Shown here piece after piece: positions 1 through 55,242 of a stretch of DNA of 55,242 nt. The notes beneath the pieces are model-generated. The model searched no databases and was not told where the DNA came from. It was given only the letters and a program-made list of their open reading frames with translations. The translations under genes and the position numbers were made by a program. How positions within the stretch are numbered: the stretch's first letter is position 1; each line of letters begins with the position of its first letter. Origin of the DNA: Sulfurimonas sp. (GTDB taxonomy: Bacteria > Campylobacterota > Campylobacteria > Campylobacterales > Sulfurimonadaceae); the NCBI GenBank assembly GCA_026988235.1, contig JALSLQ010000038.1, forward strand, positions 1-55,242, read 5' to 3'.

Positions 1-458
1 TTTTTCTTTGCCTCTTTCATATACACTTTAAACAAAAACTTTTCTATCATATAACTGCCAATGTATGCAAGAGCTAAAGGCATAAACACGCCATAAACGG
101 CACAGCCGTGTTTGAGCGTACATAAAACATCTTGAAATAATGTCAAAGAGATGAGTAAGATAAGAAATCGTTTGACACGCCATGTGAGTACCAACTTTTT
201 ATCAAGCTTTTTATACCAAATGATAATCCCCGGAAGAAATGCAAAAACAAAGAAAATAACAAAAAATTTACCGGTTGTATAATAAGCAATGAAAGGAATA
301 ATAAAATATAAAATATGCCAATGCGGTTTATGGTGTTTCAATACAACGCGTTCGAGTTTATAATCATACCATTGCAGGTTTGTAATAAGATACCAACCTA
401 AAAGTGTTACGAAAAGTACATTAGTTACAAAGGCTATAAAAATTTCATATTCTTGCAT
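1..458 (-). CDS. murF: MurF-type ligase, N-terminal membrane domain (partial)
   Basis: Minus-strand gene cut by the window edge; only the first 152 codons are present. It starts with ATG at 458, directly after the TAA of the upstream hydrolase gene. The visible protein is almost entirely hydrophobic, with about four to five membrane segments (roughly residues 5-25, 48-65, 66-85, 97-108, 118-140). No Mur-ligase motif is inside the window. I name it murF because Campylobacterota MurF proteins carry such a membrane extension and because the order murF–hydrolase–ddl–ruvA is conserved in that phylum. The full enzyme would add D-Ala-D-Ala to UDP-MurNAc-tripeptide. The name therefore rests on context; an unrelated membrane protein is possible. 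Confidence 0.65.
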   Translation of the reverse strand, partial: MQEYEIFIAFVTNVLFVTLLGWYLITNLQWYDYKLERVVLKHHKPHWHILYFIIPFIAYYTTGKFFVIFFVFAFLPGIIIWYKKLDKKLVLTWRVKRFLILLISLTLFQDVLCTLKHGCAVYGVFMPLALAYIGSYMIEKFLFKVYMKEAKK

Positions 459-1193
459 TTAGTGTCCTAGTGTCTCTAAAAAAGCAGTTTGTATTTTTGT
501 AGAGATATCTTGTGCATTTTTCATAAAAAAATAGTGGTCGCCCTCATAAGTTTGGAGTCTTGCATCTTTTATAAGTGCCTTGATTTTTTTTGCCGAACTC
601 AGTGGTGTAGCAGTATCCTCTTTGCCCCAAAAAAGCAATGTTTTTTCGTCAAATTTTGCAAATTCCTCACTAAAATCTTCATTTACCACATTTTTAAAAG
701 TCTGGTACATGTATTCACTGAGTTGTTTTGCATCCTCTGCAACAAAAAGGGAACGAAACTTAGACAAACCAAGACCTTTTAATGTTTTAAAAAGGGCTAT
801 TTTTGCCTGAACTTTCAAAGATTTAGGTATATAAATGCCGGCACTTGCAACAAGCACTAGAACTTTTGGTTCAAGCAGCAAAGCAACTTTTCCTCCAAAC
901 GAATGTCCAAGAATTATATCTTTTGATGCATTGATATGAATCATAAAAAGCTCTACTATTCTTGCCACATCAGCAGTTGTCAATGCCGTGCTACATGTAG
1001 AGTTGCCAAAACCCGGTAAATCTATATAAATATGACGAAAAGTATTCATATAAGGTGAAAATGTCTGCTTCATCAGATTTTTGTTACTTCCCCAACCATG
1101 CAAAAGTATCAAATCAACTTTTGCCTCAGGGTTCACAATCTCATAACTGATGTCAAAAGTATGCTGTTTATACTGTATTGACTTCACCGCCAT
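459..1193 (-). CDS. Alpha/beta-fold hydrolase
   Basis: A 244-residue alpha/beta hydrolase of the BioH/carboxylesterase-like type. The oxyanion-side motif HGWG is at residues 32-35, the nucleophile elbow GHSFGG at 96-101 (Ser98), and a plausible Asp193 and His220 (in EGDH) complete the triad. There is no signal peptide, so it should be cytosolic. The ATG at 1193 lies directly upstream of the stop of ddl, and murF follows immediately, so it is translated within the cell-wall operon. The substrate is unknown. The conserved position between murF and ddl in Campylobacterota suggests a role tied to envelope metabolism, but that is inference. Confidence 0.85.
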   Translation of the reverse strand: MAVKSIQYKQHTFDISYEIVNPEAKVDLILLHGWGSNKNLMKQTFSPYMNTFRHIYIDLPGFGNSTCSTALTTADVARIVELFMIHINASKDIILGHSFGGKVALLLEPKVLVLVASAGIYIPKSLKVQAKIALFKTLKGLGLSKFRSLFVAEDAKQLSEYMYQTFKNVVNEDFSEEFAKFDEKTLLFWGKEDTATPLSSAKKIKALIKDARLQTYEGDHYFFMKNAQDISTKIQTAFLETLGH

Positions 1194-2231
1194 CTATTTA
1201 CCCTTAGCCTGAGAAATAGAGTGAATGTAATCATAAGTCACTTTTGGTCGTTTTGCATGTGGCAAAGATAAGGAGAGTGCTTCAAGCGATGCTGCAAAAT
1301 CTTCAAAGAGATAATTTGCCATAGAACCCGGTATAGGGTTAATTTCATTGAGTAAAACTTCATCATTGAAAACAAAAAAGTCACAACGAATCAAAGCACC
1401 TTCAAACAGACCACGATAGACTTTTTCAAAATTAGTTTTGAGACGCAGTGTCAACGCTTCACTCACATCAGCTTGAAGCACCTGTTCACTTCTTGAAAAA
1501 TCCATATATTTTTTTTCAAAGTCTAAAAATTCTTCCTTATGCGGTTCTTCCACTATTGAGTAGTGCATAGTACCATTTGCATAATACCCTGCCAAATTAT
1601 ACTCTTTTACACCCTCTAAAAAAGGCTCAACTATGACAGTATCATCAAACTCAAAAGCAACATCAAGGGCATAATCAAGCTCACTCTCATCTTTTACTAT
1701 ACTTACCCCAATCGAGCTACCAAGAGATGCAGGTTTTACAATGATAGGGTATGGTGTTTGTATATTACAATGCTCACTTTTATGAAGCACTTCATAGGCA
1801 ACACTTTTCACACCTATCGCTTCACACAAATATTTTGTATAGCGTTTATCATAAGAAAATGTACACGCATCAACTCTTGGACCAATGTATTTAATAGCAT
1901 AAAAATCAAGTAAGGCGGCTAGTGTTCCATCTTCTCCATCGGCTCCATGAATGAGATTAAGCACTACGCTGTTGTATTCACTTTTAGAAAACATACTTTT
2001 TTGTACAAAAGCACCCTGCGTCAGTGTTAAAACAGGCATTTTTTTATGCTCACCTTTTGAAAAAGTAACTGCTTTCATTTTTGAAGCTTCTATATTATAA
2101 AAAGTATGATCACTGTCACAAAATACAAATGTCAAATCAAAATCTGATAATTTTTCTTTTAATGTTATAGCACTGACGATGCTAATTTCATGTTCAAAAC
2201 TTGCACCACCGAATAAAATCGTTAATTTCAA
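1194..2231 (-). CDS. ddl: D-alanine--D-alanine ligase
   Basis: An ATP-grasp ligase of 345 residues joining two D-Ala to form the dipeptide used by MurF. Visible signatures are the N-terminal GGASFEHEIS segment (8-17), HGADGEDGT around residue 95 (family HGxxGEDG), the ATP-grasp KPASLGSSIGV segment, and the C-terminal metal site LLNEINPIPGS. The start is TTG at 2231 (sequence TTGAAATTAACG), preceded by an AAAGGA ribosome site about 9 nt upstream; no better ATG gives the conserved N-terminus. It sits 12 nt downstream of ruvA and immediately upstream of the hydrolase. Confidence 0.95.
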   Translation of the reverse strand: MKLTILFGGASFEHEISIVSAITLKEKLSDFDLTFVFCDSDHTFYNIEASKMKAVTFSKGEHKKMPVLTLTQGAFVQKSMFSKSEYNSVVLNLIHGADGEDGTLAALLDFYAIKYIGPRVDACTFSYDKRYTKYLCEAIGVKSVAYEVLHKSEHCNIQTPYPIIVKPASLGSSIGVSIVKDESELDYALDVAFEFDDTVIVEPFLEGVKEYNLAGYYANGTMHYSIVEEPHKEEFLDFEKKYMDFSRSEQVLQADVSEALTLRLKTNFEKVYRGLFEGALIRCDFFVFNDEVLLNEINPIPGSMANYLFEDFAASLEALSLSLPHAKRPKVTYDYIHSISQAKGK

Positions 2232-2243
2232 TATAATTTTCCT

Positions 2244-2813
2244 TTAAATCGTTTGAAGTTGTTTGAGAGCACCTTTTACAAGTGAAGCCGTATCATCACC
2301 TTCGCAAGCACTCAATGCTTTAGATATTTTATCTTTTTTAAAGCCTAAAGCTTCCAGTGCTTCACTCGCTTCATTAAACGCTTGTGAAGTTTGCGATGTT
2401 GTATTATCACTGAGTATTTCAGCATCAAAACCATTAAGTTCGACTAAAATGCGCCCGGCACTTTTAGGACCGATTCCCGGCACTTTTTTCACACCGTTTA
2501 TATCTTTGTTGTTTATAATAGTGGCAAATTGAGACGGTGTATATGTCGAACAAATTGCCATAGCCACTTTAGGACCTACTCCGCTAATCTTCAACAAACG
2601 AGCAAACATATTTTTCTCTGCTTTATCTATAAAACCAAAAAGAAGCTGTGCATCTTCACGAATTATTTGTGTTGTCAAAAGTGACACATCTTCCTTTGGC
2701 AAGGCAGAAAAAGTATGTAAAGAAATGAAAACTTCATAGACTATACCTCCTACATTTACATGTACATAACTAGGTTCTTTATATACAATTTTTCCGTGTA
2801 CGCCTACTATCAT
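2244..2813 (-). CDS. ruvA: Holliday junction DNA helicase subunit RuvA
   Basis: A 189-residue RuvA, the junction-binding subunit of the RuvAB branch-migration motor. The N-terminal OB-fold begins MIVGVHGKIV; the two helix-hairpin-helix motifs are seen as ISGVGPKVA (about 77-85) and VPGIGPKSA (about 111-119); the flexible linker and the C-terminal RuvB-contacting domain (ALEALGFKKDKISKAL) follow. The length is normal. Its ATG overlaps the stop codon of the upstream FapA-like gene as ATGA, indicating translational coupling. Confidence 0.95.
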   Translation of the reverse strand: MIVGVHGKIVYKEPSYVHVNVGGIVYEVFISLHTFSALPKEDVSLLTTQIIREDAQLLFGFIDKAEKNMFARLLKISGVGPKVAMAICSTYTPSQFATIINNKDINGVKKVPGIGPKSAGRILVELNGFDAEILSDNTTSQTSQAFNEASEALEALGFKKDKISKALSACEGDDTASLVKGALKQLQTI

Positions 2814-4735
2814 TCTTTTTCTTTTCCTTCATCACTCATAGGGCGAATAGCATATTCACCTTCATCCAATTCTACCAAACCAAATATATGTTCACGAGAA
2901 CCTTCCATCGGTTTATATACCAATTCTATAGGCGGATTAACCAACTTAAATTTAATCTCATTATAACCCATCCATTTATCTCTGTTTATAATTCTTGCAT
3001 CCAAAATATTATCTTGAAAAGAAGCCGTTTTTGTTGTTAAGAGATTGAGTTGGTCTTGTGCCACTTCATACTCTGCTTTTAAATGTTTTACATTTTCTTG
3101 CATAGATTGGAATTGTTTATATTTTTTTACAAATGATGCTGGCATTTTTACACCATTTTTCTTATAATGTATAAGTCTCTTTTTAATGTCAAGAAAAGCC
3201 GGTGTTGCCTCTTTGAGTAAGTGCATTTGTGTTTTTAACTCTTTTTGAAGCTCTTTAACTTTTAACTCTAACTCTTCTATATTTTCTTGATTTGAATGTA
3301 AATCTTCTTTTGCATCTTTTTTTAACAAAGGGTCAATAGTAAAAATATTTTCACTGCCTTGAAGCTTTTGAATCTCTATGCGTTTCGTTGCTGTCGCTTT
3401 TACATGCGAGGCACAAATCTCTATATCTATTTCCTTGCCCAGAATTATACCACCTAAAGCTTGTGCTACCTTTACTTGTTCTCCCTCAACTTCTCCATGT
3501 TCTAGCCTTGTTATTCTAATGTTCTTTCCATAGGCTTTGCCTTTATGCACATTAATTTGTAAGTCATCTGCTTTGACAACAGCTGTTTTATGAGTTTGAC
3601 CATTTACAACAGCTTCTTTCGCAATAACTTTTGCATTTGAGCCAATATTTCCTTCAATATTAATTTTACTCACCTCAACAAGCATGCCTGTTCCCACAGC
3701 ATCTTTTATGGCATCTGTTTCTTTGACTGAAATATCAACATCAGAATTAATACCACTTTTAATAGAGCCTGTTGTTTTAAAGCTAATTTCTCCGACATCC
3801 ACTTCATTTTTAATGGTGTAAGTCTCATTTTCAAAAGATATATAACCATTCTCATTTGCATAATATTTTATTGACTCATCATTTTCATCAACTCTAATCC
3901 TACTGTCAACTTTAAATGTAGGTTCATATCTAACTACAGGCTCAGCAGGCTTCATATATTCACCGCGACAATTTCTTCCTGGTTTTCCAATTTTTGGCTT
4001 AATATACTCTATAAGTAATTCATCTTTTACAACACTTTGAATAAATCCGCGAGCGGCATAATCTACTTTTTCATTTTCATCCAACTCTTTGTTCTTTTCA
4101 AAATGCAAAATTAAAGCATCATTTGTTGTCGGCGTAGGCTCAAAGCCTTCTGCTATTAAATGTGTTTCGGCTTTTTCAAACTCCAAATGTTGTGCCACTC
4201 GTATGCGTGCAGAAATTTTTGAAACCACATCAGGTAGCATTTCATCAAAAATATGCACAAGTATTCCGGCTCGTATTTTTTTCTTATTAATAAGATCTAA
4301 AAAGTCATCTTCAAATCTAGAATTATATTCAACACGAGAACCGCCTGTAATACTAAGGTAAACTTTACATTTTGTAGCATTGGCACCGACGGCTGTTTTA
4401 AAATTTTTATACAAATCTTCTTCATGAAGATGTTTGGAAAAAATTTCTACCTCATAGGTTTGTTTAATCTGAAAATTAGGGTTCAAATAAGAAGATTCAT
4501 CATCCAATTCACGAAGAGCCTCTGGGGTAACTTCTTCCCATTCAGTTTCTTCTTTATCACTTTTTATTCGTGTATATGTTTGAATATCAAGTATATTAAA
4601 ATCAAGGTATTCAGGTTTTATTTCATACGACTTTGCTATGTTAAATAATTCTTTTGCAATATTTTGCGTTCGAACCACTGTAGGACGAACTTTTTTTGCT
4701 ATTTTTGTCTTTTTATCGGAGCCAAAGAATGCCAT
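2810..4735 (-). CDS. FapA/DUF342 family protein
   Basis: A 641-residue protein starting MAFFGSDKKTK. I prefer ATG 4735 over a longer frame from 4804, because the extension has odd composition and would run into the divergent murJ promoter. The middle (about 200-450) has the glycine- and valine-rich repeats of the DUF342/FapA beta-helix (RGEYMKP, GSIKSGINSDVDI). Residues about 470-590 are a charged coiled coil (ENIEELELKVKELQKEL). No signal peptide is seen. In Campylobacter a homologue occupies the same place beside ruvA and murJ. Function is unproven; in other bacteria FapA-like proteins are linked to polar localisation and flagellar number. Confidence 0.85.
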   Translation of the reverse strand: MAFFGSDKKTKIAKKVRPTVVRTQNIAKELFNIAKSYEIKPEYLDFNILDIQTYTRIKSDKEETEWEEVTPEALRELDDESSYLNPNFQIKQTYEVEIFSKHLHEEDLYKNFKTAVGANATKCKVYLSITGGSRVEYNSRFEDDFLDLINKKKIRAGILVHIFDEMLPDVVSKISARIRVAQHLEFEKAETHLIAEGFEPTPTTNDALILHFEKNKELDENEKVDYAARGFIQSVVKDELLIEYIKPKIGKPGRNCRGEYMKPAEPVVRYEPTFKVDSRIRVDENDESIKYYANENGYISFENETYTIKNEVDVGEISFKTTGSIKSGINSDVDISVKETDAIKDAVGTGMLVEVSKINIEGNIGSNAKVIAKEAVVNGQTHKTAVVKADDLQINVHKGKAYGKNIRITRLEHGEVEGEQVKVAQALGGIILGKEIDIEICASHVKATATKRIEIQKLQGSENIFTIDPLLKKDAKEDLHSNQENIEELELKVKELQKELKTQMHLLKEATPAFLDIKKRLIHYKKNGVKMPASFVKKYKQFQSMQENVKHLKAEYEVAQDQLNLLTTKTASFQDNILDARIINRDKWMGYNEIKFKLVNPPIELVYKPMEGSREHIFGLVELDEGEYAIRPMSDEGKEKE

Positions 4736-4836
4736 AATTGTGTTACCATACTTTTTTTTAAATTTAATTATGAAAGATTTTAACCAAAGATTTGTTAAAA
4801 TCATGTAAAACTAATATTATATCGACAAAGAAGCCT
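4736..4836. promoter_or_regulatory. Divergent promoter region, fapA-like / murJ
   Basis: A 101-bp AT-rich gap between the divergent FapA-like gene and murJ. On the plus strand a TAATATTATAT stretch (about 4812-4822) could be the murJ -10; on the minus strand TAAAAT or CATAAT elements lie about 30-60 nt before the FapA-like ATG. No clear Shine-Dalgarno precedes murJ beyond AAAGAAG. Assigned by inspection only. Confidence 0.4.
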
Positions 4837-6243
4837 ATGTTTAAAGCAATATTTACCAATAGTTTTGGAATTCTCACCTCCCGTGTGTTGGGATTTTTCA
4901 GAGACCTTTTAACCGCATCCTCTCTTGGTGCAAATATATATAGTGATATATTTTTCATCGCCTTTAAACTGCCTAATCTTTTTCGTAGAATTTTTGCCGA
5001 GGGTGCATTTACTCAGGTCTTTATTCCCGCATTTGCAAGAACTAAACACAAAGCCGTTTTTTCTATCAATATTTTTTTTATTTTTTTGTCTATTATACTG
5101 CTCATTACACTACTCGTTAATCTTGTGCCAGAACTTTTTACAAAAGCCATTGCCACAGGTTTTGATGCCCATACCATTCATTTAGCAGCGCCTTATGTCG
5201 CCATAAACTTTTGGTATTTGCCCCTTATTTTCAGTGTCACCTTTTTAAGTGGCATGCTCCAATATAAACATCACTTTGCCACCTCTGCTTTTGCAACGGC
5301 TTTGTTAAACCTCTCACTCATAGCAGCACTCACTCTTTCCCATGACAAAAGTCAAAGCCAAATTGTTTACTATTTAAGTTTTGGCGTTGTTGTTGGTGGT
5401 GTATTACAGCTCATTGTCCACCTCATTGCCATATATAAGCTGGGACTCTTACAACTACTCATAGGTGGGTTAAAATACTTTAAAAAAAAATCACAATTTA
5501 TCAAACAAGATAGTAAAAAATTCCGTACAAACTTTTTGCCGGCGGTTTGGGGTAATTCTACCGCACAGGTATCTGCTTTTTTGGACACATTTTTAGCATC
5601 ATTTTTAGCAAGTGGTTCTATCTCTTACTTGTACTATGCCAACCGTATTTTTCAACTTCCTTTAGCACTTTTTGCCATTGCTACTTCTGTAGCTCTTTTT
5701 CCAAGAATTGCACGCTATTTAAAAAACAATGATGAAGCAAAAGCCTTGGCAAATCTGCAAAAAGCTTTCTGGTTTTTGGCATTTTTACTCACCTTTAGCA
5801 CACTTGGCGGTATTATCCTCTCTCATGAAATTATCTGGCTACTTTTTCAAAGAGGTGCATTTGATGCACAAGATACAACCAACACAAGTGCCGTGCTACA
5901 AATGTATATGCTTGGACTATTACCCTTTGGCATACAAAAGCTTTTTGTTTTATGGCTCTATGCCAAAGAGATGCAAACACAGGCTGCAAAAATAGCCACC
6001 GTATCACTTGTCGTTTATGTCACCTTTGCCCTAACCTTTATAGTTCCTTTTGGTGTTGCCGGTTTGGCACTTGCGAGCACCATAGGTGGTTTTACTAGCC
6101 TCTTTTTTACACTCAAAGTTTTTGGAATAAAAAACTTTTTTGCTATACTTCGTTCAAAAAACCTGCTTTATCTTGGTATTGGTTCTGTGTTATTTACTCT
6201 ACTATTATTACTATTTAAGGATTTTATCAGTGCATATATTTGA
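4837..6243 (+). CDS. murJ: Lipid II flippase MurJ (MviN)
   Basis: A 468-residue polytopic membrane protein of the MOP/MviN family that moves lipid II across the inner membrane. It begins MFKAIFTNSFGILTSR, the family's N-terminal signature, followed by GFFRDLLTASSLG with the conserved arginine and RRIFAEGAFTQVFIPA, a MurJ hallmark. About 13-14 hydrophobic segments follow. I use ATG 4837 rather than an in-frame ATG at 4792 because the extra residues are not family-like and overlap the promoter. The 3' end overlaps cysS by 14 nt. Confidence 0.94.
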   Translation: MFKAIFTNSFGILTSRVLGFFRDLLTASSLGANIYSDIFFIAFKLPNLFRRIFAEGAFTQVFIPAFARTKHKAVFSINIFFIFLSIILLITLLVNLVPELFTKAIATGFDAHTIHLAAPYVAINFWYLPLIFSVTFLSGMLQYKHHFATSAFATALLNLSLIAALTLSHDKSQSQIVYYLSFGVVVGGVLQLIVHLIAIYKLGLLQLLIGGLKYFKKKSQFIKQDSKKFRTNFLPAVWGNSTAQVSAFLDTFLASFLASGSISYLYYANRIFQLPLALFAIATSVALFPRIARYLKNNDEAKALANLQKAFWFLAFLLTFSTLGGIILSHEIIWLLFQRGAFDAQDTTNTSAVLQMYMLGLLPFGIQKLFVLWLYAKEMQTQAAKIATVSLVVYVTFALTFIVPFGVAGLALASTIGGFTSLFFTLKVFGIKNFFAILRSKNLLYLGIGSVLFTLLLLLFKDFISAYI

Positions 6244-7630
6244 TTCAGTACAAAAAACAAAACGAAAATTCATCCCTCTTAAAGAGGGAAAAGTTACTTT
6301 ATATGTCTGTGGACCTACCGTTTATGACGATGCACACTTAGGACATGCAAAATCAGCCCTTGTATTTGATTTACTTACGCGTGTTTTAGAGGCAAACGGA
6401 TATGAAGTTACCTATGCACGCAACATTACCGATATAGATGATAAAATCATCAAAAAAGCGATAGAGCAGAAAAAAGATATAAAAACAATCACAGATTTTT
6501 ATACGGAGGCTTTTCACACAGAGATGGAAGCTATCGGCGTCAAAAGACCGACTTTAGAGCCAAAAGCAACGCAAAGTCTTGAAGCGATGATTGATTTGAT
6601 ACAAAAACTCATAGACAAGGGGCATGCTTACCAAACGACGGAGGGAGATGTTTATTTTGACACTGCAAGTGACAGCAAATACTTAACACTTTCACACCGC
6701 ATCCAAAATGAACAAGACAGACAGGAACGGATTGCAAGTTCTGCACAGAAAAAAAACCATGCCGATTTTGCCCTGTGGAAAAGTGTCAAAGACAACACTG
6801 TAACATTTACCTCTCCTTTTGGAGCAGGTCGTCCGGGATGGCATTTGGAATGTTCTGCCATGATTGAAAAGCATTTGGCATACAGTGACACCCCTTTTGC
6901 CATAGACATCCACGGCGGCGGGGCTGATTTGCTCTTTCCACACCATGAAAATGAAGCGGCGCAAACACGATGCGGTACAAACCATGAACTTGCAAACTAC
7001 TGGATGCACAACGGTTTTGTCAACATTGAGGGCGAAAAAATGAGTAAATCTTTAGGCAACAGCTTTTTTCTCAAAGATGCCCTCAAAGAGTATGACGGGG
7101 AAGTATTACGATTTTATCTTTTAACTACACACTACCGCAGTAATTTTAATTTTTCTATTTTTACAGTGAAACTTATTAAAACACGCCTTGACAAACTCTA
7201 CAGGCTGAAAAAGCGTCTCTTTGGACTCACTACATGTAACGATGATACAGCTTTTAAAAAAGAACTTTTAGCTGAACTGAGTGATGACTTAAATGTCTCA
7301 ACTGCTCTTGCCCTGATAGATGAGATGATAAGCAAAGCAAATGAAACACTCGACACTGCAGGAAAACACAAGCTACTCAAGCGTGAAACAATGGCAAACT
7401 TGGCATATATAGAAGAGGTGCTTGGATTTGGCGGAAAAAATCCTTTTGAGTATTTTCAGTTTGGCATAGATGAAGCAACAAAAGAGAAAATAAACATGCT
7501 CATAGAACAAAGAAATGCTGCAAAAAAAGAAAAAGATTTTGCCCTTTCAGACAAAATCCGTGATGAAATTCTCAGCCTTGGTGTCAATCTTATGGATACC
7601 CCGCAGGGAACTTTTTGGGAAAAAGTATAA
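6230..7630 (+). CDS. cysS: Cysteine--tRNA ligase
   Basis: Class I aminoacyl-tRNA synthetase of 466 residues charging tRNA-Cys. The zinc/active-site CGPTVYDDAHLGH contains Cys27 and the HIGH-type HLGH (36-39); KMSKS is at 270-274; a further zinc-site HHENE is in the middle. The start is GTG 6230, giving MHIFDSVQKTKRKF, with TTAAGG about 9 nt upstream; a longer frame from 6140 would lie inside murJ. It overlaps murJ by 14 nt, so the two are probably coupled. The next gene begins directly after its TAA. Confidence 0.95.
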   Translation: MHIFDSVQKTKRKFIPLKEGKVTLYVCGPTVYDDAHLGHAKSALVFDLLTRVLEANGYEVTYARNITDIDDKIIKKAIEQKKDIKTITDFYTEAFHTEMEAIGVKRPTLEPKATQSLEAMIDLIQKLIDKGHAYQTTEGDVYFDTASDSKYLTLSHRIQNEQDRQERIASSAQKKNHADFALWKSVKDNTVTFTSPFGAGRPGWHLECSAMIEKHLAYSDTPFAIDIHGGGADLLFPHHENEAAQTRCGTNHELANYWMHNGFVNIEGEKMSKSLGNSFFLKDALKEYDGEVLRFYLLTTHYRSNFNFSIFTVKLIKTRLDKLYRLKKRLFGLTTCNDDTAFKKELLAELSDDLNVSTALALIDEMISKANETLDTAGKHKLLKRETMANLAYIEEVLGFGGKNPFEYFQFGIDEATKEKINMLIEQRNAAKKEKDFALSDKIRDEILSLGVNLMDTPQGTFWEKV

Positions 7631-8545
7631 ATGAGACTCGAACAACTCGAACAACATATACAAAAAGAAGCAGTTACATGTAACGAAGAGTTTAAACGCC
7701 TTTTTCACGGGCGTGGCGGACTCTATGAAGGCTGGAAACATCTCACGGTAGATTCTATAGATACCATTCTCAGTGTTGCACTTTACTTTGAAGAGGCAAA
7801 TGAAGCAGAACTTTTAGAGATGCTCAAAGCCTTTACATGTAACACAAGATACAAAACACTCATTGTCCAAAGACGCTACCTCAAAGATGCACCGAGTGAA
7901 GTGATTACAGGAGAAATCCCAGAGGATTTACATGTAACAGAAAACGGCATGAAACTCAAACTCAACCTTCTCTCCAACAAAAACAGCGGTTATTTTCCCG
8001 ATATGAAAAACGGGCGTGCCTTTGTACGGGAAAATGCCAAAAACAAACACATACTCAATCTTTTTTCTTATACCTGTGCTTTTAGTGTTGCGGCAAAACT
8101 GGGCGGTGCCAAAAGCGTTGTCAATGTTGATATGAGCAAAGGTGCCCTCAAAACAGGAATGACAAATCATGCTTTGAACAACCTTGACCCAAAAGGCGTG
8201 AGTTTTCTCTCTTACAATATTTTAAAATCATTCTCCTCACTCAAGAAAAAAGGTCCTTTTGACATGATAATCATAGACCCGCCAACCTTTCAAAGAGGCA
8301 GTTTCGAAGCGACAAAAGATTATGAAAAGCTCATAAAAAAACTGCCTCAGCTTGCAAGCGAAAACTGCATACTTTTAGCATGTTTAAATTCTCCTGATTT
8401 AGAGAGTGATTTTCTTATAAATATGATAAAAAAGTGGGCACCGAACTTTCAGTTTGTACAAAGAGTGAAAAATGTTACCGAGTTTGCCAGTTTAGATGAA
8501 AATAAAAGCTTAAAAAATCTCATATTTCAAAGAGTTTATGTATAA
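7631..8545 (+). CDS. Class I SAM-dependent methyltransferase, RlmI/RlmK-like
   Basis: A 304-residue protein starting at ATG 7631, directly abutting the cysS stop. The second half is a Rossmann methyltransferase: LNLFSYTCAFSVAA (SAM-binding motif I), VVNVDMSKGAL (acidic motif II), and IIIDPPTFQRGSF with the DPPTF catalytic-site motif near residue 215, as in RlmI/RlmK-type 23S rRNA methyltransferases (PF10672-like). There is no recognisable PUA domain at the N-terminus, unlike RlmI. The target base is unknown. Three TTACATGTAA palindromes fall within its first 310 nt. Confidence 0.8.
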   Translation: MRLEQLEQHIQKEAVTCNEEFKRLFHGRGGLYEGWKHLTVDSIDTILSVALYFEEANEAELLEMLKAFTCNTRYKTLIVQRRYLKDAPSEVITGEIPEDLHVTENGMKLKLNLLSNKNSGYFPDMKNGRAFVRENAKNKHILNLFSYTCAFSVAAKLGGAKSVVNVDMSKGALKTGMTNHALNNLDPKGVSFLSYNILKSFSSLKKKGPFDMIIIDPPTFQRGSFEATKDYEKLIKKLPQLASENCILLACLNSPDLESDFLINMIKKWAPNFQFVQRVKNVTEFASLDENKSLKNLIFQRVYV

Positions 8546-8551
8546 TAAATT

Positions 8552-10813
8552 ATGAAAAAAGATAATGAAAATAAAATAAAATATGAACTCATGGAGCTGA
8601 TAGCTTCGGATTCTTTTGCTTCTTCTTTTGCCATTCTTGTAATCATCTCAGTTGTGAGTGTTGTGTTTTGGGAACATGCAAATAAAACATTTTTGACCTT
8701 ATGGACATTTTGTATATATGCCATTATTTTGACAAGAACATTCTTCACAAAACAATTTTTACAACAAAAAATTACCTACAACACTATTTATTTAATTTTC
8801 AATACACTCACACTATTGTCTGCTTTATTCATAAGTTTTGGTCTTATTTTCTTATTTCCTACTACAAATGATCTTTATCAGGCATTTATAGTCATGGTAA
8901 TAGCTGGGACTTCTGCCGGTGCCGTTATGAGCCTTTCATTCTTTAGAAATCTCAGTATATCTTATTTACTTATTTTGATTCTTCCTCTTATTTACACGCT
9001 TTTCATGCAAAATTCTTATGTTTTACATGCACTCAATTCTCTTGTTGTTTTATTTCTAATTATTACACTACTATTTTCAATAAAAAACAATAAAAATATC
9101 ATCCATACGATACAAACTAAAAATCAGATTCTTAAAACAAAAAAAGAACTTGAGGTCTCTAAAAATAATTTTGAATCAATCTTTCAAGAAGTGCCAATCG
9201 GTCTTTTAACCTATAATAGCGACCTCATTATCACACAAGCAAATAAAGTATTAGCAAAATTTTTAAATGTTTCAACACAACAGCTAATAAACTTAGATAT
9301 GAAAACATTAAAAGACAAATCTTTTCTCAAAGAATTAAAAAAAGTTTTTCACAATGAAGAAAATAATTATGAAGGAAAATATACCAGTACATTTTCAAAC
9401 TTACAAATTTGGATAAAATTACATGCAATTCCCATGTATGATGCAAAAGGGGAGATAGTTTCTGGTCTCGCTATGGTAGAAAACATTACAAAGCAGATGG
9501 AGTATCAAGAACAGTTAAAATACCAAGCATTTTATGACTCTTTAACCGGCTTAACGAACAGAAGTGCTTTTACTGGATATTTACAAAAATTTATGCATAA
9601 ACTCGAACGAATAAAAGAGTATGGTGTTCTTTTGTTTATAGATTTAGATAATTTTAAAAATATCAATGATTCTTTAGGACATGATGTAGGAGATTATGTG
9701 CTCAAAACATTTGCCAAAAGAATTAAAAAAATACTTAGAAAAGAAGATATTTTTGCTAGATTGGGAGGCGATGAATTTGTAGTACTTATTTCTCAAACTA
9801 CTTCTTACCCTACAGCTATCAATGAAATGGCACTCAATATCTCTAACAAAATACATGAAGTCCTCAAAGAACCTATACAAAGTGGCATAGAAACACTGTA
9901 TATTACACTGAGCTTAGGTATAAAAACACTTCAAGCCGATGAAAAAGATGTTAATATCATTCTCAAGCATGCAGATATAGCCATGTATGCATCTAAAAAC
10001 TCTGGAAAAAACAAAACCTCTTTTTATGATACTGCAATGAGCGAACAGATGGAAAGTCAACTGACTTTGCATAATGAACTAAAAATAGCGATACAAGAAG
10101 AACAGTTTGAACTTTACTTGCAACCCATAGTTGATTTAAAAACAGATAAAATAGTCTCTGCAGAAGCACTTATACGATGGAATCACCCGCAAAAAGGTCT
10201 TATTTTTCCTGATGCGTTTATAGATTATGCTGAAACAAGTAACTTAATTATAGAAATAGGAAACTGGGTCATAGAGCGTGCTTTTGCAATGCTTAACGAG
10301 CTCAATCACAGCCTAGAAGATATTGCTATAAATATAAGTTTAAAACAGTTTTATCAAAATGATTTTGAAGATATTCTCCTCAAAAGTGCAAAAAAACACA
10401 ATCTAGATCCTAGTTGTATAAAACTTGAACTGACAGAATCTGTAACACTCAAAAATTTAGATGATACCATCAAGAAAATGCTGGCACTCAAAGCACATGG
10501 GTTTAAATTTTCTATGGATGATTTTGGAACAGGGTATTCCTCACTCTCTTATCTTAAAAACCTTCCCTTTGATTACTTAAAAATTGATCAAAGTTTTGTT
10601 ATCAATATGCTAAAAAACGAGAATGACAAAAAGCTTGTCAAAATTATTATAGATGTGGCACAACAATTTGACTTTTTAGTCATTGCAGAAGGTGTAGAAA
10701 CAGCTGAGCATGTTGCATTTATGAAACAAAATCAATGTGATTATTATCAAGGATACTTTATGTCCAAACCACTCCCCCTTCTAAACTTTCAAAAATTATT
10801 GCAGCAGACTTAG
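8552..10813 (+). CDS. Membrane PAS–GGDEF–EAL cyclic-di-GMP protein
   Basis: A 753-residue inner-membrane signalling protein. About six hydrophobic segments span residues 20-180, a PAS domain follows (about 205-320, with YDAKGEIVSGLAMVENIT), then a GGDEF domain whose GGDEF is intact at 405-409, and an EAL domain with intact EAL at 538-540 plus DDFGTGYSSL and the AEGVET loop. It can therefore be predicted to make, break, or switch between making and breaking c-di-GMP. It begins 6 nt after the methyltransferase stop with little ribosome-binding sequence. The signal sensed is unknown. Its stop at 10811 is followed by a palindrome before the cytochrome bd operon. Confidence 0.9.
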   Translation: MKKDNENKIKYELMELIASDSFASSFAILVIISVVSVVFWEHANKTFLTLWTFCIYAIILTRTFFTKQFLQQKITYNTIYLIFNTLTLLSALFISFGLIFLFPTTNDLYQAFIVMVIAGTSAGAVMSLSFFRNLSISYLLILILPLIYTLFMQNSYVLHALNSLVVLFLIITLLFSIKNNKNIIHTIQTKNQILKTKKELEVSKNNFESIFQEVPIGLLTYNSDLIITQANKVLAKFLNVSTQQLINLDMKTLKDKSFLKELKKVFHNEENNYEGKYTSTFSNLQIWIKLHAIPMYDAKGEIVSGLAMVENITKQMEYQEQLKYQAFYDSLTGLTNRSAFTGYLQKFMHKLERIKEYGVLLFIDLDNFKNINDSLGHDVGDYVLKTFAKRIKKILRKEDIFARLGGDEFVVLISQTTSYPTAINEMALNISNKIHEVLKEPIQSGIETLYITLSLGIKTLQADEKDVNIILKHADIAMYASKNSGKNKTSFYDTAMSEQMESQLTLHNELKIAIQEEQFELYLQPIVDLKTDKIVSAEALIRWNHPQKGLIFPDAFIDYAETSNLIIEIGNWVIERAFAMLNELNHSLEDIAINISLKQFYQNDFEDILLKSAKKHNLDPSCIKLELTESVTLKNLDDTIKKMLALKAHGFKFSMDDFGTGYSSLSYLKNLPFDYLKIDQSFVINMLKNENDKKLVKIIIDVAQQFDFLVIAEGVETAEHVAFMKQNQCDYYQGYFMSKPLPLLNFQKLLQQT

Positions 10814-10844
10814 TATTTGTTAAACAAATAAATTTAATAAATTT
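10814..10844. promoter_or_regulatory. Two palindromes before the cytochrome bd operon
   Basis: TATTTGT-TAA-ACAAATA (10814-10830) is a perfect 7-bp inverted repeat and AAATTT-AAT-AAATTT (10830-10844) is a second one directly beside it. They lie in the 72-nt gap between the GGDEF-EAL gene and the DUF4492/cydAB operon. They could be an operator for the oxidase genes or a weak end for the upstream transcript; neither has a T-tract of terminator quality. Confidence 0.3.
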
Positions 10845-10885
10845 TATTTATTCATCCTTAATATGTATTGGAATAACATTCTTTT

Positions 10886-11113
10886 ATGAAAAAAAATATC
10901 CTAAATTTTTTCAAATCTATTTACTACCTCTATTATGATGGTTTTGTAAATATGAGAGTCGGTAAAACACTTTGGATTCTCATAGCCATAAAACTATTTG
11001 TTATGTTTGCCATCATAAAATGGCTATATTTCCCAGATGTATTGCAAGAGAATTTCGTAACTGACGCACAAAGAAGTCAATACATCTTACAACAACTCAC
11101 AAAGGATCAATAA
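10886..11113 (+). CDS. DUF4492 family small membrane protein
   Basis: A 75-residue protein with one strong membrane helix (about 28-48, TLWILIAIKLFVMFAIIKWLY) and a basic N-terminus. The pattern YYDGFxNMxxGKTLWxIIxIK is typical of the DUF4492 family, known mainly as short proteins encoded directly upstream of cydA in Bacteroidota and Campylobacterota. Its TAA is separated from cydA by one nucleotide, so it is co-translated with the oxidase. A role in assembly or stability of cytochrome bd is likely from context but not shown by sequence. Confidence 0.85.
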   Translation: MKKNILNFFKSIYYLYYDGFVNMRVGKTLWILIAIKLFVMFAIIKWLYFPDVLQENFVTDAQRSQYILQQLTKDQ

Positions 11114-11114
11114 T

Positions 11115-12644
11115 ATGGAACATAGCGACCTGCTCGTTGACTGGTCACGAGCACAATTTGCGCTCACAGCACTCTATCACTGGCTTTTTGTACCGCTTAC
11201 TTTAGGTTTAACCTTTATCATTGCCATCATGGAGACTATTTATGTCAAAACCGGCGATGAAAAATGGAAAACTATCACAAAATACTGGATGGGACTTTTA
11301 GCCATTAACTTTGCCATAGGACTTGCTACGGGAATCATTATGGAATTTGAATTTGGTACCAACTGGTCAAACTACTCTTGGATTGTCGGCGATATTTTCG
11401 GTGCGCCACTTGCCATTGAAGGACTTATGGCGTTTTTTATGGAATCAACTTTTTTTGCTGTTATGTTTTTTGGTTGGGACAAAGTAAGCAAAAAAATGCA
11501 CCTCACATCTACATGGTTAGTTGCGATAGGCTCTAACCTTTCTGCTTTATGGATTCTTCTGGCAAATGGTTGGATGCAGCACCCTGTCGGCATGCATTTT
11601 AATCCAGATACCGCAAGAAATGAAATGCAGGATTTTTCGGCGATATTTTTCAACCCGACAGGCGTCAGTAAATTTTTACATACCATTAGTAGCGGTTATG
11701 TTCTTGCTTCACTTTTTGTCATCGGCATCAGTGCTTGGTATTTACTTAAAAAAAGAGAAATACAATTTGCAAGAAGAAGTATTTTAGTAGCTGCGAGTTT
11801 TGGACTGATAACTTCGCTTTTCATGTTAACAACAGGTGATGAAGCAGCACACCAAGTAGCCCTTACACAACCCATGAAATTGGCTGCAATGGAAGGACTT
11901 TATAAAGGAGAAGAAAGAGCAGGCATAGTTGCCATTGGACTTTTAGACACAAGCAAAGAAATAGGTGATACCCTCGAACCTTTTGTTTTTAGTTTTGAGA
12001 TTCCCAGCGCACTTTCTTTTTTAGGCTATCATAATTTCAATGCTTTTGTACCGGGTATAGACGACTTAGTCTATGGCAACAAAAAACACAACATTATGTC
12101 GGTAAGTGAAAAAATGACACAAGGAAAAATAGCCTTACATGCACTTAAACTCTACAAAGAGTATAAAAAACAAAACAATATGCCACAAGCGGCTGAGGCA
12201 TTAAAACTCTTTGAAGCGCATGAAAAATATATGGGATATGGATACTTAAAAAATGCGAAAGATGCTGTTCCAAGTGTTGCTCTTAGTTTTTACAGTTTTC
12301 ATACGATGGTTGGTCTTGGTACTTGGTTTATTTTACTTTTCATTTTAGTGCTTTATTTTACAATGATTAATGAAATGCACAATAAAAAATGGCTTCTTTA
12401 TTTGAGCTTATTTACAATTCCACTGGGCTATGTAGCACAAGAATGTGGATGGATAACAGCAGAAGCAGGACGACAACCATGGGCTATTCAAGACTTACTT
12501 CCCGTTGGGATGGCAACTTCAAATGTTGCAACAACAAGTGTTATGATTACCTTTTGGCTCTTTGCAATCCTTTTTACAGGACTACTCATCGCCGAAGTAA
12601 AAATTATGCTCAAACAAATTAAAATTGGACCGGAGGAACACTAA
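11115..12644 (+). CDS. cydA: Cytochrome bd quinol oxidase subunit I
   Basis: A 509-residue, heme-bearing subunit of the bd-type terminal oxidase, which oxidises quinol and reduces oxygen at high affinity. The N-terminus RAQFALTALYHWLFVPLTLG carries the heme ligand His (residue 22, matching His19 in E. coli). The GWMQHPVG segment and the conserved GRQPWAIQDLLP near the C-terminus are visible, with about nine membrane helices. A periplasmic Q-loop is present around residues 255-320. A GGATCAA site precedes the ATG. It ends one nucleotide before cydB. Confidence 0.95.
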   Translation: MEHSDLLVDWSRAQFALTALYHWLFVPLTLGLTFIIAIMETIYVKTGDEKWKTITKYWMGLLAINFAIGLATGIIMEFEFGTNWSNYSWIVGDIFGAPLAIEGLMAFFMESTFFAVMFFGWDKVSKKMHLTSTWLVAIGSNLSALWILLANGWMQHPVGMHFNPDTARNEMQDFSAIFFNPTGVSKFLHTISSGYVLASLFVIGISAWYLLKKREIQFARRSILVAASFGLITSLFMLTTGDEAAHQVALTQPMKLAAMEGLYKGEERAGIVAIGLLDTSKEIGDTLEPFVFSFEIPSALSFLGYHNFNAFVPGIDDLVYGNKKHNIMSVSEKMTQGKIALHALKLYKEYKKQNNMPQAAEALKLFEAHEKYMGYGYLKNAKDAVPSVALSFYSFHTMVGLGTWFILLFILVLYFTMINEMHNKKWLLYLSLFTIPLGYVAQECGWITAEAGRQPWAIQDLLPVGMATSNVATTSVMITFWLFAILFTGLLIAEVKIMLKQIKIGPEEH

Positions 12645-12645
12645 A

Positions 12646-13770
12646 ATGAATATTACATTACTTGATTTACAAACATACTGGTGGTTATTAGTAAGTGTTA
12701 TCGGTGCACTTTTTGTATTTATGACTTTTGTACAAGGTGGGCAAACACTTCTTTATACACTAGGAAGAACTGAAGATGAAAGAGACCTCCTTATAAACTC
12801 ACTCGGTCGAAAATGGGAGCTTACATTTACAACACTTGTAATGTTTGGCGGTGCTCTTTTTGCAGCATTTCCTCTCTTTTATGCCGTAAGTTTTGGAGGG
12901 GCTTATTTTGTATGGATGGCAATTCTTTTTTGTTTTATCATTCAAGCAGTTGCGTATGAATATAGAAAAAAACCGGACAATCTTTATGGAGAAAAATTTT
13001 ATGAACGCCTTTTGTATATAAACGGTTCTCTGGGCATTTTTTTAATAGGGGTGGCTCTTGCTACTCTCTTTAGCGGAGGGAATTTCATTGTCAATAGTAT
13101 GCACTACTCTATGTGGACAAAACCGACTTATGGACTTGAAGCATTAGCAAATCCTTTCAATGTTGCATTTGGGCTTATGCTAGTCTTTTTATCTCGTGTG
13201 CAAGCAGCTTTGTATTTTTTCAATTCAGTAAATGAAGCAAGCATTATAAAAAGAGTAAAAAATGTAGTAAAAATCAATTTCTTACTATTTTTACCACTTT
13301 TTTTATATGTTGTCGCCGTTATTTTATTTTCTGATGGACTTATATATGACCCTGTTACAAAAGTAGTCAGTGTTGAGTCTATGAAATTTCTCCATCTGTT
13401 TTTAGATCTTCCTTTTTTGCTTGTACTTTTCTTGATTGGAGTATTGACACTCTTGTATGGTGTTTACAAAGCACTGTTTAAAAACTCACAAAAGGCAATA
13501 TTTTTGACAAGCTTTGGGACTGTTCTTACTGTCACTATCGTTCTATTTATCTTAGGTGTGCATAACTCAGTTTTTTACCCTTCACTCGTAGATATACAAA
13601 GCTCGCTTACTATACAAAACAGTTCGGGAAGTTTTTACACCCTGAGTGTCATGAGTGTTGTTTCACTCTTAGTACCTGTAGTATTAGCCTATGTATTTGT
13701 TGTATGGCGTGCTATGGATGCAAAAAAAATCACAATAGATGAGATCAAATCTGATCCACATCATTATTAG
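12646..13770 (+). CDS. cydB: Cytochrome bd quinol oxidase subunit II
   Basis: A 374-residue polytopic partner of CydA. It begins MNITLLDLQTYWWLLVSVIG, with the WW pattern of the CydB N-terminus, followed by FVQGGQTLL and NSLGRKWELT, both family signatures. ATG 12646 is chosen because GGAGG lies 9 nt upstream (12633-12637) inside the end of cydA and the frame starts one nucleotide after the cydA TAA. Eight or so membrane helices are seen. A 50-codon gene follows 9 nt later. Confidence 0.94.
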   Translation: MNITLLDLQTYWWLLVSVIGALFVFMTFVQGGQTLLYTLGRTEDERDLLINSLGRKWELTFTTLVMFGGALFAAFPLFYAVSFGGAYFVWMAILFCFIIQAVAYEYRKKPDNLYGEKFYERLLYINGSLGIFLIGVALATLFSGGNFIVNSMHYSMWTKPTYGLEALANPFNVAFGLMLVFLSRVQAALYFFNSVNEASIIKRVKNVVKINFLLFLPLFLYVVAVILFSDGLIYDPVTKVVSVESMKFLHLFLDLPFLLVLFLIGVLTLLYGVYKALFKNSQKAIFLTSFGTVLTVTIVLFILGVHNSVFYPSLVDIQSSLTIQNSSGSFYTLSVMSVVSLLVPVVLAYVFVVWRAMDAKKITIDEIKSDPHHY

Positions 13771-13779
13771 GAGTATACA

Positions 13780-13932
13780 ATGGAACTTTCTGGAATTATC
13801 TGGTATATTAGTTGGCCTGTAATTATTTACTTATCTCTAAAATTTGTAACATTGAATTTAAAACACTATAAAAAAATGGAGCGCTTAGAAGAGCTTGAAG
13901 CGCTTCATGCAGAGGCAAAACTAGGAAAATAA
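13780..13932 (+). CDS. Single-helix small protein after cydB (CydX-like candidate)
   Basis: A 50-codon gene starting at ATG 13780, preceded by TTAGGAG (GGAG 6 nt before the ATG) and lying 9 nt after cydB. The protein begins MELSGIIWYISWPVIIYLSL and has one membrane helix (about 5-25), then a charged tail (HYKKMERLEELEALHAEAK) that could form a short amphipathic helix. Position, size and the WYxxWP aromatic cluster resemble the accessory subunits CydX/CydS of other bd oxidases, though no clear homology can be claimed. It closes the operon: its stop codon is in the loop of a terminator hairpin. Confidence 0.75.
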   Translation: MELSGIIWYISWPVIIYLSLKFVTLNLKHYKKMERLEELEALHAEAKLGK

Positions 13933-13944
13933 TTTCCTAGTTTT
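13921..13944 (+). terminator. Intrinsic terminator of the cyd operon
   Basis: CTAGGAAA (13921-13928) and TTTCCTAG (13933-13940) form a perfect 8-bp stem with the 4-nt loop ATAA, followed by TTTT. The last codons and the TAA stop of the small gene lie inside the hairpin. The same structure may also end transcripts of the convergent DJ-1/PfpI gene. Confidence 0.75.
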
Positions 13945-13954
13945 ACGCTCTTAC

Positions 13955-14515
13955 TTATTTACAATATGTCGATAAAAGACCCTCTTTTACTGTCTTATAT
14001 TTCTCTTCACCTTGTAACTTTCTTACAATTGCTAAACCAAAACATATTGCGGTTCCCGGTCCGCGTGAAGTCATCACATTTGCATCTTCAACAACCATTG
14101 CTTCATCACCCATATAACCCTCTTCTCTTATCTGCTCTTCAACAGATGGATAACAAGTATATTTTTCTTTTAAAACACCCGCCTTGTTGAGTGCAAACGG
14201 TGCAGCACAGATTGCTCCTATGTTTTTGCCTTTGGCATCCATTTCACGCAAAAGTCTTTGTACGGTTTCATCTTCAGCTAAGGCATGTGTTCCACCCCAT
14301 CCTCCGGGAAGCACTATCATATCAAGCATATCTACACTGACACTCTTTACATGTAAGTCTGCTTGAACTACTATGCCGTTTGCTCCTTTGACAAGCATAT
14401 TGTCATTTAAAGACGCAACGAACACCTCAATATCTGCCCGTCGTAAAACATCTATAATACTTACCGCTTCTATCTCTTCAAATTCGTTTGCAAGTGGCAC
14501 TAATACTCTACTCAT
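13955..14515 (-). CDS. DJ-1/PfpI family protein
   Basis: A 186-residue member of the DJ-1/ThiJ/PfpI superfamily. The nucleophile elbow GAICAAPFAL has the conserved cysteine near residue 103, and the N-terminus VLVPLANEFEEIEA carries the conserved glutamate. The ATG at 14515 is preceded by AAAGGAG with a 6-nt spacing, so I reject an in-frame TTG two codons upstream. Members include glyoxalase/deglycase-like proteins and redox chaperones; the exact activity cannot be told. It is convergent with the cyd operon and divergent from the substrate-binding lipoprotein gene. Confidence 0.88.
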   Translation of the reverse strand: MSRVLVPLANEFEEIEAVSIIDVLRRADIEVFVASLNDNMLVKGANGIVVQADLHVKSVSVDMLDMIVLPGGWGGTHALAEDETVQRLLREMDAKGKNIGAICAAPFALNKAGVLKEKYTCYPSVEEQIREEGYMGDEAMVVEDANVMTSRGPGTAICFGLAIVRKLQGEEKYKTVKEGLLSTYCK

Positions 14516-14641
14516 AAACAACTCCTTTGTTAGATTTTCTACAATTTTAGCATCATTTATTTAACAAAAATGTTAAGGACATTTAAAGAACAAAAACACT
14601 AAAATACTTTTACATACTATTTGTTATTTTTTGGAGACTTT
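14516..14641. promoter_or_regulatory. Divergent intergenic region with a palindrome
   Basis: A 126-bp AT-rich gap between the divergent DJ-1/PfpI gene and the lipoprotein gene. TTAACA-AAAA-TGTTAA (14561-14576) is a perfect inverted repeat near its centre and could be an operator serving both directions. TAAAAT elements suit a -10 on either strand. GGAGA precedes the plus-strand ATG at 14642. Confidence 0.35.
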
Positions 14642-15517
14642 ATGTTCAAGTTATTACTACTTTTTTTTACAATATTACTTACCTTTTCATCATGCTCTTC
14701 AAAACCCAAGCAAGAACTTGTTCTCTCCACCAGTCAGTGGATAGGCTATGCACCACTTTTTTATGCTTATGATAAAGGAGAACTAGAAAAACTCAACATT
14801 AAACTTCTGATTAATGTTTCTTTAGCAGAAGCAGCTGATTTGTATCATGTCGGCAAAGCAGATATGGTTACTACAACACAGCATGAGTACAAAAGTTTGC
14901 AAGAATCCACTAATGATATTGCAGCGGTTATTCTCCTTGATCGCTCAAATGGCGGTGATATGATTTTATCAAATCAGTCACTTGCTACATTTCACAAAAG
15001 CAATAAAATATATGCTTACCTTGAAGTTGATTCTGTCAATCAAAATATTTTACTAGATTTCATTAAAAACAACCATTTAAATAAAAATAAGTTTACCTAT
15101 ATAAATAAAGACCAAAAACAGATACAAGATATTGTCAATGACAAGAATAAAGATATTCTTATAGCAACCTACAGTCCTTATGATGTTTTACTCAAAAAAA
15201 AGAATTTTCATGAAGTTGCTTCCACAAGCAATATAGACAGTATCATTGTAATTGATGCGATATGCACAAAAAATAAAATACTCAAAAAAGACAAAAAGAG
15301 ACTTATTGCACTTAAAAAAGCTATAGATAATGCGATTGATATTATACAAAAAGAGCCTAAAAAATCTTTTGAAGTCTTAAGCAAATATTTCTCAAATATT
15401 ACTTATAAAGACTATATTGATTCGCTTAAGTTGATAAAATGGGAAAATAAACCTTCAAAAGAGCTTTTAAAACACATAAAAAAATACGGATATAATGAGG
15501 ATACAATCATACAATGA
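14642..15517 (+). CDS. NMT1/SsuA-like substrate-binding lipoprotein
   Basis: A 291-residue exported lipoprotein. The signal peptide MFKLLLLFFTILLTFSSC ends in a lipobox with Cys18. The mature part starts like ABC-type nitrate/sulfonate/thiamine-precursor binding proteins (LVLSTSQWIGYAPLFYAYDKG; then GKADMVTTTQHEY), with a periplasmic-binding-protein type 2 fold predicted. No permease or ATPase gene is near. ATG 14642 has GGAGA just upstream, so a TTG seven codons earlier is not used. Its last codon overlaps the next gene as ATGA. The context suggests it delivers a ligand to the downstream GGDEF-EAL sensor. Confidence 0.85.
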   Translation: MFKLLLLFFTILLTFSSCSSKPKQELVLSTSQWIGYAPLFYAYDKGELEKLNIKLLINVSLAEAADLYHVGKADMVTTTQHEYKSLQESTNDIAAVILLDRSNGGDMILSNQSLATFHKSNKIYAYLEVDSVNQNILLDFIKNNHLNKNKFTYINKDQKQIQDIVNDKNKDILIATYSPYDVLLKKKNFHEVASTSNIDSIIVIDAICTKNKILKKDKKRLIALKKAIDNAIDIIQKEPKKSFEVLSKYFSNITYKDYIDSLKLIKWENKPSKELLKHIKKYGYNEDTIIQ

Positions 15518-16191
15518 GTTCACTTTCTATAAAAACATTCATTATTGTTATAATGTCCATCCTTATTTTTTCAGAAAGTTTTGTTTTTTATAATTTTTAT
15601 CAACATTCAAAACTCACCATAAATAAACTCTTGACAAACAGTCTACAAACTGATGTGTTAAATCTCAAACATTTTTTGCAAAAGAATTTAAAACAAAAAG
15701 AAATCAATGATATCATTTCACATCTTGACAACATCATTATTATCAATCCTCTCATTAATGATATTCATATTTTTAATCCTGTAAAAAAAGTAATTTACGA
15801 TTCAGATATCAAAGACAAGAAGCATTTACATAAAAATATACCCTGTATTCCTATTGCTAAAATTAAAGATGTAAACCTGTTTCATCAAAATTGTTACTCA
15901 TTTTCCATAAAAATTTACAATGGTTTAACACCACAATATTATTCGGCTACTGTCTCTTTAAATACGAATTATATAAATGAGTTACTCATAAAGCAGGCAA
16001 AAAAAACTATTTTTATGTTTTTAATGGTAATTTTTCTTTTTACTATTTTTCTTTGGATAATATTAAAATACTATATCATCATCCCCTTAGAAAGATTACG
16101 ACAGTATGCTTACTACAGTGAACATCCACCTAAAAACTTTTTTTATAAAAGAGATAGAAAGTATACGATACTCATTAAATATAACCTTTAA
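15514..16191 (+). CDS. Sensor half of a frameshifted GGDEF–EAL protein
   Basis: A 225-codon frame whose ATG overlaps the lipoprotein stop. It has two membrane helices (about 7-25 and 163-185) bracketing a periplasmic region of about 135 residues that contains INPLINDIHIFNPVKKVIYD, reminiscent of Cache/PAS-like sensors. After LERLRQYAYYSEHPPKNFF the frame leaves the expected path at a run of seven T and ends 16 codons later. Reading with six T instead continues as NFFIKEIESIRYSL into the GGDEF frame. It is therefore best seen as the N-terminal part of one 661-residue protein covering 15514-17500. Confidence 0.8.
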   Translation: MSSLSIKTFIIVIMSILIFSESFVFYNFYQHSKLTINKLLTNSLQTDVLNLKHFLQKNLKQKEINDIISHLDNIIIINPLINDIHIFNPVKKVIYDSDIKDKKHLHKNIPCIPIAKIKDVNLFHQNCYSFSIKIYNGLTPQYYSATVSLNTNYINELLIKQAKKTIFMFLMVIFLFTIFLWIILKYYIIIPLERLRQYAYYSEHPPKNFFYKRDRKYTILIKYNL

Positions 16192-17500
16192 AAGATTAAA
16201 AAAAGAACAAGAAGAACTCTACAATCTCTCCACAAGAGATTCTTTGAGTGGTTTGTACAATAGACTAAGTCTCATCGAAAAACTTAACTGGCTCATTTCA
16301 AAAGGTAAAAGAGACAAAGATGAATTTGCCATCATATTTTTAGATTTAGACAACTTTAAAAATATCAATGACTCAAAAGGACATGAATGCGGTGACAAAA
16401 TTTTAGTCCACATATCAAAACTTCTTTTAAAAGCAACCCGAACAAACGACATTGTTTCACGACTTGGTGGCGATGAATTTGTTGTCGTCTTACCTGAATT
16501 TACAAATGAAACCAAAATTGTAGAAGTTGTTCAAAGACTTAAAAAGGAACTCAACGAACCTTTTACACTTGATGATGATGAGTACCAGATAACGGCAAGT
16601 ATGGGCATTGCCATTTATCCTAAAGATGGTGATAATGTACAAATGCTTCTTAAAAATGCAGATATTGCCATGTATAAATCTAAAGAACTCGGTAAAAACA
16701 ATTATCAGTTCTTCACAGATGCCATCAACAAAACGGTACAAGAACGAATTAAAATGCAGCACATCATAAGAAATGCTTTGCAAAATAATTATTTTAAACT
16801 TTTTTACCAGCCAAAAGTAGATATACAAACAAATAAAATCGTCGCTTGTGAAGCACTTATCAGGCTTATTGACCCTATTGAAGGCATTATACCGCCTTTT
16901 AAATTTATTAGTATTGCGGAAGAAAATTTAAGTATCATTCCGCTTGGGGAATGGATTATTAAAGAAGCCGTTGCACAGATAAAACTATGGGAATCTACCC
17001 CTCTTCAAAACATCAAAGTCTCTATCAATCTTTCGGGAATTCAATTTAAAGACTCACAACTTTTACAAAAAATAGATTCTTATACAAAAGAAATAGAGAG
17101 ATCTAAACTTGATATAGAATTAACGGAGTCTGTTCTCATAGAAGAATTTGATGAAAGATTAGAGGTGATTAAAAAGATTAAGAAATTAGGAATTTCTCTC
17201 TCTTTAGATGATTTTGGAACAGGATACTCCTCTTTATCCTACCTCAAAGACATCCCTTTTGATACCCTCAAAATAGACAAAGCTTTTATAGATAATATTT
17301 ATACAAAAGATGACTTGAGTTTTATAAATATGATTATAGGAATTGCTGAAGATTTACACCTTAATGTCGTAGCAGAAGGGGTTGAAACACAAGAGCAATT
17401 GGAACTTTTAAAAGAGATAAACTGTGAGCAATATCAAGGGTATCTTTGTTCGAAACCGGTTCCTGCAAAAGAGTTTGAGGAGTTATTTATCTTAAATTGA
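16106..17500 (+). CDS. GGDEF–EAL half of the frameshifted sensor
   Basis: A second frame, +1 relative to the preceding one, which begins at an ATG inside it. The true protein content starts near FIKEIESIRYSLNITFKRL, a linker/coiled coil after the second membrane helix. The GGDEF domain (GGDEF codons at 16466-16480) and EAL domain (EAL codons at 16850-16858) are both complete, with DDFGTGYSSLSYL and AEGVET present. All the catalytic signatures are intact, which argues for a recent or programmed frameshift, or a sequencing error, rather than old decay. If translated alone from 16106 it would be a soluble GGDEF-EAL protein. Confidence 0.8.
   Translation: MLTTVNIHLKTFFIKEIESIRYSLNITFKRLKKEQEELYNLSTRDSLSGLYNRLSLIEKLNWLISKGKRDKDEFAIIFLDLDNFKNINDSKGHECGDKILVHISKLLLKATRTNDIVSRLGGDEFVVVLPEFTNETKIVEVVQRLKKELNEPFTLDDDEYQITASMGIAIYPKDGDNVQMLLKNADIAMYKSKELGKNNYQFFTDAINKTVQERIKMQHIIRNALQNNYFKLFYQPKVDIQTNKIVACEALIRLIDPIEGIIPPFKFISIAEENLSIIPLGEWIIKEAVAQIKLWESTPLQNIKVSINLSGIQFKDSQLLQKIDSYTKEIERSKLDIELTESVLIEEFDERLEVIKKIKKLGISLSLDDFGTGYSSLSYLKDIPFDTLKIDKAFIDNIYTKDDLSFINMIIGIAEDLHLNVVAEGVETQEQLELLKEINCEQYQGYLCSKPVPAKEFEELFILN
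16138..16144 (+). other. T7 homopolymer at the frameshift site
   Basis: Seven consecutive T follow AAAAAC. With seven, the sensor frame reads NFFYKRDRK and stops at 16191; with six it reads NFFIKEIES and joins the GGDEF-EAL frame. This is the only place where the two frames can be joined with a sensible sequence on both sides. Confidence 0.7.
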
Positions 17501-17501
17501 G

Positions 17502-17507
17502 TATAAT
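17502..17507 (+). promoter_or_regulatory. Likely -10 element for pyrD
   Basis: A perfect TATAAT stands 27 nt before the pyrD ATG and just after the GGDEF-EAL stop. The short leader contains the inverted repeat ACTTAA-TTTTAT-TTAAGT (about 17509-17526) and an AAGTGGA ribosome site. No clear -35 is seen, as is usual in Campylobacterota. Confidence 0.5.
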
Positions 17508-17534
17508 CACTTAATTTTATTTAAGTGGATAGTT

Positions 17535-18593
17535 ATGCTCAATTATGAATCAATAAAACCTTACCTTTTTAAATTGCAACCTGAAACGGCACATCTCGTT
17601 GCAGAGTGTGTTTTGCGTCTGCCAAACATTTGTCAAATTCCTTTCAACCCTTTTCTGGAATCACATTTTATCAATGATGCAACTCTTAAACAAGAGATTT
17701 TTGGTCGTACCTTTTTAAACCCTGTTGGGCTCGGTGCGGGATTTGACAAAAATGCGACGATGATACGCGGTATACAAATTTTAGGATTTGGTTTTACTGA
17801 AATCGGTACAGTCACACCCAAGCCACAGGCAGGGAATCCAAAACCAAGAATGTTTCGGCATATAGAAGAACAAAGTATTCAAAATGCTATGGGTTTTAAT
17901 AATGACGGTGCCTATAAAGTTGTCAAGCGTCTCAAAAAACGCACTCCTTTTACCACTCCTATCGGTGTAAATATCGGAAAAAACAAAGTTACCCTTGAAA
18001 AAGAAGCTATTAATGATTATATTCATCTTATTAAAGCATTTGATGGGTTGGGAGATTATTTTGTCATAAATATCTCTTCACCAAATACACCTGGGCTTAG
18101 AGATTTGCAAAATGAAGCCTTCATTACAAACCTTTTTCAAGAAGCAAAAAAACTGACAAAAATGCCGATACTGCTAAAAATTGCTCCTGATATGGAGATA
18201 GAAGCTGCCGTAAATTTAACAAAAATGGCGGTAGAAGCAGGGGCTGACGGTATCATAGCAACAAATACGACTATAGATTATTCTTTGGTAAAACATCCTA
18301 AGAGTATTGGCGGACTCAGCGGTGCCGTACTCAAAGAAAAAAGCTTTAAAATCTTTGATGCTATTGCTCAAGAGCTATATGGTAAAACTGTTCTCATTTC
18401 AGTAGGCGGTATAGATTCAGCAAAAGAAGCGTACAAACGCATACGAGCCGGCGCTTCTTTAGTACAAATTTTAAGCGGATTAATTTTTCACGGTCCCGAT
18501 ATGATTATGAACATCAACAATGAACTGATACAGCTTCTCAAAGCAGACGGGTTTGAAAACATAGCACAAGCTGTCGGGGCAGACAGAAAATAA
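17535..18593 (+). CDS. pyrD: Dihydroorotate dehydrogenase (quinone), class 2
   Basis: A 352-residue FMN enzyme oxidising dihydroorotate to orotate in pyrimidine synthesis, passing electrons to the quinone pool. The N-terminal amphipathic helix of class 2 enzymes is present (YLFKLQPETAHLVAECVLRL). Signatures are NPVGLGAGFDKNA, GFGFTEIGTVTPKPQ, the catalytic-serine segment INISSPNTPGLR, and the phosphate-binding GGLSGAVLK and SVGGIDSA. The stop overlaps the next ATG by one nucleotide. Confidence 0.95.
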   Translation: MLNYESIKPYLFKLQPETAHLVAECVLRLPNICQIPFNPFLESHFINDATLKQEIFGRTFLNPVGLGAGFDKNATMIRGIQILGFGFTEIGTVTPKPQAGNPKPRMFRHIEEQSIQNAMGFNNDGAYKVVKRLKKRTPFTTPIGVNIGKNKVTLEKEAINDYIHLIKAFDGLGDYFVINISSPNTPGLRDLQNEAFITNLFQEAKKLTKMPILLKIAPDMEIEAAVNLTKMAVEAGADGIIATNTTIDYSLVKHPKSIGGLSGAVLKEKSFKIFDAIAQELYGKTVLISVGGIDSAKEAYKRIRAGASLVQILSGLIFHGPDMIMNINNELIQLLKADGFENIAQAVGADRK

Positions 18594-19885
18594 TGAAAAC
18601 ACTACTTATATTACTTTTAACACTAGGAACACTTATGGCATCATCTTTACCAAAATATGAAATAAAAACACTCAAAAACGGACTACAAATTGTAGTAATA
18701 CCACTGAAAAATCACTCAAATGTCATCAGTACAGATATTTTTTACAAAGTCGGTAGCCGAAACGAAATCATGGGAAAAACAGGAATTGCCCATATGCTTG
18801 AACATATGAACTTTAAGTCAAGTAAGAACCTCAAAGCAGGTGAATTTGACAAAAAAGTTAAAAGTGTCGGCGGTGTTGACAATGCTTCAACAAGTTTTGA
18901 CTATACGCACTACTACATCAAATCAAGTACCGATAATTTAAACACATCTGTCAAACTTTTTGCAGAACTCATGCAAAACTTAAGTCTTAAAGACAAAGAA
19001 TTTCAGCCTGAACGCAATGTAGTGATGGAAGAGAGACGATGGAGAACAGACAACAATCCTTTAGGATATTTGTATTTTAGGCTTTTTAACAATGCTTATA
19101 TTTATCATCCATACCACTGGACGCCTATTGGATTTATGAACGACATTAAAACATGGACTATCAAAGATATAAGAGATTTTCATGCAACCTATTACCAACC
19201 GCAAAATGCCATTTTAATGGTGACGGGTGATGTCAATCCAAAAGAGGTGTTTAAAAGTGCCAAGGCGGCATTTGGTAAAATTAAAAATCATGGAAAAATT
19301 CCAAAAGTGAAATTTATAGAGCCTGAACAAGATGGTGCGAAAAGAATTATAATCCATAAAGAGAGTGAAGTCGAAATGCTTGCCATCACTTTTCATATAC
19401 CAAATTTTAAAGACCCCGATCAAGTGACACTCAGTGTGATTTCTGACATTTTGTATTCTGGAAAGAGTTCTCGTTTATATAAAGACCTCGTAGATAAAAA
19501 ACGCCTTGTCAATTCTATTTATGCTTACAATATGGAAAATACTGATCCGGGGCTTTTTATATTTATGGCTACATGTAACCCTGGTATCAAAGCAGAAACA
19601 GTAGAAAAAGAACTCATCAAACAAATTAATTTAATGAAAGATACAAAAGTAACAAAAGCAGAACTCCAAAAAGTAAAAATAAATACAAAATCTGATTTTG
19701 TGTATTCTCTTGAGAGTTCTTCTTCTGTCGCAAATCTTTTTGGAGGTTATTTGGTAAGAGGTGATGTCACACCCCTTTTACATTATGAAGAGGATGTCAA
19801 TAAAATAACTGCAAAACAGATACAAAAGGTTGCACAAAAATATTTTAACTTCAAACACTCAACAACAGTTATTTTAAAGAAATAA
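18593..19885 (+). CDS. M16 family zinc peptidase, exported
   Basis: A 430-residue pitrilysin/insulinase-like peptidase with an N-terminal signal peptide (MKTLLILLLTLGTLMASS), so it probably works in the periplasm. The inverted zinc motif HMLEH is at residues 67-71, and the distal glutamate lies in the ERNVVMEERR segment, a typical M16 signature. The inactive second M16 domain occupies the C-terminal half. It overlaps pyrD by one nucleotide, the same pair as in C. jejuni. Substrates are unknown. Confidence 0.92.
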   Translation: MKTLLILLLTLGTLMASSLPKYEIKTLKNGLQIVVIPLKNHSNVISTDIFYKVGSRNEIMGKTGIAHMLEHMNFKSSKNLKAGEFDKKVKSVGGVDNASTSFDYTHYYIKSSTDNLNTSVKLFAELMQNLSLKDKEFQPERNVVMEERRWRTDNNPLGYLYFRLFNNAYIYHPYHWTPIGFMNDIKTWTIKDIRDFHATYYQPQNAILMVTGDVNPKEVFKSAKAAFGKIKNHGKIPKVKFIEPEQDGAKRIIIHKESEVEMLAITFHIPNFKDPDQVTLSVISDILYSGKSSRLYKDLVDKKRLVNSIYAYNMENTDPGLFIFMATCNPGIKAETVEKELIKQINLMKDTKVTKAELQKVKINTKSDFVYSLESSSSVANLFGGYLVRGDVTPLLHYEEDVNKITAKQIQKVAQKYFNFKHSTTVILKK

Positions 19886-19899
19886 TAAATTCTTATACC

Positions 19900-19936
19900 A
19901 TAAAGTTACAAAAAAGTAATTCTTTTGTAACTTTAT
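19900..19936. repeat. Perfect 14-bp inverted repeat
   Basis: ATAAAGTTACAAAA (19900-19913) and TTTTGTAACTTTAT (19923-19936) are exact inverse copies with a 9-nt spacer. No T-tract follows on either strand, so it is not a textbook terminator. It lies between the M16 peptidase and the lipid-transport operon. An outer pair, TACCATA (about 19896) and TATGGTA (about 19964), suggests a larger structure or an operator set before the operon promoter. Confidence 0.55.
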
Positions 19937-20008
19937 CAAAAAGATATCACAAAAAATAAACTTCTATGGTATTATAAATTCAAATAATACTATACAAGGT
20001 TACTACTC

Positions 20009-20758
20009 GTGTTCAAAACTTTACTCTCCCTTCTTATTTCACTCAATCTCTTTGCAATCTCAAACCAAGAAGTTGCCAACAAATGTGAAGCTGTAATGAA
20101 TGGTTTTAAAGACTCTTCATCAAATATGAAAATGACGCTTATCAATGCCAACAATCAAAAGCGTGAACGACAAATGAAAATGATACTACTTGAAAAAAAA
20201 TCTGGTAATAAATCTTTGATGACTTTTCTCTCCCCTGCCGATGTCAAAGGCACAAAATTTCTTAATTATGAGCATATCAACAAAGATGATGACCAGTGGC
20301 TCTATCTGCCGGCATTAAAGCGTGTCAAGAGAATCGCTTCAAAAAATAAGTCAGGCTCTTTTATGGGTTCAGAATTTTCTTATGAAGATTTGAGTTCTTT
20401 TAATGTTAAAAAGTATAAATTTTTTGGTGATGCAAATGAAAAAACAATCAATGGTATAAAGTATTATGTAGGAGAGCGCATTCCCGTGAGTAAAAACTCA
20501 GGCTATACAAAACAGATTTCATGGGTTGATGCCAAAACTTTTTTAATTAAAAAAGTAGAATATTATGATAGAAAAAAAGAGCTACTAAAAACAGCAATCT
20601 TTGATGATTACAAAAAAATCAAAGGTATTTGGCGTGTTGGAAAAATGACAATGTTCAACCACCAAAATGGAAAAAAGACAATCTTAGTCTGGGAAAATGA
20701 GAAAATAAAAATAGGTCTAAAAGACAGAAATTTTCAAAAACGCGTTCTAAAAAGATAA
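20009..20758 (+). CDS. LolA-like outer-membrane lipoprotein-sorting family protein
   Basis: A 249-residue periplasmic protein with signal peptide MFKTLLSLLISLNLFAIS. The segments WLYLPALKRVKRIASKNKSG and GSEFSYEDLSS are characteristic of the PF17131-type LolA-like family that accompanies MMPL/RND transporters. The start is GTG at 20009 with AAGG about 9 nt upstream; it gives a proper signal peptide. The fold would form a hydrophobic half-barrel able to hold a lipid. It leads a four-gene operon; the next ATG is one nucleotide past its stop. Confidence 0.87.
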   Translation: MFKTLLSLLISLNLFAISNQEVANKCEAVMNGFKDSSSNMKMTLINANNQKRERQMKMILLEKKSGNKSLMTFLSPADVKGTKFLNYEHINKDDDQWLYLPALKRVKRIASKNKSGSFMGSEFSYEDLSSFNVKKYKFFGDANEKTINGIKYYVGERIPVSKNSGYTKQISWVDAKTFLIKKVEYYDRKKELLKTAIFDDYKKIKGIWRVGKMTMFNHQNGKKTILVWENEKIKIGLKDRNFQKRVLKR

Positions 20759-20759
20759 T

Positions 20760-22352
20760 ATGAAAGTTCTTTTTCTACTGCTTTTGAGCATAAGTATCAC
20801 CTATGCAAATTCAAATGACACCTGCTACTCTGTACAGCTTACAAGTTTTAAATTTAAAAAAAACTCAACATATGATTTTGCAGCACACAATTACCCAAAA
20901 TCATGTAAACTTATCTCTTTTAGCGACATAAACAGTGTACGATGTGGATGTTATGAAAAATATCATGATGCACGCGTAGCATTGAAAAAACTAGCAAAAA
21001 AATATGTAAAGCCTCTTATCGTTAGGACATACAAATATAGATTTCAAAAAAAAATCAAAAAAGTTTTAAAAACAATTCATAAAGAACCTTTACATGTAAA
21101 CAAAATAGTGAAACAAAAAAAGGCATTAAGTTTTTTAAACAACATCACCTATCAAGGAAATATAAACCTAACCCTACAATCATATATGAAAGCTCCTGCA
21201 AAAAAAGAGAAACAAAATGGGCTTATGTCTGCCAATTTTGAAGCAAAATATATGAAAGAAAATTTTACAGGTTTTGCGAAAATAAGAATACAACAAGATT
21301 ATTATGACCTGCAAAAAACAGCAAAACATACAAACAGAAGTTTTGTCCGTCTGGATGAACTCTACGGCAAGTATGACTTTGAAAATGATTCTCTTCTTAT
21401 AGGAAAAAATATCTTGTTTTGGGGTGCGTTAGAAGTACGCAATATTGTTAATGTATTTAATCCGGATGAACTCAGATCGGACCCTTTTTATACAGATAAA
21501 CTCGGTGTTTTTAACATCAACTACACACACTATACAGAAAGTGGAGAGTTAAGTGCCATTGTAAAACTTTATGAACAAAACAGAAAAATGCCTGCATTTC
21601 CTTATGTTTACTACTATTTTCCGGCATATGTCAATATTGCGCCCAATGTTTCTCTACCTTTAGTGTATAATGATAAACTCATTACAAAAGCAAGTCGCTA
21701 CAGACCAAGTATTTACCTGAAATATTCAGATAGTACCGATACAAAATATGCACTTGATTATGCTTTTATCTTTGAAAATGGCTATGATTCACAACGCTAC
21801 TATACAAAAACACTCCAAGCAAACAATATCATCACAACACAAGAAAATGCTTATCTTGTTAATAAATTTATGACTTATGATACGCTTGTAGTCGGAGCAA
21901 CACTTTATAAATTAGAAGCTACCTATGCTAACATTCTTGATGATAGCCTTATTTCAGATTATGTCCATATAGGTCTTGGAGCGGAACATACTTTAAGTCA
22001 AGTTTATAAAGAAGCTGACTTAGGTTTACTTGTAGAATATTATCGTTATATCACTCTGCAAAGTGGGAAAAAAGATGATTTAGCTCTGTTTGAACTTTTT
22101 CAAAACGATCTCTTTTTAGGACTTCGTTACAGTTTCAACCAAGGCAATGATGCCAGCATCGTCGGTGGCGGTATTTTTGATATGGATTACAACGAACAGG
22201 TTTATTATATGGAGTATCAAACACGACTTATGGATACTTTCAAACTCAATTTGGACTACAGATACATAGCACCGTCGAAAAATTACAATACCGCGTTTAA
22301 ACTAATGGGTGCCCATGAACGCATCAGTTTAAAACTCGGTTATTACTTTTAA
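20760..22352 (+). CDS. Outer-membrane beta-barrel protein with SPOR-like N-terminus
   Basis: A 530-residue exported protein I cannot assign to a named family. After a signal peptide (to about residue 17) comes a cysteine-containing domain (about 20-95: CYSVQLTSF… CGCYEKYHDARVALKKL) resembling SPOR peptidoglycan-binding repeats. From about 125 on, alternating strands rich in Tyr, Asn and Asp, including LIGKNILFWGALEVRNIVNVFNP cut by loops, and the final phenylalanine (KLGYYF) mark a beta-barrel. It sits between the LolA-like protein and the RND transporter, the place where other systems carry a DUF1302/DUF1329-type partner. Confidence 0.7.
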   Translation: MKVLFLLLLSISITYANSNDTCYSVQLTSFKFKKNSTYDFAAHNYPKSCKLISFSDINSVRCGCYEKYHDARVALKKLAKKYVKPLIVRTYKYRFQKKIKKVLKTIHKEPLHVNKIVKQKKALSFLNNITYQGNINLTLQSYMKAPAKKEKQNGLMSANFEAKYMKENFTGFAKIRIQQDYYDLQKTAKHTNRSFVRLDELYGKYDFENDSLLIGKNILFWGALEVRNIVNVFNPDELRSDPFYTDKLGVFNINYTHYTESGELSAIVKLYEQNRKMPAFPYVYYYFPAYVNIAPNVSLPLVYNDKLITKASRYRPSIYLKYSDSTDTKYALDYAFIFENGYDSQRYYTKTLQANNIITTQENAYLVNKFMTYDTLVVGATLYKLEATYANILDDSLISDYVHIGLGAEHTLSQVYKEADLGLLVEYYRYITLQSGKKDDLALFELFQNDLFLGLRYSFNQGNDASIVGGGIFDMDYNEQVYYMEYQTRLMDTFKLNLDYRYIAPSKNYNTAFKLMGAHERISLKLGYYF

Positions 22353-22362
22353 AAGAGAGAAA

Positions 22363-24669
22363 ATGAAAAAATTTATTGATTTAATAATTAAATTTCGCTG
22401 GCTTATCGTTACACTGATTCCACTCATTACTCTCGTGCTTGCTTATCAGCTAAAATATGCACAGTTTGACGGTTCTTATAGAATTTGGTTTGGTAAAGAT
22501 TCAAAAACACTCCAACAATATGACAGTTTTAAAAACACTTTTGGCAATGATGATTCTATCATTATAGTCTTTCGGGATGAAAACGGTATTTTTAATAAAA
22601 AGGCCTTACATGTAATAGAGCGACTCACACAAAAACTCTGGCAGACAAAATACATAGCACGAGTAGATTCGCTAACAAATTATCAATATGTTCATAAAAA
22701 TCCACAAGATGCAGATGACATACTCATAGATGATTTTATAGATGATATTGATGCCTTACATGTAAAGGATTTACATAAGAAAAAGAACATTGCTCTGCAT
22801 GAAGATTTGATTGTCAACCGTATCATATCCAAAGATGCAAAAACTACCATGATTGTTGGGCGCCTGACTCCAAAAGCAGGTAAGACAATCGGAGCATCTA
22901 AACATATTATGAAAGATGTCAATAAGTATATTCAAGAAGAAAAGAAGAGTGGCTACAAATTTTATTTGGCGGGAGGGCCTGTTGTCAACACGACATTTAG
23001 TTCACTCGGTCAGTATGATGTTAAGACCTTTACACCTCTCGTTCTTCTTATAGCTATGCTCCTTTTATGGCTGATTTTTCGTAAATTCTCTGGCGTTTTT
23101 TTAACTATTGCCGTTGTTGTTTTTACATTTACGATTGTTTTAGCACTACAAACAATTTTTGCTTACAAATTTAACAATTTTACGACAAATATGCCTGTCT
23201 TTATTATTGCTATCGGTATTGCTGATGCAATGCACCTTTTTTGGATTTATCTACTTGGAAGAAAATCAGGACTTGATAATTATGCAGCCATACATGATAC
23301 CTTGCAAAAAAATCTTTTACCGACTTTTTTAACCTCACTCACAACAGCTGTCGGTTTTGCCTCTTTGGGTATTTCAGACATTGTTCCTATCAAAACCTTT
23401 GGTATTGCAACGGCAAATGCAGCTATTTTAGCATTTATCATTACTATTCTTTTTGTTCCTGCTGCCTTGGCAATTTTAAATATAAAAGTCAAAGTCTCCA
23501 CAAAAAAAGCTTCACAAGGTACCCTTGGAAATTTTTCCAAAAAATATGCTTCATTTATCATAAAACATGACAATACAATCATAATAGTAACCTTATTACT
23601 TTTTGTTTTCATCGCTTTTGGACTCACAAATCTCAAAGTTGATTCTAATGCAGTGCGATACTTTAGAGAGGATGTTCCCTTTCGCCAAACTGTTGCTATG
23701 ATAGAAAAAAATCTTACCGGTCCTATGAGCTATGAAATTGTGATAGATTCCAAAAAAACAGATGGTATTAAAAATGCAAATTTTATGCAAACTGTTGACA
23801 AATTTTCTCAAGAATTTAAAGCAAAATTTCCTGATGCCAGACATACATCTTCTCTTGTAGATGTTGTCAAAAAATTCAATGAAGTTATGAATGCAAATAA
23901 AAATATCCCAAATAACAGTAACCTTATTGCCCAATATCTTTTACTTTATTCACTCTCTTCGCCACAAGGCATGGAAATAAACGATAAAATGGATGTTAAT
24001 GAACGGCTTTTGAGACTTACTGCTTCAATGAATGTTGTCGATACTTCAAAAGATTTACAAATGATACAGTGGATACAAAACTGGTGGAAAAACACTCCCT
24101 ACTCCGCACAGATAAATGGACAAACGCAAATGTTTGCACATATGCAAGCAGATGTTACCAAGACACTGATTGAATCTATATTGCTTGCTATTGTTGTTAC
24201 CTCTTTTTTGATGTTTTTTATTTTCAGAAATTTCAAAATGATACCACTCTTTTTAATTCCAAATATTTTACCTATTATCTTAGTAATAGGCGTTATGGGT
24301 TGGTTGGGTATTAACATAGACTTGGGCGTTGCCATTTCAGGTGCCATCATTCTCGGTATCGCCATAGATGACACCATTCACTTTTTAATCAAATACAAAG
24401 AAGCAAGAAAAAAAGGTTGTAATTTTGAAGAGGCACTTAGCTATGTTATGCAGTATGCAGGACTAGCAATGATGCTTACAACCCTTGTTCTAAGCAGTTC
24501 ATTTATTGTTTTTCGTCTCTCACAATTTATGCTCAATGCAAATTTTGGGCTTATTACGGCTATTGCTCTTTTAATTGCTTTAGTTGTAGATTTACTTTTA
24601 TTGCCCGCACTATTGAAAAAAATTGATGGTCGCAAAAAAAGCATACTCATTGAAAAGGAGCATATATAA
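22363..24669 (+). CDS. MMPL/RND family lipid-type transporter
   Basis: A 768-residue inner-membrane transporter of the MMPL/HpnN-like RND branch. It shows the duplicated RND pattern: one helix (about 12-30), a periplasmic domain (to about 220), six helices including a sterol-sensing-like bundle (GIADAMHLFWIYL), then a repeat of the same plan, with the proton-relay type motif GIAIDDTIHFLIKYKEA in the second half. Single-gene transporters of this type move lipids or lipid-like molecules across the envelope using proton motive force. It is in an operon with a LolA-like carrier, an outer-membrane barrel and an acyltransferase. Confidence 0.88.
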   Translation: MKKFIDLIIKFRWLIVTLIPLITLVLAYQLKYAQFDGSYRIWFGKDSKTLQQYDSFKNTFGNDDSIIIVFRDENGIFNKKALHVIERLTQKLWQTKYIARVDSLTNYQYVHKNPQDADDILIDDFIDDIDALHVKDLHKKKNIALHEDLIVNRIISKDAKTTMIVGRLTPKAGKTIGASKHIMKDVNKYIQEEKKSGYKFYLAGGPVVNTTFSSLGQYDVKTFTPLVLLIAMLLLWLIFRKFSGVFLTIAVVVFTFTIVLALQTIFAYKFNNFTTNMPVFIIAIGIADAMHLFWIYLLGRKSGLDNYAAIHDTLQKNLLPTFLTSLTTAVGFASLGISDIVPIKTFGIATANAAILAFIITILFVPAALAILNIKVKVSTKKASQGTLGNFSKKYASFIIKHDNTIIIVTLLLFVFIAFGLTNLKVDSNAVRYFREDVPFRQTVAMIEKNLTGPMSYEIVIDSKKTDGIKNANFMQTVDKFSQEFKAKFPDARHTSSLVDVVKKFNEVMNANKNIPNNSNLIAQYLLLYSLSSPQGMEINDKMDVNERLLRLTASMNVVDTSKDLQMIQWIQNWWKNTPYSAQINGQTQMFAHMQADVTKTLIESILLAIVVTSFLMFFIFRNFKMIPLFLIPNILPIILVIGVMGWLGINIDLGVAISGAIILGIAIDDTIHFLIKYKEARKKGCNFEEALSYVMQYAGLAMMLTTLVLSSSFIVFRLSQFMLNANFGLITAIALLIALVVDLLLLPALLKKIDGRKKSILIEKEHI

Positions 24670-24670
24670 T

Positions 24671-26419
24671 ATGCTAGACATAGAAAAATCATATAAACAA
24701 AATTTTCCAAAAGCAGGTAAATATCTGCCAAAAAGTCTCAATAATTTTTTTATTACCATACTTAAAAAAGTATTTCATGAAAATAAATTTAATGAAATTT
24801 ATGAGAAGAATCATTACCTTAAAGGTCTTGAGTTTGCAGACAGTATGCTTGAACTTTTAGATATAGAGTATACAATCAAACCAAATGAGCTTAAAAACAT
24901 CCCTTCAACAGGCAGACTTCTCATCGTTGCAAACCACATAACAGGCGCATCAGATGCTTTTACACTCGTACAGCTCATAGCAAGTGCTAGAGAAAACAAA
25001 AAAGTAAGACTCATGGTAAATGGCATGCTTATGGGCGTTACTCAGGCAAGTGAGATTATTATTCCCGTGGATAACATTACAGGAGCTATCACAAAAACAA
25101 GCATCAAAGCCATTAATGAAGCCTTAGCGAACGAAGAAGCTGTCATTATCTTTCCTGCAGGTGTTGTCAATAGATTTTCATGCAAAGGCATAAAAGACAT
25201 CCCATGGAAAGCAAGTTTTTTAAAAATTGCCAAAAGAAATAAAGCCCCGATTTTACCGGTAAGAATTGAGGGTAGAAACAGTCTCCTATTTTATTTTGTA
25301 TCGTTACTTCTACCAAAAAAACTCAGCGGACTTTTAATGCTTCCACATGAATTTGTAACAGCAGGAGAGCAAAAGCCCCTTGTTTTTAATATAGGAAGAG
25401 TTATCCCTCTAAGCTCTTTTTCTGATGAGGACATCACTATTAACGAGTATCTCAAACTCTTTTATCAGCATTTATATACACTTGGGACAAAAAAAGAGTG
25501 CATTTTACAAACCGAAACAACCATCACAGCCGCACATAATAAAATGATTTTACGCGCAGAAGTCAACAAAGCAGAAGTCTTAGGACATACACTTGATGGC
25601 AAAAAAATCATCCTCGCCCAAGCAGATAAAGCACCATTTTTAATGCAAGAGCTTGGACGGGTAAGAGAGATATCTTTTCGCGCAATCGGTGGTGGAACAG
25701 GAAGTGCAAAAGACAATGATTTGTATGACAACTATTATAAACATTTGATACTCTGGGATGAAGAAGATTTGGAAATCGTCGGTGCTTACAGAATTGGTGA
25801 AGTGGCACAAATCATAAAAAATCGTGGAATGGAAGGCTTATATACTTATAATTTATGTGACTTTAATGCGCACTTTCAAGACTACTGTCATAACTCTGTA
25901 GAACTCGGACGAAGCTTTGTACAACCAAAATATTGGGGTTCACGAGCACTCGACAATCTCTGGCAGGGAGTCGGTGCTTATCTGGCAAAAAATCCACATA
26001 TTATCTACACCTATGGAACGGTGACTATTAATGCAGACACACCACAACAAGCTGTTGCTGCACTTGTTTACTTCTACTCTTTGCATTTTTCCTGTGAGAC
26101 AAATATGATGAGTGCAAAAACGCCTTACTTTATGAGTTATGAGCAAAAACAGGAGTTTGATATGCTCTTTAAATACAGATCTTACAAAGAGGGTTTTGTG
26201 GTGTTGAAAAAATATCTCAAAGATTTAGGCACTTCGGTACCGACACTCTTTAAGCAATATGCAGAATTGTATGATGAGGGTGCTGTGCGATTTTTTGACT
26301 TTAGTATCAACGAAGGATTGCATGGAGTTGTTGAAGGCTTCATCATCGCAGATAATTCAAGAATGAAAGAGGCTAAGAGAAAACGCTACATTAAAAACTT
26401 TGAATCTGAAAAAATTTAA
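24671..26419 (+). CDS. PlsC-like/OlsB-like fusion acyltransferase (OlsF-type)
   Basis: A 582-residue two-domain enzyme. The N-terminal half is a glycerolipid-type acyltransferase with NHITGASD (His89, Asp95; the HX5D spacing of the hemolysin-like branch) and FPAGVVNRF. The C-terminal half, from about 280, is a GNAT-like OlsB domain: ISFRAIGGGTGSAKDNDLYD, YKHLILWD and ELGRSFVQPKYWGSRAL. Such fusions (OlsF) make ornithine lipids by N-acylating ornithine and then O-acylating lyso-ornithine lipid. ATG 24671, one nucleotide after the transporter stop with GGAG 11 nt upstream, is preferred to an earlier in-frame ATG inside that gene. The product could be another acylated amino acid. Confidence 0.82.
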   Translation: MLDIEKSYKQNFPKAGKYLPKSLNNFFITILKKVFHENKFNEIYEKNHYLKGLEFADSMLELLDIEYTIKPNELKNIPSTGRLLIVANHITGASDAFTLVQLIASARENKKVRLMVNGMLMGVTQASEIIIPVDNITGAITKTSIKAINEALANEEAVIIFPAGVVNRFSCKGIKDIPWKASFLKIAKRNKAPILPVRIEGRNSLLFYFVSLLLPKKLSGLLMLPHEFVTAGEQKPLVFNIGRVIPLSSFSDEDITINEYLKLFYQHLYTLGTKKECILQTETTITAAHNKMILRAEVNKAEVLGHTLDGKKIILAQADKAPFLMQELGRVREISFRAIGGGTGSAKDNDLYDNYYKHLILWDEEDLEIVGAYRIGEVAQIIKNRGMEGLYTYNLCDFNAHFQDYCHNSVELGRSFVQPKYWGSRALDNLWQGVGAYLAKNPHIIYTYGTVTINADTPQQAVAALVYFYSLHFSCETNMMSAKTPYFMSYEQKQEFDMLFKYRSYKEGFVVLKKYLKDLGTSVPTLFKQYAELYDEGAVRFFDFSINEGLHGVVEGFIIADNSRMKEAKRKRYIKNFESEKI

Positions 26420-26430
26420 AACTTTTTAGC

Positions 26431-26436
26431 TATAAT
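26431..26436 (+). promoter_or_regulatory. Likely -10 element for dapA
   Basis: A perfect TATAAT stands 28 nt before the dapA ATG in the 45-nt gap after the acyltransferase gene. AAAGG lies about 10 nt before the ATG. The gap has no strong terminator for the upstream operon. Confidence 0.5.
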
Positions 26437-26464
26437 TAGCCATTATTTTTAAAGGCTACTTAGA

Positions 26465-27358
26465 ATGAATTTAGTAACAGGTTCTTCAACCGCACTGATA
26501 ACTCCGTTTAAAAATGGAAAACTTGATGAACAAACTTATGCTGCGTTAATCCAACGCCAAATAAACAACGGTATGAACGCAATATGCCCAGTTGGGACAA
26601 CAGGTGAGAGTGCTACACTGACACATGATGAGCACAAACGCTGTATAGAAATTGCCGTTGAAGTTTGTAAAGGGACACAGACAAAAGTTTTAGCAGGTGC
26701 CGGCAGTAATGCGACACATGAAGCGATAGAGATTGCAAAACATGCACAAAGCTGTGGTGTTGATGCTATTTTTTCTGTTTCACCTTACTACAACAAACCT
26801 TCGCAAGAGGGTCTGTACCAGCATTATAAAGCAATAGCGGAGGCTGTAAGTGAACTGCCTTTTATGCTTTATAATGTTCCGGGGCGTACAGGTGTAGATA
26901 TTTCAGCAGACACAACAATTAGACTTTTTGATGATGTCAAAAATATTTACGGTGTCAAAGAAGCAACAGGAAGCTTAGAGCGTACTGTAGAGCTGCTTTC
27001 ACGCAGACCTAAGCTAAAAGTATTTTCAGGAGATGATGCGATTGACTATCCTATTTTGGCAAATGGCGGTGCAGGCATTACTTCTGTCACATCAAACCTT
27101 ATGCCTGATTTAAAATCAGAACTTGTCAACAAAGCGCTCAGCGGTGACTTCATGGGTGCAAAAGCCATCAATGACAAACTTTACCCTTTGAATAAAGTAA
27201 TGTTTTGTGAGTCAAACCCTATTCCGGTAAAAGCCGCAATGTATATAGCAGGACTTACCCAAACATTGGAATACAGACTGCCTCTCGTTGCTCCAAGTAA
27301 AGAAAATATGAAAAAAATAGAAGAAGTAATGAAAAATTACGACATAAAAGGACTCTAA
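26465..27358 (+). CDS. dapA: 4-hydroxy-tetrahydrodipicolinate synthase
   Basis: A 297-residue TIM-barrel enzyme condensing pyruvate with aspartate semialdehyde at the start of the lysine/meso-DAP branch, so it also feeds peptidoglycan synthesis. The conserved CPVGTTGESATL holds Thr45 and Thr46, YNVPGRTG the catalytic tyrosine and GVKEATGS the Schiff-base lysine. The length is normal. The reductase gene follows after 3 nt, the same pair as in C. jejuni. Confidence 0.96.
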   Translation: MNLVTGSSTALITPFKNGKLDEQTYAALIQRQINNGMNAICPVGTTGESATLTHDEHKRCIEIAVEVCKGTQTKVLAGAGSNATHEAIEIAKHAQSCGVDAIFSVSPYYNKPSQEGLYQHYKAIAEAVSELPFMLYNVPGRTGVDISADTTIRLFDDVKNIYGVKEATGSLERTVELLSRRPKLKVFSGDDAIDYPILANGGAGITSVTSNLMPDLKSELVNKALSGDFMGAKAINDKLYPLNKVMFCESNPIPVKAAMYIAGLTQTLEYRLPLVAPSKENMKKIEEVMKNYDIKGL

Positions 27359-27361
27359 AAT

Positions 27362-28129
27362 ATGAAAGATAAAACTCTCTTTGTAAGCGGTGGAACTCGC
27401 GGAATCGGCAAAGCAATCGTTTATGCCTTTGCGAAAGAAGGCTGTAATGTCGCTTTTACCTATGCGTCAAGTGTCGATACTGCAAATGAAATTATTGCCG
27501 ATATTAAAGCAAATTATGGTGTAAAATGCCGTGCTTACAAATTAGATATATTAGAGCCAAATACCTATAAAGATGTTTATAAAGAGTTTGATGAAGATTT
27601 TGATAGACTTGACTATTTCATATCAAATGCAATCATCTCAGGGCGTGCCGTTGTGGGTGGATTTGGACCGTTTATGCGCCTCAAACCAAGAGGACTCAAC
27701 AATATCTATACGGCAACTGTTGATGCTTTTGTCGTCGGTGCACAAGAAGCTGCAAAACGAATGGAAAAAGTTGGTGGGGGGAGTATCATCTCTATGAGTT
27801 CTACAGGTAATTTAGTTTATACACCCAATTATGCAGGGCATGGAACGAATAAAGCTGCGGTTGAAGCAATGGTGCGTTATGCTGCTGCAGAACTCGGAGA
27901 AAAAGGGATTCGTGTCAATGCCGTGAGTGGTGGACCTATTGACACAGATGCTCTAAAAGCATTTCCAAATTATGAAGAGGTCAAAGCAGAAGTTGTCAGA
28001 CGCTCTCCTCTTTCTCGCATGGGTGTTCCCCAAGATTTAACCGGAGCATGTAAATTTTTATGTTCTAATGAATCATCTTGGCTGACAGGACAGACAATAG
28101 TGATAGACGGCGGAACTACTTTTCAGTAA
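27362..28129 (+). CDS. Short-chain dehydrogenase, FabL-like enoyl-ACP reductase candidate
   Basis: A 255-residue SDR with the NAD(P) motif SGGTRGIGKA (9-18) and an active-site pattern YAGHGTNK, i.e. YX6K, the spacing of enoyl-ACP reductases rather than the YX3K of typical SDRs. The stretch VNAVSGGPIDTDALKAFPN closely matches Bacillus subtilis FabL as I remember it. It could therefore reduce enoyl-ACP with NADPH in fatty-acid synthesis, perhaps beside a FabI encoded elsewhere. It is co-transcribed with dapA. The gene ends just before a cluster of palindromic repeats. Confidence 0.8.
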   Translation: MKDKTLFVSGGTRGIGKAIVYAFAKEGCNVAFTYASSVDTANEIIADIKANYGVKCRAYKLDILEPNTYKDVYKEFDEDFDRLDYFISNAIISGRAVVGGFGPFMRLKPRGLNNIYTATVDAFVVGAQEAAKRMEKVGGGSIISMSSTGNLVYTPNYAGHGTNKAAVEAMVRYAAAELGEKGIRVNAVSGGPIDTDALKAFPNYEEVKAEVVRRSPLSRMGVPQDLTGACKFLCSNESSWLTGQTIVIDGGTTFQ

Positions 28130-28163
28130 ATATTTACAGTATATAAAACTATAAAGACATAAA

Positions 28164-28186
28164 GCCGGCACTAAAGTACCGGTTCC
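28164..28186. repeat. Single REP-like palindrome
   Basis: Core CCGGCACTAAAGTACCGG (28165-28182) followed by TTCC. The arms pair except for one C/A position, which on the minus-strand RNA becomes a U·G wobble. It opens the repeat cluster that fills the 256-bp gap between the convergent reductase and serA genes; apart from the repeats this gap holds nothing I can identify. Confidence 0.8.
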
Positions 28187-28198
28187 AAAGAACATACC

Positions 28199-28270
28199 GG
28201 AATCGGCATTTTAGTGCTAACTGTTATTTCTGTCATGCCACTCCCTGCCCGCACTAAAGTACGGGTTCCG
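28199..28270 (-). repeat. Composite REP (BIME-like) element 1
   Basis: Read on the minus strand: a CCCG-type palindrome (core CCCGTACTTTAGTGCGGG), a spacer containing GAGTGGCA and ending near AACAG, then a degenerate CGG-type palindrome. It is 72 nt long, like element 2, and has the same order as the copies at 50176 and 52225. Confidence 0.75.
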
Positions 28271-28288
28271 AAAAGCTACACATTCCTC

Positions 28289-28360
28289 GGAATCGGTACT
28301 TTAGTGCCGACTGTTGAAACATTCTTGCCACTTTCAGCCCGCACTAAAGTACGGGTTCCG
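28289..28360 (-). repeat. Composite REP (BIME-like) element 2
   Basis: Read on the minus strand: CCCG-type palindrome, spacer CTGAAAGTGGCAAGAATG then TTTCAACAG, then the CGG-type palindrome (core TCGGCACTAAAGTACCGA). It is 72 nt. The spacer matches that of the 50176 copy at nearly every base, so the pair of palindromes and the spacer move or evolve as one unit. Confidence 0.8.
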
Positions 28361-28385
28361 AAAATGTGTAAGAAGGGACGAAATT

Positions 28386-29999
28386 TTATAAACGAGCGTA
28401 GTTTACACTTATGCAGGCATCCAATGATGTAAGCTCATTCAAAGTAGTATCATTCACTGCATTGTCTACCAAAATAACGGCAAGTGCTTCTGACTGCTCA
28501 TTTCTTGCTAATGAAAAATCTGAAATATTTACATTATTGTTCGCAAGAATAGTCCCTACACTTCCAATCACGCCCGGAACATCAGAGTTTTTGAAGAATA
28601 TAATGTCACCTTTTACAGGGAATTCAATATCGAAACCATCTGTTGCAACTATACGCTGTAAGCCATCTTCAAAAATTGTAGCAGAAACAGAAGTTGTTCC
28701 CTCATTTGTCGTAATTTTTACAGTAATAAGATTTTTATACACTTCTGAGTCGCCTAAGTTTACAACTTCAGTTTCTATGCCTTTCTCTTTTGCAACAAAA
28801 TCTGCATTTACATAATTAATAGATTCTGTAGAGTGGCTGAGTGCACCAACAGTGACAAAAGTAGCAAGAGAATCAACATAGTTTGCAATCTCACCCTGTC
28901 CTTTTACTTTTATGGAAATAATTTTAGATTTGTTAATCTGAGATTCTAAAAAGCCTATTTTTTGTCCCATTTCTAAAAATGGCTTAACAAAAGGAGGAAT
29001 TTTACTCTCATCTATCGGCAAGTTCATCGCATTAGGATACGCTATACCTTTTGCCGCAGCAATTGCATTTCCGGCTGCTTGCGTACCGATATTATACTGA
29101 GATTCATAAGTATTTGCCCCTAAGTGAGGAGAAACGACAATATTGTCCAAATCAAGGAGTTTATTATTAATAGCAGGCTCTTTTACAAACACATCTATAC
29201 CTGCAAAACGAATTTTTCCAGATGTAAGACCGTCATAAAGGGCATCTTCATTATAAAGTCCACCTCTTGCACAGTTTACAAGGACAACTCCATCTTTCAT
29301 TTTTGCAACTTCTTCTTTGTCAATGATATTAATCGTTTCCTGATTTTTCGGTGTATGAATCGTTATTACATCACATGCCAAAATATCATCAAAGTTTTTC
29401 GTGTAAGTCATGTCTAAATCAGTAACTTTTGATGGGTTAATGTATGGATCATAAGCAACTATATCCATTTCAAAAGCTTGAGCACGCTTTGCTACACGAG
29501 AACCGATGTTTCCAAAACCGATAATACCGAGTTTTTTGCCTTTAAGTTCATATCCGTACCACTTTTCACGCTTCCAGATTCTTTGATTTTTCAAATGGTC
29601 ATGAGAATATGGAAACATTCTCATACATGAAAGCATATGTGTCATTGTAAGTTCTACCGCTGCAATAGTATTTGCTGTTGGAACATTCATAACAATGATA
29701 CCTTTTTTAGAACATTCAGGAATGTTTACATTATCAACACCGACACCGGCACGAACGATTGCTTTCATATTTGTAGCATGTTCTATAAAAAAGTCATCAA
29801 CATCTGTTGAACTTCTCGTAATTGCTACATCTGCTTTTGGAATAATCGTTTCAACAAGCTCTTTTTTATCAAGGTCTGCTGCCATAATAAAGTTAATATT
29901 TTCATCGTCTTGAAGCATCTTTAAACCAGCTTCATGGATATGATCGCACACAACTACTGTATATTTCTGCACCCCAAGGGCATTTGTTTCACTGCTCAT
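28386..29999 (-). CDS. serA: D-3-phosphoglycerate dehydrogenase
   Basis: A 537-residue enzyme for the first step of serine synthesis. It has the NAD-binding GIIGFGNIGSRVAKRA, the catalytic RGGLYNEDAL and SPHLGANTYESQ segments of D-isomer 2-hydroxyacid dehydrogenases, an intervening ASB domain (KGQGEIANYVDSLA), and a C-terminal ACT domain (DVPGVIGSVGTILANNNVNISDFSLAR) that likely binds serine for feedback. About ten extra N-terminal residues (MSSETNALGV) precede the usual start. Its ATG directly follows the end of the small upstream gene's coding region. Confidence 0.95.
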   Translation of the reverse strand: MSSETNALGVQKYTVVVCDHIHEAGLKMLQDDENINFIMAADLDKKELVETIIPKADVAITRSSTDVDDFFIEHATNMKAIVRAGVGVDNVNIPECSKKGIIVMNVPTANTIAAVELTMTHMLSCMRMFPYSHDHLKNQRIWKREKWYGYELKGKKLGIIGFGNIGSRVAKRAQAFEMDIVAYDPYINPSKVTDLDMTYTKNFDDILACDVITIHTPKNQETINIIDKEEVAKMKDGVVLVNCARGGLYNEDALYDGLTSGKIRFAGIDVFVKEPAINNKLLDLDNIVVSPHLGANTYESQYNIGTQAAGNAIAAAKGIAYPNAMNLPIDESKIPPFVKPFLEMGQKIGFLESQINKSKIISIKVKGQGEIANYVDSLATFVTVGALSHSTESINYVNADFVAKEKGIETEVVNLGDSEVYKNLITVKITTNEGTTSVSATIFEDGLQRIVATDGFDIEFPVKGDIIFFKNSDVPGVIGSVGTILANNNVNISDFSLARNEQSEALAVILVDNAVNDTTLNELTSLDACISVNYARL

Positions 30000-30479
30000 T
30001 TAATAATCCTTTTTATAAGGCTCAATACTAGCCTTGATTTTGTAATTTTTTAGTACTTGCACTAAGTTATTTAATTTATCTACATTTTGTGAATAAATAA
30101 GTAAATCTATGCCTTGTTTGTCTTTTTTAAAGAAATATTTTAGATTATGTCTTTGCAATTCCTCTTTCAGACAAAAAAGCTGATATGGGTCCAAAAGTTT
30201 CGCAGACAATTTATAGGTAATAGTTTTAGTTATTTTTTCATCCAAATCTAACTTGACATAGACTTCATTTACAGGATAAAAATAGCCGAGTCTCTCAGAT
30301 TTAGAAAAATGATTTAACCAAAGCTTTTCCGGTTTGCTTGGAACTGCTTCAGTCTTTAAAGCTAAAGGTTTTGTATCAACAATCTCCTCTTGAGAATTGA
30401 TAGACACTAAAAAAAAGACAATAAACACAGCTACTCCCAATGCTAGAAGAGGAGCAAACCATTTTATTATCTTTTGCAT
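30000..30479 (-). CDS. Membrane-anchored hypothetical protein between rpsA and serA
   Basis: A 159-residue protein with one N-terminal membrane helix (about 9-28) and a periplasmic-looking remainder of two alpha/beta-type segments (VKLDLDEKITKTITYKL; GIDLLIYSQNVDKLNNLV), the second resembling a SPOR-like or ferredoxin-like fold. I do not recognise a named family. A gene of similar size lies at the same place between rpsA and serA in C. jejuni, so it is conserved in the phylum. It follows rpsA by 14 nt and abuts serA, suggesting one transcript. Confidence 0.8.
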   Translation of the reverse strand: MQKIIKWFAPLLALGVAVFIVFFLVSINSQEEIVDTKPLALKTEAVPSKPEKLWLNHFSKSERLGYFYPVNEVYVKLDLDEKITKTITYKLSAKLLDPYQLFCLKEELQRHNLKYFFKKDKQGIDLLIYSQNVDKLNNLVQVLKNYKIKASIEPYKKDY

Positions 30480-30493
30480 TTAAAGTACAAAGC

Positions 30494-32152
30494 TTATTTA
30501 AATTTATCTTTTATCAAATCACCAAGAGAATGTGATTCAGTATCATTAATCTCTTCAAGCATTGCTTGATTTTTGATATAGTCTAATTTTTTAACAGATA
30601 AACGAATACGGTCACGACGAGTGTCAATGTTAGCAATAGCAGCTTCTATTTCTTGACCAGATTCTAACTCTTCTTTTACAAGCGGAGCTAAATCTTCATC
30701 ACGAATAAGGGCATCAACACCATCTTCAAGTGAAACAAATACACCAAAATCTTTGATATCACGAATAGTACCTGTAACTACAGCATTCACTTTGTGAGTC
30801 GTAGCAAATTTATCTATAGGCGATTCTAAAAGAGTTTTACGGTTTAAAGATATTTTTTGATCTTGCTCATTTATTTTAGCAATTTTCACTTCAACTTCTT
30901 CACCGGATTTTAATACTTCTTTTGCTTTTGTATTTTTATCCCAAGAAATATCTTGATTATGTAATAAACCTTCAACACCGTCAATACGAACAAATGCACC
31001 AAAATCAGTTAAAGATGTAATAGTTCCTGTTACAATATCGCCTTCATTATATTTTTTCAAAAATTCATCAAATGGTTTTGGTAAAAGTCTTTTTAATGAA
31101 ACACGAAGTTTATGCGTTTTAGAATTAATTTCTATCACTTCAACATCAATTTCTTGTCCTACTTCAAGGTAGTCATTTGGATTTTTAACATTTTTGTTCC
31201 AAGTAATTTCTGAAATATGTAAGAAACCTTCTATGTCATTTCCAAGATCAACAAATACACCGTATGCTTCAATGTTAGAAACAGTAACAGTAATTGTATC
31301 ACCTTCATCTAATTCGCTTTCAACTTCTACCCAAGGGTCTGGTTGTACAGCTTTTATAGATAATGAAAGATGGCGTTTGTCTTTGTCATAAGAAATAGCT
31401 TTTACAGTAACTACATCACCTTCTTTATAAAGTTTTGATGGATTAACTGGACCTTTATAAGAGATTTCATTATAATGTACCAAACCATCAACACCGCCAA
31501 CATCAACAAACATACCATAGCTAGTGATTTTCTTAATGACACCTTCTACGATGACATCTTCAGCCATTAACTGATCAATGATCTCTTTTTTCTTTTTTCG
31601 TTCTTCGTTAAAAAGCTTACGACGAGAAAGAATAATTGAACTTTCAGCTGGGTCAATTTTTACAACCTGCGCTTTAATTTTGCGACCTACAACTTCGTCA
31701 GTATCTTTAAATGCTGCTAGTGAGCGTGGCATAAAAAATGAAACGGTATCCGCTTCTACTACATAACCACCACGATTTTTCTTCGTAATGATACCCTCAA
31801 CAACTAAGTCTTCATAGTCCTCTTTGTGTGCATCAATAAACTCAATAGTTTTTTCTTGCTCTAAAACTTTTTTGTAAGATATTTTAGGACGCTCGTTATA
31901 GTATCCCATTTGCATTACTTTTATTTTATCACCAGTATTAAACTTTAGTTCACCGTTCTCATCACGGATCTCATCAAGGCTTAAAATACCTTCAAGTTTA
32001 TCACCTACACCTACTAATGCTCTGTTCTCATCAGCCTGTATTTCCACTATCTCGCCCTCTACTATGCGACTTGTCTCTTGCTTCTTTTCGCTTGCAGCAA
32101 ACATCTCTGCAAAATTTTCTTCTTCTTCAAATGATTCATTATCGAACGCCAT
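30494..32152 (-). CDS. rpsA: 30S ribosomal protein S1
   Basis: A 552-residue protein built of six S1 RNA-binding motifs, recruiting mRNA to the small subunit. Motif starts can be seen as VEGEIVEIQ, VEGIITKKNRGGY, VEGVIKKITSYGMFVDVGGVDG, ITVTVSNIEAYGVFVDLG, VTGTITSLTDFGAFVRIDG and VTGTIRDIKDFGVFVSLEDG. The first two are more divergent and would contact the ribosome, as in other S1 proteins. It has its own promoter (TATAAT at 32185-32190) and an AGAGGAT ribosome site. Confidence 0.96.
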   Translation of the reverse strand: MAFDNESFEEEENFAEMFAASEKKQETSRIVEGEIVEIQADENRALVGVGDKLEGILSLDEIRDENGELKFNTGDKIKVMQMGYYNERPKISYKKVLEQEKTIEFIDAHKEDYEDLVVEGIITKKNRGGYVVEADTVSFFMPRSLAAFKDTDEVVGRKIKAQVVKIDPAESSIILSRRKLFNEERKKKKEIIDQLMAEDVIVEGVIKKITSYGMFVDVGGVDGLVHYNEISYKGPVNPSKLYKEGDVVTVKAISYDKDKRHLSLSIKAVQPDPWVEVESELDEGDTITVTVSNIEAYGVFVDLGNDIEGFLHISEITWNKNVKNPNDYLEVGQEIDVEVIEINSKTHKLRVSLKRLLPKPFDEFLKKYNEGDIVTGTITSLTDFGAFVRIDGVEGLLHNQDISWDKNTKAKEVLKSGEEVEVKIAKINEQDQKISLNRKTLLESPIDKFATTHKVNAVVTGTIRDIKDFGVFVSLEDGVDALIRDEDLAPLVKEELESGQEIEAAIANIDTRRDRIRLSVKKLDYIKNQAMLEEINDTESHSLGDLIKDKFK

Positions 32153-32184
32153 TGCCTATCCTCTGTTACATAAAAATTGTCGTG

Positions 32185-32190
32185 ATTATA
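32185..32190 (-). promoter_or_regulatory. Likely -10 element for rpsA
   Basis: TATAAT on the minus strand (ATTATA in plus orientation), with the upstream context TTTTGT, about 33 nt before the rpsA ATG. The region separates rpsA from ispH (85-bp gap), so rpsA can be expressed apart from the pheS–ispH operon. Confidence 0.55.
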
Positions 32191-32237
32191 ACAAAACTAT
32201 GATTAATTTATACTTTCTTGAATAGAATTATTAATTA

Positions 32238-33065
32238 TCAGTGATTTTTTTCTATAAAATCAACAACATTTTGGATAATCCAGTCAGGTGTAGATGCTCC
32301 AGCAGAGATACCACAAAACTCTTTGTCTTTAAACCAAAGTGGATCTATGTCGTTTTCATCTTCAATATGGTAAGAATTTTCACAGTAATCATGAGCAATG
32401 GATGAGAGTTGTTTTGTATTTGAGGAATTTTTTCCACCAATAATTATCATAACATCGGCTTTTTTAGATATTTTTCTCACAGCCTCTTGGTTTTCAAAAG
32501 TTGCGTTACAGATTGTGTTAAACACCCTAACCTCTTTATAACGAGGTATTAGATAGTTTGCAACTTCAAGATAGTCCTCAACTTTTCGAGTTGTTTGTGC
32601 TATAAGTGCTATTTTTTCATGTAATTTTACATTTTCAAGTTCTTCGGCACATGTTACAACGAATGCACCATGTGTCGCATAGGACTTAACTCCCTTGATT
32701 TCGGGGTGCGCTTCATCGCCAAATATAACTACACTGTACCCTGCTTCACTCATCTCTTGAGCAATCTCTTGAGGTTTTGTAACATACGGACAAGTTGCAT
32801 CTATAACATCTACTTTATTTTTTTTAAGCTCTGCTAATTCATTTTTTTGTATACCATGGGTACGGACTATGGCTTTATCCCCTTCTTTAAAACTATGATG
32901 GTCATCAGTTAAACCAACTTTAAAATCACTATCAAGTCGGGCAATCTCTTTGTTATTATGTATTAATGGTCCATAAGTTGAAGAATTTTTATTTTCTTCA
33001 GCAATTTTAATAGCACGCTTTACACCAAAACAAAATCCGTAATTCTCAGCTAGTTGTATTTTCAT
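32238..33065 (-). CDS. ispH: 4-hydroxy-3-methylbut-2-enyl diphosphate reductase
   Basis: A 275-residue iron-sulfur enzyme for the last step of the MEP isoprenoid pathway. The three cluster cysteines are visible in YGFCFGVKRA (Cys12), IDATCPYVT (about Cys96) and NTICNATFENQ. RTHGIQKNE and the C-terminal GISAGASTPDWII are family signatures. Its ATG overlaps the aroA stop by one nucleotide. The product feeds the polyprenyl synthase encoded at 47518. Confidence 0.95.
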   Translation of the reverse strand: MKIQLAENYGFCFGVKRAIKIAEENKNSSTYGPLIHNNKEIARLDSDFKVGLTDDHHSFKEGDKAIVRTHGIQKNELAELKKNKVDVIDATCPYVTKPQEIAQEMSEAGYSVVIFGDEAHPEIKGVKSYATHGAFVVTCAEELENVKLHEKIALIAQTTRKVEDYLEVANYLIPRYKEVRVFNTICNATFENQEAVRKISKKADVMIIIGGKNSSNTKQLSSIAHDYCENSYHIEDENDIDPLWFKDKEFCGISAGASTPDWIIQNVVDFIEKNH

Positions 33066-34345
33066 TAGTTTAACTCTACTTGTGTAATTTTTTTCAATAG
33101 TTCAAAGAAGTTTGGAAAAGATGTATTTATACAGTCTAAATCGCTTACTTCCATGCCACATTTTAGTCCTGCAATAATAAAGCTCATAGCAATTCTATGG
33201 TCGCCATCACTCTCAACCTCTGCTTTTTGCAACTCACCACCAATGATTTTGTAGCCATCTTCTTGTTCATCTACTGCAATGCCACATGCTCTAAGACCTT
33301 CCACAACAGTGGAAATTCTGTCAGATTCTTTAACTCGCAACTCTTTTGCATTTTTCACAATACTCTCACCACTTGCACATGCCATGGCAATAGAGAGTGC
33401 CGGAAGTTCATCTATAAGCCATGATATATTATTTTCTATAACAATTCCATGCAATGGAGCATACTTTACATGTATATTGCCGACCGGCTCATACTTGTCA
33501 TTTTTTAATTCATAAGAAATATTTGCGCCCATGCGTTCAAGCGCCTTAAATGCTTCAATACGAGTAGGATTGAGTGTTACCCCTTCTAGAATTACAGAAG
33601 CGTTAGGAATGATTGCAGTGGCTACTGCAAAGAAAAAAGCAGAAGAAGGGTCAGCAGGAACTCTAATTTTTAAAGGTTCTAGCAAGTTTGTTAATGGTGC
33701 AATCGTTGTTGTTAGTCCATCTACTTTTATATCTGCTCCCATTCCTTTGAGCATTCTTTCCGTATGGTCGCGTGAAAGTTCCGGTTCTCTGTAAGTACAA
33801 ACACCGTCTGCCCGCAGGGCTGCCAAAATCATTGCACTTTTAACCTGTGCCGAAGCAATTTTGCTCTCATAATCAAAAGCTTTCAGTGAAGCACCTCGAA
33901 TACTAAGCGGTGCCAAATCACCGTTTTGTCTTCCATCAAGCTTCGCACCAATACTCATAAGCGGTGCTGATACACGCTTCATAGGACGACGACGAAGATA
34001 CTTGTCTCCCGTTAAAACAAAGTGACCGTTTGCAGAGCTTAAAAGCCCACAAAAAAGTCGCATACCCGTTCCCGAATTACCACAATCGAGTATTTCAAAT
34101 GGCTCTTGTATGCCACTTGAAGATATTTTAATTATTTTTCCGTCATCCTCAACTTTTGCACCAAGATTTTTTACTATTTCCAAAGAATTAAGGGTATCTT
34201 CAGCTCGTAAAAAATTTTCTATTTCACTGACTCCCTTACTGAGCATTGCAAACATCACACTACGATGAGAGATTGACTTATCAGGGGCAATCTCTGAAAT
34301 ACTCAAAGAAAAACTTTTCGTAGGAAAAACAACTACTTTATTCAT
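33065..34345 (-). CDS. aroA: 3-phosphoshikimate 1-carboxyvinyltransferase
   Basis: A 426-residue EPSP synthase of the shikimate pathway. Visible substrate-binding signatures include [16 protein letters not shown], the [12 protein letters not shown] motif, LRRRPMKRV, and [14 protein letters not shown]. Length and two-domain repeat are normal. Its start overlaps the pheT stop as ATGA and its stop overlaps ispH by one nucleotide, so pheS–pheT–aroA–ispH are tightly coupled. Confidence 0.96.
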
Positions 34346-36678
34346 CGCAAACCAATTCCTAGTTCACTATTTAATGCATTAAGTATAGAATCCATAGCAG
34401 ATGTAATATCTTCTTCTTCTAAAGTTTTTTCATCAGACTGTAAAACAAAACGTAAAGAAAGGCTCATATTTTCACCTAACGTATCATCACTGTATTTATC
34501 AACCGGATAAAAACGTACTACCTCTTTAAGTGCATGTGTATTAATCACATCTTTGACTTTGTCATAACTCATATCTTTTGGCATGATTACGCTTAAATCT
34601 CTAAAAGATGCTTGATATTTCGAGGTTTGTTGTGCAATTTTAAGTCCATAAGAAATTTTTGCAAAATCAAGTTCACACATGAAAGTTGTCTCTAAATCAT
34701 ACGCTTTTTCAACTTCAGGATGCACTCTAAAAAGTTCACCTATAGACTCACCTTTTAAAAACACCTGTGCCGATTGATATGTATGAGAAAGTTTATGCAC
34801 TGTTACATATTCTCTTAGTTCAATATCACCAATAATATCAGCAATTTTTTGTGTAAAGAAAGCAAAATCTACTTTTTGTGGTTTTCCATTGTTTGCAAGA
34901 CTTTCATTCTCTTTATCACCACTGAAAATAAATGACATTTTATATGATTCTTCTCTTAAAGGTGTAAAAACAGAACCAATTTCAAAAAGTTTTACAGAGG
35001 CATATCCATTTTTTACATTTGCCGACGCTGCTTTTAACAAACCTGTTAGCAATGTCGGTCTCAAAGTATCCAAAGTTTGTACAATCGGGTTTAAAAGTTC
35101 AAGCTCTTTTTTACTCGTTTCAAAACCATAAGAGTGCAACACTTTTTTCTCATCAAAAACAAAATGCACAGATTCAAAAAAGCCACTTTGTGCACATTTA
35201 TGTCTAAAAATAGAACGCTTTTTATACTCAAAGTAATTATCTTCAAGTCTATTTGCTTCTTGGAGTATAAAAGGCTTCGAAGCAATATTATCAATACCCA
35301 CCATACGGACTATTTCTTCCACGATATCTTGTTTATTAACAATATCATGTCGAAATTGCGGTACTGAAATAACAAATTTGTCAACAGATGATTTAGAAAC
35401 ATCAAAACCTAAATTTTTCAAAATTTTTGTAATAACAATTTTATCTATATTCGCACCTATTATTGTATCAATCTCTTGCTTTGTTATCATCACTATCTTT
35501 TCTTTAAAAGAGTTAGAAAGCTCTATGTTCCCACTAAAAGTAGATGAAACAGAATTAGCTTCTATGAGGTCGATACAATAAGAAAGCCCGCCATTAAGTT
35601 CCGGTTCACTTCCTCTTGATGTTTTATAAAAAAGTGGACCGGATTCTGTTTTTTTCTCGGCCATTTTTTTTGAAATAATATCAGGTGGAATATAGCTCGC
35701 TTCTAAAAGAACAATGCCTTCATTTTTTGTCACTTTTGATGTGTCTTTTTGAATAATTCCGACAATAGAAGCAATTTCACCTTCTTGTGTTTTAATACAA
35801 GCATAACCGTTTTCATCATCCGAGAGAATAACTTTTGCCATAGCTTTATCATCTTTAGTAAAAAATTCATGTTTATAAGCTCGCAAAATGACGCCTGTAG
35901 AATGCGTCACATAAAGTGTCATCGCTTCAACATCACATTTTCGCGTATCTTCAATTTGTCCTAAACGAAGTTTGACAATAAAAGGCAAAGTTAACTCTTT
36001 TAAATCAATCGCTTTGTAGCGTAAATTGACATCTAAATCTTTTTCATGGGACAAAGATAGAATACGCCCGATACCTCTTTTTTCATCATTATCTGTTTTT
36101 TCATACTCTTTTATCTCTCTGTTAAAAGCAGCACTTAAATCCCTTGCCACACCACGAATACTTAAGCAGTCTCCACGGTTTGCCGTCAGTTCTATTTCGA
36201 TTAAATCATCATTAAAAACAGGATTCGTATTTACCTCTTGTCCTAATGTAAAGGAACCAATACTCTCATCAAGTTCCATGATTCCTTGACCTAAATCTGG
36301 CAAACCTATTTCAGAGGCTGAACATATCATACCCTCAGAATCAACACCGCGTAACTTTACAGGTTTTATAGCAAGACCCGATGGCATTACTGCCCCAATA
36401 GTCGCCACAACAACATTCAGTCCTGCTCGTACATTTGATGCGCCACATACTATTTGACGCGTACATGAGCCTATATCTACTTTACAAATATTTAGTTTAT
36501 CCGCATCAGGATGCTTTTCACACTCTAAAACTTGTCCAAAAATTATTTTAGCAGGCACTCTATACTCATGAACTCTATCAACTTCTAAACCAATGGCATT
36601 AAAAGTCTTCGCTAATTCTTGTGTTATAATACCATCAAGATCAATCCACTCATTGAGCCAACTTTTAGTAACTATCAT
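34342..36678 (-). CDS. pheT: Phenylalanine--tRNA ligase beta subunit
   Basis: A 778-residue PheRS beta chain. An N-terminal tRNA-binding OB domain (about 40-150: [24 protein letters not shown]), the B3/4 editing domain, the B5 domain (about 395-465), a catalytic-like core and the C-terminal anticodon-binding FDX-ACB domain (from about 690: [20 protein letters not shown]) are in the usual order. ATGA overlaps join it to pheS upstream and aroA downstream. Confidence 0.95.
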
Positions 36679-37679
36679 TGAAACTGCTCCAGTAACTTAA
36701 TATCTCCCTCGAAAAGTGAGCGAAGGTCACCTATGTGATGAATCAGCATTGTAAAACGCTCAACACCCAAGCCAAATGCATATCCGCTAACATTTTTATA
36801 CTCTACAGCTTCAAAGACATTAGAATCCACAATACCGCAACCGAGAACTTCCAACCATCCTGTATGGGAACAGACGCGACACCCCTTACCCTTGCAAAAT
36901 ACACAAGAGATGTCTACCTCTGCAGAAGGCTCCGTAAAAGGAAAAAATGAAGGACGAAAACGAACTTCTACATCACCAAACATATATTTTAGAAAATCTT
37001 CCAAAATAAATTTCAAATTGGCAAAAGAGACTTTTCCTTCTTCATCAACCAGCAAACCCTCTACCTGGTGAAACATTGGCGTATGTGTCAAGTCATAATC
37101 ACGACGAAAAACTGCACCCGGAGCTATCATACGAATAGGCGGTTTTGATTCGAGCATCGTTCTGATTTGAACAGGAGATGTATGTGTACGCAAAAGCATC
37201 TCATCTTTAAAATAAAAAGTATCTTGCATATCGCGGGCTGGATGATATTTAGGCAGATTTAAGGCTTCAAAGTTATGAAAGTCATCTTCTACAATTTGTC
37301 CTGTCTTTACTGCGAAATTCATAGAAGAAAAATACTCTACAATTCTGTCCATTGTCTCCATAACAGGATGCAGGGCACCTGCTGAAGATTTCGTACTAAA
37401 CATAGAAACATCAAGTGCTTCTTCTTTCATAGCACGCTGCAATTCTTCAGTCTGAAGGGCAATCTTTTTTGCAGTAAATTCATTCATAAGCGTACTTTTA
37501 TGCTTATTTAAATCTTTTGCGATTTGGGATTTCTGCTCATTGGGAGCATCTTTCATCTTAGCAAATTCAGTGCTTAAAACACCTTTTTTTCCAAAAATAG
37601 CGATGCGGATATTTTCTAAGGTCTCAACACTTTGTGCTTGTTTAATTTTATCATACCACTCTTTCAATAGAGTCTCCAT
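36675..37679 (-). CDS. pheS: Phenylalanine--tRNA ligase alpha subunit
   Basis: A 334-residue class II catalytic subunit. An N-terminal coiled coil (about 1-90) is followed by [22 protein letters not shown] (cut by normal motif 1 context), motif 2 [22 protein letters not shown] split over several segments, and motif 3 [15 protein letters not shown] zinc-like CxxC/CxxC pair ([12 protein letters not shown]) is present. I start at ATG 37679 rather than an in-frame TTG at 37709 because a TATAAT -10 overlaps that longer region. Confidence 0.94.
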
Positions 37680-37698
37680 AGTTCTTAATTTTACGCTG

Positions 37699-37704
37699 AT
37701 TATA
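37699..37704 (-). promoter_or_regulatory. Likely -10 element for the pheS–ispH operon
   Basis: TATAAT on the minus strand, 20 nt before the pheS ATG, implying a leader of only about a dozen nucleotides. The divergent HIT gene has a TACAAT at 37738-37743 as its own possible -10 and an AAGGAAAG ribosome site. Confidence 0.5.
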
Positions 37705-37766
37705 CTCAAAAATTTGTTATAAATAGCTTTTATGTGCTACAATAATAAAAAACCAAGGAAAGAATT

Positions 37767-38123
37767 ATGTGTCTATTTTGTAAAATCGTAAATAAAGAAA
37801 TACCAGCAAATATTGTTTTGGAGAATAAAAATTTTCTCGCCTTTCATGATATTAACCCAAAAGCACCTGTGCATATTTTAACTATTCCAAAGTTACATGT
37901 AGACAGTTTTAATGAAGTAACGGGCGAGACTATGGCAGGAATGACAGCATTTATTCAAGAGTTGGTCAAAGAAGTCGAAATTGATACAAGTGGGTATAGA
38001 GTTATCAGCAATGTAGGAGACAATGGCGGACAGGAAGTCAAACATTTGCATTTTCATATTTTAGGTGGAGCAAAACTTAAATGGGATCATTTTAGTGATG
38101 CAGACCCAAAAGACTTTTTATAA
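37767..38123 (+). CDS. HIT family nucleotide-binding protein (HinT-like)
   Basis: A 118-residue histidine-triad protein, probably a purine nucleoside phosphoramidase. It starts CLFCKIVNKEIPANIV after Met, with the CxxC zinc pair at 2-5, and ends with the triad VKHLHFHILGG (about 94-104). The length matches HinT. It is divergent from pheS, as in C. jejuni, and preceded by AAGGAAAG. The physiological substrate in this group is unknown. Confidence 0.92.
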   Translation: MCLFCKIVNKEIPANIVLENKNFLAFHDINPKAPVHILTIPKLHVDSFNEVTGETMAGMTAFIQELVKEVEIDTSGYRVISNVGDNGGQEVKHLHFHILGGAKLKWDHFSDADPKDFL

Positions 38124-38133
38124 TCACATTTCT

Positions 38134-38156
38134 TAGCGAGAGAAAATCTCTAGCTA
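38134..38156. terminator. Hairpin between convergent HIT and OsmC-like genes
   Basis: TAGC-G-AGAGA and TCTCT-A-GCTA pair around the loop AAA with one G/A mismatch. The stem covers the TAG stop of the minus-strand OsmC-like gene. The position between converging genes suits a bidirectional terminator, but no long T-tract follows on either side. Confidence 0.45.
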
Positions 38157-38614
38157 GGACATGCCTCAATTTCACCCATATCTATTTTACTTCCACCACC
38201 GCTAATCATTTTTTCATTTTCACGAATTAATTTACCATTATGCGTGATAGAATAAGAAATTTCTGTTGTATCTCTGATAGTATTAATTGTTGAACAATAT
38301 GTTTCAACTGACGCCATAACCCATCTAGCAGCTGTTACATCATCAGCATCCGAATTAAAATCATATGTTAAATGTAAAGTAACAAATTTACGAGGATGAT
38401 CATCTGCACGCACAACATCACCATCAACTACTAAATCAGTGACGGTTTTTCCTTGATTTTTCGGTATTAAAATCAAATCAGTTGCACTACATGTAATGAT
38501 ACCTGCTAAAAAATACTCAACAGGCGATATAACGGGACAATCAATTATAAAACTGCTTTTTGCAGTTGTGGCTTCAAACTTCATTCCTCCTTTATGCGAT
38601 ACGCTTACTTTCAT
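38150..38614 (-). CDS. OsmC family protein
   Basis: A 154-residue OsmC/Ohr-superfamily protein, a thiol-dependent peroxide-handling fold. The conserved first cysteine is in GIITCSATDLILIPKN and the second in ASVETYCSTINTI, near residue 109, matching the two-cysteine active site of the family. It is nearer to the YhfA/OsmC branch than to Ohr by the ITCSATDL pattern, though this is a guess. It starts 3 nt after the argH stop, so the two are likely co-transcribed. Confidence 0.88.
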   Translation of the reverse strand: MKVSVSHKGGMKFEATTAKSSFIIDCPVISPVEYFLAGIITCSATDLILIPKNQGKTVTDLVVDGDVVRADDHPRKFVTLHLTYDFNSDADDVTAARWVMASVETYCSTINTIRDTTEISYSITHNGKLIRENEKMISGGGSKIDMGEIEACPS

Positions 38615-38617
38615 ATA

Positions 38618-40000
38618 CTACTTCTCCTCTAAATATTTTTTAAAATAATCCAACTGTTCTTTTGTTCTTTGTGTTGCCGTACCACCTTGTGATTTTCTTG
38701 CATTCATCGAATTTTCAAGCACAAGAAAATCAAGCACATCTTCACTAATTCTTGCATCAATCTCTTGTAAATATTTCAACTCAATTTCACTTAAGTCTAT
38801 CCCCAACTCTTCACTTTTTGCAACGGCTTTTCCTGTAATGAAATGGGCTTCACGAAAAGGAATAGCACATTTTTCAACCAAATAATCAGCTAAGTCTGTA
38901 GCTGAGAGATGCCCAACCTTACAAGCTGATTGCATATTTTGTGGTTTTACCTGCATTGTTTTTATCGCTTCTTTTAAAATTTCCAAAGAAATTTCGGCTG
39001 TTTCTACAGAATCGAAAACACCCTCTTTGTCTTCTTGTGTATCTTTGTTATATGCAAGTGGCAGACCTTTCATAACAGTTAAAAGTCCCATAAGTGCCCC
39101 GTAAACTCGTCCAGTTTTTCCACGAAGCAGTTCAGGCACATCTGGGTTTTTCTTTTGTGGCATGATGGAACTTCCCGTTGAATACTCATCACTCAGCTCT
39201 ACAAATCCAAATTCATAAGATGACCAAAGTACCAGTTCTTCACTTAAACGGGAAATATGCATCATCATTGTCGATATGTTAAATAGAATTTCTAATGCGA
39301 AATCTCTGTCACTTACCGTGTCTAAACAATTAACACTCACACTCTCAAATCCGAGAAGCTCTGCACTGTATTGTCTGTCTATATTATGCGGTGTTCCTGC
39401 TAACGCCGCACAGCCAAGCGGTGATACATTATTTCTCTCATATGAGCTTTCAAATCGTTCAATATCACGCTTAAACATAGCTAGATATGCGCCAAGATGA
39501 AAACCAAAGTTTATAGGTTGCGCATGTTGCAAGTGCGTCATACCTGGTAAAAGTGTCTCAGTATGTTTCTCAGCTACAACAACAATCTCTTGCATTAAAA
39601 GTGTAAGAAGTTCCGAAATTTCCAAGTTTTTACGCAATACATAACGACGAAAATCAACAGCTACCTGATCATTTCTACTTCTTGCCGTATGCAGTTTTTT
39701 TCCGGTATCGCCTATAATTTGCGTCAAACGCTTTTCAATTCCCATGTGCAAATCTTCATCAGAAATATTCCATTCAAATTCGTCAGATTCTATCTCTTTT
39801 TTCACCTGAGCCAACCCATCTTGAATTTGTTTGAATTCTTCTTGTGTAAGTATGCCCTGTTTTGCAAGCATTTGTGCATGTGCCAAAGAACCTTCTATAT
39901 CTTCACGGTAGAGCTTTCTGTCATACATAATTGATGCATTAAATTTATCTAAAAGATTTGAAGCAGATGCCGAAAAACGACCTGACCACATTTTTTCCAT
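38618..40000 (-). CDS. argH: Argininosuccinate lyase
   Basis: A 460-residue fumarase/aspartase-superfamily lyase giving arginine and fumarate. The signature [20 protein letters not shown] is at about 276-295. The N-terminus ([20 protein letters not shown] after three residues) and [16 protein letters not shown] are typical of ArgH. A TAATATTATAG stretch just upstream is a possible -10. The other arginine gene in the window is argB at 49170. Confidence 0.96.
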
Positions 40001-40066
40001 AATAATTCCTATAATATTAAAAAGTTTGATATTTTATCTAAAAAGAGATACTTTACAAAGAAAGAG

Positions 40067-40100
40067 AAACAAAATAAAGGAGAATTACTTCATTTTGTTT
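40067..40100 (-). terminator. Terminator after the small cytochrome c gene
   Basis: On the minus strand AAACAAAAT (40100-40092) pairs with ATTTTGTTT (40075-40067) around a 16-nt loop, followed by CTCTTTCTTTG. The first base of the stop codon of the cytochrome gene falls at the edge of the stem. It separates that gene from argH. Confidence 0.5.
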
Positions 40101-40435
40101 TAATTACAAGCAGGAACATTTCCACTGTCTTTTGCATATTCTACCAAAAACTGTTTCAAATGTTTTGATTTTCTAAAATATCTTTTACTTTTAAAATATT
40201 TCCACGATTTTTTAGCTTTTTCACTTTCAAGATGCAGTTGGGCTAAAGGTTTCCCTTTTTTTCTCATCAGTTTTTTCCACTTTCTCATTTTATATTTTGC
40301 AATAAAATTTTGTCCGGATTTATGACATTTTAAACATTTTTTTATAAAAATTCGCTGCCCTTTATATATGGCAGCATCTGATGAGGAGAGTGTAAATATA
40401 GTTAAAGAAAGTACAATTAATAAAAATTTATTCAT
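40100..40435 (-). CDS. Small exported cytochrome c-like protein
   Basis: A 111-residue protein with a signal peptide (MNKFLLIVLSLTIFTLSSSDAA cut at about 21) and a single heme motif CLKCH near residues 35-39. The rest is very basic (KMRKWKKLMRKKGKPL; KKSWKYFKSKRYFRKSKHLK), unusual for a soluble electron carrier, and could let it bind acidic partners or membranes. A methionine ligand is not obvious. It is preceded by a TATAAT (40485-40490) and an AGGA site. The partner is unknown. Confidence 0.8.
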   Translation of the reverse strand: MNKFLLIVLSLTIFTLSSSDAAIYKGQRIFIKKCLKCHKSGQNFIAKYKMRKWKKLMRKKGKPLAQLHLESEKAKKSWKYFKSKRYFRKSKHLKQFLVEYAKDSGNVPACN

Positions 40436-40484
40436 ATAAGAATCCTAAAGTGTAATCTGTTATGCTGATATTACATTAGAAATT

Positions 40485-40490
40485 ATTATA
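40485..40490 (-). promoter_or_regulatory. Likely -10 element for the cytochrome c gene
   Basis: Minus-strand TATAAT about 50 nt before the ATG. Between it and the gene lies TGTAAT…ATTACA (40451-40456 and 40470-40475), an inverted repeat of operator size. The gap 40436-40535 holds nothing else that I recognise. Confidence 0.45.
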
Positions 40491-40535
40491 TATTCCTTAC
40501 AGCACTTCATTTTAATACAAAAAATAGATAAAACT

Positions 40536-42350
40536 TTATAATTGAAACTTGTTATATAGCTTTTCATCTAAATTCCAAAGCTTTTTTTCCCTCAAACCTT
40601 GAACAATACTTTGTGTGCATTCAACATCATCTGGCCATTCTCTTGTAAAATTATCTAAAGAATTTTTGTTAGTACCATCTATACCTATCATTAGCCCAGA
40701 TTGATAAATGTCACGAAGTGCATCCATATTATTTGTTACACGCCAAAGTAACATGTAAGAATTATATATATCATTTTTTTTGGCATCTACAAAAATAACA
40801 ATTCGTATATGTGTGCTAAGAACTAGCAAATCATCGAAATATTCTTTTGCATTTCTTGTTTTGTCAATGCTGATAACAGTGATAGGATTATTTGTTCTTT
40901 GCATAAACTGATGCAAATCAACAACATCAGGCAGTAACTCTTTTACTTTAATAAGAAGTTCTGCATCTCCTAAAAGTTGAGGCGCTTCGACACTGTTCGC
41001 CGCTGTTGCATCTATACCCAATTTTCCACCGACAAGTGTTTCGGGAGATGAATGATCAAGTGCATCTAAAATACCCTCCGTTATAAACAGAGATTTGGGA
41101 GTGAATCGATTTAAAACATAACTAGCAAAAACTTCATAATTTTCTAATTTCGGTGCTTTTTCATCTACAAAAATTGCATGTTTAACAAAGCTCATTTGTC
41201 CGGCACCCCAAAATGCATGCATAAACTGCTTGGCATGTCCTTTATACAAAGGCTGCATTTTTGCAAGGATTAAGTTGTGAAAACCGGCATTTTCTGGCAT
41301 ATGATAATCAAGTAAATCAGGTGCCGTCGTTTTTAAAAGCGGAAAAAATATTTTCCCTGTTGCCCAGCCCATATATTTGTCTTCCAAAGGTGGTTTTCCT
41401 ACCACTGTTGCTAAAAAAGTTCGTTTTTTCTGCATCGTTATCGCGGAGACTTCCATCACAGGGTACGGCTCTTCTAAAGTATAATATCCTGTGTGGTCAC
41501 CAAAAGGTCCTTCAATTCTCAAGTTATTTGGGTTTACCCAACCTTCTATGACATAATCAACATCTTTTGGAATGTATAAAGGAGTAGTTAATGACTTTAC
41601 AAGCTGTGCAGGTTTTTTTGTTATCAATCCATACATCAAAAGTTCATTTACACCATAAGGAAGCGGTGCGGTTGCACACCAAGTATAGAGTGGATTTCCA
41701 CCGATTGCAATACTGACGGGCATTTTTTTGCCTGCTTTTTGATACTGATCAAAAAAGTGTGAGGAGTCCTTATGAATCTGCCAGTGCATCCCTAAATGAT
41801 TCTTATCATACACCTGCAACCTATACATGCCAAGATTAACCATTTCGCCATCAAGGCTCTGCGTGTAAACCTGTCCCATAGTGATAAAAGGACCACCATC
41901 TTGTTCCCATGTAGTTAAAACAGGCAGTTTATATAAATCTATTTCATCTTTTAAATATTTTATTTGCTGACATTCACCCTCGCCTTTAAGGCGTTTTGGA
42001 AAAATATTTTTCAGTGAAAAAAGTTCACTTACCATTGAAATTTTTTCTTTAAGTCCTGCTGGTGGTTTCATATGCAAAAGTTTTGTAATTTCATCAGCAA
42101 CCGATTCGATAGTTCGTCCAAAAAGAAGTTCACAGCGTTTATACGAACCAAACACATTCATCAATACCGGTTCTTCAAATTTTTTATCATTTTTTTTATC
42201 GACTACATTAGTAAAAAGTAGTGCTTTACCACCGTCTTCTTTTTTTACTTCGGCATAGGCTAAATGTGGAATTTCAAGATATATATCTAGTTCAGTGTCA
42301 ATTACAGTTAGTTCATCATTTTTTTTTAAAAGTTTTATCGTTTTTTGCAT
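40536..42350 (-). CDS. UbiD family decarboxylase (menaquinone biosynthesis type)
   Basis: A 604-residue UbiD-like enzyme, needing prenylated FMN. Core signatures are NLGMYRLQVYDKNHLGMHWQ in part, PVSIAIGGNPLYTWCATAPLPYG, and the catalytic ExxExxxE region near GWVNPNNLRIEGPFGDHTGYYTLEEPYP. Length and N-terminus fit the long menaquinone-linked branch used in the futalosine route (MqnL-type) found in Campylobacterota, which otherwise have no ubiquinone. It is the last gene of the long minus-strand operon and lies 2 nt after hemC. A different aromatic acid substrate cannot be excluded. Confidence 0.85.
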   Translation of the reverse strand: MQKTIKLLKKNDELTVIDTELDIYLEIPHLAYAEVKKEDGGKALLFTNVVDKKNDKKFEEPVLMNVFGSYKRCELLFGRTIESVADEITKLLHMKPPAGLKEKISMVSELFSLKNIFPKRLKGEGECQQIKYLKDEIDLYKLPVLTTWEQDGGPFITMGQVYTQSLDGEMVNLGMYRLQVYDKNHLGMHWQIHKDSSHFFDQYQKAGKKMPVSIAIGGNPLYTWCATAPLPYGVNELLMYGLITKKPAQLVKSLTTPLYIPKDVDYVIEGWVNPNNLRIEGPFGDHTGYYTLEEPYPVMEVSAITMQKKRTFLATVVGKPPLEDKYMGWATGKIFFPLLKTTAPDLLDYHMPENAGFHNLILAKMQPLYKGHAKQFMHAFWGAGQMSFVKHAIFVDEKAPKLENYEVFASYVLNRFTPKSLFITEGILDALDHSSPETLVGGKLGIDATAANSVEAPQLLGDAELLIKVKELLPDVVDLHQFMQRTNNPITVISIDKTRNAKEYFDDLLVLSTHIRIVIFVDAKKNDIYNSYMLLWRVTNNMDALRDIYQSGLMIGIDGTNKNSLDNFTREWPDDVECTQSIVQGLREKKLWNLDEKLYNKFQL

Positions 42351-42352
42351 TT

Positions 42353-43312
42353 TTACAATCTTTGTGGCATTTCATCTTTAAAAGCAATTTTTTCTGCTTG
42401 TTTGAGCAGTTCTAAAGCTCCATTATCTATCATTTTTTGTGCAAGTCCTTTGCCTAAATTTTTACTTTTTTCTTTACTAGTTATGACTTTTTCTTGCATA
42501 ATATTTGTTCCGTTTGGAAAGCCTAACATGACTCTAAAAACAACATTATCATCTTCTATAACGGCATTACATGCAACAGGAGCCGAACATCCCGCTCCAA
42601 TTTTAGATATAAAATCTCTTTCAATCTGTGTACATGTAAAGGTATTCTCATCATTAAGCGTTTTAGCGATTTCGCGCACTTTTTCATTGTTTGAAATTAT
42701 TTCAATGCCAAGGGCAGCTTGACCCATCGGTGGTATCATCATATCAAGAGAGAGTTTTTGCGTATAAGGAATATCTTTAAGTAAATCGAGTCTGTTCAAA
42801 CCTATCCATGCCAAAATAATTGCGTCATATTGACCTTCTTGCAACTTTCTCAAACGAGTATTTACATTCCCTCGTAAATCTTTTACCTTTAAGTCAGGTC
42901 TTTTTTTCAAAAGCTGCATCCTGCGTCTGAGACTTGTCGTGCCAACTACAGCACCCTGAGGTAAGTCTTCAAGACTAGTATAATTATGCGATAAAAAAAC
43001 ATCACTTTGATCTTGTCTTTGTGTCACAGCACTAAGTTCCAAACCATCGGGAATATATGTCGGAACATCTTTTAAACTATGTACTGCTAGTTCTGCATTG
43101 CCTGCAAGCATTTCATCTTCAAGCTCTTTTGTAAAATGCCCTTTACCCCCTATGAGCGCCAAAGGTTTATCTAAAACTTTATCGCCATTACTCACTATTT
43201 TATTGAGTGTTACTTTTATTTCAGGGAAACTTTTTTCAATTCTTGCTTTTATGTGATACGCCTGCCAAAGTGCCAAATCTGAAACGCGTGTTGCTATGGT
43301 TATTTTTTGCAT
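42353..43312 (-). CDS. hemC: Hydroxymethylbilane synthase
   Basis: A 319-residue porphobilinogen deaminase of heme biosynthesis. The dipyrromethane cofactor cysteine lies in IGAGCSAPVACNAV, and the substrate-binding HSLKDVPT and TTSLRRRMQLLKKRPDL segments are intact. Its ATG overlaps the stop of the thioredoxin-like gene by one nucleotide. With hemA upstream in the same operon, two steps of tetrapyrrole synthesis are co-expressed. Confidence 0.96.
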   Translation of the reverse strand: MQKITIATRVSDLALWQAYHIKARIEKSFPEIKVTLNKIVSNGDKVLDKPLALIGGKGHFTKELEDEMLAGNAELAVHSLKDVPTYIPDGLELSAVTQRQDQSDVFLSHNYTSLEDLPQGAVVGTTSLRRRMQLLKKRPDLKVKDLRGNVNTRLRKLQEGQYDAIILAWIGLNRLDLLKDIPYTQKLSLDMMIPPMGQAALGIEIISNNEKVREIAKTLNDENTFTCTQIERDFISKIGAGCSAPVACNAVIEDDNVVFRVMLGFPNGTNIMQEKVITSKEKSKNLGKGLAQKMIDNGALELLKQAEKIAFKDEMPQRL

Positions 43313-44145
43313 TATTTAACTTTCAAATATTTTTTCTTTGTATTGTCTACTGATCCATCAAGATACACTGTAGGCGTTCCACCAACCATAAGATCACTTG
43401 CGACCATTTTATCATGATTTAACTGCTTCAAAACCTCAGGGGCATTAATATCTTTGAGTGTAATCTGTGTTCCTTCGGCTTTATTAAACGCATCGAGTAT
43501 TTTTTGGGCATCTTTTTCTCTTGGATTAATTTTCACATTATACAGTTTCAATACTACATCTTTTTTACCTTTGTGCTCAGCGGCAATAGCAGCTTTCACT
43601 AGGGTAACAGAAGCAGGATGAATACGGGCTAATGGAAAATGATAATAATACACGGCAAATTTATGTGGCTCTTTTTTCATACTTGTAATGGCACCTGGAA
43701 CAAATCCTCTACAAAAAGGACAAAGTGGGTCTGAAAATATGACTATTTTATGTCTAGCATCTGCATTACCATAAATCAAGTTTTCTCTTGTATAATATTT
43801 AGCTTTTACTTTTGGTTTTACACTCTCGACCAAACTTGTACCAGTATACATATCTGTTAAATCTTTTGTAACAAGTTGACCATTAGAAAACCAAATCATT
43901 TTTTCATGAATATGCTGTTTTGCTTTCGTTTTCAAAACAGCTTTTACATCAACAATGTAAGCATTCCACTTAGGGAGTTGCTTAAGAGGTACAACATCTT
44001 CAACTTTTACATCTACTGACGCTAATCTAGGATTTTCACTAAACTTATCTTCTAAAAAATCCGCTACTTTTTCACTCGTTGTATTTGCATATACAAAACT
44101 ACTTAAGAGTAGTATCGTGCTCAATAATTTCAACATCAATGACAT
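43312..44145 (-). CDS. Periplasmic thiol:disulfide protein, DsbC/DsbG-like
   Basis: A 277-residue exported thioredoxin-fold protein. Signal peptide MSLMLKLLSTILLLSSFVYA; an N-terminal domain of about 90 residues; then FSDPLCPFCRGFVPGA with the active-site CPFC, and the cis-proline region VGGTPTVYLDG. The arrangement resembles DsbC/DsbG disulfide isomerases or DsbA-like proteins with an extra N-terminal domain. ATG 44145, with AAAGGA 6 nt upstream, is preferred to a start at 44178. It overlaps the end of the FxsA gene by 47 nt in another frame. Confidence 0.85.
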   Translation of the reverse strand: MSLMLKLLSTILLLSSFVYANTTSEKVADFLEDKFSENPRLASVDVKVEDVVPLKQLPKWNAYIVDVKAVLKTKAKQHIHEKMIWFSNGQLVTKDLTDMYTGTSLVESVKPKVKAKYYTRENLIYGNADARHKIVIFSDPLCPFCRGFVPGAITSMKKEPHKFAVYYYHFPLARIHPASVTLVKAAIAAEHKGKKDVVLKLYNVKINPREKDAQKILDAFNKAEGTQITLKDINAPEVLKQLNHDKMVASDLMVGGTPTVYLDGSVDNTKKKYLKVK

Positions 44146-44530
44146 CTGAATCCTTTGTAATATTATTTTGTTCTTCAAAAGAAGTGTTACATTTTCCTGA
44201 TTTTACATTATAACGGTTAACAAGCATACTCGTAAAAACGCTAAACTGCATCAAAATACCTAAAATATCGGTTAAAAATCCGGGAACTATAAGTAAAATC
44301 GCTCCTATAAGCGTAAAAAGATTCAGTTTTTGAAACTGTTCTAAATCTATACAATTATATGAAACCGCTGTCATGTTTTCAACCAAAGTTTTTCTAAAAT
44401 TTACTAAAATAGAGATACCGATAAATGCCGTAAAAAGTATCTCAAAAAATGTTGCCAAACCACCTATAGCGGAAGAAATTTGCACCGATACAAGTACTTC
44501 TAAAAAAAGATATATTAAAAAGTAAATCAT
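44099..44530 (-). CDS. FxsA family membrane protein
   Basis: A 143-residue inner-membrane protein with about three to four helices and the FxsA pattern: an N-terminal LEVLVSVQISSAIGGLATFFEI-type segment (in parts) and LIGAILLIVPGFLTDILGIL, the family hallmark. FxsA of E. coli relieves F-exclusion of phage T7; the general role is unknown. It starts directly after the proS stop and its 3' end overlaps the Dsb-like gene. Confidence 0.88.
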   Translation of the reverse strand: MIYFLIYLFLEVLVSVQISSAIGGLATFFEILFTAFIGISILVNFRKTLVENMTAVSYNCIDLEQFQKLNLFTLIGAILLIVPGFLTDILGILMQFSVFTSMLVNRYNVKSGKCNTSFEEQNNITKDSDVIDVEIIEHDTTLK

Positions 44531-46234
44531 CTAAATGAGTTCCATAATTTTATCGAAAATTTCTTCGCTTTTAATATCTGTTTTCTCTTTTGTTGCTCTG
44601 TCAAAAATCTGTACATATCCGTTTACAAGTTCTTTACCTATAACAATCGTATAAGGAAATCCTATAAGTTCCGCATCTTTCATTTTAAAGCCAAAACGCT
44701 CTTTTCTGTCGTCAAGCATCACTTCTACATTTGCATCTTGAAGTTGTTTGTAAAGTTGCTCACCTGCTTGAGTCTGTGCCTCATCTTTTATGTTACTTAT
44801 CATAATATTTACCATATACGGTGCTGTCGCTTTTGTCCAGATACAACCATTTTCATCATGATGTTGCTCAATGACCGCCGCAACAAGCCGTGAAACACCC
44901 ATACCATATGTTCCCATAATAAAAGGCTGTGCTTTGCCGTTTTCATCTAGGAATTCAGCCTTTAACGCTTTAGAATAGGTCGTCCCTAATTTAAAGATAT
45001 GCCCTACTTCTATGCCTTTGCTAAAAGTGAGTTCTCCCTCACAATTAGGACAAATATCACCTTCATTTACCTCTGCAATATCTTCAAAATACGCCACATC
45101 ACTAAGTATTGATAAATCAACACCTATATAATGATAATCTAGCTCATTTGCCCCACAGACTAAATCTTTTGCATCTTTGAGATCACTATCTATAACATGC
45201 TTCGCTTTGTCTTGGTCAAGTGGTCCTATAAAACCGGGGACAAGTCCTATTGCTTGTAACTCTTCTTCTGTAACATCTACTATATCAAGTGCTTCTGTCG
45301 CATTGAGTGCTTTTACATCCTGAAGAGTATCACACCCACGAACAAAGAAAAGAACTATTTCACTTTCATCTTCGTACACAACTCTTTTTGCAACGCATTT
45401 AATTGTAAAATATGGGTCAATTTTAAAAAAGTCTGCAAGTTCGTCTATGGTTTTTACATCCGGTGTTGTAAATTTGTTAAATGTTACTTCGGGAGCTTCG
45501 GGAATTTCTGAACGCTTACTTCTTGAAGCCGCTTCAAGGTTTGCCCCATATTCACACTTGGAACAAACGGCAATCGTATCTTCACCGCTGTCTGCCAAGA
45601 CCATCAATTCCTTAGAGCCACTTCCACCGATTGCACCGCTATCTGCTTCTACAATTCTAAAATCAAGCCCTAAACGCGTCAATATTTTTTTATAAGCTGT
45701 TTCTACTGTATCAAATTCTCTGTCTAAATCTTCTGCTGTTGCATGAAAAGAGTACCCATCTTTCATAATAAATTCACGACCGCGCATCAAGCCAAAACGA
45801 GGACGCGCTTCATCACGAAACTTTGTTTTAATCTGATACAGATTTAGTGGTAAATTTTTATAAGAAGTCACACGATTTCGCACGACATCCACCATCATCT
45901 CTTCATGTGTCGGTCCTAGCACAAAGAGGTTATTTTTTCTATCATGAAAACGCAGGAGTTCTTTACCGAATTTTTCTATTCGTCCGCTCTTTTGCCATAA
46001 TTCTGCCGGTGTTACAAAAGAGAGTTCTACTTCTTGAGCGCCGATTTTTGTCATCTCTTCATTGATGATATTTTCGATTTTTTCAATAACTCTTTTGGCA
46101 AGAGGTAAATAGTTGTATAAACCGGCGGCTACCTGTGTGATAAAACCTGCACGCGATAAAAATATGTGACTTGGAAGTGTTGCATCAGAAGGTGCTTCTT
46201 TTGTTGTCGGGATAAACGCTCTGCTTCTTCTCAA
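44531..46234 (-). CDS. proS: Proline--tRNA ligase
   Basis: A 567-residue bacterial-type ProRS with the inserted editing domain (about 225-380) between motifs 2 and 3. Signatures: RAGFITQVAAGLYNYLPLAKR (in parts), FVLGPTHEEMM, FRDEARPRFGLMRGREFIMKD in pieces, and GTYGMGVSRL. The start codon is TTG at 46234 (MRRSRAFIPTTKEAP), with AAAGGA about 7 nt upstream; that N-terminus is the conserved one. It lies 3 nt after hemA. Confidence 0.95.
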   Translation of the reverse strand: MRRSRAFIPTTKEAPSDATLPSHIFLSRAGFITQVAAGLYNYLPLAKRVIEKIENIINEEMTKIGAQEVELSFVTPAELWQKSGRIEKFGKELLRFHDRKNNLFVLGPTHEEMMVDVVRNRVTSYKNLPLNLYQIKTKFRDEARPRFGLMRGREFIMKDGYSFHATAEDLDREFDTVETAYKKILTRLGLDFRIVEADSGAIGGSGSKELMVLADSGEDTIAVCSKCEYGANLEAASRSKRSEIPEAPEVTFNKFTTPDVKTIDELADFFKIDPYFTIKCVAKRVVYEDESEIVLFFVRGCDTLQDVKALNATEALDIVDVTEEELQAIGLVPGFIGPLDQDKAKHVIDSDLKDAKDLVCGANELDYHYIGVDLSILSDVAYFEDIAEVNEGDICPNCEGELTFSKGIEVGHIFKLGTTYSKALKAEFLDENGKAQPFIMGTYGMGVSRLVAAVIEQHHDENGCIWTKATAPYMVNIMISNIKDEAQTQAGEQLYKQLQDANVEVMLDDRKERFGFKMKDAELIGFPYTIVIGKELVNGYVQIFDRATKEKTDIKSEEIFDKIMELI

Positions 46235-46237
46235 ATT

Positions 46238-47518
46238 TTAATCCTTTTTTAAATGGTGTTTATATTGATCGGGAATATTATCATGCTCATCATTAAGAAT
46301 GTATTGCATTGCTCCCGTCGCTGTATCACTTTTAGCTTCATGCGAAGCCTTGCGCATCTTTTTTGTCATATCGTGCAAAAATCTTTTGATTGCCTGCTGT
46401 GCCATTTTTTGAGCTTGTTCTTCATACTCTTTTGGAATAAAGCCCTTTTTAATTGCTCTTTTTGTCTCTTTCTTAACAGATATATCAGCTTTTTTGTAAA
46501 TTTCTTTTATAATTGGTTCGACATTTAAGGCATCAAGCCATTCAAAAAATTCTACGACACCTCTTCCAACAATACCATGAGCCTGTCTGACATACTGTTC
46601 TCTTTGCGATTTATTTGCATCAACTATATTTTTAATGTCATCCACAACAAAAAGATAAATATCATCTCTCTTTTTTAAATCAATATCTCTTGGTATTGCC
46701 AAATCAAACCAAAATCTCTCAAAATCCACATCTTCTACCAACTCATTTGTAATAATAGGATAGGCTGCACTTGTTGCAGTAAATATAATATCAAACTCAT
46801 TCACTGCTTTGTCTAAGTCTCCAAAATCATATACTTCGGCTCGACACTCTTGGGCCAAAGTTTCTGCTTTTTGTTTTGTCCTATTTGCAATAAATGTTCG
46901 TACACCATCTGAAATAAGATGCTTTGCACATATTTCACTCATCTCACCGACACCGATGACAAGCGCTTTTTTCTCATGCAAACTTTGTACTTTTTCTTTA
47001 ATCTGTCCAATAGCAACAGAAGCAACAGAAACAGGTTTTGAAGAAATATCTGTCAGGTTTCTTACTTTTGCCGCACATTTAAAAGCATGGCTGATAGCCC
47101 TCGACATTTTTTTCGCCGAGTAGCCTCGTTCATGTGAAAATCTAAATGCATCTTTGAGTTGCCCTGCAATTTGTGTTTCACCGACTACCATAGAGTCGAT
47201 AGAACTCGCAACAGCAAAAAGATGATGGATGGCACTACTGTCGTCGACTATCTCAGCAGTTTCGTAAAGTAACTTTTCAGCTAAACCTGCTTTAAAAACC
47301 AAAAGCTTAATAATATGCTTTGTCGCTTGCGTAATATCACTACAGCATACATATAATTCCATTCTGTTACATGTAGCGAGCATTATCGCTTCACTGATAT
47401 TTTCAGAGGCTAGCAGTCTTTGCAGACATGCTTCTTTCTCTTCATCCGTATAAGTAAATTTTTCTCTTAGCGTTATATCACTGTTTTTATGGGAGAGGCT
47501 TACTGTTAAATAATGCAT
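46238..47518 (-). CDS. hemA: Glutamyl-tRNA reductase
   Basis: A 426-residue enzyme making glutamate-1-semialdehyde from Glu-tRNA, the first step of C5-pathway heme synthesis. The catalytic cysteine is in MLATCNRMELYVC (about residue 49), with SMVVGETQIAGQLKDAF, the NADPH-binding VIGVGEMSEICAKHL and a C-terminal dimerisation helix. The long C-terminal tail (about 400-426) is charged. TAATG overlap with the prenyl synthase stop couples the two genes. Confidence 0.95.
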   Translation of the reverse strand: MHYLTVSLSHKNSDITLREKFTYTDEEKEACLQRLLASENISEAIMLATCNRMELYVCCSDITQATKHIIKLLVFKAGLAEKLLYETAEIVDDSSAIHHLFAVASSIDSMVVGETQIAGQLKDAFRFSHERGYSAKKMSRAISHAFKCAAKVRNLTDISSKPVSVASVAIGQIKEKVQSLHEKKALVIGVGEMSEICAKHLISDGVRTFIANRTKQKAETLAQECRAEVYDFGDLDKAVNEFDIIFTATSAAYPIITNELVEDVDFERFWFDLAIPRDIDLKKRDDIYLFVVDDIKNIVDANKSQREQYVRQAHGIVGRGVVEFFEWLDALNVEPIIKEIYKKADISVKKETKRAIKKGFIPKEYEEQAQKMAQQAIKRFLHDMTKKMRKASHEAKSDTATGAMQYILNDEHDNIPDQYKHHLKKD

Positions 47519-48405
47519 TAATAACTTCTTTTTATCATAGTTTCTAAAATATTGACTAGACTTTCATCTTCGTGCATAGCTTGTTTTGCTTCATTTGAAA
47601 GCTTTTGTGCAAGTTGAAAAGATTTTTCTATTGTTTTGTGCTCTTGCATTTTTGCCTGCATCCAGTGAAGTTCTTCGACTGTCGGTTTTTTTGCATGAAG
47701 TGAAATTAGCTTTTCTTTATCTTCATTATTCAGTTTTTCATAAAGATAAATATAAGGCAAAGTACATTTCCCCTCTACATAATCATTCATCGCAGGTTTT
47801 CCAAGGGTTTTTTCATCCGCCGTAATATCAAGAATATCATCAATAATTTGAAAAGAGAGTCCAAGGTTTCTTCCGTACAAAGCATGTTTATCTGCATCTT
47901 TGCCTGCTAGTATAGCACTTGCTTTTGCAGCAGCTTCTATCAGTGTTGCAGTTTTAAGATAAAGCATATCAAGATAGCGTTGTTCATCACTGTTAAAATT
48001 TTCTGCCATTTTCACATCCATCATCTCACCTTTTGAGAGAGCTGTGACGGAAGACGCAATTGTTTGTGCCACTTCTTTGTCAAATGCAACTAGTTCCGTA
48101 AACGCTTTAGAGTATAAAATATCACCAAGCATAACAGCGGTTTTACTCCCATCAGTTGCATTGATTGAGGCTTCACCTCGTCTTGTCATTGCCTCATCAA
48201 TCACATCATCATGTAACAACGAAGCCGCATGAATAAGCTCGACTATGGCAGCTAAAAGAGGGGCATCTTTATGTTTTGAGGCAATTTTTAAAATAAGTTT
48301 TGCCCGAAGTCTTTTTCCGCCTTGCAGCATGGCAAACAAATGTGTTACCTCATCATAATCACACTCTTGAATCAGTCTTGTTATTTGTGCTTCTACTCTT
48401 TGCAT
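47518..48405 (-). CDS. Polyprenyl diphosphate synthase
   Basis: A 295-residue trans-prenyltransferase elongating isoprenoid diphosphates, probably for the menaquinone side chain. The first aspartate-rich motif is LLHDDVIDEAMTRRGEAS and the second QIIDDILDITADEKTLGKP, with GGKRLRAKLIL near the N-terminus. The small residues before the first motif would allow a long chain, but the exact length cannot be predicted. It is an IspB-type member and overlaps hemA by one nucleotide. Confidence 0.92.
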   Translation of the reverse strand: MQRVEAQITRLIQECDYDEVTHLFAMLQGGKRLRAKLILKIASKHKDAPLLAAIVELIHAASLLHDDVIDEAMTRRGEASINATDGSKTAVMLGDILYSKAFTELVAFDKEVAQTIASSVTALSKGEMMDVKMAENFNSDEQRYLDMLYLKTATLIEAAAKASAILAGKDADKHALYGRNLGLSFQIIDDILDITADEKTLGKPAMNDYVEGKCTLPYIYLYEKLNNEDKEKLISLHAKKPTVEELHWMQAKMQEHKTIEKSFQLAQKLSNEAKQAMHEDESLVNILETMIKRSY

Positions 48406-48410
48406 TTATC

Positions 48411-48833
48411 TCATCTTTTTTTATTTTTAAATATTTTTAAGCTTATTTGGTCTTTACGGTCAGATAAATAAAGAACAAACGAAGCAATATTTTTTTTAAC
48501 ATCAAACTCTTTAAATTTAATTAGTATATATGGTACATTATAAAAATCTGCTCCAGGAGTTTTTAATTTAACCCGAAAACTTTGATTTTTATGATTAAGA
48601 TAGAGTATATTTTGCGCAACATTTTTATCATAAGAACGCAGTATTACGAGTCCATCATTCACATACAAAGTCCATCTAAATTTAAAGAGTCTTGTTTTAT
48701 TATCGTATTTTACAAGAATTTTCTTTTGCACATCCTTTTTAAGTGAAATTTCTCTCACTTTTTGTAAATCATTAGCAAAAAGAGCACTGTTTAAAAAAAA
48801 CAGTGCTAAAAAAAACTGTAAAATACTTTTCAA
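48411..48833 (-). CDS. Exported hypothetical protein in the heme/menaquinone operon
   Basis: A 140-residue protein with a signal peptide (LQFFLALFFLNSALFA, cleavage near residue 20) and a small, basic, probably beta-rich periplasmic part (VLVKYDNKTRLFKFRWTL-like strands). I do not recognise the family; a gene of this kind lies at the same place beside DUF2018 in C. jejuni. The start is TTG at 48833, 3 nt after the DUF2018 stop, with poor ribosome-binding sequence. A terminator-like hairpin lies inside its signal-peptide codons. Confidence 0.75.
   Translation of the reverse strand: MKSILQFFLALFFLNSALFANDLQKVREISLKKDVQKKILVKYDNKTRLFKFRWTLYVNDGLVILRSYDKNVAQNILYLNHKNQSFRVKLKTPGADFYNVPYILIKFKEFDVKKNIASFVLYLSDRKDQISLKIFKNKKR
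48783..48807 (-). terminator. Terminator-like hairpin inside the hypothetical gene's 5' end
   Basis: On the minus strand AGCACTGTTT pairs perfectly with AAACAGTGCT (10 bp, 5-nt loop), followed by CTTTTTGC. It covers codons about 9-17, encoding part of the signal peptide. It has the form of an intrinsic terminator but lies within a coding region, so it may act as an attenuator of the downstream operon, or merely reflect the codons used. Confidence 0.4.
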
Positions 48834-48836
48834 TGA

Positions 48837-49124
48837 TTATTCACTTTGAGAAAGGATACTACCCATAATTTCTACAAAAATACTTTTTGTTTTTGTATTC
48901 ACCTCATCAAGATTATTCATTTTATATTGTGAAATTGCCGAATCAATATCATCGCCTACTTGTTTTTCAAGCATAAGCTCCATCGTAGCGGCTTTTTCTA
49001 TAAAGTTTTCTAATTCCTGTCTTACAATATCATTGTTGGCATTAAAAACTACATCCATAAATTTTGATCGTGGAGAACCTCCAAAGATATCTTCTTCATC
49101 TTCAAATAACGCACTGTAACTCAT
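48837..49124 (-). CDS. DUF2018 family protein
   Basis: A 95-residue, acidic, helical cytosolic protein (YSALFEDEEDIFGGSPRSKF at the N-terminus, then KLMEL/MEKQVG-type helices). The FGGSPRSKFMDVVFNAN segment is typical of DUF2018, a small family restricted as far as I know to Campylobacterota. It is the first gene of the nine-gene operon running down to the UbiD-like gene. No function is known. Confidence 0.85.
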   Translation of the reverse strand: MSYSALFEDEEDIFGGSPRSKFMDVVFNANNDIVRQELENFIEKAATMELMLEKQVGDDIDSAISQYKMNNLDEVNTKTKSIFVEIMGSILSQSE

Positions 49125-49156
49125 TTATATTTCCTTTATTTTTAATAATTTATACG

Positions 49157-49162
49157 ATTATA
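49157..49162 (-). promoter_or_regulatory. Likely -10 element for the DUF2018–ubiD operon
   Basis: Minus-strand TATAAT, 32 nt before the DUF2018 ATG and just after the argB stop; AAAGGA precedes the ATG. It could start the whole nine-gene transcript. Confidence 0.5.
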
Positions 49163-49169
49163 ACGATTT

Positions 49170-50021
49170 TTACTTAACAATTTGGGTGCCCACACCCTCT
49201 GATGTAAAAAGTTCAAGTAACATTGAGTGTTCAAGTCTGCCGTCAATTATATGCGCCTTTTGTACACCGCCATCAATCGCTTCAAGACAGGCATCGACCT
49301 TTGGTACCATACCGCCATGAATTGTTCCGTTATCTTTCAAAATTTTCACTTCATCTTTTGTCAAAGTAGAGAGCAATTGTTTATCTTGATTAAGCACACC
49401 TTCTGTATCGGTCAAAAAAATAATTTTATTGGCACCTATGGCTTTTGCAACATATGAAGCACATAAATCTGCATTAATGTTATACCCCGGATGTCCCATC
49501 TCTTCACCGGCTGCAATCGGTGCAATAACAGGAACAAAATTCTCTTTAATAAGATTAGAAATTACTTCTGCTTTGACATTGGTTATATTTCCAGTGAGTC
49601 CCCATTTAGAAAAATCTTTTGCACGCGCAGAAATAAAATGCGCATCTTTCCCACTAATACCTATTGCCTTGGCTCCATGAGAATTAAGGAGTGAAGCTAT
49701 CTCTTTATTTATTTCACCGCTAAGTATCATCTCGGCGATACGCATCGTCTCTTTTGTCGTCACACGCTGCCCTTCTATAAACTGTGTCTCAATTTTTAAA
49801 GCATCGAGCATTTGTGTAATTTTTTTTCCACCACCATGAATAATCACAGGTTTAATGCCTACAAGATACATAAGTAAAATATCTTCGGCAAATTTTTCTT
49901 TTAACTGTGGAGAGGTTTGTGCAGAACCACCATATTTTATAACCACTATCTCTTTTCTAAATTCACGAATAAACGGAAGTGCATCAAGAAGTGTTTTTAC
50001 TGTTTCAATTTTTGCTTGCAA
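49170..50021 (-). CDS. argB: Acetylglutamate kinase
   Basis: A 283-residue amino-acid kinase phosphorylating N-acetylglutamate in arginine synthesis. Signatures are VVIKYGGSAQ, PVIIHGGGKKI, the EGQRVTT segment and YNINADLCASYVAKAI. The start is TTG at 50021 (TTGCAAGCAAAA) with AAGGAAA about 7 nt upstream. An N-terminal helix (KIETVKTLLDALPFI) suggests an arginine-sensitive, hexameric form. Confidence 0.95.
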   Translation of the reverse strand: MQAKIETVKTLLDALPFIREFRKEIVVIKYGGSAQTSPQLKEKFAEDILLMYLVGIKPVIIHGGGKKITQMLDALKIETQFIEGQRVTTKETMRIAEMILSGEINKEIASLLNSHGAKAIGISGKDAHFISARAKDFSKWGLTGNITNVKAEVISNLIKENFVPVIAPIAAGEEMGHPGYNINADLCASYVAKAIGANKIIFLTDTEGVLNQDKQLLSTLTKDEVKILKDNGTIHGGMVPKVDACLEAIDGGVQKAHIIDGRLEHSMLLELFTSEGVGTQIVK

Positions 50022-50369
50022 TATAATTTCCTTAGAGCAATAATAATGGTGCTATTTTAACCAATATTAGATTATTTAAAGATTATTTGCTTTTATGAGA
50101 GTATAATCTTTTAAGTAAGAAAGGCAAAAGCCTCCCCTCAATGGCATTAAGTTGAAAAAAGTGTGATGTTTTCCTGGAACCCGAACTTTCAAATGCTAAA
50201 GCATGACTTAGAAAAAAACTAAATTTTTTTCTGTAGTCCGGGCTGAGAGTGGCAAGAGTATTGCAACAGCCGGCACTAAAGTACCGGTTCCGAGAAAACA
50301 TTAATTTTCTTAACTTAATGGCGCTGTGCCACCCTCTTACCTATATATAAGAAACACTAGGAGTAGAAA
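50022..50369. other. 348-bp intergenic region with promoter and repeats
   Basis: Between divergent argB and the DUF308 gene. It has a plus-strand TATAAT at 50102-50107, a short hairpin AAGGC-AAAA-GCCT (about 50120-50133), a composite REP element (50176-50291), and imperfect outer inverted arms GGCATTAAGTTGAAAA (about 50143-50158) and TTTTCTTAACTTAATGGC (about 50305-50322). A TATATATAA before an AGGAG site serves the DUF308 gene. No convincing coding frame is present; the minus-strand frame across 50083-50301 is repeat-derived. Confidence 0.6.
50176..50291 (+). repeat. Composite REP element 3 with an expanded loop
   Basis: GGAACCCGAACTTT, about 45 nt of unrelated sequence, then AGTCCGGGCTGAGAGTGG, spacer, and CCGGCACTAAAGTACCGG with TTCC. 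The order (CCCG-type palindrome, spacer, CCGG-type palindrome) is that of the other copies, but the first palindrome is split by the insert, which contains its own small hairpins (ATGCT-AA-AGCAT). Confidence 0.7.
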
Positions 50370-50915
50370 ATGTGGAAGTATCCTATAGATGAAAATCTGT
50401 TTGACAAATTTAGTAAATATTCAAAAATCACTGGTATAATTTTTATTATATTAGGCATTATTGGTATTATATATCCTGTGTTTATGACGCTAGTAACAGT
50501 AACTTTTGTTGCGTGGCTTATGATATTTGGTGGTTTTATGGCAGGTTATTTTACTTACCTTAGTGACAAAAGCAATTCTCTTGGTTGGCTTAAAAGTATT
50601 ATTCTTATCGGCATTGGTTTACTTATAATATTTTATCCTTTAACAGGAATAGGAACAGTTGGACTACTTTTAGCAATCTACTTTTTTATGGATTCATTCG
50701 CCGGTTTTTCACTCGCTCTTTCAATGCGTCCGGCAAATGGATGGATTTGGTGGATGGTTAATGCAGTTTTTTCAATGCTTATCGGAATCTTATTTATAGT
50801 TGGTTGGCCTTTAACATCGGCTTATCTTATAGGTTTGCTCGTTGGATTCAGTCTTTTCTTTGATGGTTTTTCTCTCCTAATAACTGGCTCAATCTTTAAA
50901 AAGATGAATAAATAG
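50370..50915 (+). CDS. DUF308/HdeD family membrane protein
   Basis: A 181-residue protein with six membrane helices arranged as three repeated helix pairs, the HdeD/DUF308 plan (GIIFIILGIIGIIYPVF; GIGLLIIFYPLTGIGTV; IGILFIVGWPLTSAYLIG). HdeD of E. coli is linked to acid resistance; elsewhere the role is unknown. AGGAG precedes the ATG. The permease gene begins 2 nt after its stop, so the two form a small operon that lies between two repeat clusters. Confidence 0.87.
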   Translation: MWKYPIDENLFDKFSKYSKITGIIFIILGIIGIIYPVFMTLVTVTFVAWLMIFGGFMAGYFTYLSDKSNSLGWLKSIILIGIGLLIIFYPLTGIGTVGLLLAIYFFMDSFAGFSLALSMRPANGWIWWMVNAVFSMLIGILFIVGWPLTSAYLIGLLVGFSLFFDGFSLLITGSIFKKMNK

Positions 50916-50917
50916 CC

Positions 50918-52204
50918 ATGCAAACAAAAAAAGCTTTTGGACTTTGGAGTGCTGTCTTTTTAGGCATCGGTTCCATGGTGGGTGCGGGTATATTTATTGT
51001 TATTGGTCAAGCGGGAGCTATGGCTGGGAACATGGTCTGGCTTTCTTTTATTTTTGGTGGAATTATTGCATTACTAAGTGGCTATTCTCTTGCAAAACTT
51101 GCCGTAAGATATCAATCTCGTGGAGGAATTGTCGAGTATTTAGTGCAAGGTTTCGGTGAAAATATTTTTTCAGGTTCGATGGGTGTTATGTTTTACTTTT
51201 CACAACTCATAGCAATTGCTGCAGTTGCAAAATCTTTTGGAATGTATAGTGCAACTTTTATGCATAATGGAGATAGTTTACGGGTTAATATTTTCGCAGT
51301 TGGTGTTGTAACTTTATTTACTTTTATTAATCTTGTTGGCGCTTCTATCGTTGCTAAATCCGAAAATTTTATAGTTATCATAAAATTGGGTATTCTTATA
51401 ACTTTTGCTATTGCTGCTCTTTTTACTATAAAACCGGCTTTGTTAAGTGTAGCTGATATGCCACCTATTCATGGAATGATTTTCGCCATAGGTATTACAT
51501 TTTTTGCCTATCAAGGTTTTAATGTTATTACAAATACAGTCGAAGATATGGATAATCCAAAGGTTACAATGATGCGTGCTATGTTTATAGCCTTATTATT
51601 TGTTGCTGGGCTTTACATCCTTACAAGTATTTCAGTTCTTGGAAACTTACCACTAGATACAATCATAAAAACGAAAGATTATGCTTTAGCAGAAGCTGCA
51701 AAACCAATATTTGGAGAGTGGGGATTTAAAATTATGGCAGCTACTGCACTTTTGGCAACTGCTTCAGCTATTAATGCGACACTCTATGCTGTTTCTGACA
51801 TTGGATATACTATGGCAAAAGAAGGAAATCTTCCTCAGAGATACGAGTATAATGTTTATAAATCATACGAAGGACTTATAATAAGTACTGTGCTTATCAT
51901 ACCTATGATACTCTTTTTTAATCTTTCACAAATCACTACTGTTGCCGTCATTGTAATGCTTATTGTTCAAGGAAGTACGCATATAGCTCATTTAAATGTT
52001 ATTCAACAAACAGGTGCAAAAAAGTACCTTATTGTTTTAGCAAGTATTGCTATGTTTAGTGTTGCCGCTCTTACACTTTATTCAACTTACAAAACAATGC
52101 CAGAAATCGCATACTACCTTATAGCTGCATTTGCTTTAGCATTTACTACAGAGTATTTATTACGATATTTTCATAACAGGACTATTTCTAAACAAACGCA
52201 TTGA
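50918..52204 (+). CDS. APC family amino acid permease
   Basis: A 428-residue transporter with about 12 helices. It begins AFGLWSAVFLGIGSMVGAGIFIVIGQAG, the APC N-terminal substrate-binding signature, and keeps the helix-6 region FAYQGFNVITNTVEDMDNP. The substrate, an amino acid or polyamine, cannot be told. Its final codon (CAT) and TGA stop belong to the 100-nt repeat unit that starts at 52199; the other copies of that unit read CATTCAG here, which would not stop. Confidence 0.9.
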   Translation: MQTKKAFGLWSAVFLGIGSMVGAGIFIVIGQAGAMAGNMVWLSFIFGGIIALLSGYSLAKLAVRYQSRGGIVEYLVQGFGENIFSGSMGVMFYFSQLIAIAAVAKSFGMYSATFMHNGDSLRVNIFAVGVVTLFTFINLVGASIVAKSENFIVIIKLGILITFAIAALFTIKPALLSVADMPPIHGMIFAIGITFFAYQGFNVITNTVEDMDNPKVTMMRAMFIALLFVAGLYILTSISVLGNLPLDTIIKTKDYALAEAAKPIFGEWGFKIMAATALLATASAINATLYAVSDIGYTMAKEGNLPQRYEYNVYKSYEGLIISTVLIIPMILFFNLSQITTVAVIVMLIVQGSTHIAHLNVIQQTGAKKYLIVLASIAMFSVAALTLYSTYKTMPEIAYYLIAAFALAFTTEYLLRYFHNRTISKQTH

Positions 52205-52298
52205 GTTAAGCAATTTTTTCACAACGCGGACTTTAGTCCGGGCTGAGAGTAGTAAGAGAGTTACAACAGCCGGCACTAAAGTACCGGTTCCGAGAAAG
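52199..52298 (+). repeat. Tandem repeat unit 1 with composite REP element 4
   Basis: Starts CATTGAGTTAAGCAATTTTT and ends GGTTCCGAGAAAG. Within it 52225-52291 is a composite REP: CGCGGACTTTAGTCCGGG, a spacer with CTGAGAGTAGTAAGAG, and CCGGCACTAAAGTACCGG. The unit is repeated directly in 52299-52393. It fills the gap between the convergent permease and lpxK genes. Confidence 0.8.
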
Positions 52299-52393
52299 CA
52301 TTCAGTTAAGCAATTTTTCACAACCCGTACTTTAGTGCGGGCTTTGTGGCTTTAAAGACTAAGGCCTAGGTTAAAACCTAGGTTCCGAGAAAG
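52299..52393 (+). repeat. Tandem repeat unit 2, overlapping the lpxK 3' end
   Basis: Starts CATTCAGTTAAGCAATTTTT, continues CACAACCCGTACTTTAGTGC, then a diverged second palindrome CCTAGGTT-AA-AACCTAGG (52365-52382), and ends GGTTCCGAGAAAG. A third partial start, CATTCAGTTT, follows at 52394. The second palindrome differs in sequence from the other copies yet still pairs perfectly, a sign of selection for the structure or of a separate REP subtype. Confidence 0.78.
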
Positions 52394-53273
52394 CATTCAG
52401 TTTACCTTCTTTAATTTTTACCTCTAAATCCAAAAGGGAAAGAGGGAGTCCAAAATCTTCAATTTTTACATAATCTTTCAATGTAACAAGCAATGAAGTT
52501 GCTCCATCTGCTAATAAAATCTCTTGAAGTTCTGCTTTTGTGAAACTGTGATGATCTTCAAAATAATTTTTTGCTACAACAGTCGGCAAATATTTATCTA
52601 ATCGTTGTGGTCTTGCTATTGCAGTTACTAGGCTCATTCTAGATGTCGGGTTGTTTACATGTACCTCTCTTACAAAGTCAATCCCCTCTTTCACGACAAC
52701 TGCCTCTTTTGTTTTGTATAATCTCTCTCTATATGGTCCAGATGGAAGACAAGCATTGTTTTTTGTTTGTACATCTATTAAAATATCTAACTTTTTAATG
52801 TCATGTTTTGAATAAGCATCATCTAAAAATACAATTTTACAGCCTAACTCTTTTGCTTTTTGTAGTGCTATTTTTCTATCTTCACTGACTATGACAGTTG
52901 CTTGAGAGAGTTTTTTTGCATATATCATCGCCTCATCACCGCTTTGTTGTACATTACATGTAACAACACCTCGTTCTTTGACAACAATCATCCCTTTTGA
53001 TGCTCGTCCATATCCACGCAAAATAATTGCCGGTTTTTTATACTTTTGTGCAAGTGCCGTAACAAGTGGCGTTTTTCCGCTACCGCCTACGGTCAAATTG
53101 CCAATACTTACTATACTTACACCAAAGTCTTGGGGCTTTGAAAGTTTGTATCGTAAATACATCACAAAACAATAAAGCCAACTCAGAGGAAGCAGAAGAA
53201 AAGAAAGGAGTTTCTGCAAAGATTTTGGATTGTAGAAATACTCTTCAACCCAAAAAACAAAAGCTTTTTTCAA
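52371..53273 (-). CDS. lpxK: Tetraacyldisaccharide 4'-kinase
   Basis: A 300-residue inner-membrane kinase phosphorylating the lipid A disaccharide. An N-terminal membrane helix (about 22-42) precedes the Walker A motif NLTVGGSGKTPLV (about 58-70), then GYGRASKG and VFLDDAYSKHDI (family DDGxQH). The start appears to be TTG at 53273, 5 nt after the aminotransferase stop. The last nine residues (LNAFSEPRF) and the TAA are encoded by repeat sequence (52371-52400), so the natural C-terminus was replaced or slightly extended by a REP insertion. The catalytic part looks whole. Confidence 0.93.
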   Translation of the reverse strand: MKKAFVFWVEEYFYNPKSLQKLLSFLLLPLSWLYCFVMYLRYKLSKPQDFGVSIVSIGNLTVGGSGKTPLVTALAQKYKKPAIILRGYGRASKGMIVVKERGVVTCNVQQSGDEAMIYAKKLSQATVIVSEDRKIALQKAKELGCKIVFLDDAYSKHDIKKLDILIDVQTKNNACLPSGPYRERLYKTKEAVVVKEGIDFVREVHVNNPTSRMSLVTAIARPQRLDKYLPTVVAKNYFEDHHSFTKAELQEILLADGATSLLVTLKDYVKIEDFGLPLSLLDLEVKIKEGKLNAFSEPRF

Positions 53274-53278
53274 AAGAA

Positions 53279-54415
53279 TTAAACTCTTGTTTTTGCTATT
53301 TTTTTAATTTTACTTATAACAGTCTTCACATCTTCATCACGTATACTCGGATAATTTGGCAAAGAAAGTACCTGCTGAAAGGAACGCAATGCTACAGGAA
53401 AATCATTGACCCGCAAAGCATATTTAGTTTTATAGTATATTAAAAGATGCAATGGAATATAATGCAATCCTGTTCCAATACCCTCTTCTTTAAGCGCTAC
53501 TGCAAAAGAGTCACGATTTTTATCTATTTTTATAATATACAGGGAAAAAGAATTTTCTTCATTACTCATGTCTGGAATTGTAATATGATCAACCCCTTGA
53601 AGTGCTTCACTGTACATTAAGGCAATTTCTTTTTGTCGTACTATATTTGCATCTTGTTCTTTTACTTGTGCACGAATATACGCAGCATTTAAATCACTTA
53701 ACGAATAATCATTCCCGATGTCTGTTACATCATAAATATATTCCAAAGCATCTTCATTTCGAACCATAGCATGATTTGCCAACAGGCGTGCTCTTTGCAT
53801 AATATCTTCATCATTACTCACAAGCATTCCACCGTTACAAATATTTTTCTTTAAATGTGGAGAAAAATTAAAACAAACTATATCTGCACCGGTTGCCCCT
53901 ATTTCTTTTCCCTTATAAGTCGTACCCAAAGCATCACTAGCATCTTCAACAATTTTAACACCATAAATAGCAGCCATAGAATAGACTCTATCCAAATCTA
54001 CAGTAACCCCACCCAAATGAGTAAGAATCACAGCTTTTAGTTTTTTTGACTTATTTTCTTCTAAATAATTTTCCAATTTTTCAAGATTTATATTATAAGA
54101 ATCTTCTGCAATATCAATAAAAACTGGTTCAGCATCAAAATGACGAACAACTTCAGGTACACTTGGGTGTGCATTTACACTACAAATAACTTTGTCACCT
54201 CGTTTAAGTTCAAGGGCAAGCATAGCAAGATGAAGTGCTGATGTTCCGTGAGAAGTGGCAAGTGTGTATTTGGCACCGACATAATCGCGAAATTCTTCTT
54301 CAAGCTTTTGTACCTGATGTATCTCTTCGCCATCGAGTGCATCTCTTACATTTGAATGTGCATCTCTCGAACTTTCATATTTGTGAAACGGTATAGTTAA
54401 TTCTTCTTTTTTCAT
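53279..54415 (-). CDS. DegT/DnrJ/EryC1/StrS family aminotransferase
   Basis: A 378-residue PLP-dependent enzyme of the sugar-aminotransferase family. SHGTSALHLAML binds cofactor phosphate, EDASDALG gives the PLP-ring aspartate, and FSPHLKKNICNGGM contains the Schiff-base lysine (near 190). Members put an amino group on nucleotide-linked keto-sugars for surface polysaccharides, glycoproteins or lipid A. AAGGAG precedes the ATG. It lies between nadE and lpxK; placement beside lpxK suggests a lipid A or surface-sugar role, but this is inference. Confidence 0.9.
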   Translation of the reverse strand: MKKEELTIPFHKYESSRDAHSNVRDALDGEEIHQVQKLEEEFRDYVGAKYTLATSHGTSALHLAMLALELKRGDKVICSVNAHPSVPEVVRHFDAEPVFIDIAEDSYNINLEKLENYLEENKSKKLKAVILTHLGGVTVDLDRVYSMAAIYGVKIVEDASDALGTTYKGKEIGATGADIVCFNFSPHLKKNICNGGMLVSNDEDIMQRARLLANHAMVRNEDALEYIYDVTDIGNDYSLSDLNAAYIRAQVKEQDANIVRQKEIALMYSEALQGVDHITIPDMSNEENSFSLYIIKIDKNRDSFAVALKEEGIGTGLHYIPLHLLIYYKTKYALRVNDFPVALRSFQQVLSLPNYPSIRDEDVKTVISKIKKIAKTRV

Positions 54416-54434
54416 ATCTTGCTCCTTATTTTTC

Positions 54435-55241
54435 TTACAATGTTATATCACGCGGATAATTAAAATCATGATTAAGTGTTCTTGATGTCAGCTTTGCAAT
54501 CACAGGCATCTTTCTTTTAAAATGATTTTTAAAAATTCTTTTTATTATCATATCTAGCATTTTTGCATCAATCCCTCTCTCTATAACTTTTTCACGAGAG
54601 AGTCTTTCATCTACATAAAGTTTCATCGCCTCATCAAGTTCGGCATAGGTGTAACCCAAATCGGCTTCATCGCTTTGACCACTCCACAAATCAGCCGAAG
54701 GCGGTTTTTCAATAATACTTTTGCTTACATGTAAGTAGTCTGCCAATTCAAATACTTCACTCTTGTATAAATCGCCTATGGGATTAACAGCCGATGCTAA
54801 ATCTCCATAGAGTGTTCCATACCCAAGCATCAATTCGCTCTTATTACTTGTGCCCAACACTAAAGCATTTTCACGCGCTGAAATGTCAAACAAGGTTGCC
54901 ATACGCATGCGAGATGAAAAATTGCCTTTTCGCAGGTTATCTAAATCTTCATTCATCTTTTCATAAGAACGAAGCATCGGCTCAATACTACATGTAATAG
55001 TATTCAAACCAAAATCTCTGCAGAGTTCATCAGCATCATCCAAAGAACTTTGCGATGAATAGTGTGAAGGCATTTTAACGCACAACAAATCATTTCCAAA
55101 TGCTTTTTGAGCCAAAACAGCAACCACGGCAGAGTCTAACCCGCCACTTAAACCGACTAGCACTTTTTTTATTCCCGTTTTTTTGACTTCATTTTCTAAA
55201 AAAAGTATTAAGTAATCGCTAATCTGTGAATATTTGCCCAT
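54435..55241 (-). CDS. nadE: NAD+ synthase, ammonia-type
   Basis: A 268-residue N-type ATP pyrophosphatase that amidates deamido-NAD. The P-loop VGLSGGLDSAVVA is at about 28-40, with SNKSELMLGYGTLYGDLAS and the C-terminal RDITL tail typical of NadE. There is no nitrilase-type glutaminase domain, so ammonia is the likely nitrogen donor. The ATG at 55241 is the second-last base of the window, so any upstream ribosome site is unseen, but the N-terminus (KYSQISDYLILFLENEVKK) fits a complete protein. Confidence 0.94.
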   Translation of the reverse strand: MGKYSQISDYLILFLENEVKKTGIKKVLVGLSGGLDSAVVAVLAQKAFGNDLLCVKMPSHYSSQSSLDDADELCRDFGLNTITCSIEPMLRSYEKMNEDLDNLRKGNFSSRMRMATLFDISARENALVLGTSNKSELMLGYGTLYGDLASAVNPIGDLYKSEVFELADYLHVSKSIIEKPPSADLWSGQSDEADLGYTYAELDEAMKLYVDERLSREKVIERGIDAKMLDMIIKRIFKNHFKRKMPVIAKLTSRTLNHDFNYPRDITL

Positions 55242-55242
55242 T

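Follow-up and report, generated by a model that had tools for sequence, protein, structure and literature searches.

A two-unit array of small palindromes resembling REP/BIME elements has very probably inserted into the 17-18 bp overlap in which an amino-acid permease gene and lpxK met tail to tail in a Sulfurimonas genome, and in doing so left the permease end as it was and rewrote that of lpxK (Table 1). Throughout, the window is the whole stretch of DNA that was analysed, 55,242 nucleotides in length. A sequence-only reading of the window had taken the array to form the 3' ends of both convergent genes. The ORF coordinates agree with it in placing both stops, at 52204 (permease) and 52371 (lpxK), in or touching repeat copies. 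Comparison with relatives bears the reading out for lpxK, whose last residues SEPRF and stop codon TAA are repeat-derived, but not for the permease, whose native end is shared with the repeat-free relative G011.

Table 1. Coordinates of the gene ends, the array and the associated mobile elements
Feature	Position	Strand	Details
Amino-acid permease gene (APC family)	50918..52204	+	ORF; PF13520 E 4e-35
Left copy GCATTGAGTT of native junction	52198..52207	.	Holds permease stop; ungapped alignment to G011 GCACTAAAGA and L214 GCACTAAGTA
Unit 1	52208..52297	.	Arm, hairpin GCGGACTTTAGTCCGGGCT, spacer, inverted hairpin AGCCGGCACTAAAGTACCGGTT, arm CCGAGAAA
Middle copy GCATTCAGTT	52298..52307	.	Separates unit 1 from unit 2
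Unit 2	52308..52392	.	Arm, hairpin CCCGTACTTTAGTGCGGGCT, spacer with CTTTAAAG, palindrome CCTAGGTTAAAACCTAGG, arm TTCCGAGAAA
Right copy GCATTCAGTT	52393..52402	.	Native lpxK bases (L, N and the first two of A), by alignment with G011 and L214
lpxK, tetraacyldisaccharide 4'-kinase	52371..53273	-	PF02606 E 6e-48; NF001892 over cut-off
lpxK end SEPRF + TAA, repeat-donated	52371..52388	-	Absent from relatives' lpxK
REP-associated tyrosine transposase	L180:992-1567		192 aa as listed (core 169 aa); flanked on both sides by hairpin arrays of the family
Full-length IS4-like element, 1,506 bp	G011:C1:1919821-1921326 (L185:622-2127)		Ends related to the 134-bp transposon

The array in the window is a real repeat structure. 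Its two hairpin-pair units (52208-52392) are flanked and divided by the ten bases GCATT(G/C)AGTT, and the three copies of these bases are the same except for one G/C position, where the left copy reads CATTGA and the others CATTCA, as the sequence-only reading had noticed. In each unit, framed by arms in a fixed layout, the hairpins are paired in inverted orientation, which is the BIME arrangement. The stretches 52286-52307 and 52381-52402 are identical over 22 of 22 nt, and two further repeats are nearly exact (30 nt at 90% and 24 nt at 92%). The hairpin core CTTTAGTNCG occurs four times in the window against an expectation of 0.19, a count reached in none of 100 shuffles, and the predicted RNA fold of the array beats shuffles with a z of -7.0. 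An Rfam search of the window gave no match. The same type of unit was found elsewhere in the examined loci, at L007, L009, L010 and L014 for unit 1 and at L011, L024, L025, L032 and L040 for unit 2. Two more arrays of the family are present in the window (28149-28364 and 50231-50302), and neither was seen to hold the stop of a recognised gene.

Small palindromes are commonly credited with reshaping gene ends, but to tell which end has changed one needs a close relative in which the site is empty, and such relatives exist here. The window's genome (G000) was compared with 36 other genomes of the genus, one genome per species. In G011 the junction is free of repeats and reads AAACAAACGCACTAAAGACACCTTC, as against AAACAAACGCATTGAGTT, the array and GCATTCAGTTTACCTTC in the window, and the window flanks align to this empty site without a gap. 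The permease of G011 is 84% identical to that of the window and has the same C-terminus, ISKQTH-stop (CAAACGCACTAA in G011, CAAACGCATTGA in the window). In the window the gene ends in CAT TGA (52199-52204), within the first GCATTGAGTT. This last codon and stop are ancestral, since the repeat-free G011 permease ends identically. The sequence-only reading had attributed both to the repeat, and had named repeat-free relatives with the same C-terminal residues as the observation that would speak against it; for the permease, G011 is such a relative. A gene end that overlaps a repeat has not necessarily been donated by it.

At the other end of the junction, the lpxK of G011 runs antisense to the end of the permease and terminates in KEGVFSAFV-stop, as against KEGKLNAFSEPRF-stop in the window. 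When the window flanks are joined in thought they read KEGKLNAFV-stop, in parallel with G011 and with the VLSAFV of another genome, L214. As had been stated, unit 2 and the third partial copy contain the last nine codons of lpxK (LNAFSEPRF); the claim that all nine are a new C-terminus given by the repeat needs narrowing. Judged from the alignment of relatives, SEPRF and TAA come from the repeat and L-N-A is native. The F is ambiguous because relatives read S-A-F-V-stop at the same place; it is coded by repeat bases yet matches the ancestral F. The stop is the TAA in the middle of the palindrome CCTAGGTTAAAACCTAGG of unit 2. The frame that lpxK follows through the repeat, GAA CCT AGG TTT TAA, is common to other copies of the family, many of which likewise read EPRF-stop across the CCTAGG palindrome. 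The NF001892 (NCBIfam LpxK) match stops at residue 292 of 300, and the new tail lies beyond it. The C-terminal tails of lpxK vary widely across the genus, so that the change is likely to be neutral.

G011 is not alone: the convergent pair overlaps at its ends in several genomes that have no repeat at this junction. The overlap is 17 bp in G011, 18 bp in G014 and L206, 20 bp in L229 and L210, 8 bp in G033 and L209, and 45 bp in L281 and L215; in G023 and L208 the genes are separated by a 663-bp gap. Some of the overlapping pairs carry a more distant permease (44-55% identical), which suggests that the tail-to-tail overlap is probably old. In L214 (Sulfurimonas sp. MAG, JALSKR010000002.1) the same overlap holds an unrelated palindromic element of 261 bp, whose terminal inverted repeats begin with TACCAATCCCCATTAAAGAAACG and of which that genome has two copies. 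Beside this element the permease end ISKQTH-stop is intact, and the lpxK tail is rewritten to IPIPIKETIFKQ, read from the element's own end. This insertion is independent of the array in the window. The overlapping stop-stop junction has thus tolerated unrelated insertions in two lineages, and tail-to-tail overlaps look like tolerant landing sites because each of the two insertions spared one protein end and rewrote the other.

The palindromes belong to a family with 111 segments matching the array in G000 (1.8 Mb, 93 contigs). At E 0.001, matches were found in only three of the 36 other genomes (G011, G034 and G033). GGAAC precedes the stem (CCCGTACTTTAGTGCGGG and variants) in 50 of 54 cases; in both units of the present array, ACAAC stands there instead. 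Like REP/BIME elements, the family consists of imperfect palindromes with a conserved short head and many copies in one genome. Its head is neither of the GTAG (GT(A/G)G) nor of the CGTC type, and the family is best described as REP/BIME-like but with a head of its own, outside the GTAG and CGTC subgroups. Our literature search brought up no description of REPs or RAYTs from Sulfurimonas, nor of the present family.

As in REP/BIME systems, a Y1 transposase gene is flanked by the same palindromes (L180, L182). In G000 it is bordered by arrays of four and six hairpin cores, and in G011 a protein 88% identical is encoded beside the same neighbour gene. The transposase matches NF047646 (E 8e-21) just under the NCBI cut-off, with 74 of 80 bits, and carries HIH, Y and NPLKAG, which are RAYT motifs (PMC2817692). 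Near the more distant homologues of G007 (46%) and G009 (57%) there are no hairpin cores of the family, and a search in G033 and G034, which are drafts of 73-78% completeness, gave no match. The G000 frame can start inside a hairpin (TTG), which places 23 extra residues ahead of the conserved ATG. G000 encodes another Y1 transposase (L181, 260 aa), but this is an unlikely partner, as its 3.5-kb stretch is devoid of hairpin motifs.

The lpxK gene is not the only one that the family touches. Stops of ORFs of at least 100 aa lie inside or touch 7 of the 37 G000 arrays examined, a raw count that includes the transposase gene itself; two of the seven were compared with relatives. A NUDIX gene ends in TKTSRH-stop, with its last residues and stop from a hairpin, and relatives differ (KLKQTL, KLDKI and others). 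A glycosyltransferase-9 (GT9) gene ends in LSPLSPH-stop, also from a hairpin, and most relatives end earlier and differently. The G011 copies of both genes end in repeat-like sequence as well. Two of the seven ORFs, at L166 (167 aa, EPRF-stop) and L012 (128 aa), had no Pfam match and probably do not represent genes. The general idea that these palindromes edit gene ends holds, with further support from the NUDIX and GT9 loci and from the unrelated insertion in L214.

Many copies of the family are carried by a second mobile system, an IS4-type miniature transposon of 134 bp. The terminal inverted repeat CAATGCCATTAAGTTAAG and its variants occur in 24 pairs in the loci examined, several of them spanning 134 bp and enclosing hairpin pairs, and many are flanked by palindrome copies such as AGACTNNAGTCT or CCCTTTGGG. 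Some copies, e.g. those at L007 and L014, have CAATGCCATTAAGTTAAG at both ends. The full-length element in G011 has a AGGTTTTA..CCT palindrome as its insertion site and encodes an IS4-like transposase (PF01609; NF033590 E 1.7e-24, below cut-off). Both the IS4-like element and its miniature derivative insert into REP palindromes. Another miniature transposon, whose terminal repeats are of a third kind (CACGGTAATTCAAAAC / CACGGTAATTCAAAACTCAGC), surrounds the same hairpin pair at L026 (about 1450-1690) and L029; the L026 copy has a 9-bp duplication, ATAAAGTTG.

With the empty site, the native gene end, the family and its genomic link to a transposase established, we propose that the two-unit array inserted into the tail-to-tail overlap, and that about ten native bases, GCATTnAGTT, ended up on both sides of it, possibly as a target-site duplication. 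The permease would have kept its own end, since its stop lies inside these bases. The lpxK frame would have run on through one hairpin arm to the TAA inside CCTAGGTTAAAACCTAGG, losing the ancestral valine and stop and gaining SEPRF and a new stop. The hairpins were probably mobilised by the tyrosine transposase that lies amid the same hairpins in G000 and G011. The odd arm common to both units (AAGCAATTTTT, CACAAC) suggests a tandem duplication followed by hairpin exchange. The left border is ambiguous within 52199-52207 because the left arm ATTGAGTTAAGCA is similar to the native junction and also to CATTAAGTTAAGCA, the inner part of the terminal repeat in the miniature transposon. Since family arms have CATTAAGTTAAGCA at the same place and would also read H-stop in frame, one could suppose that CATTGAGTT is the element's own left arm, that the native permease end was lost and that the repeat donated both gene ends. 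This is improbable: a donated H-stop would match the native one of G011 only by coincidence, the permease of L214 ends in the same way, and at one and the same position the three local copies have G or C where the family arm has A.

How the array entered is less clear-cut. Tyrosine transposition of the IS200/IS605 type normally proceeds without larger target duplications (PMC2817692), so that a DDE element would better account for a ten-base duplication, and the element of the 1,506-bp type makes duplications of about 10-12 bp. The arms and hairpins are those of the 134-bp transposon copies, and G011 contains a full IS whose ends are related and which codes for an IS4-like transposase. It is therefore conceivable, if doubtful, that an intact IS4-type miniature transposon inserted, was tandemly duplicated and later lost its outer terminal repeats, the tyrosine transposase being uninvolved here. 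However, neither outer terminal repeat (CAATGC.. or ..TTAACTTAATGGCATTG) was found at 52198-52402, and the ten bases on both sides of the array adjoin the inner module directly and not a terminal repeat. With GCATTnAGTT on both sides and the outer terminal repeats missing, two routes are compatible with the junction: either the inner module inserted and duplicated ten bases, or a miniature transposon inserted and was trimmed afterwards. A retained function, as bidirectional terminator or mRNA-stabilising hairpin, would suit the strong predicted fold and a location between convergent genes that is usual for REPs (PMC3733652). We consider it unlikely, because relatives manage without the array, many copies of the family lie elsewhere and no T run follows the hairpins. 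The preferred reading thus remains an insertion that spared the permease and rewrote lpxK. More tentatively, the two mobile systems might feed each other. REP pairs mobilised by the tyrosine transposase would ride in the IS4-type miniature transposon, which would prefer the centre of the same hairpins, so that each insertion would supply a target for another. The inner REP module may also insert by itself and duplicate a GCATTnAGTT-like site as it does so, in the transposon as well as at the lpxK/permease junction.

Rickettsia palindromic elements are small palindromes found in frame inside coding genes, where they add residues to proteins; here, in contrast, the effect is confined to the final residues of lpxK. 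The present family resembles the REP/BIME elements and RAYTs described by Nunvar et al. (2010, PMC2817692) in its short head and imperfect palindrome, its inverted pairs, its dozens of copies and a RAYT gene with the same hairpins on either side. It differs from RAYT-associated REPs (PMC2817692) in that the head is GGAAC and not GT(A/G)G, the hairpins are AT-centred and many copies sit inside miniature transposons. Several IS elements, among them ISPsy8, ISPa11 and ISPpu9, target REP palindromes (PMC1525189), as the IS4-like element and its miniature derivative do here; unlike those elements, the miniature derivative carries REP pairs, i.e. its own next target. GTAG- and CGTC-tagged REPs are located mostly between convergent or co-directional genes, and their termini reportedly often give flanking ORFs a stop codon, about 10% lying at the ends of coding regions (PMC3733652). 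The supply of stop codons by REPs at gene ends (PMC3733652) and the targeting of REPs by IS elements (PMC1525189) have thus been published already. Unlike in those REPs (PMC3733652), neither tag is present here, and the empty site tells which gene end was changed.
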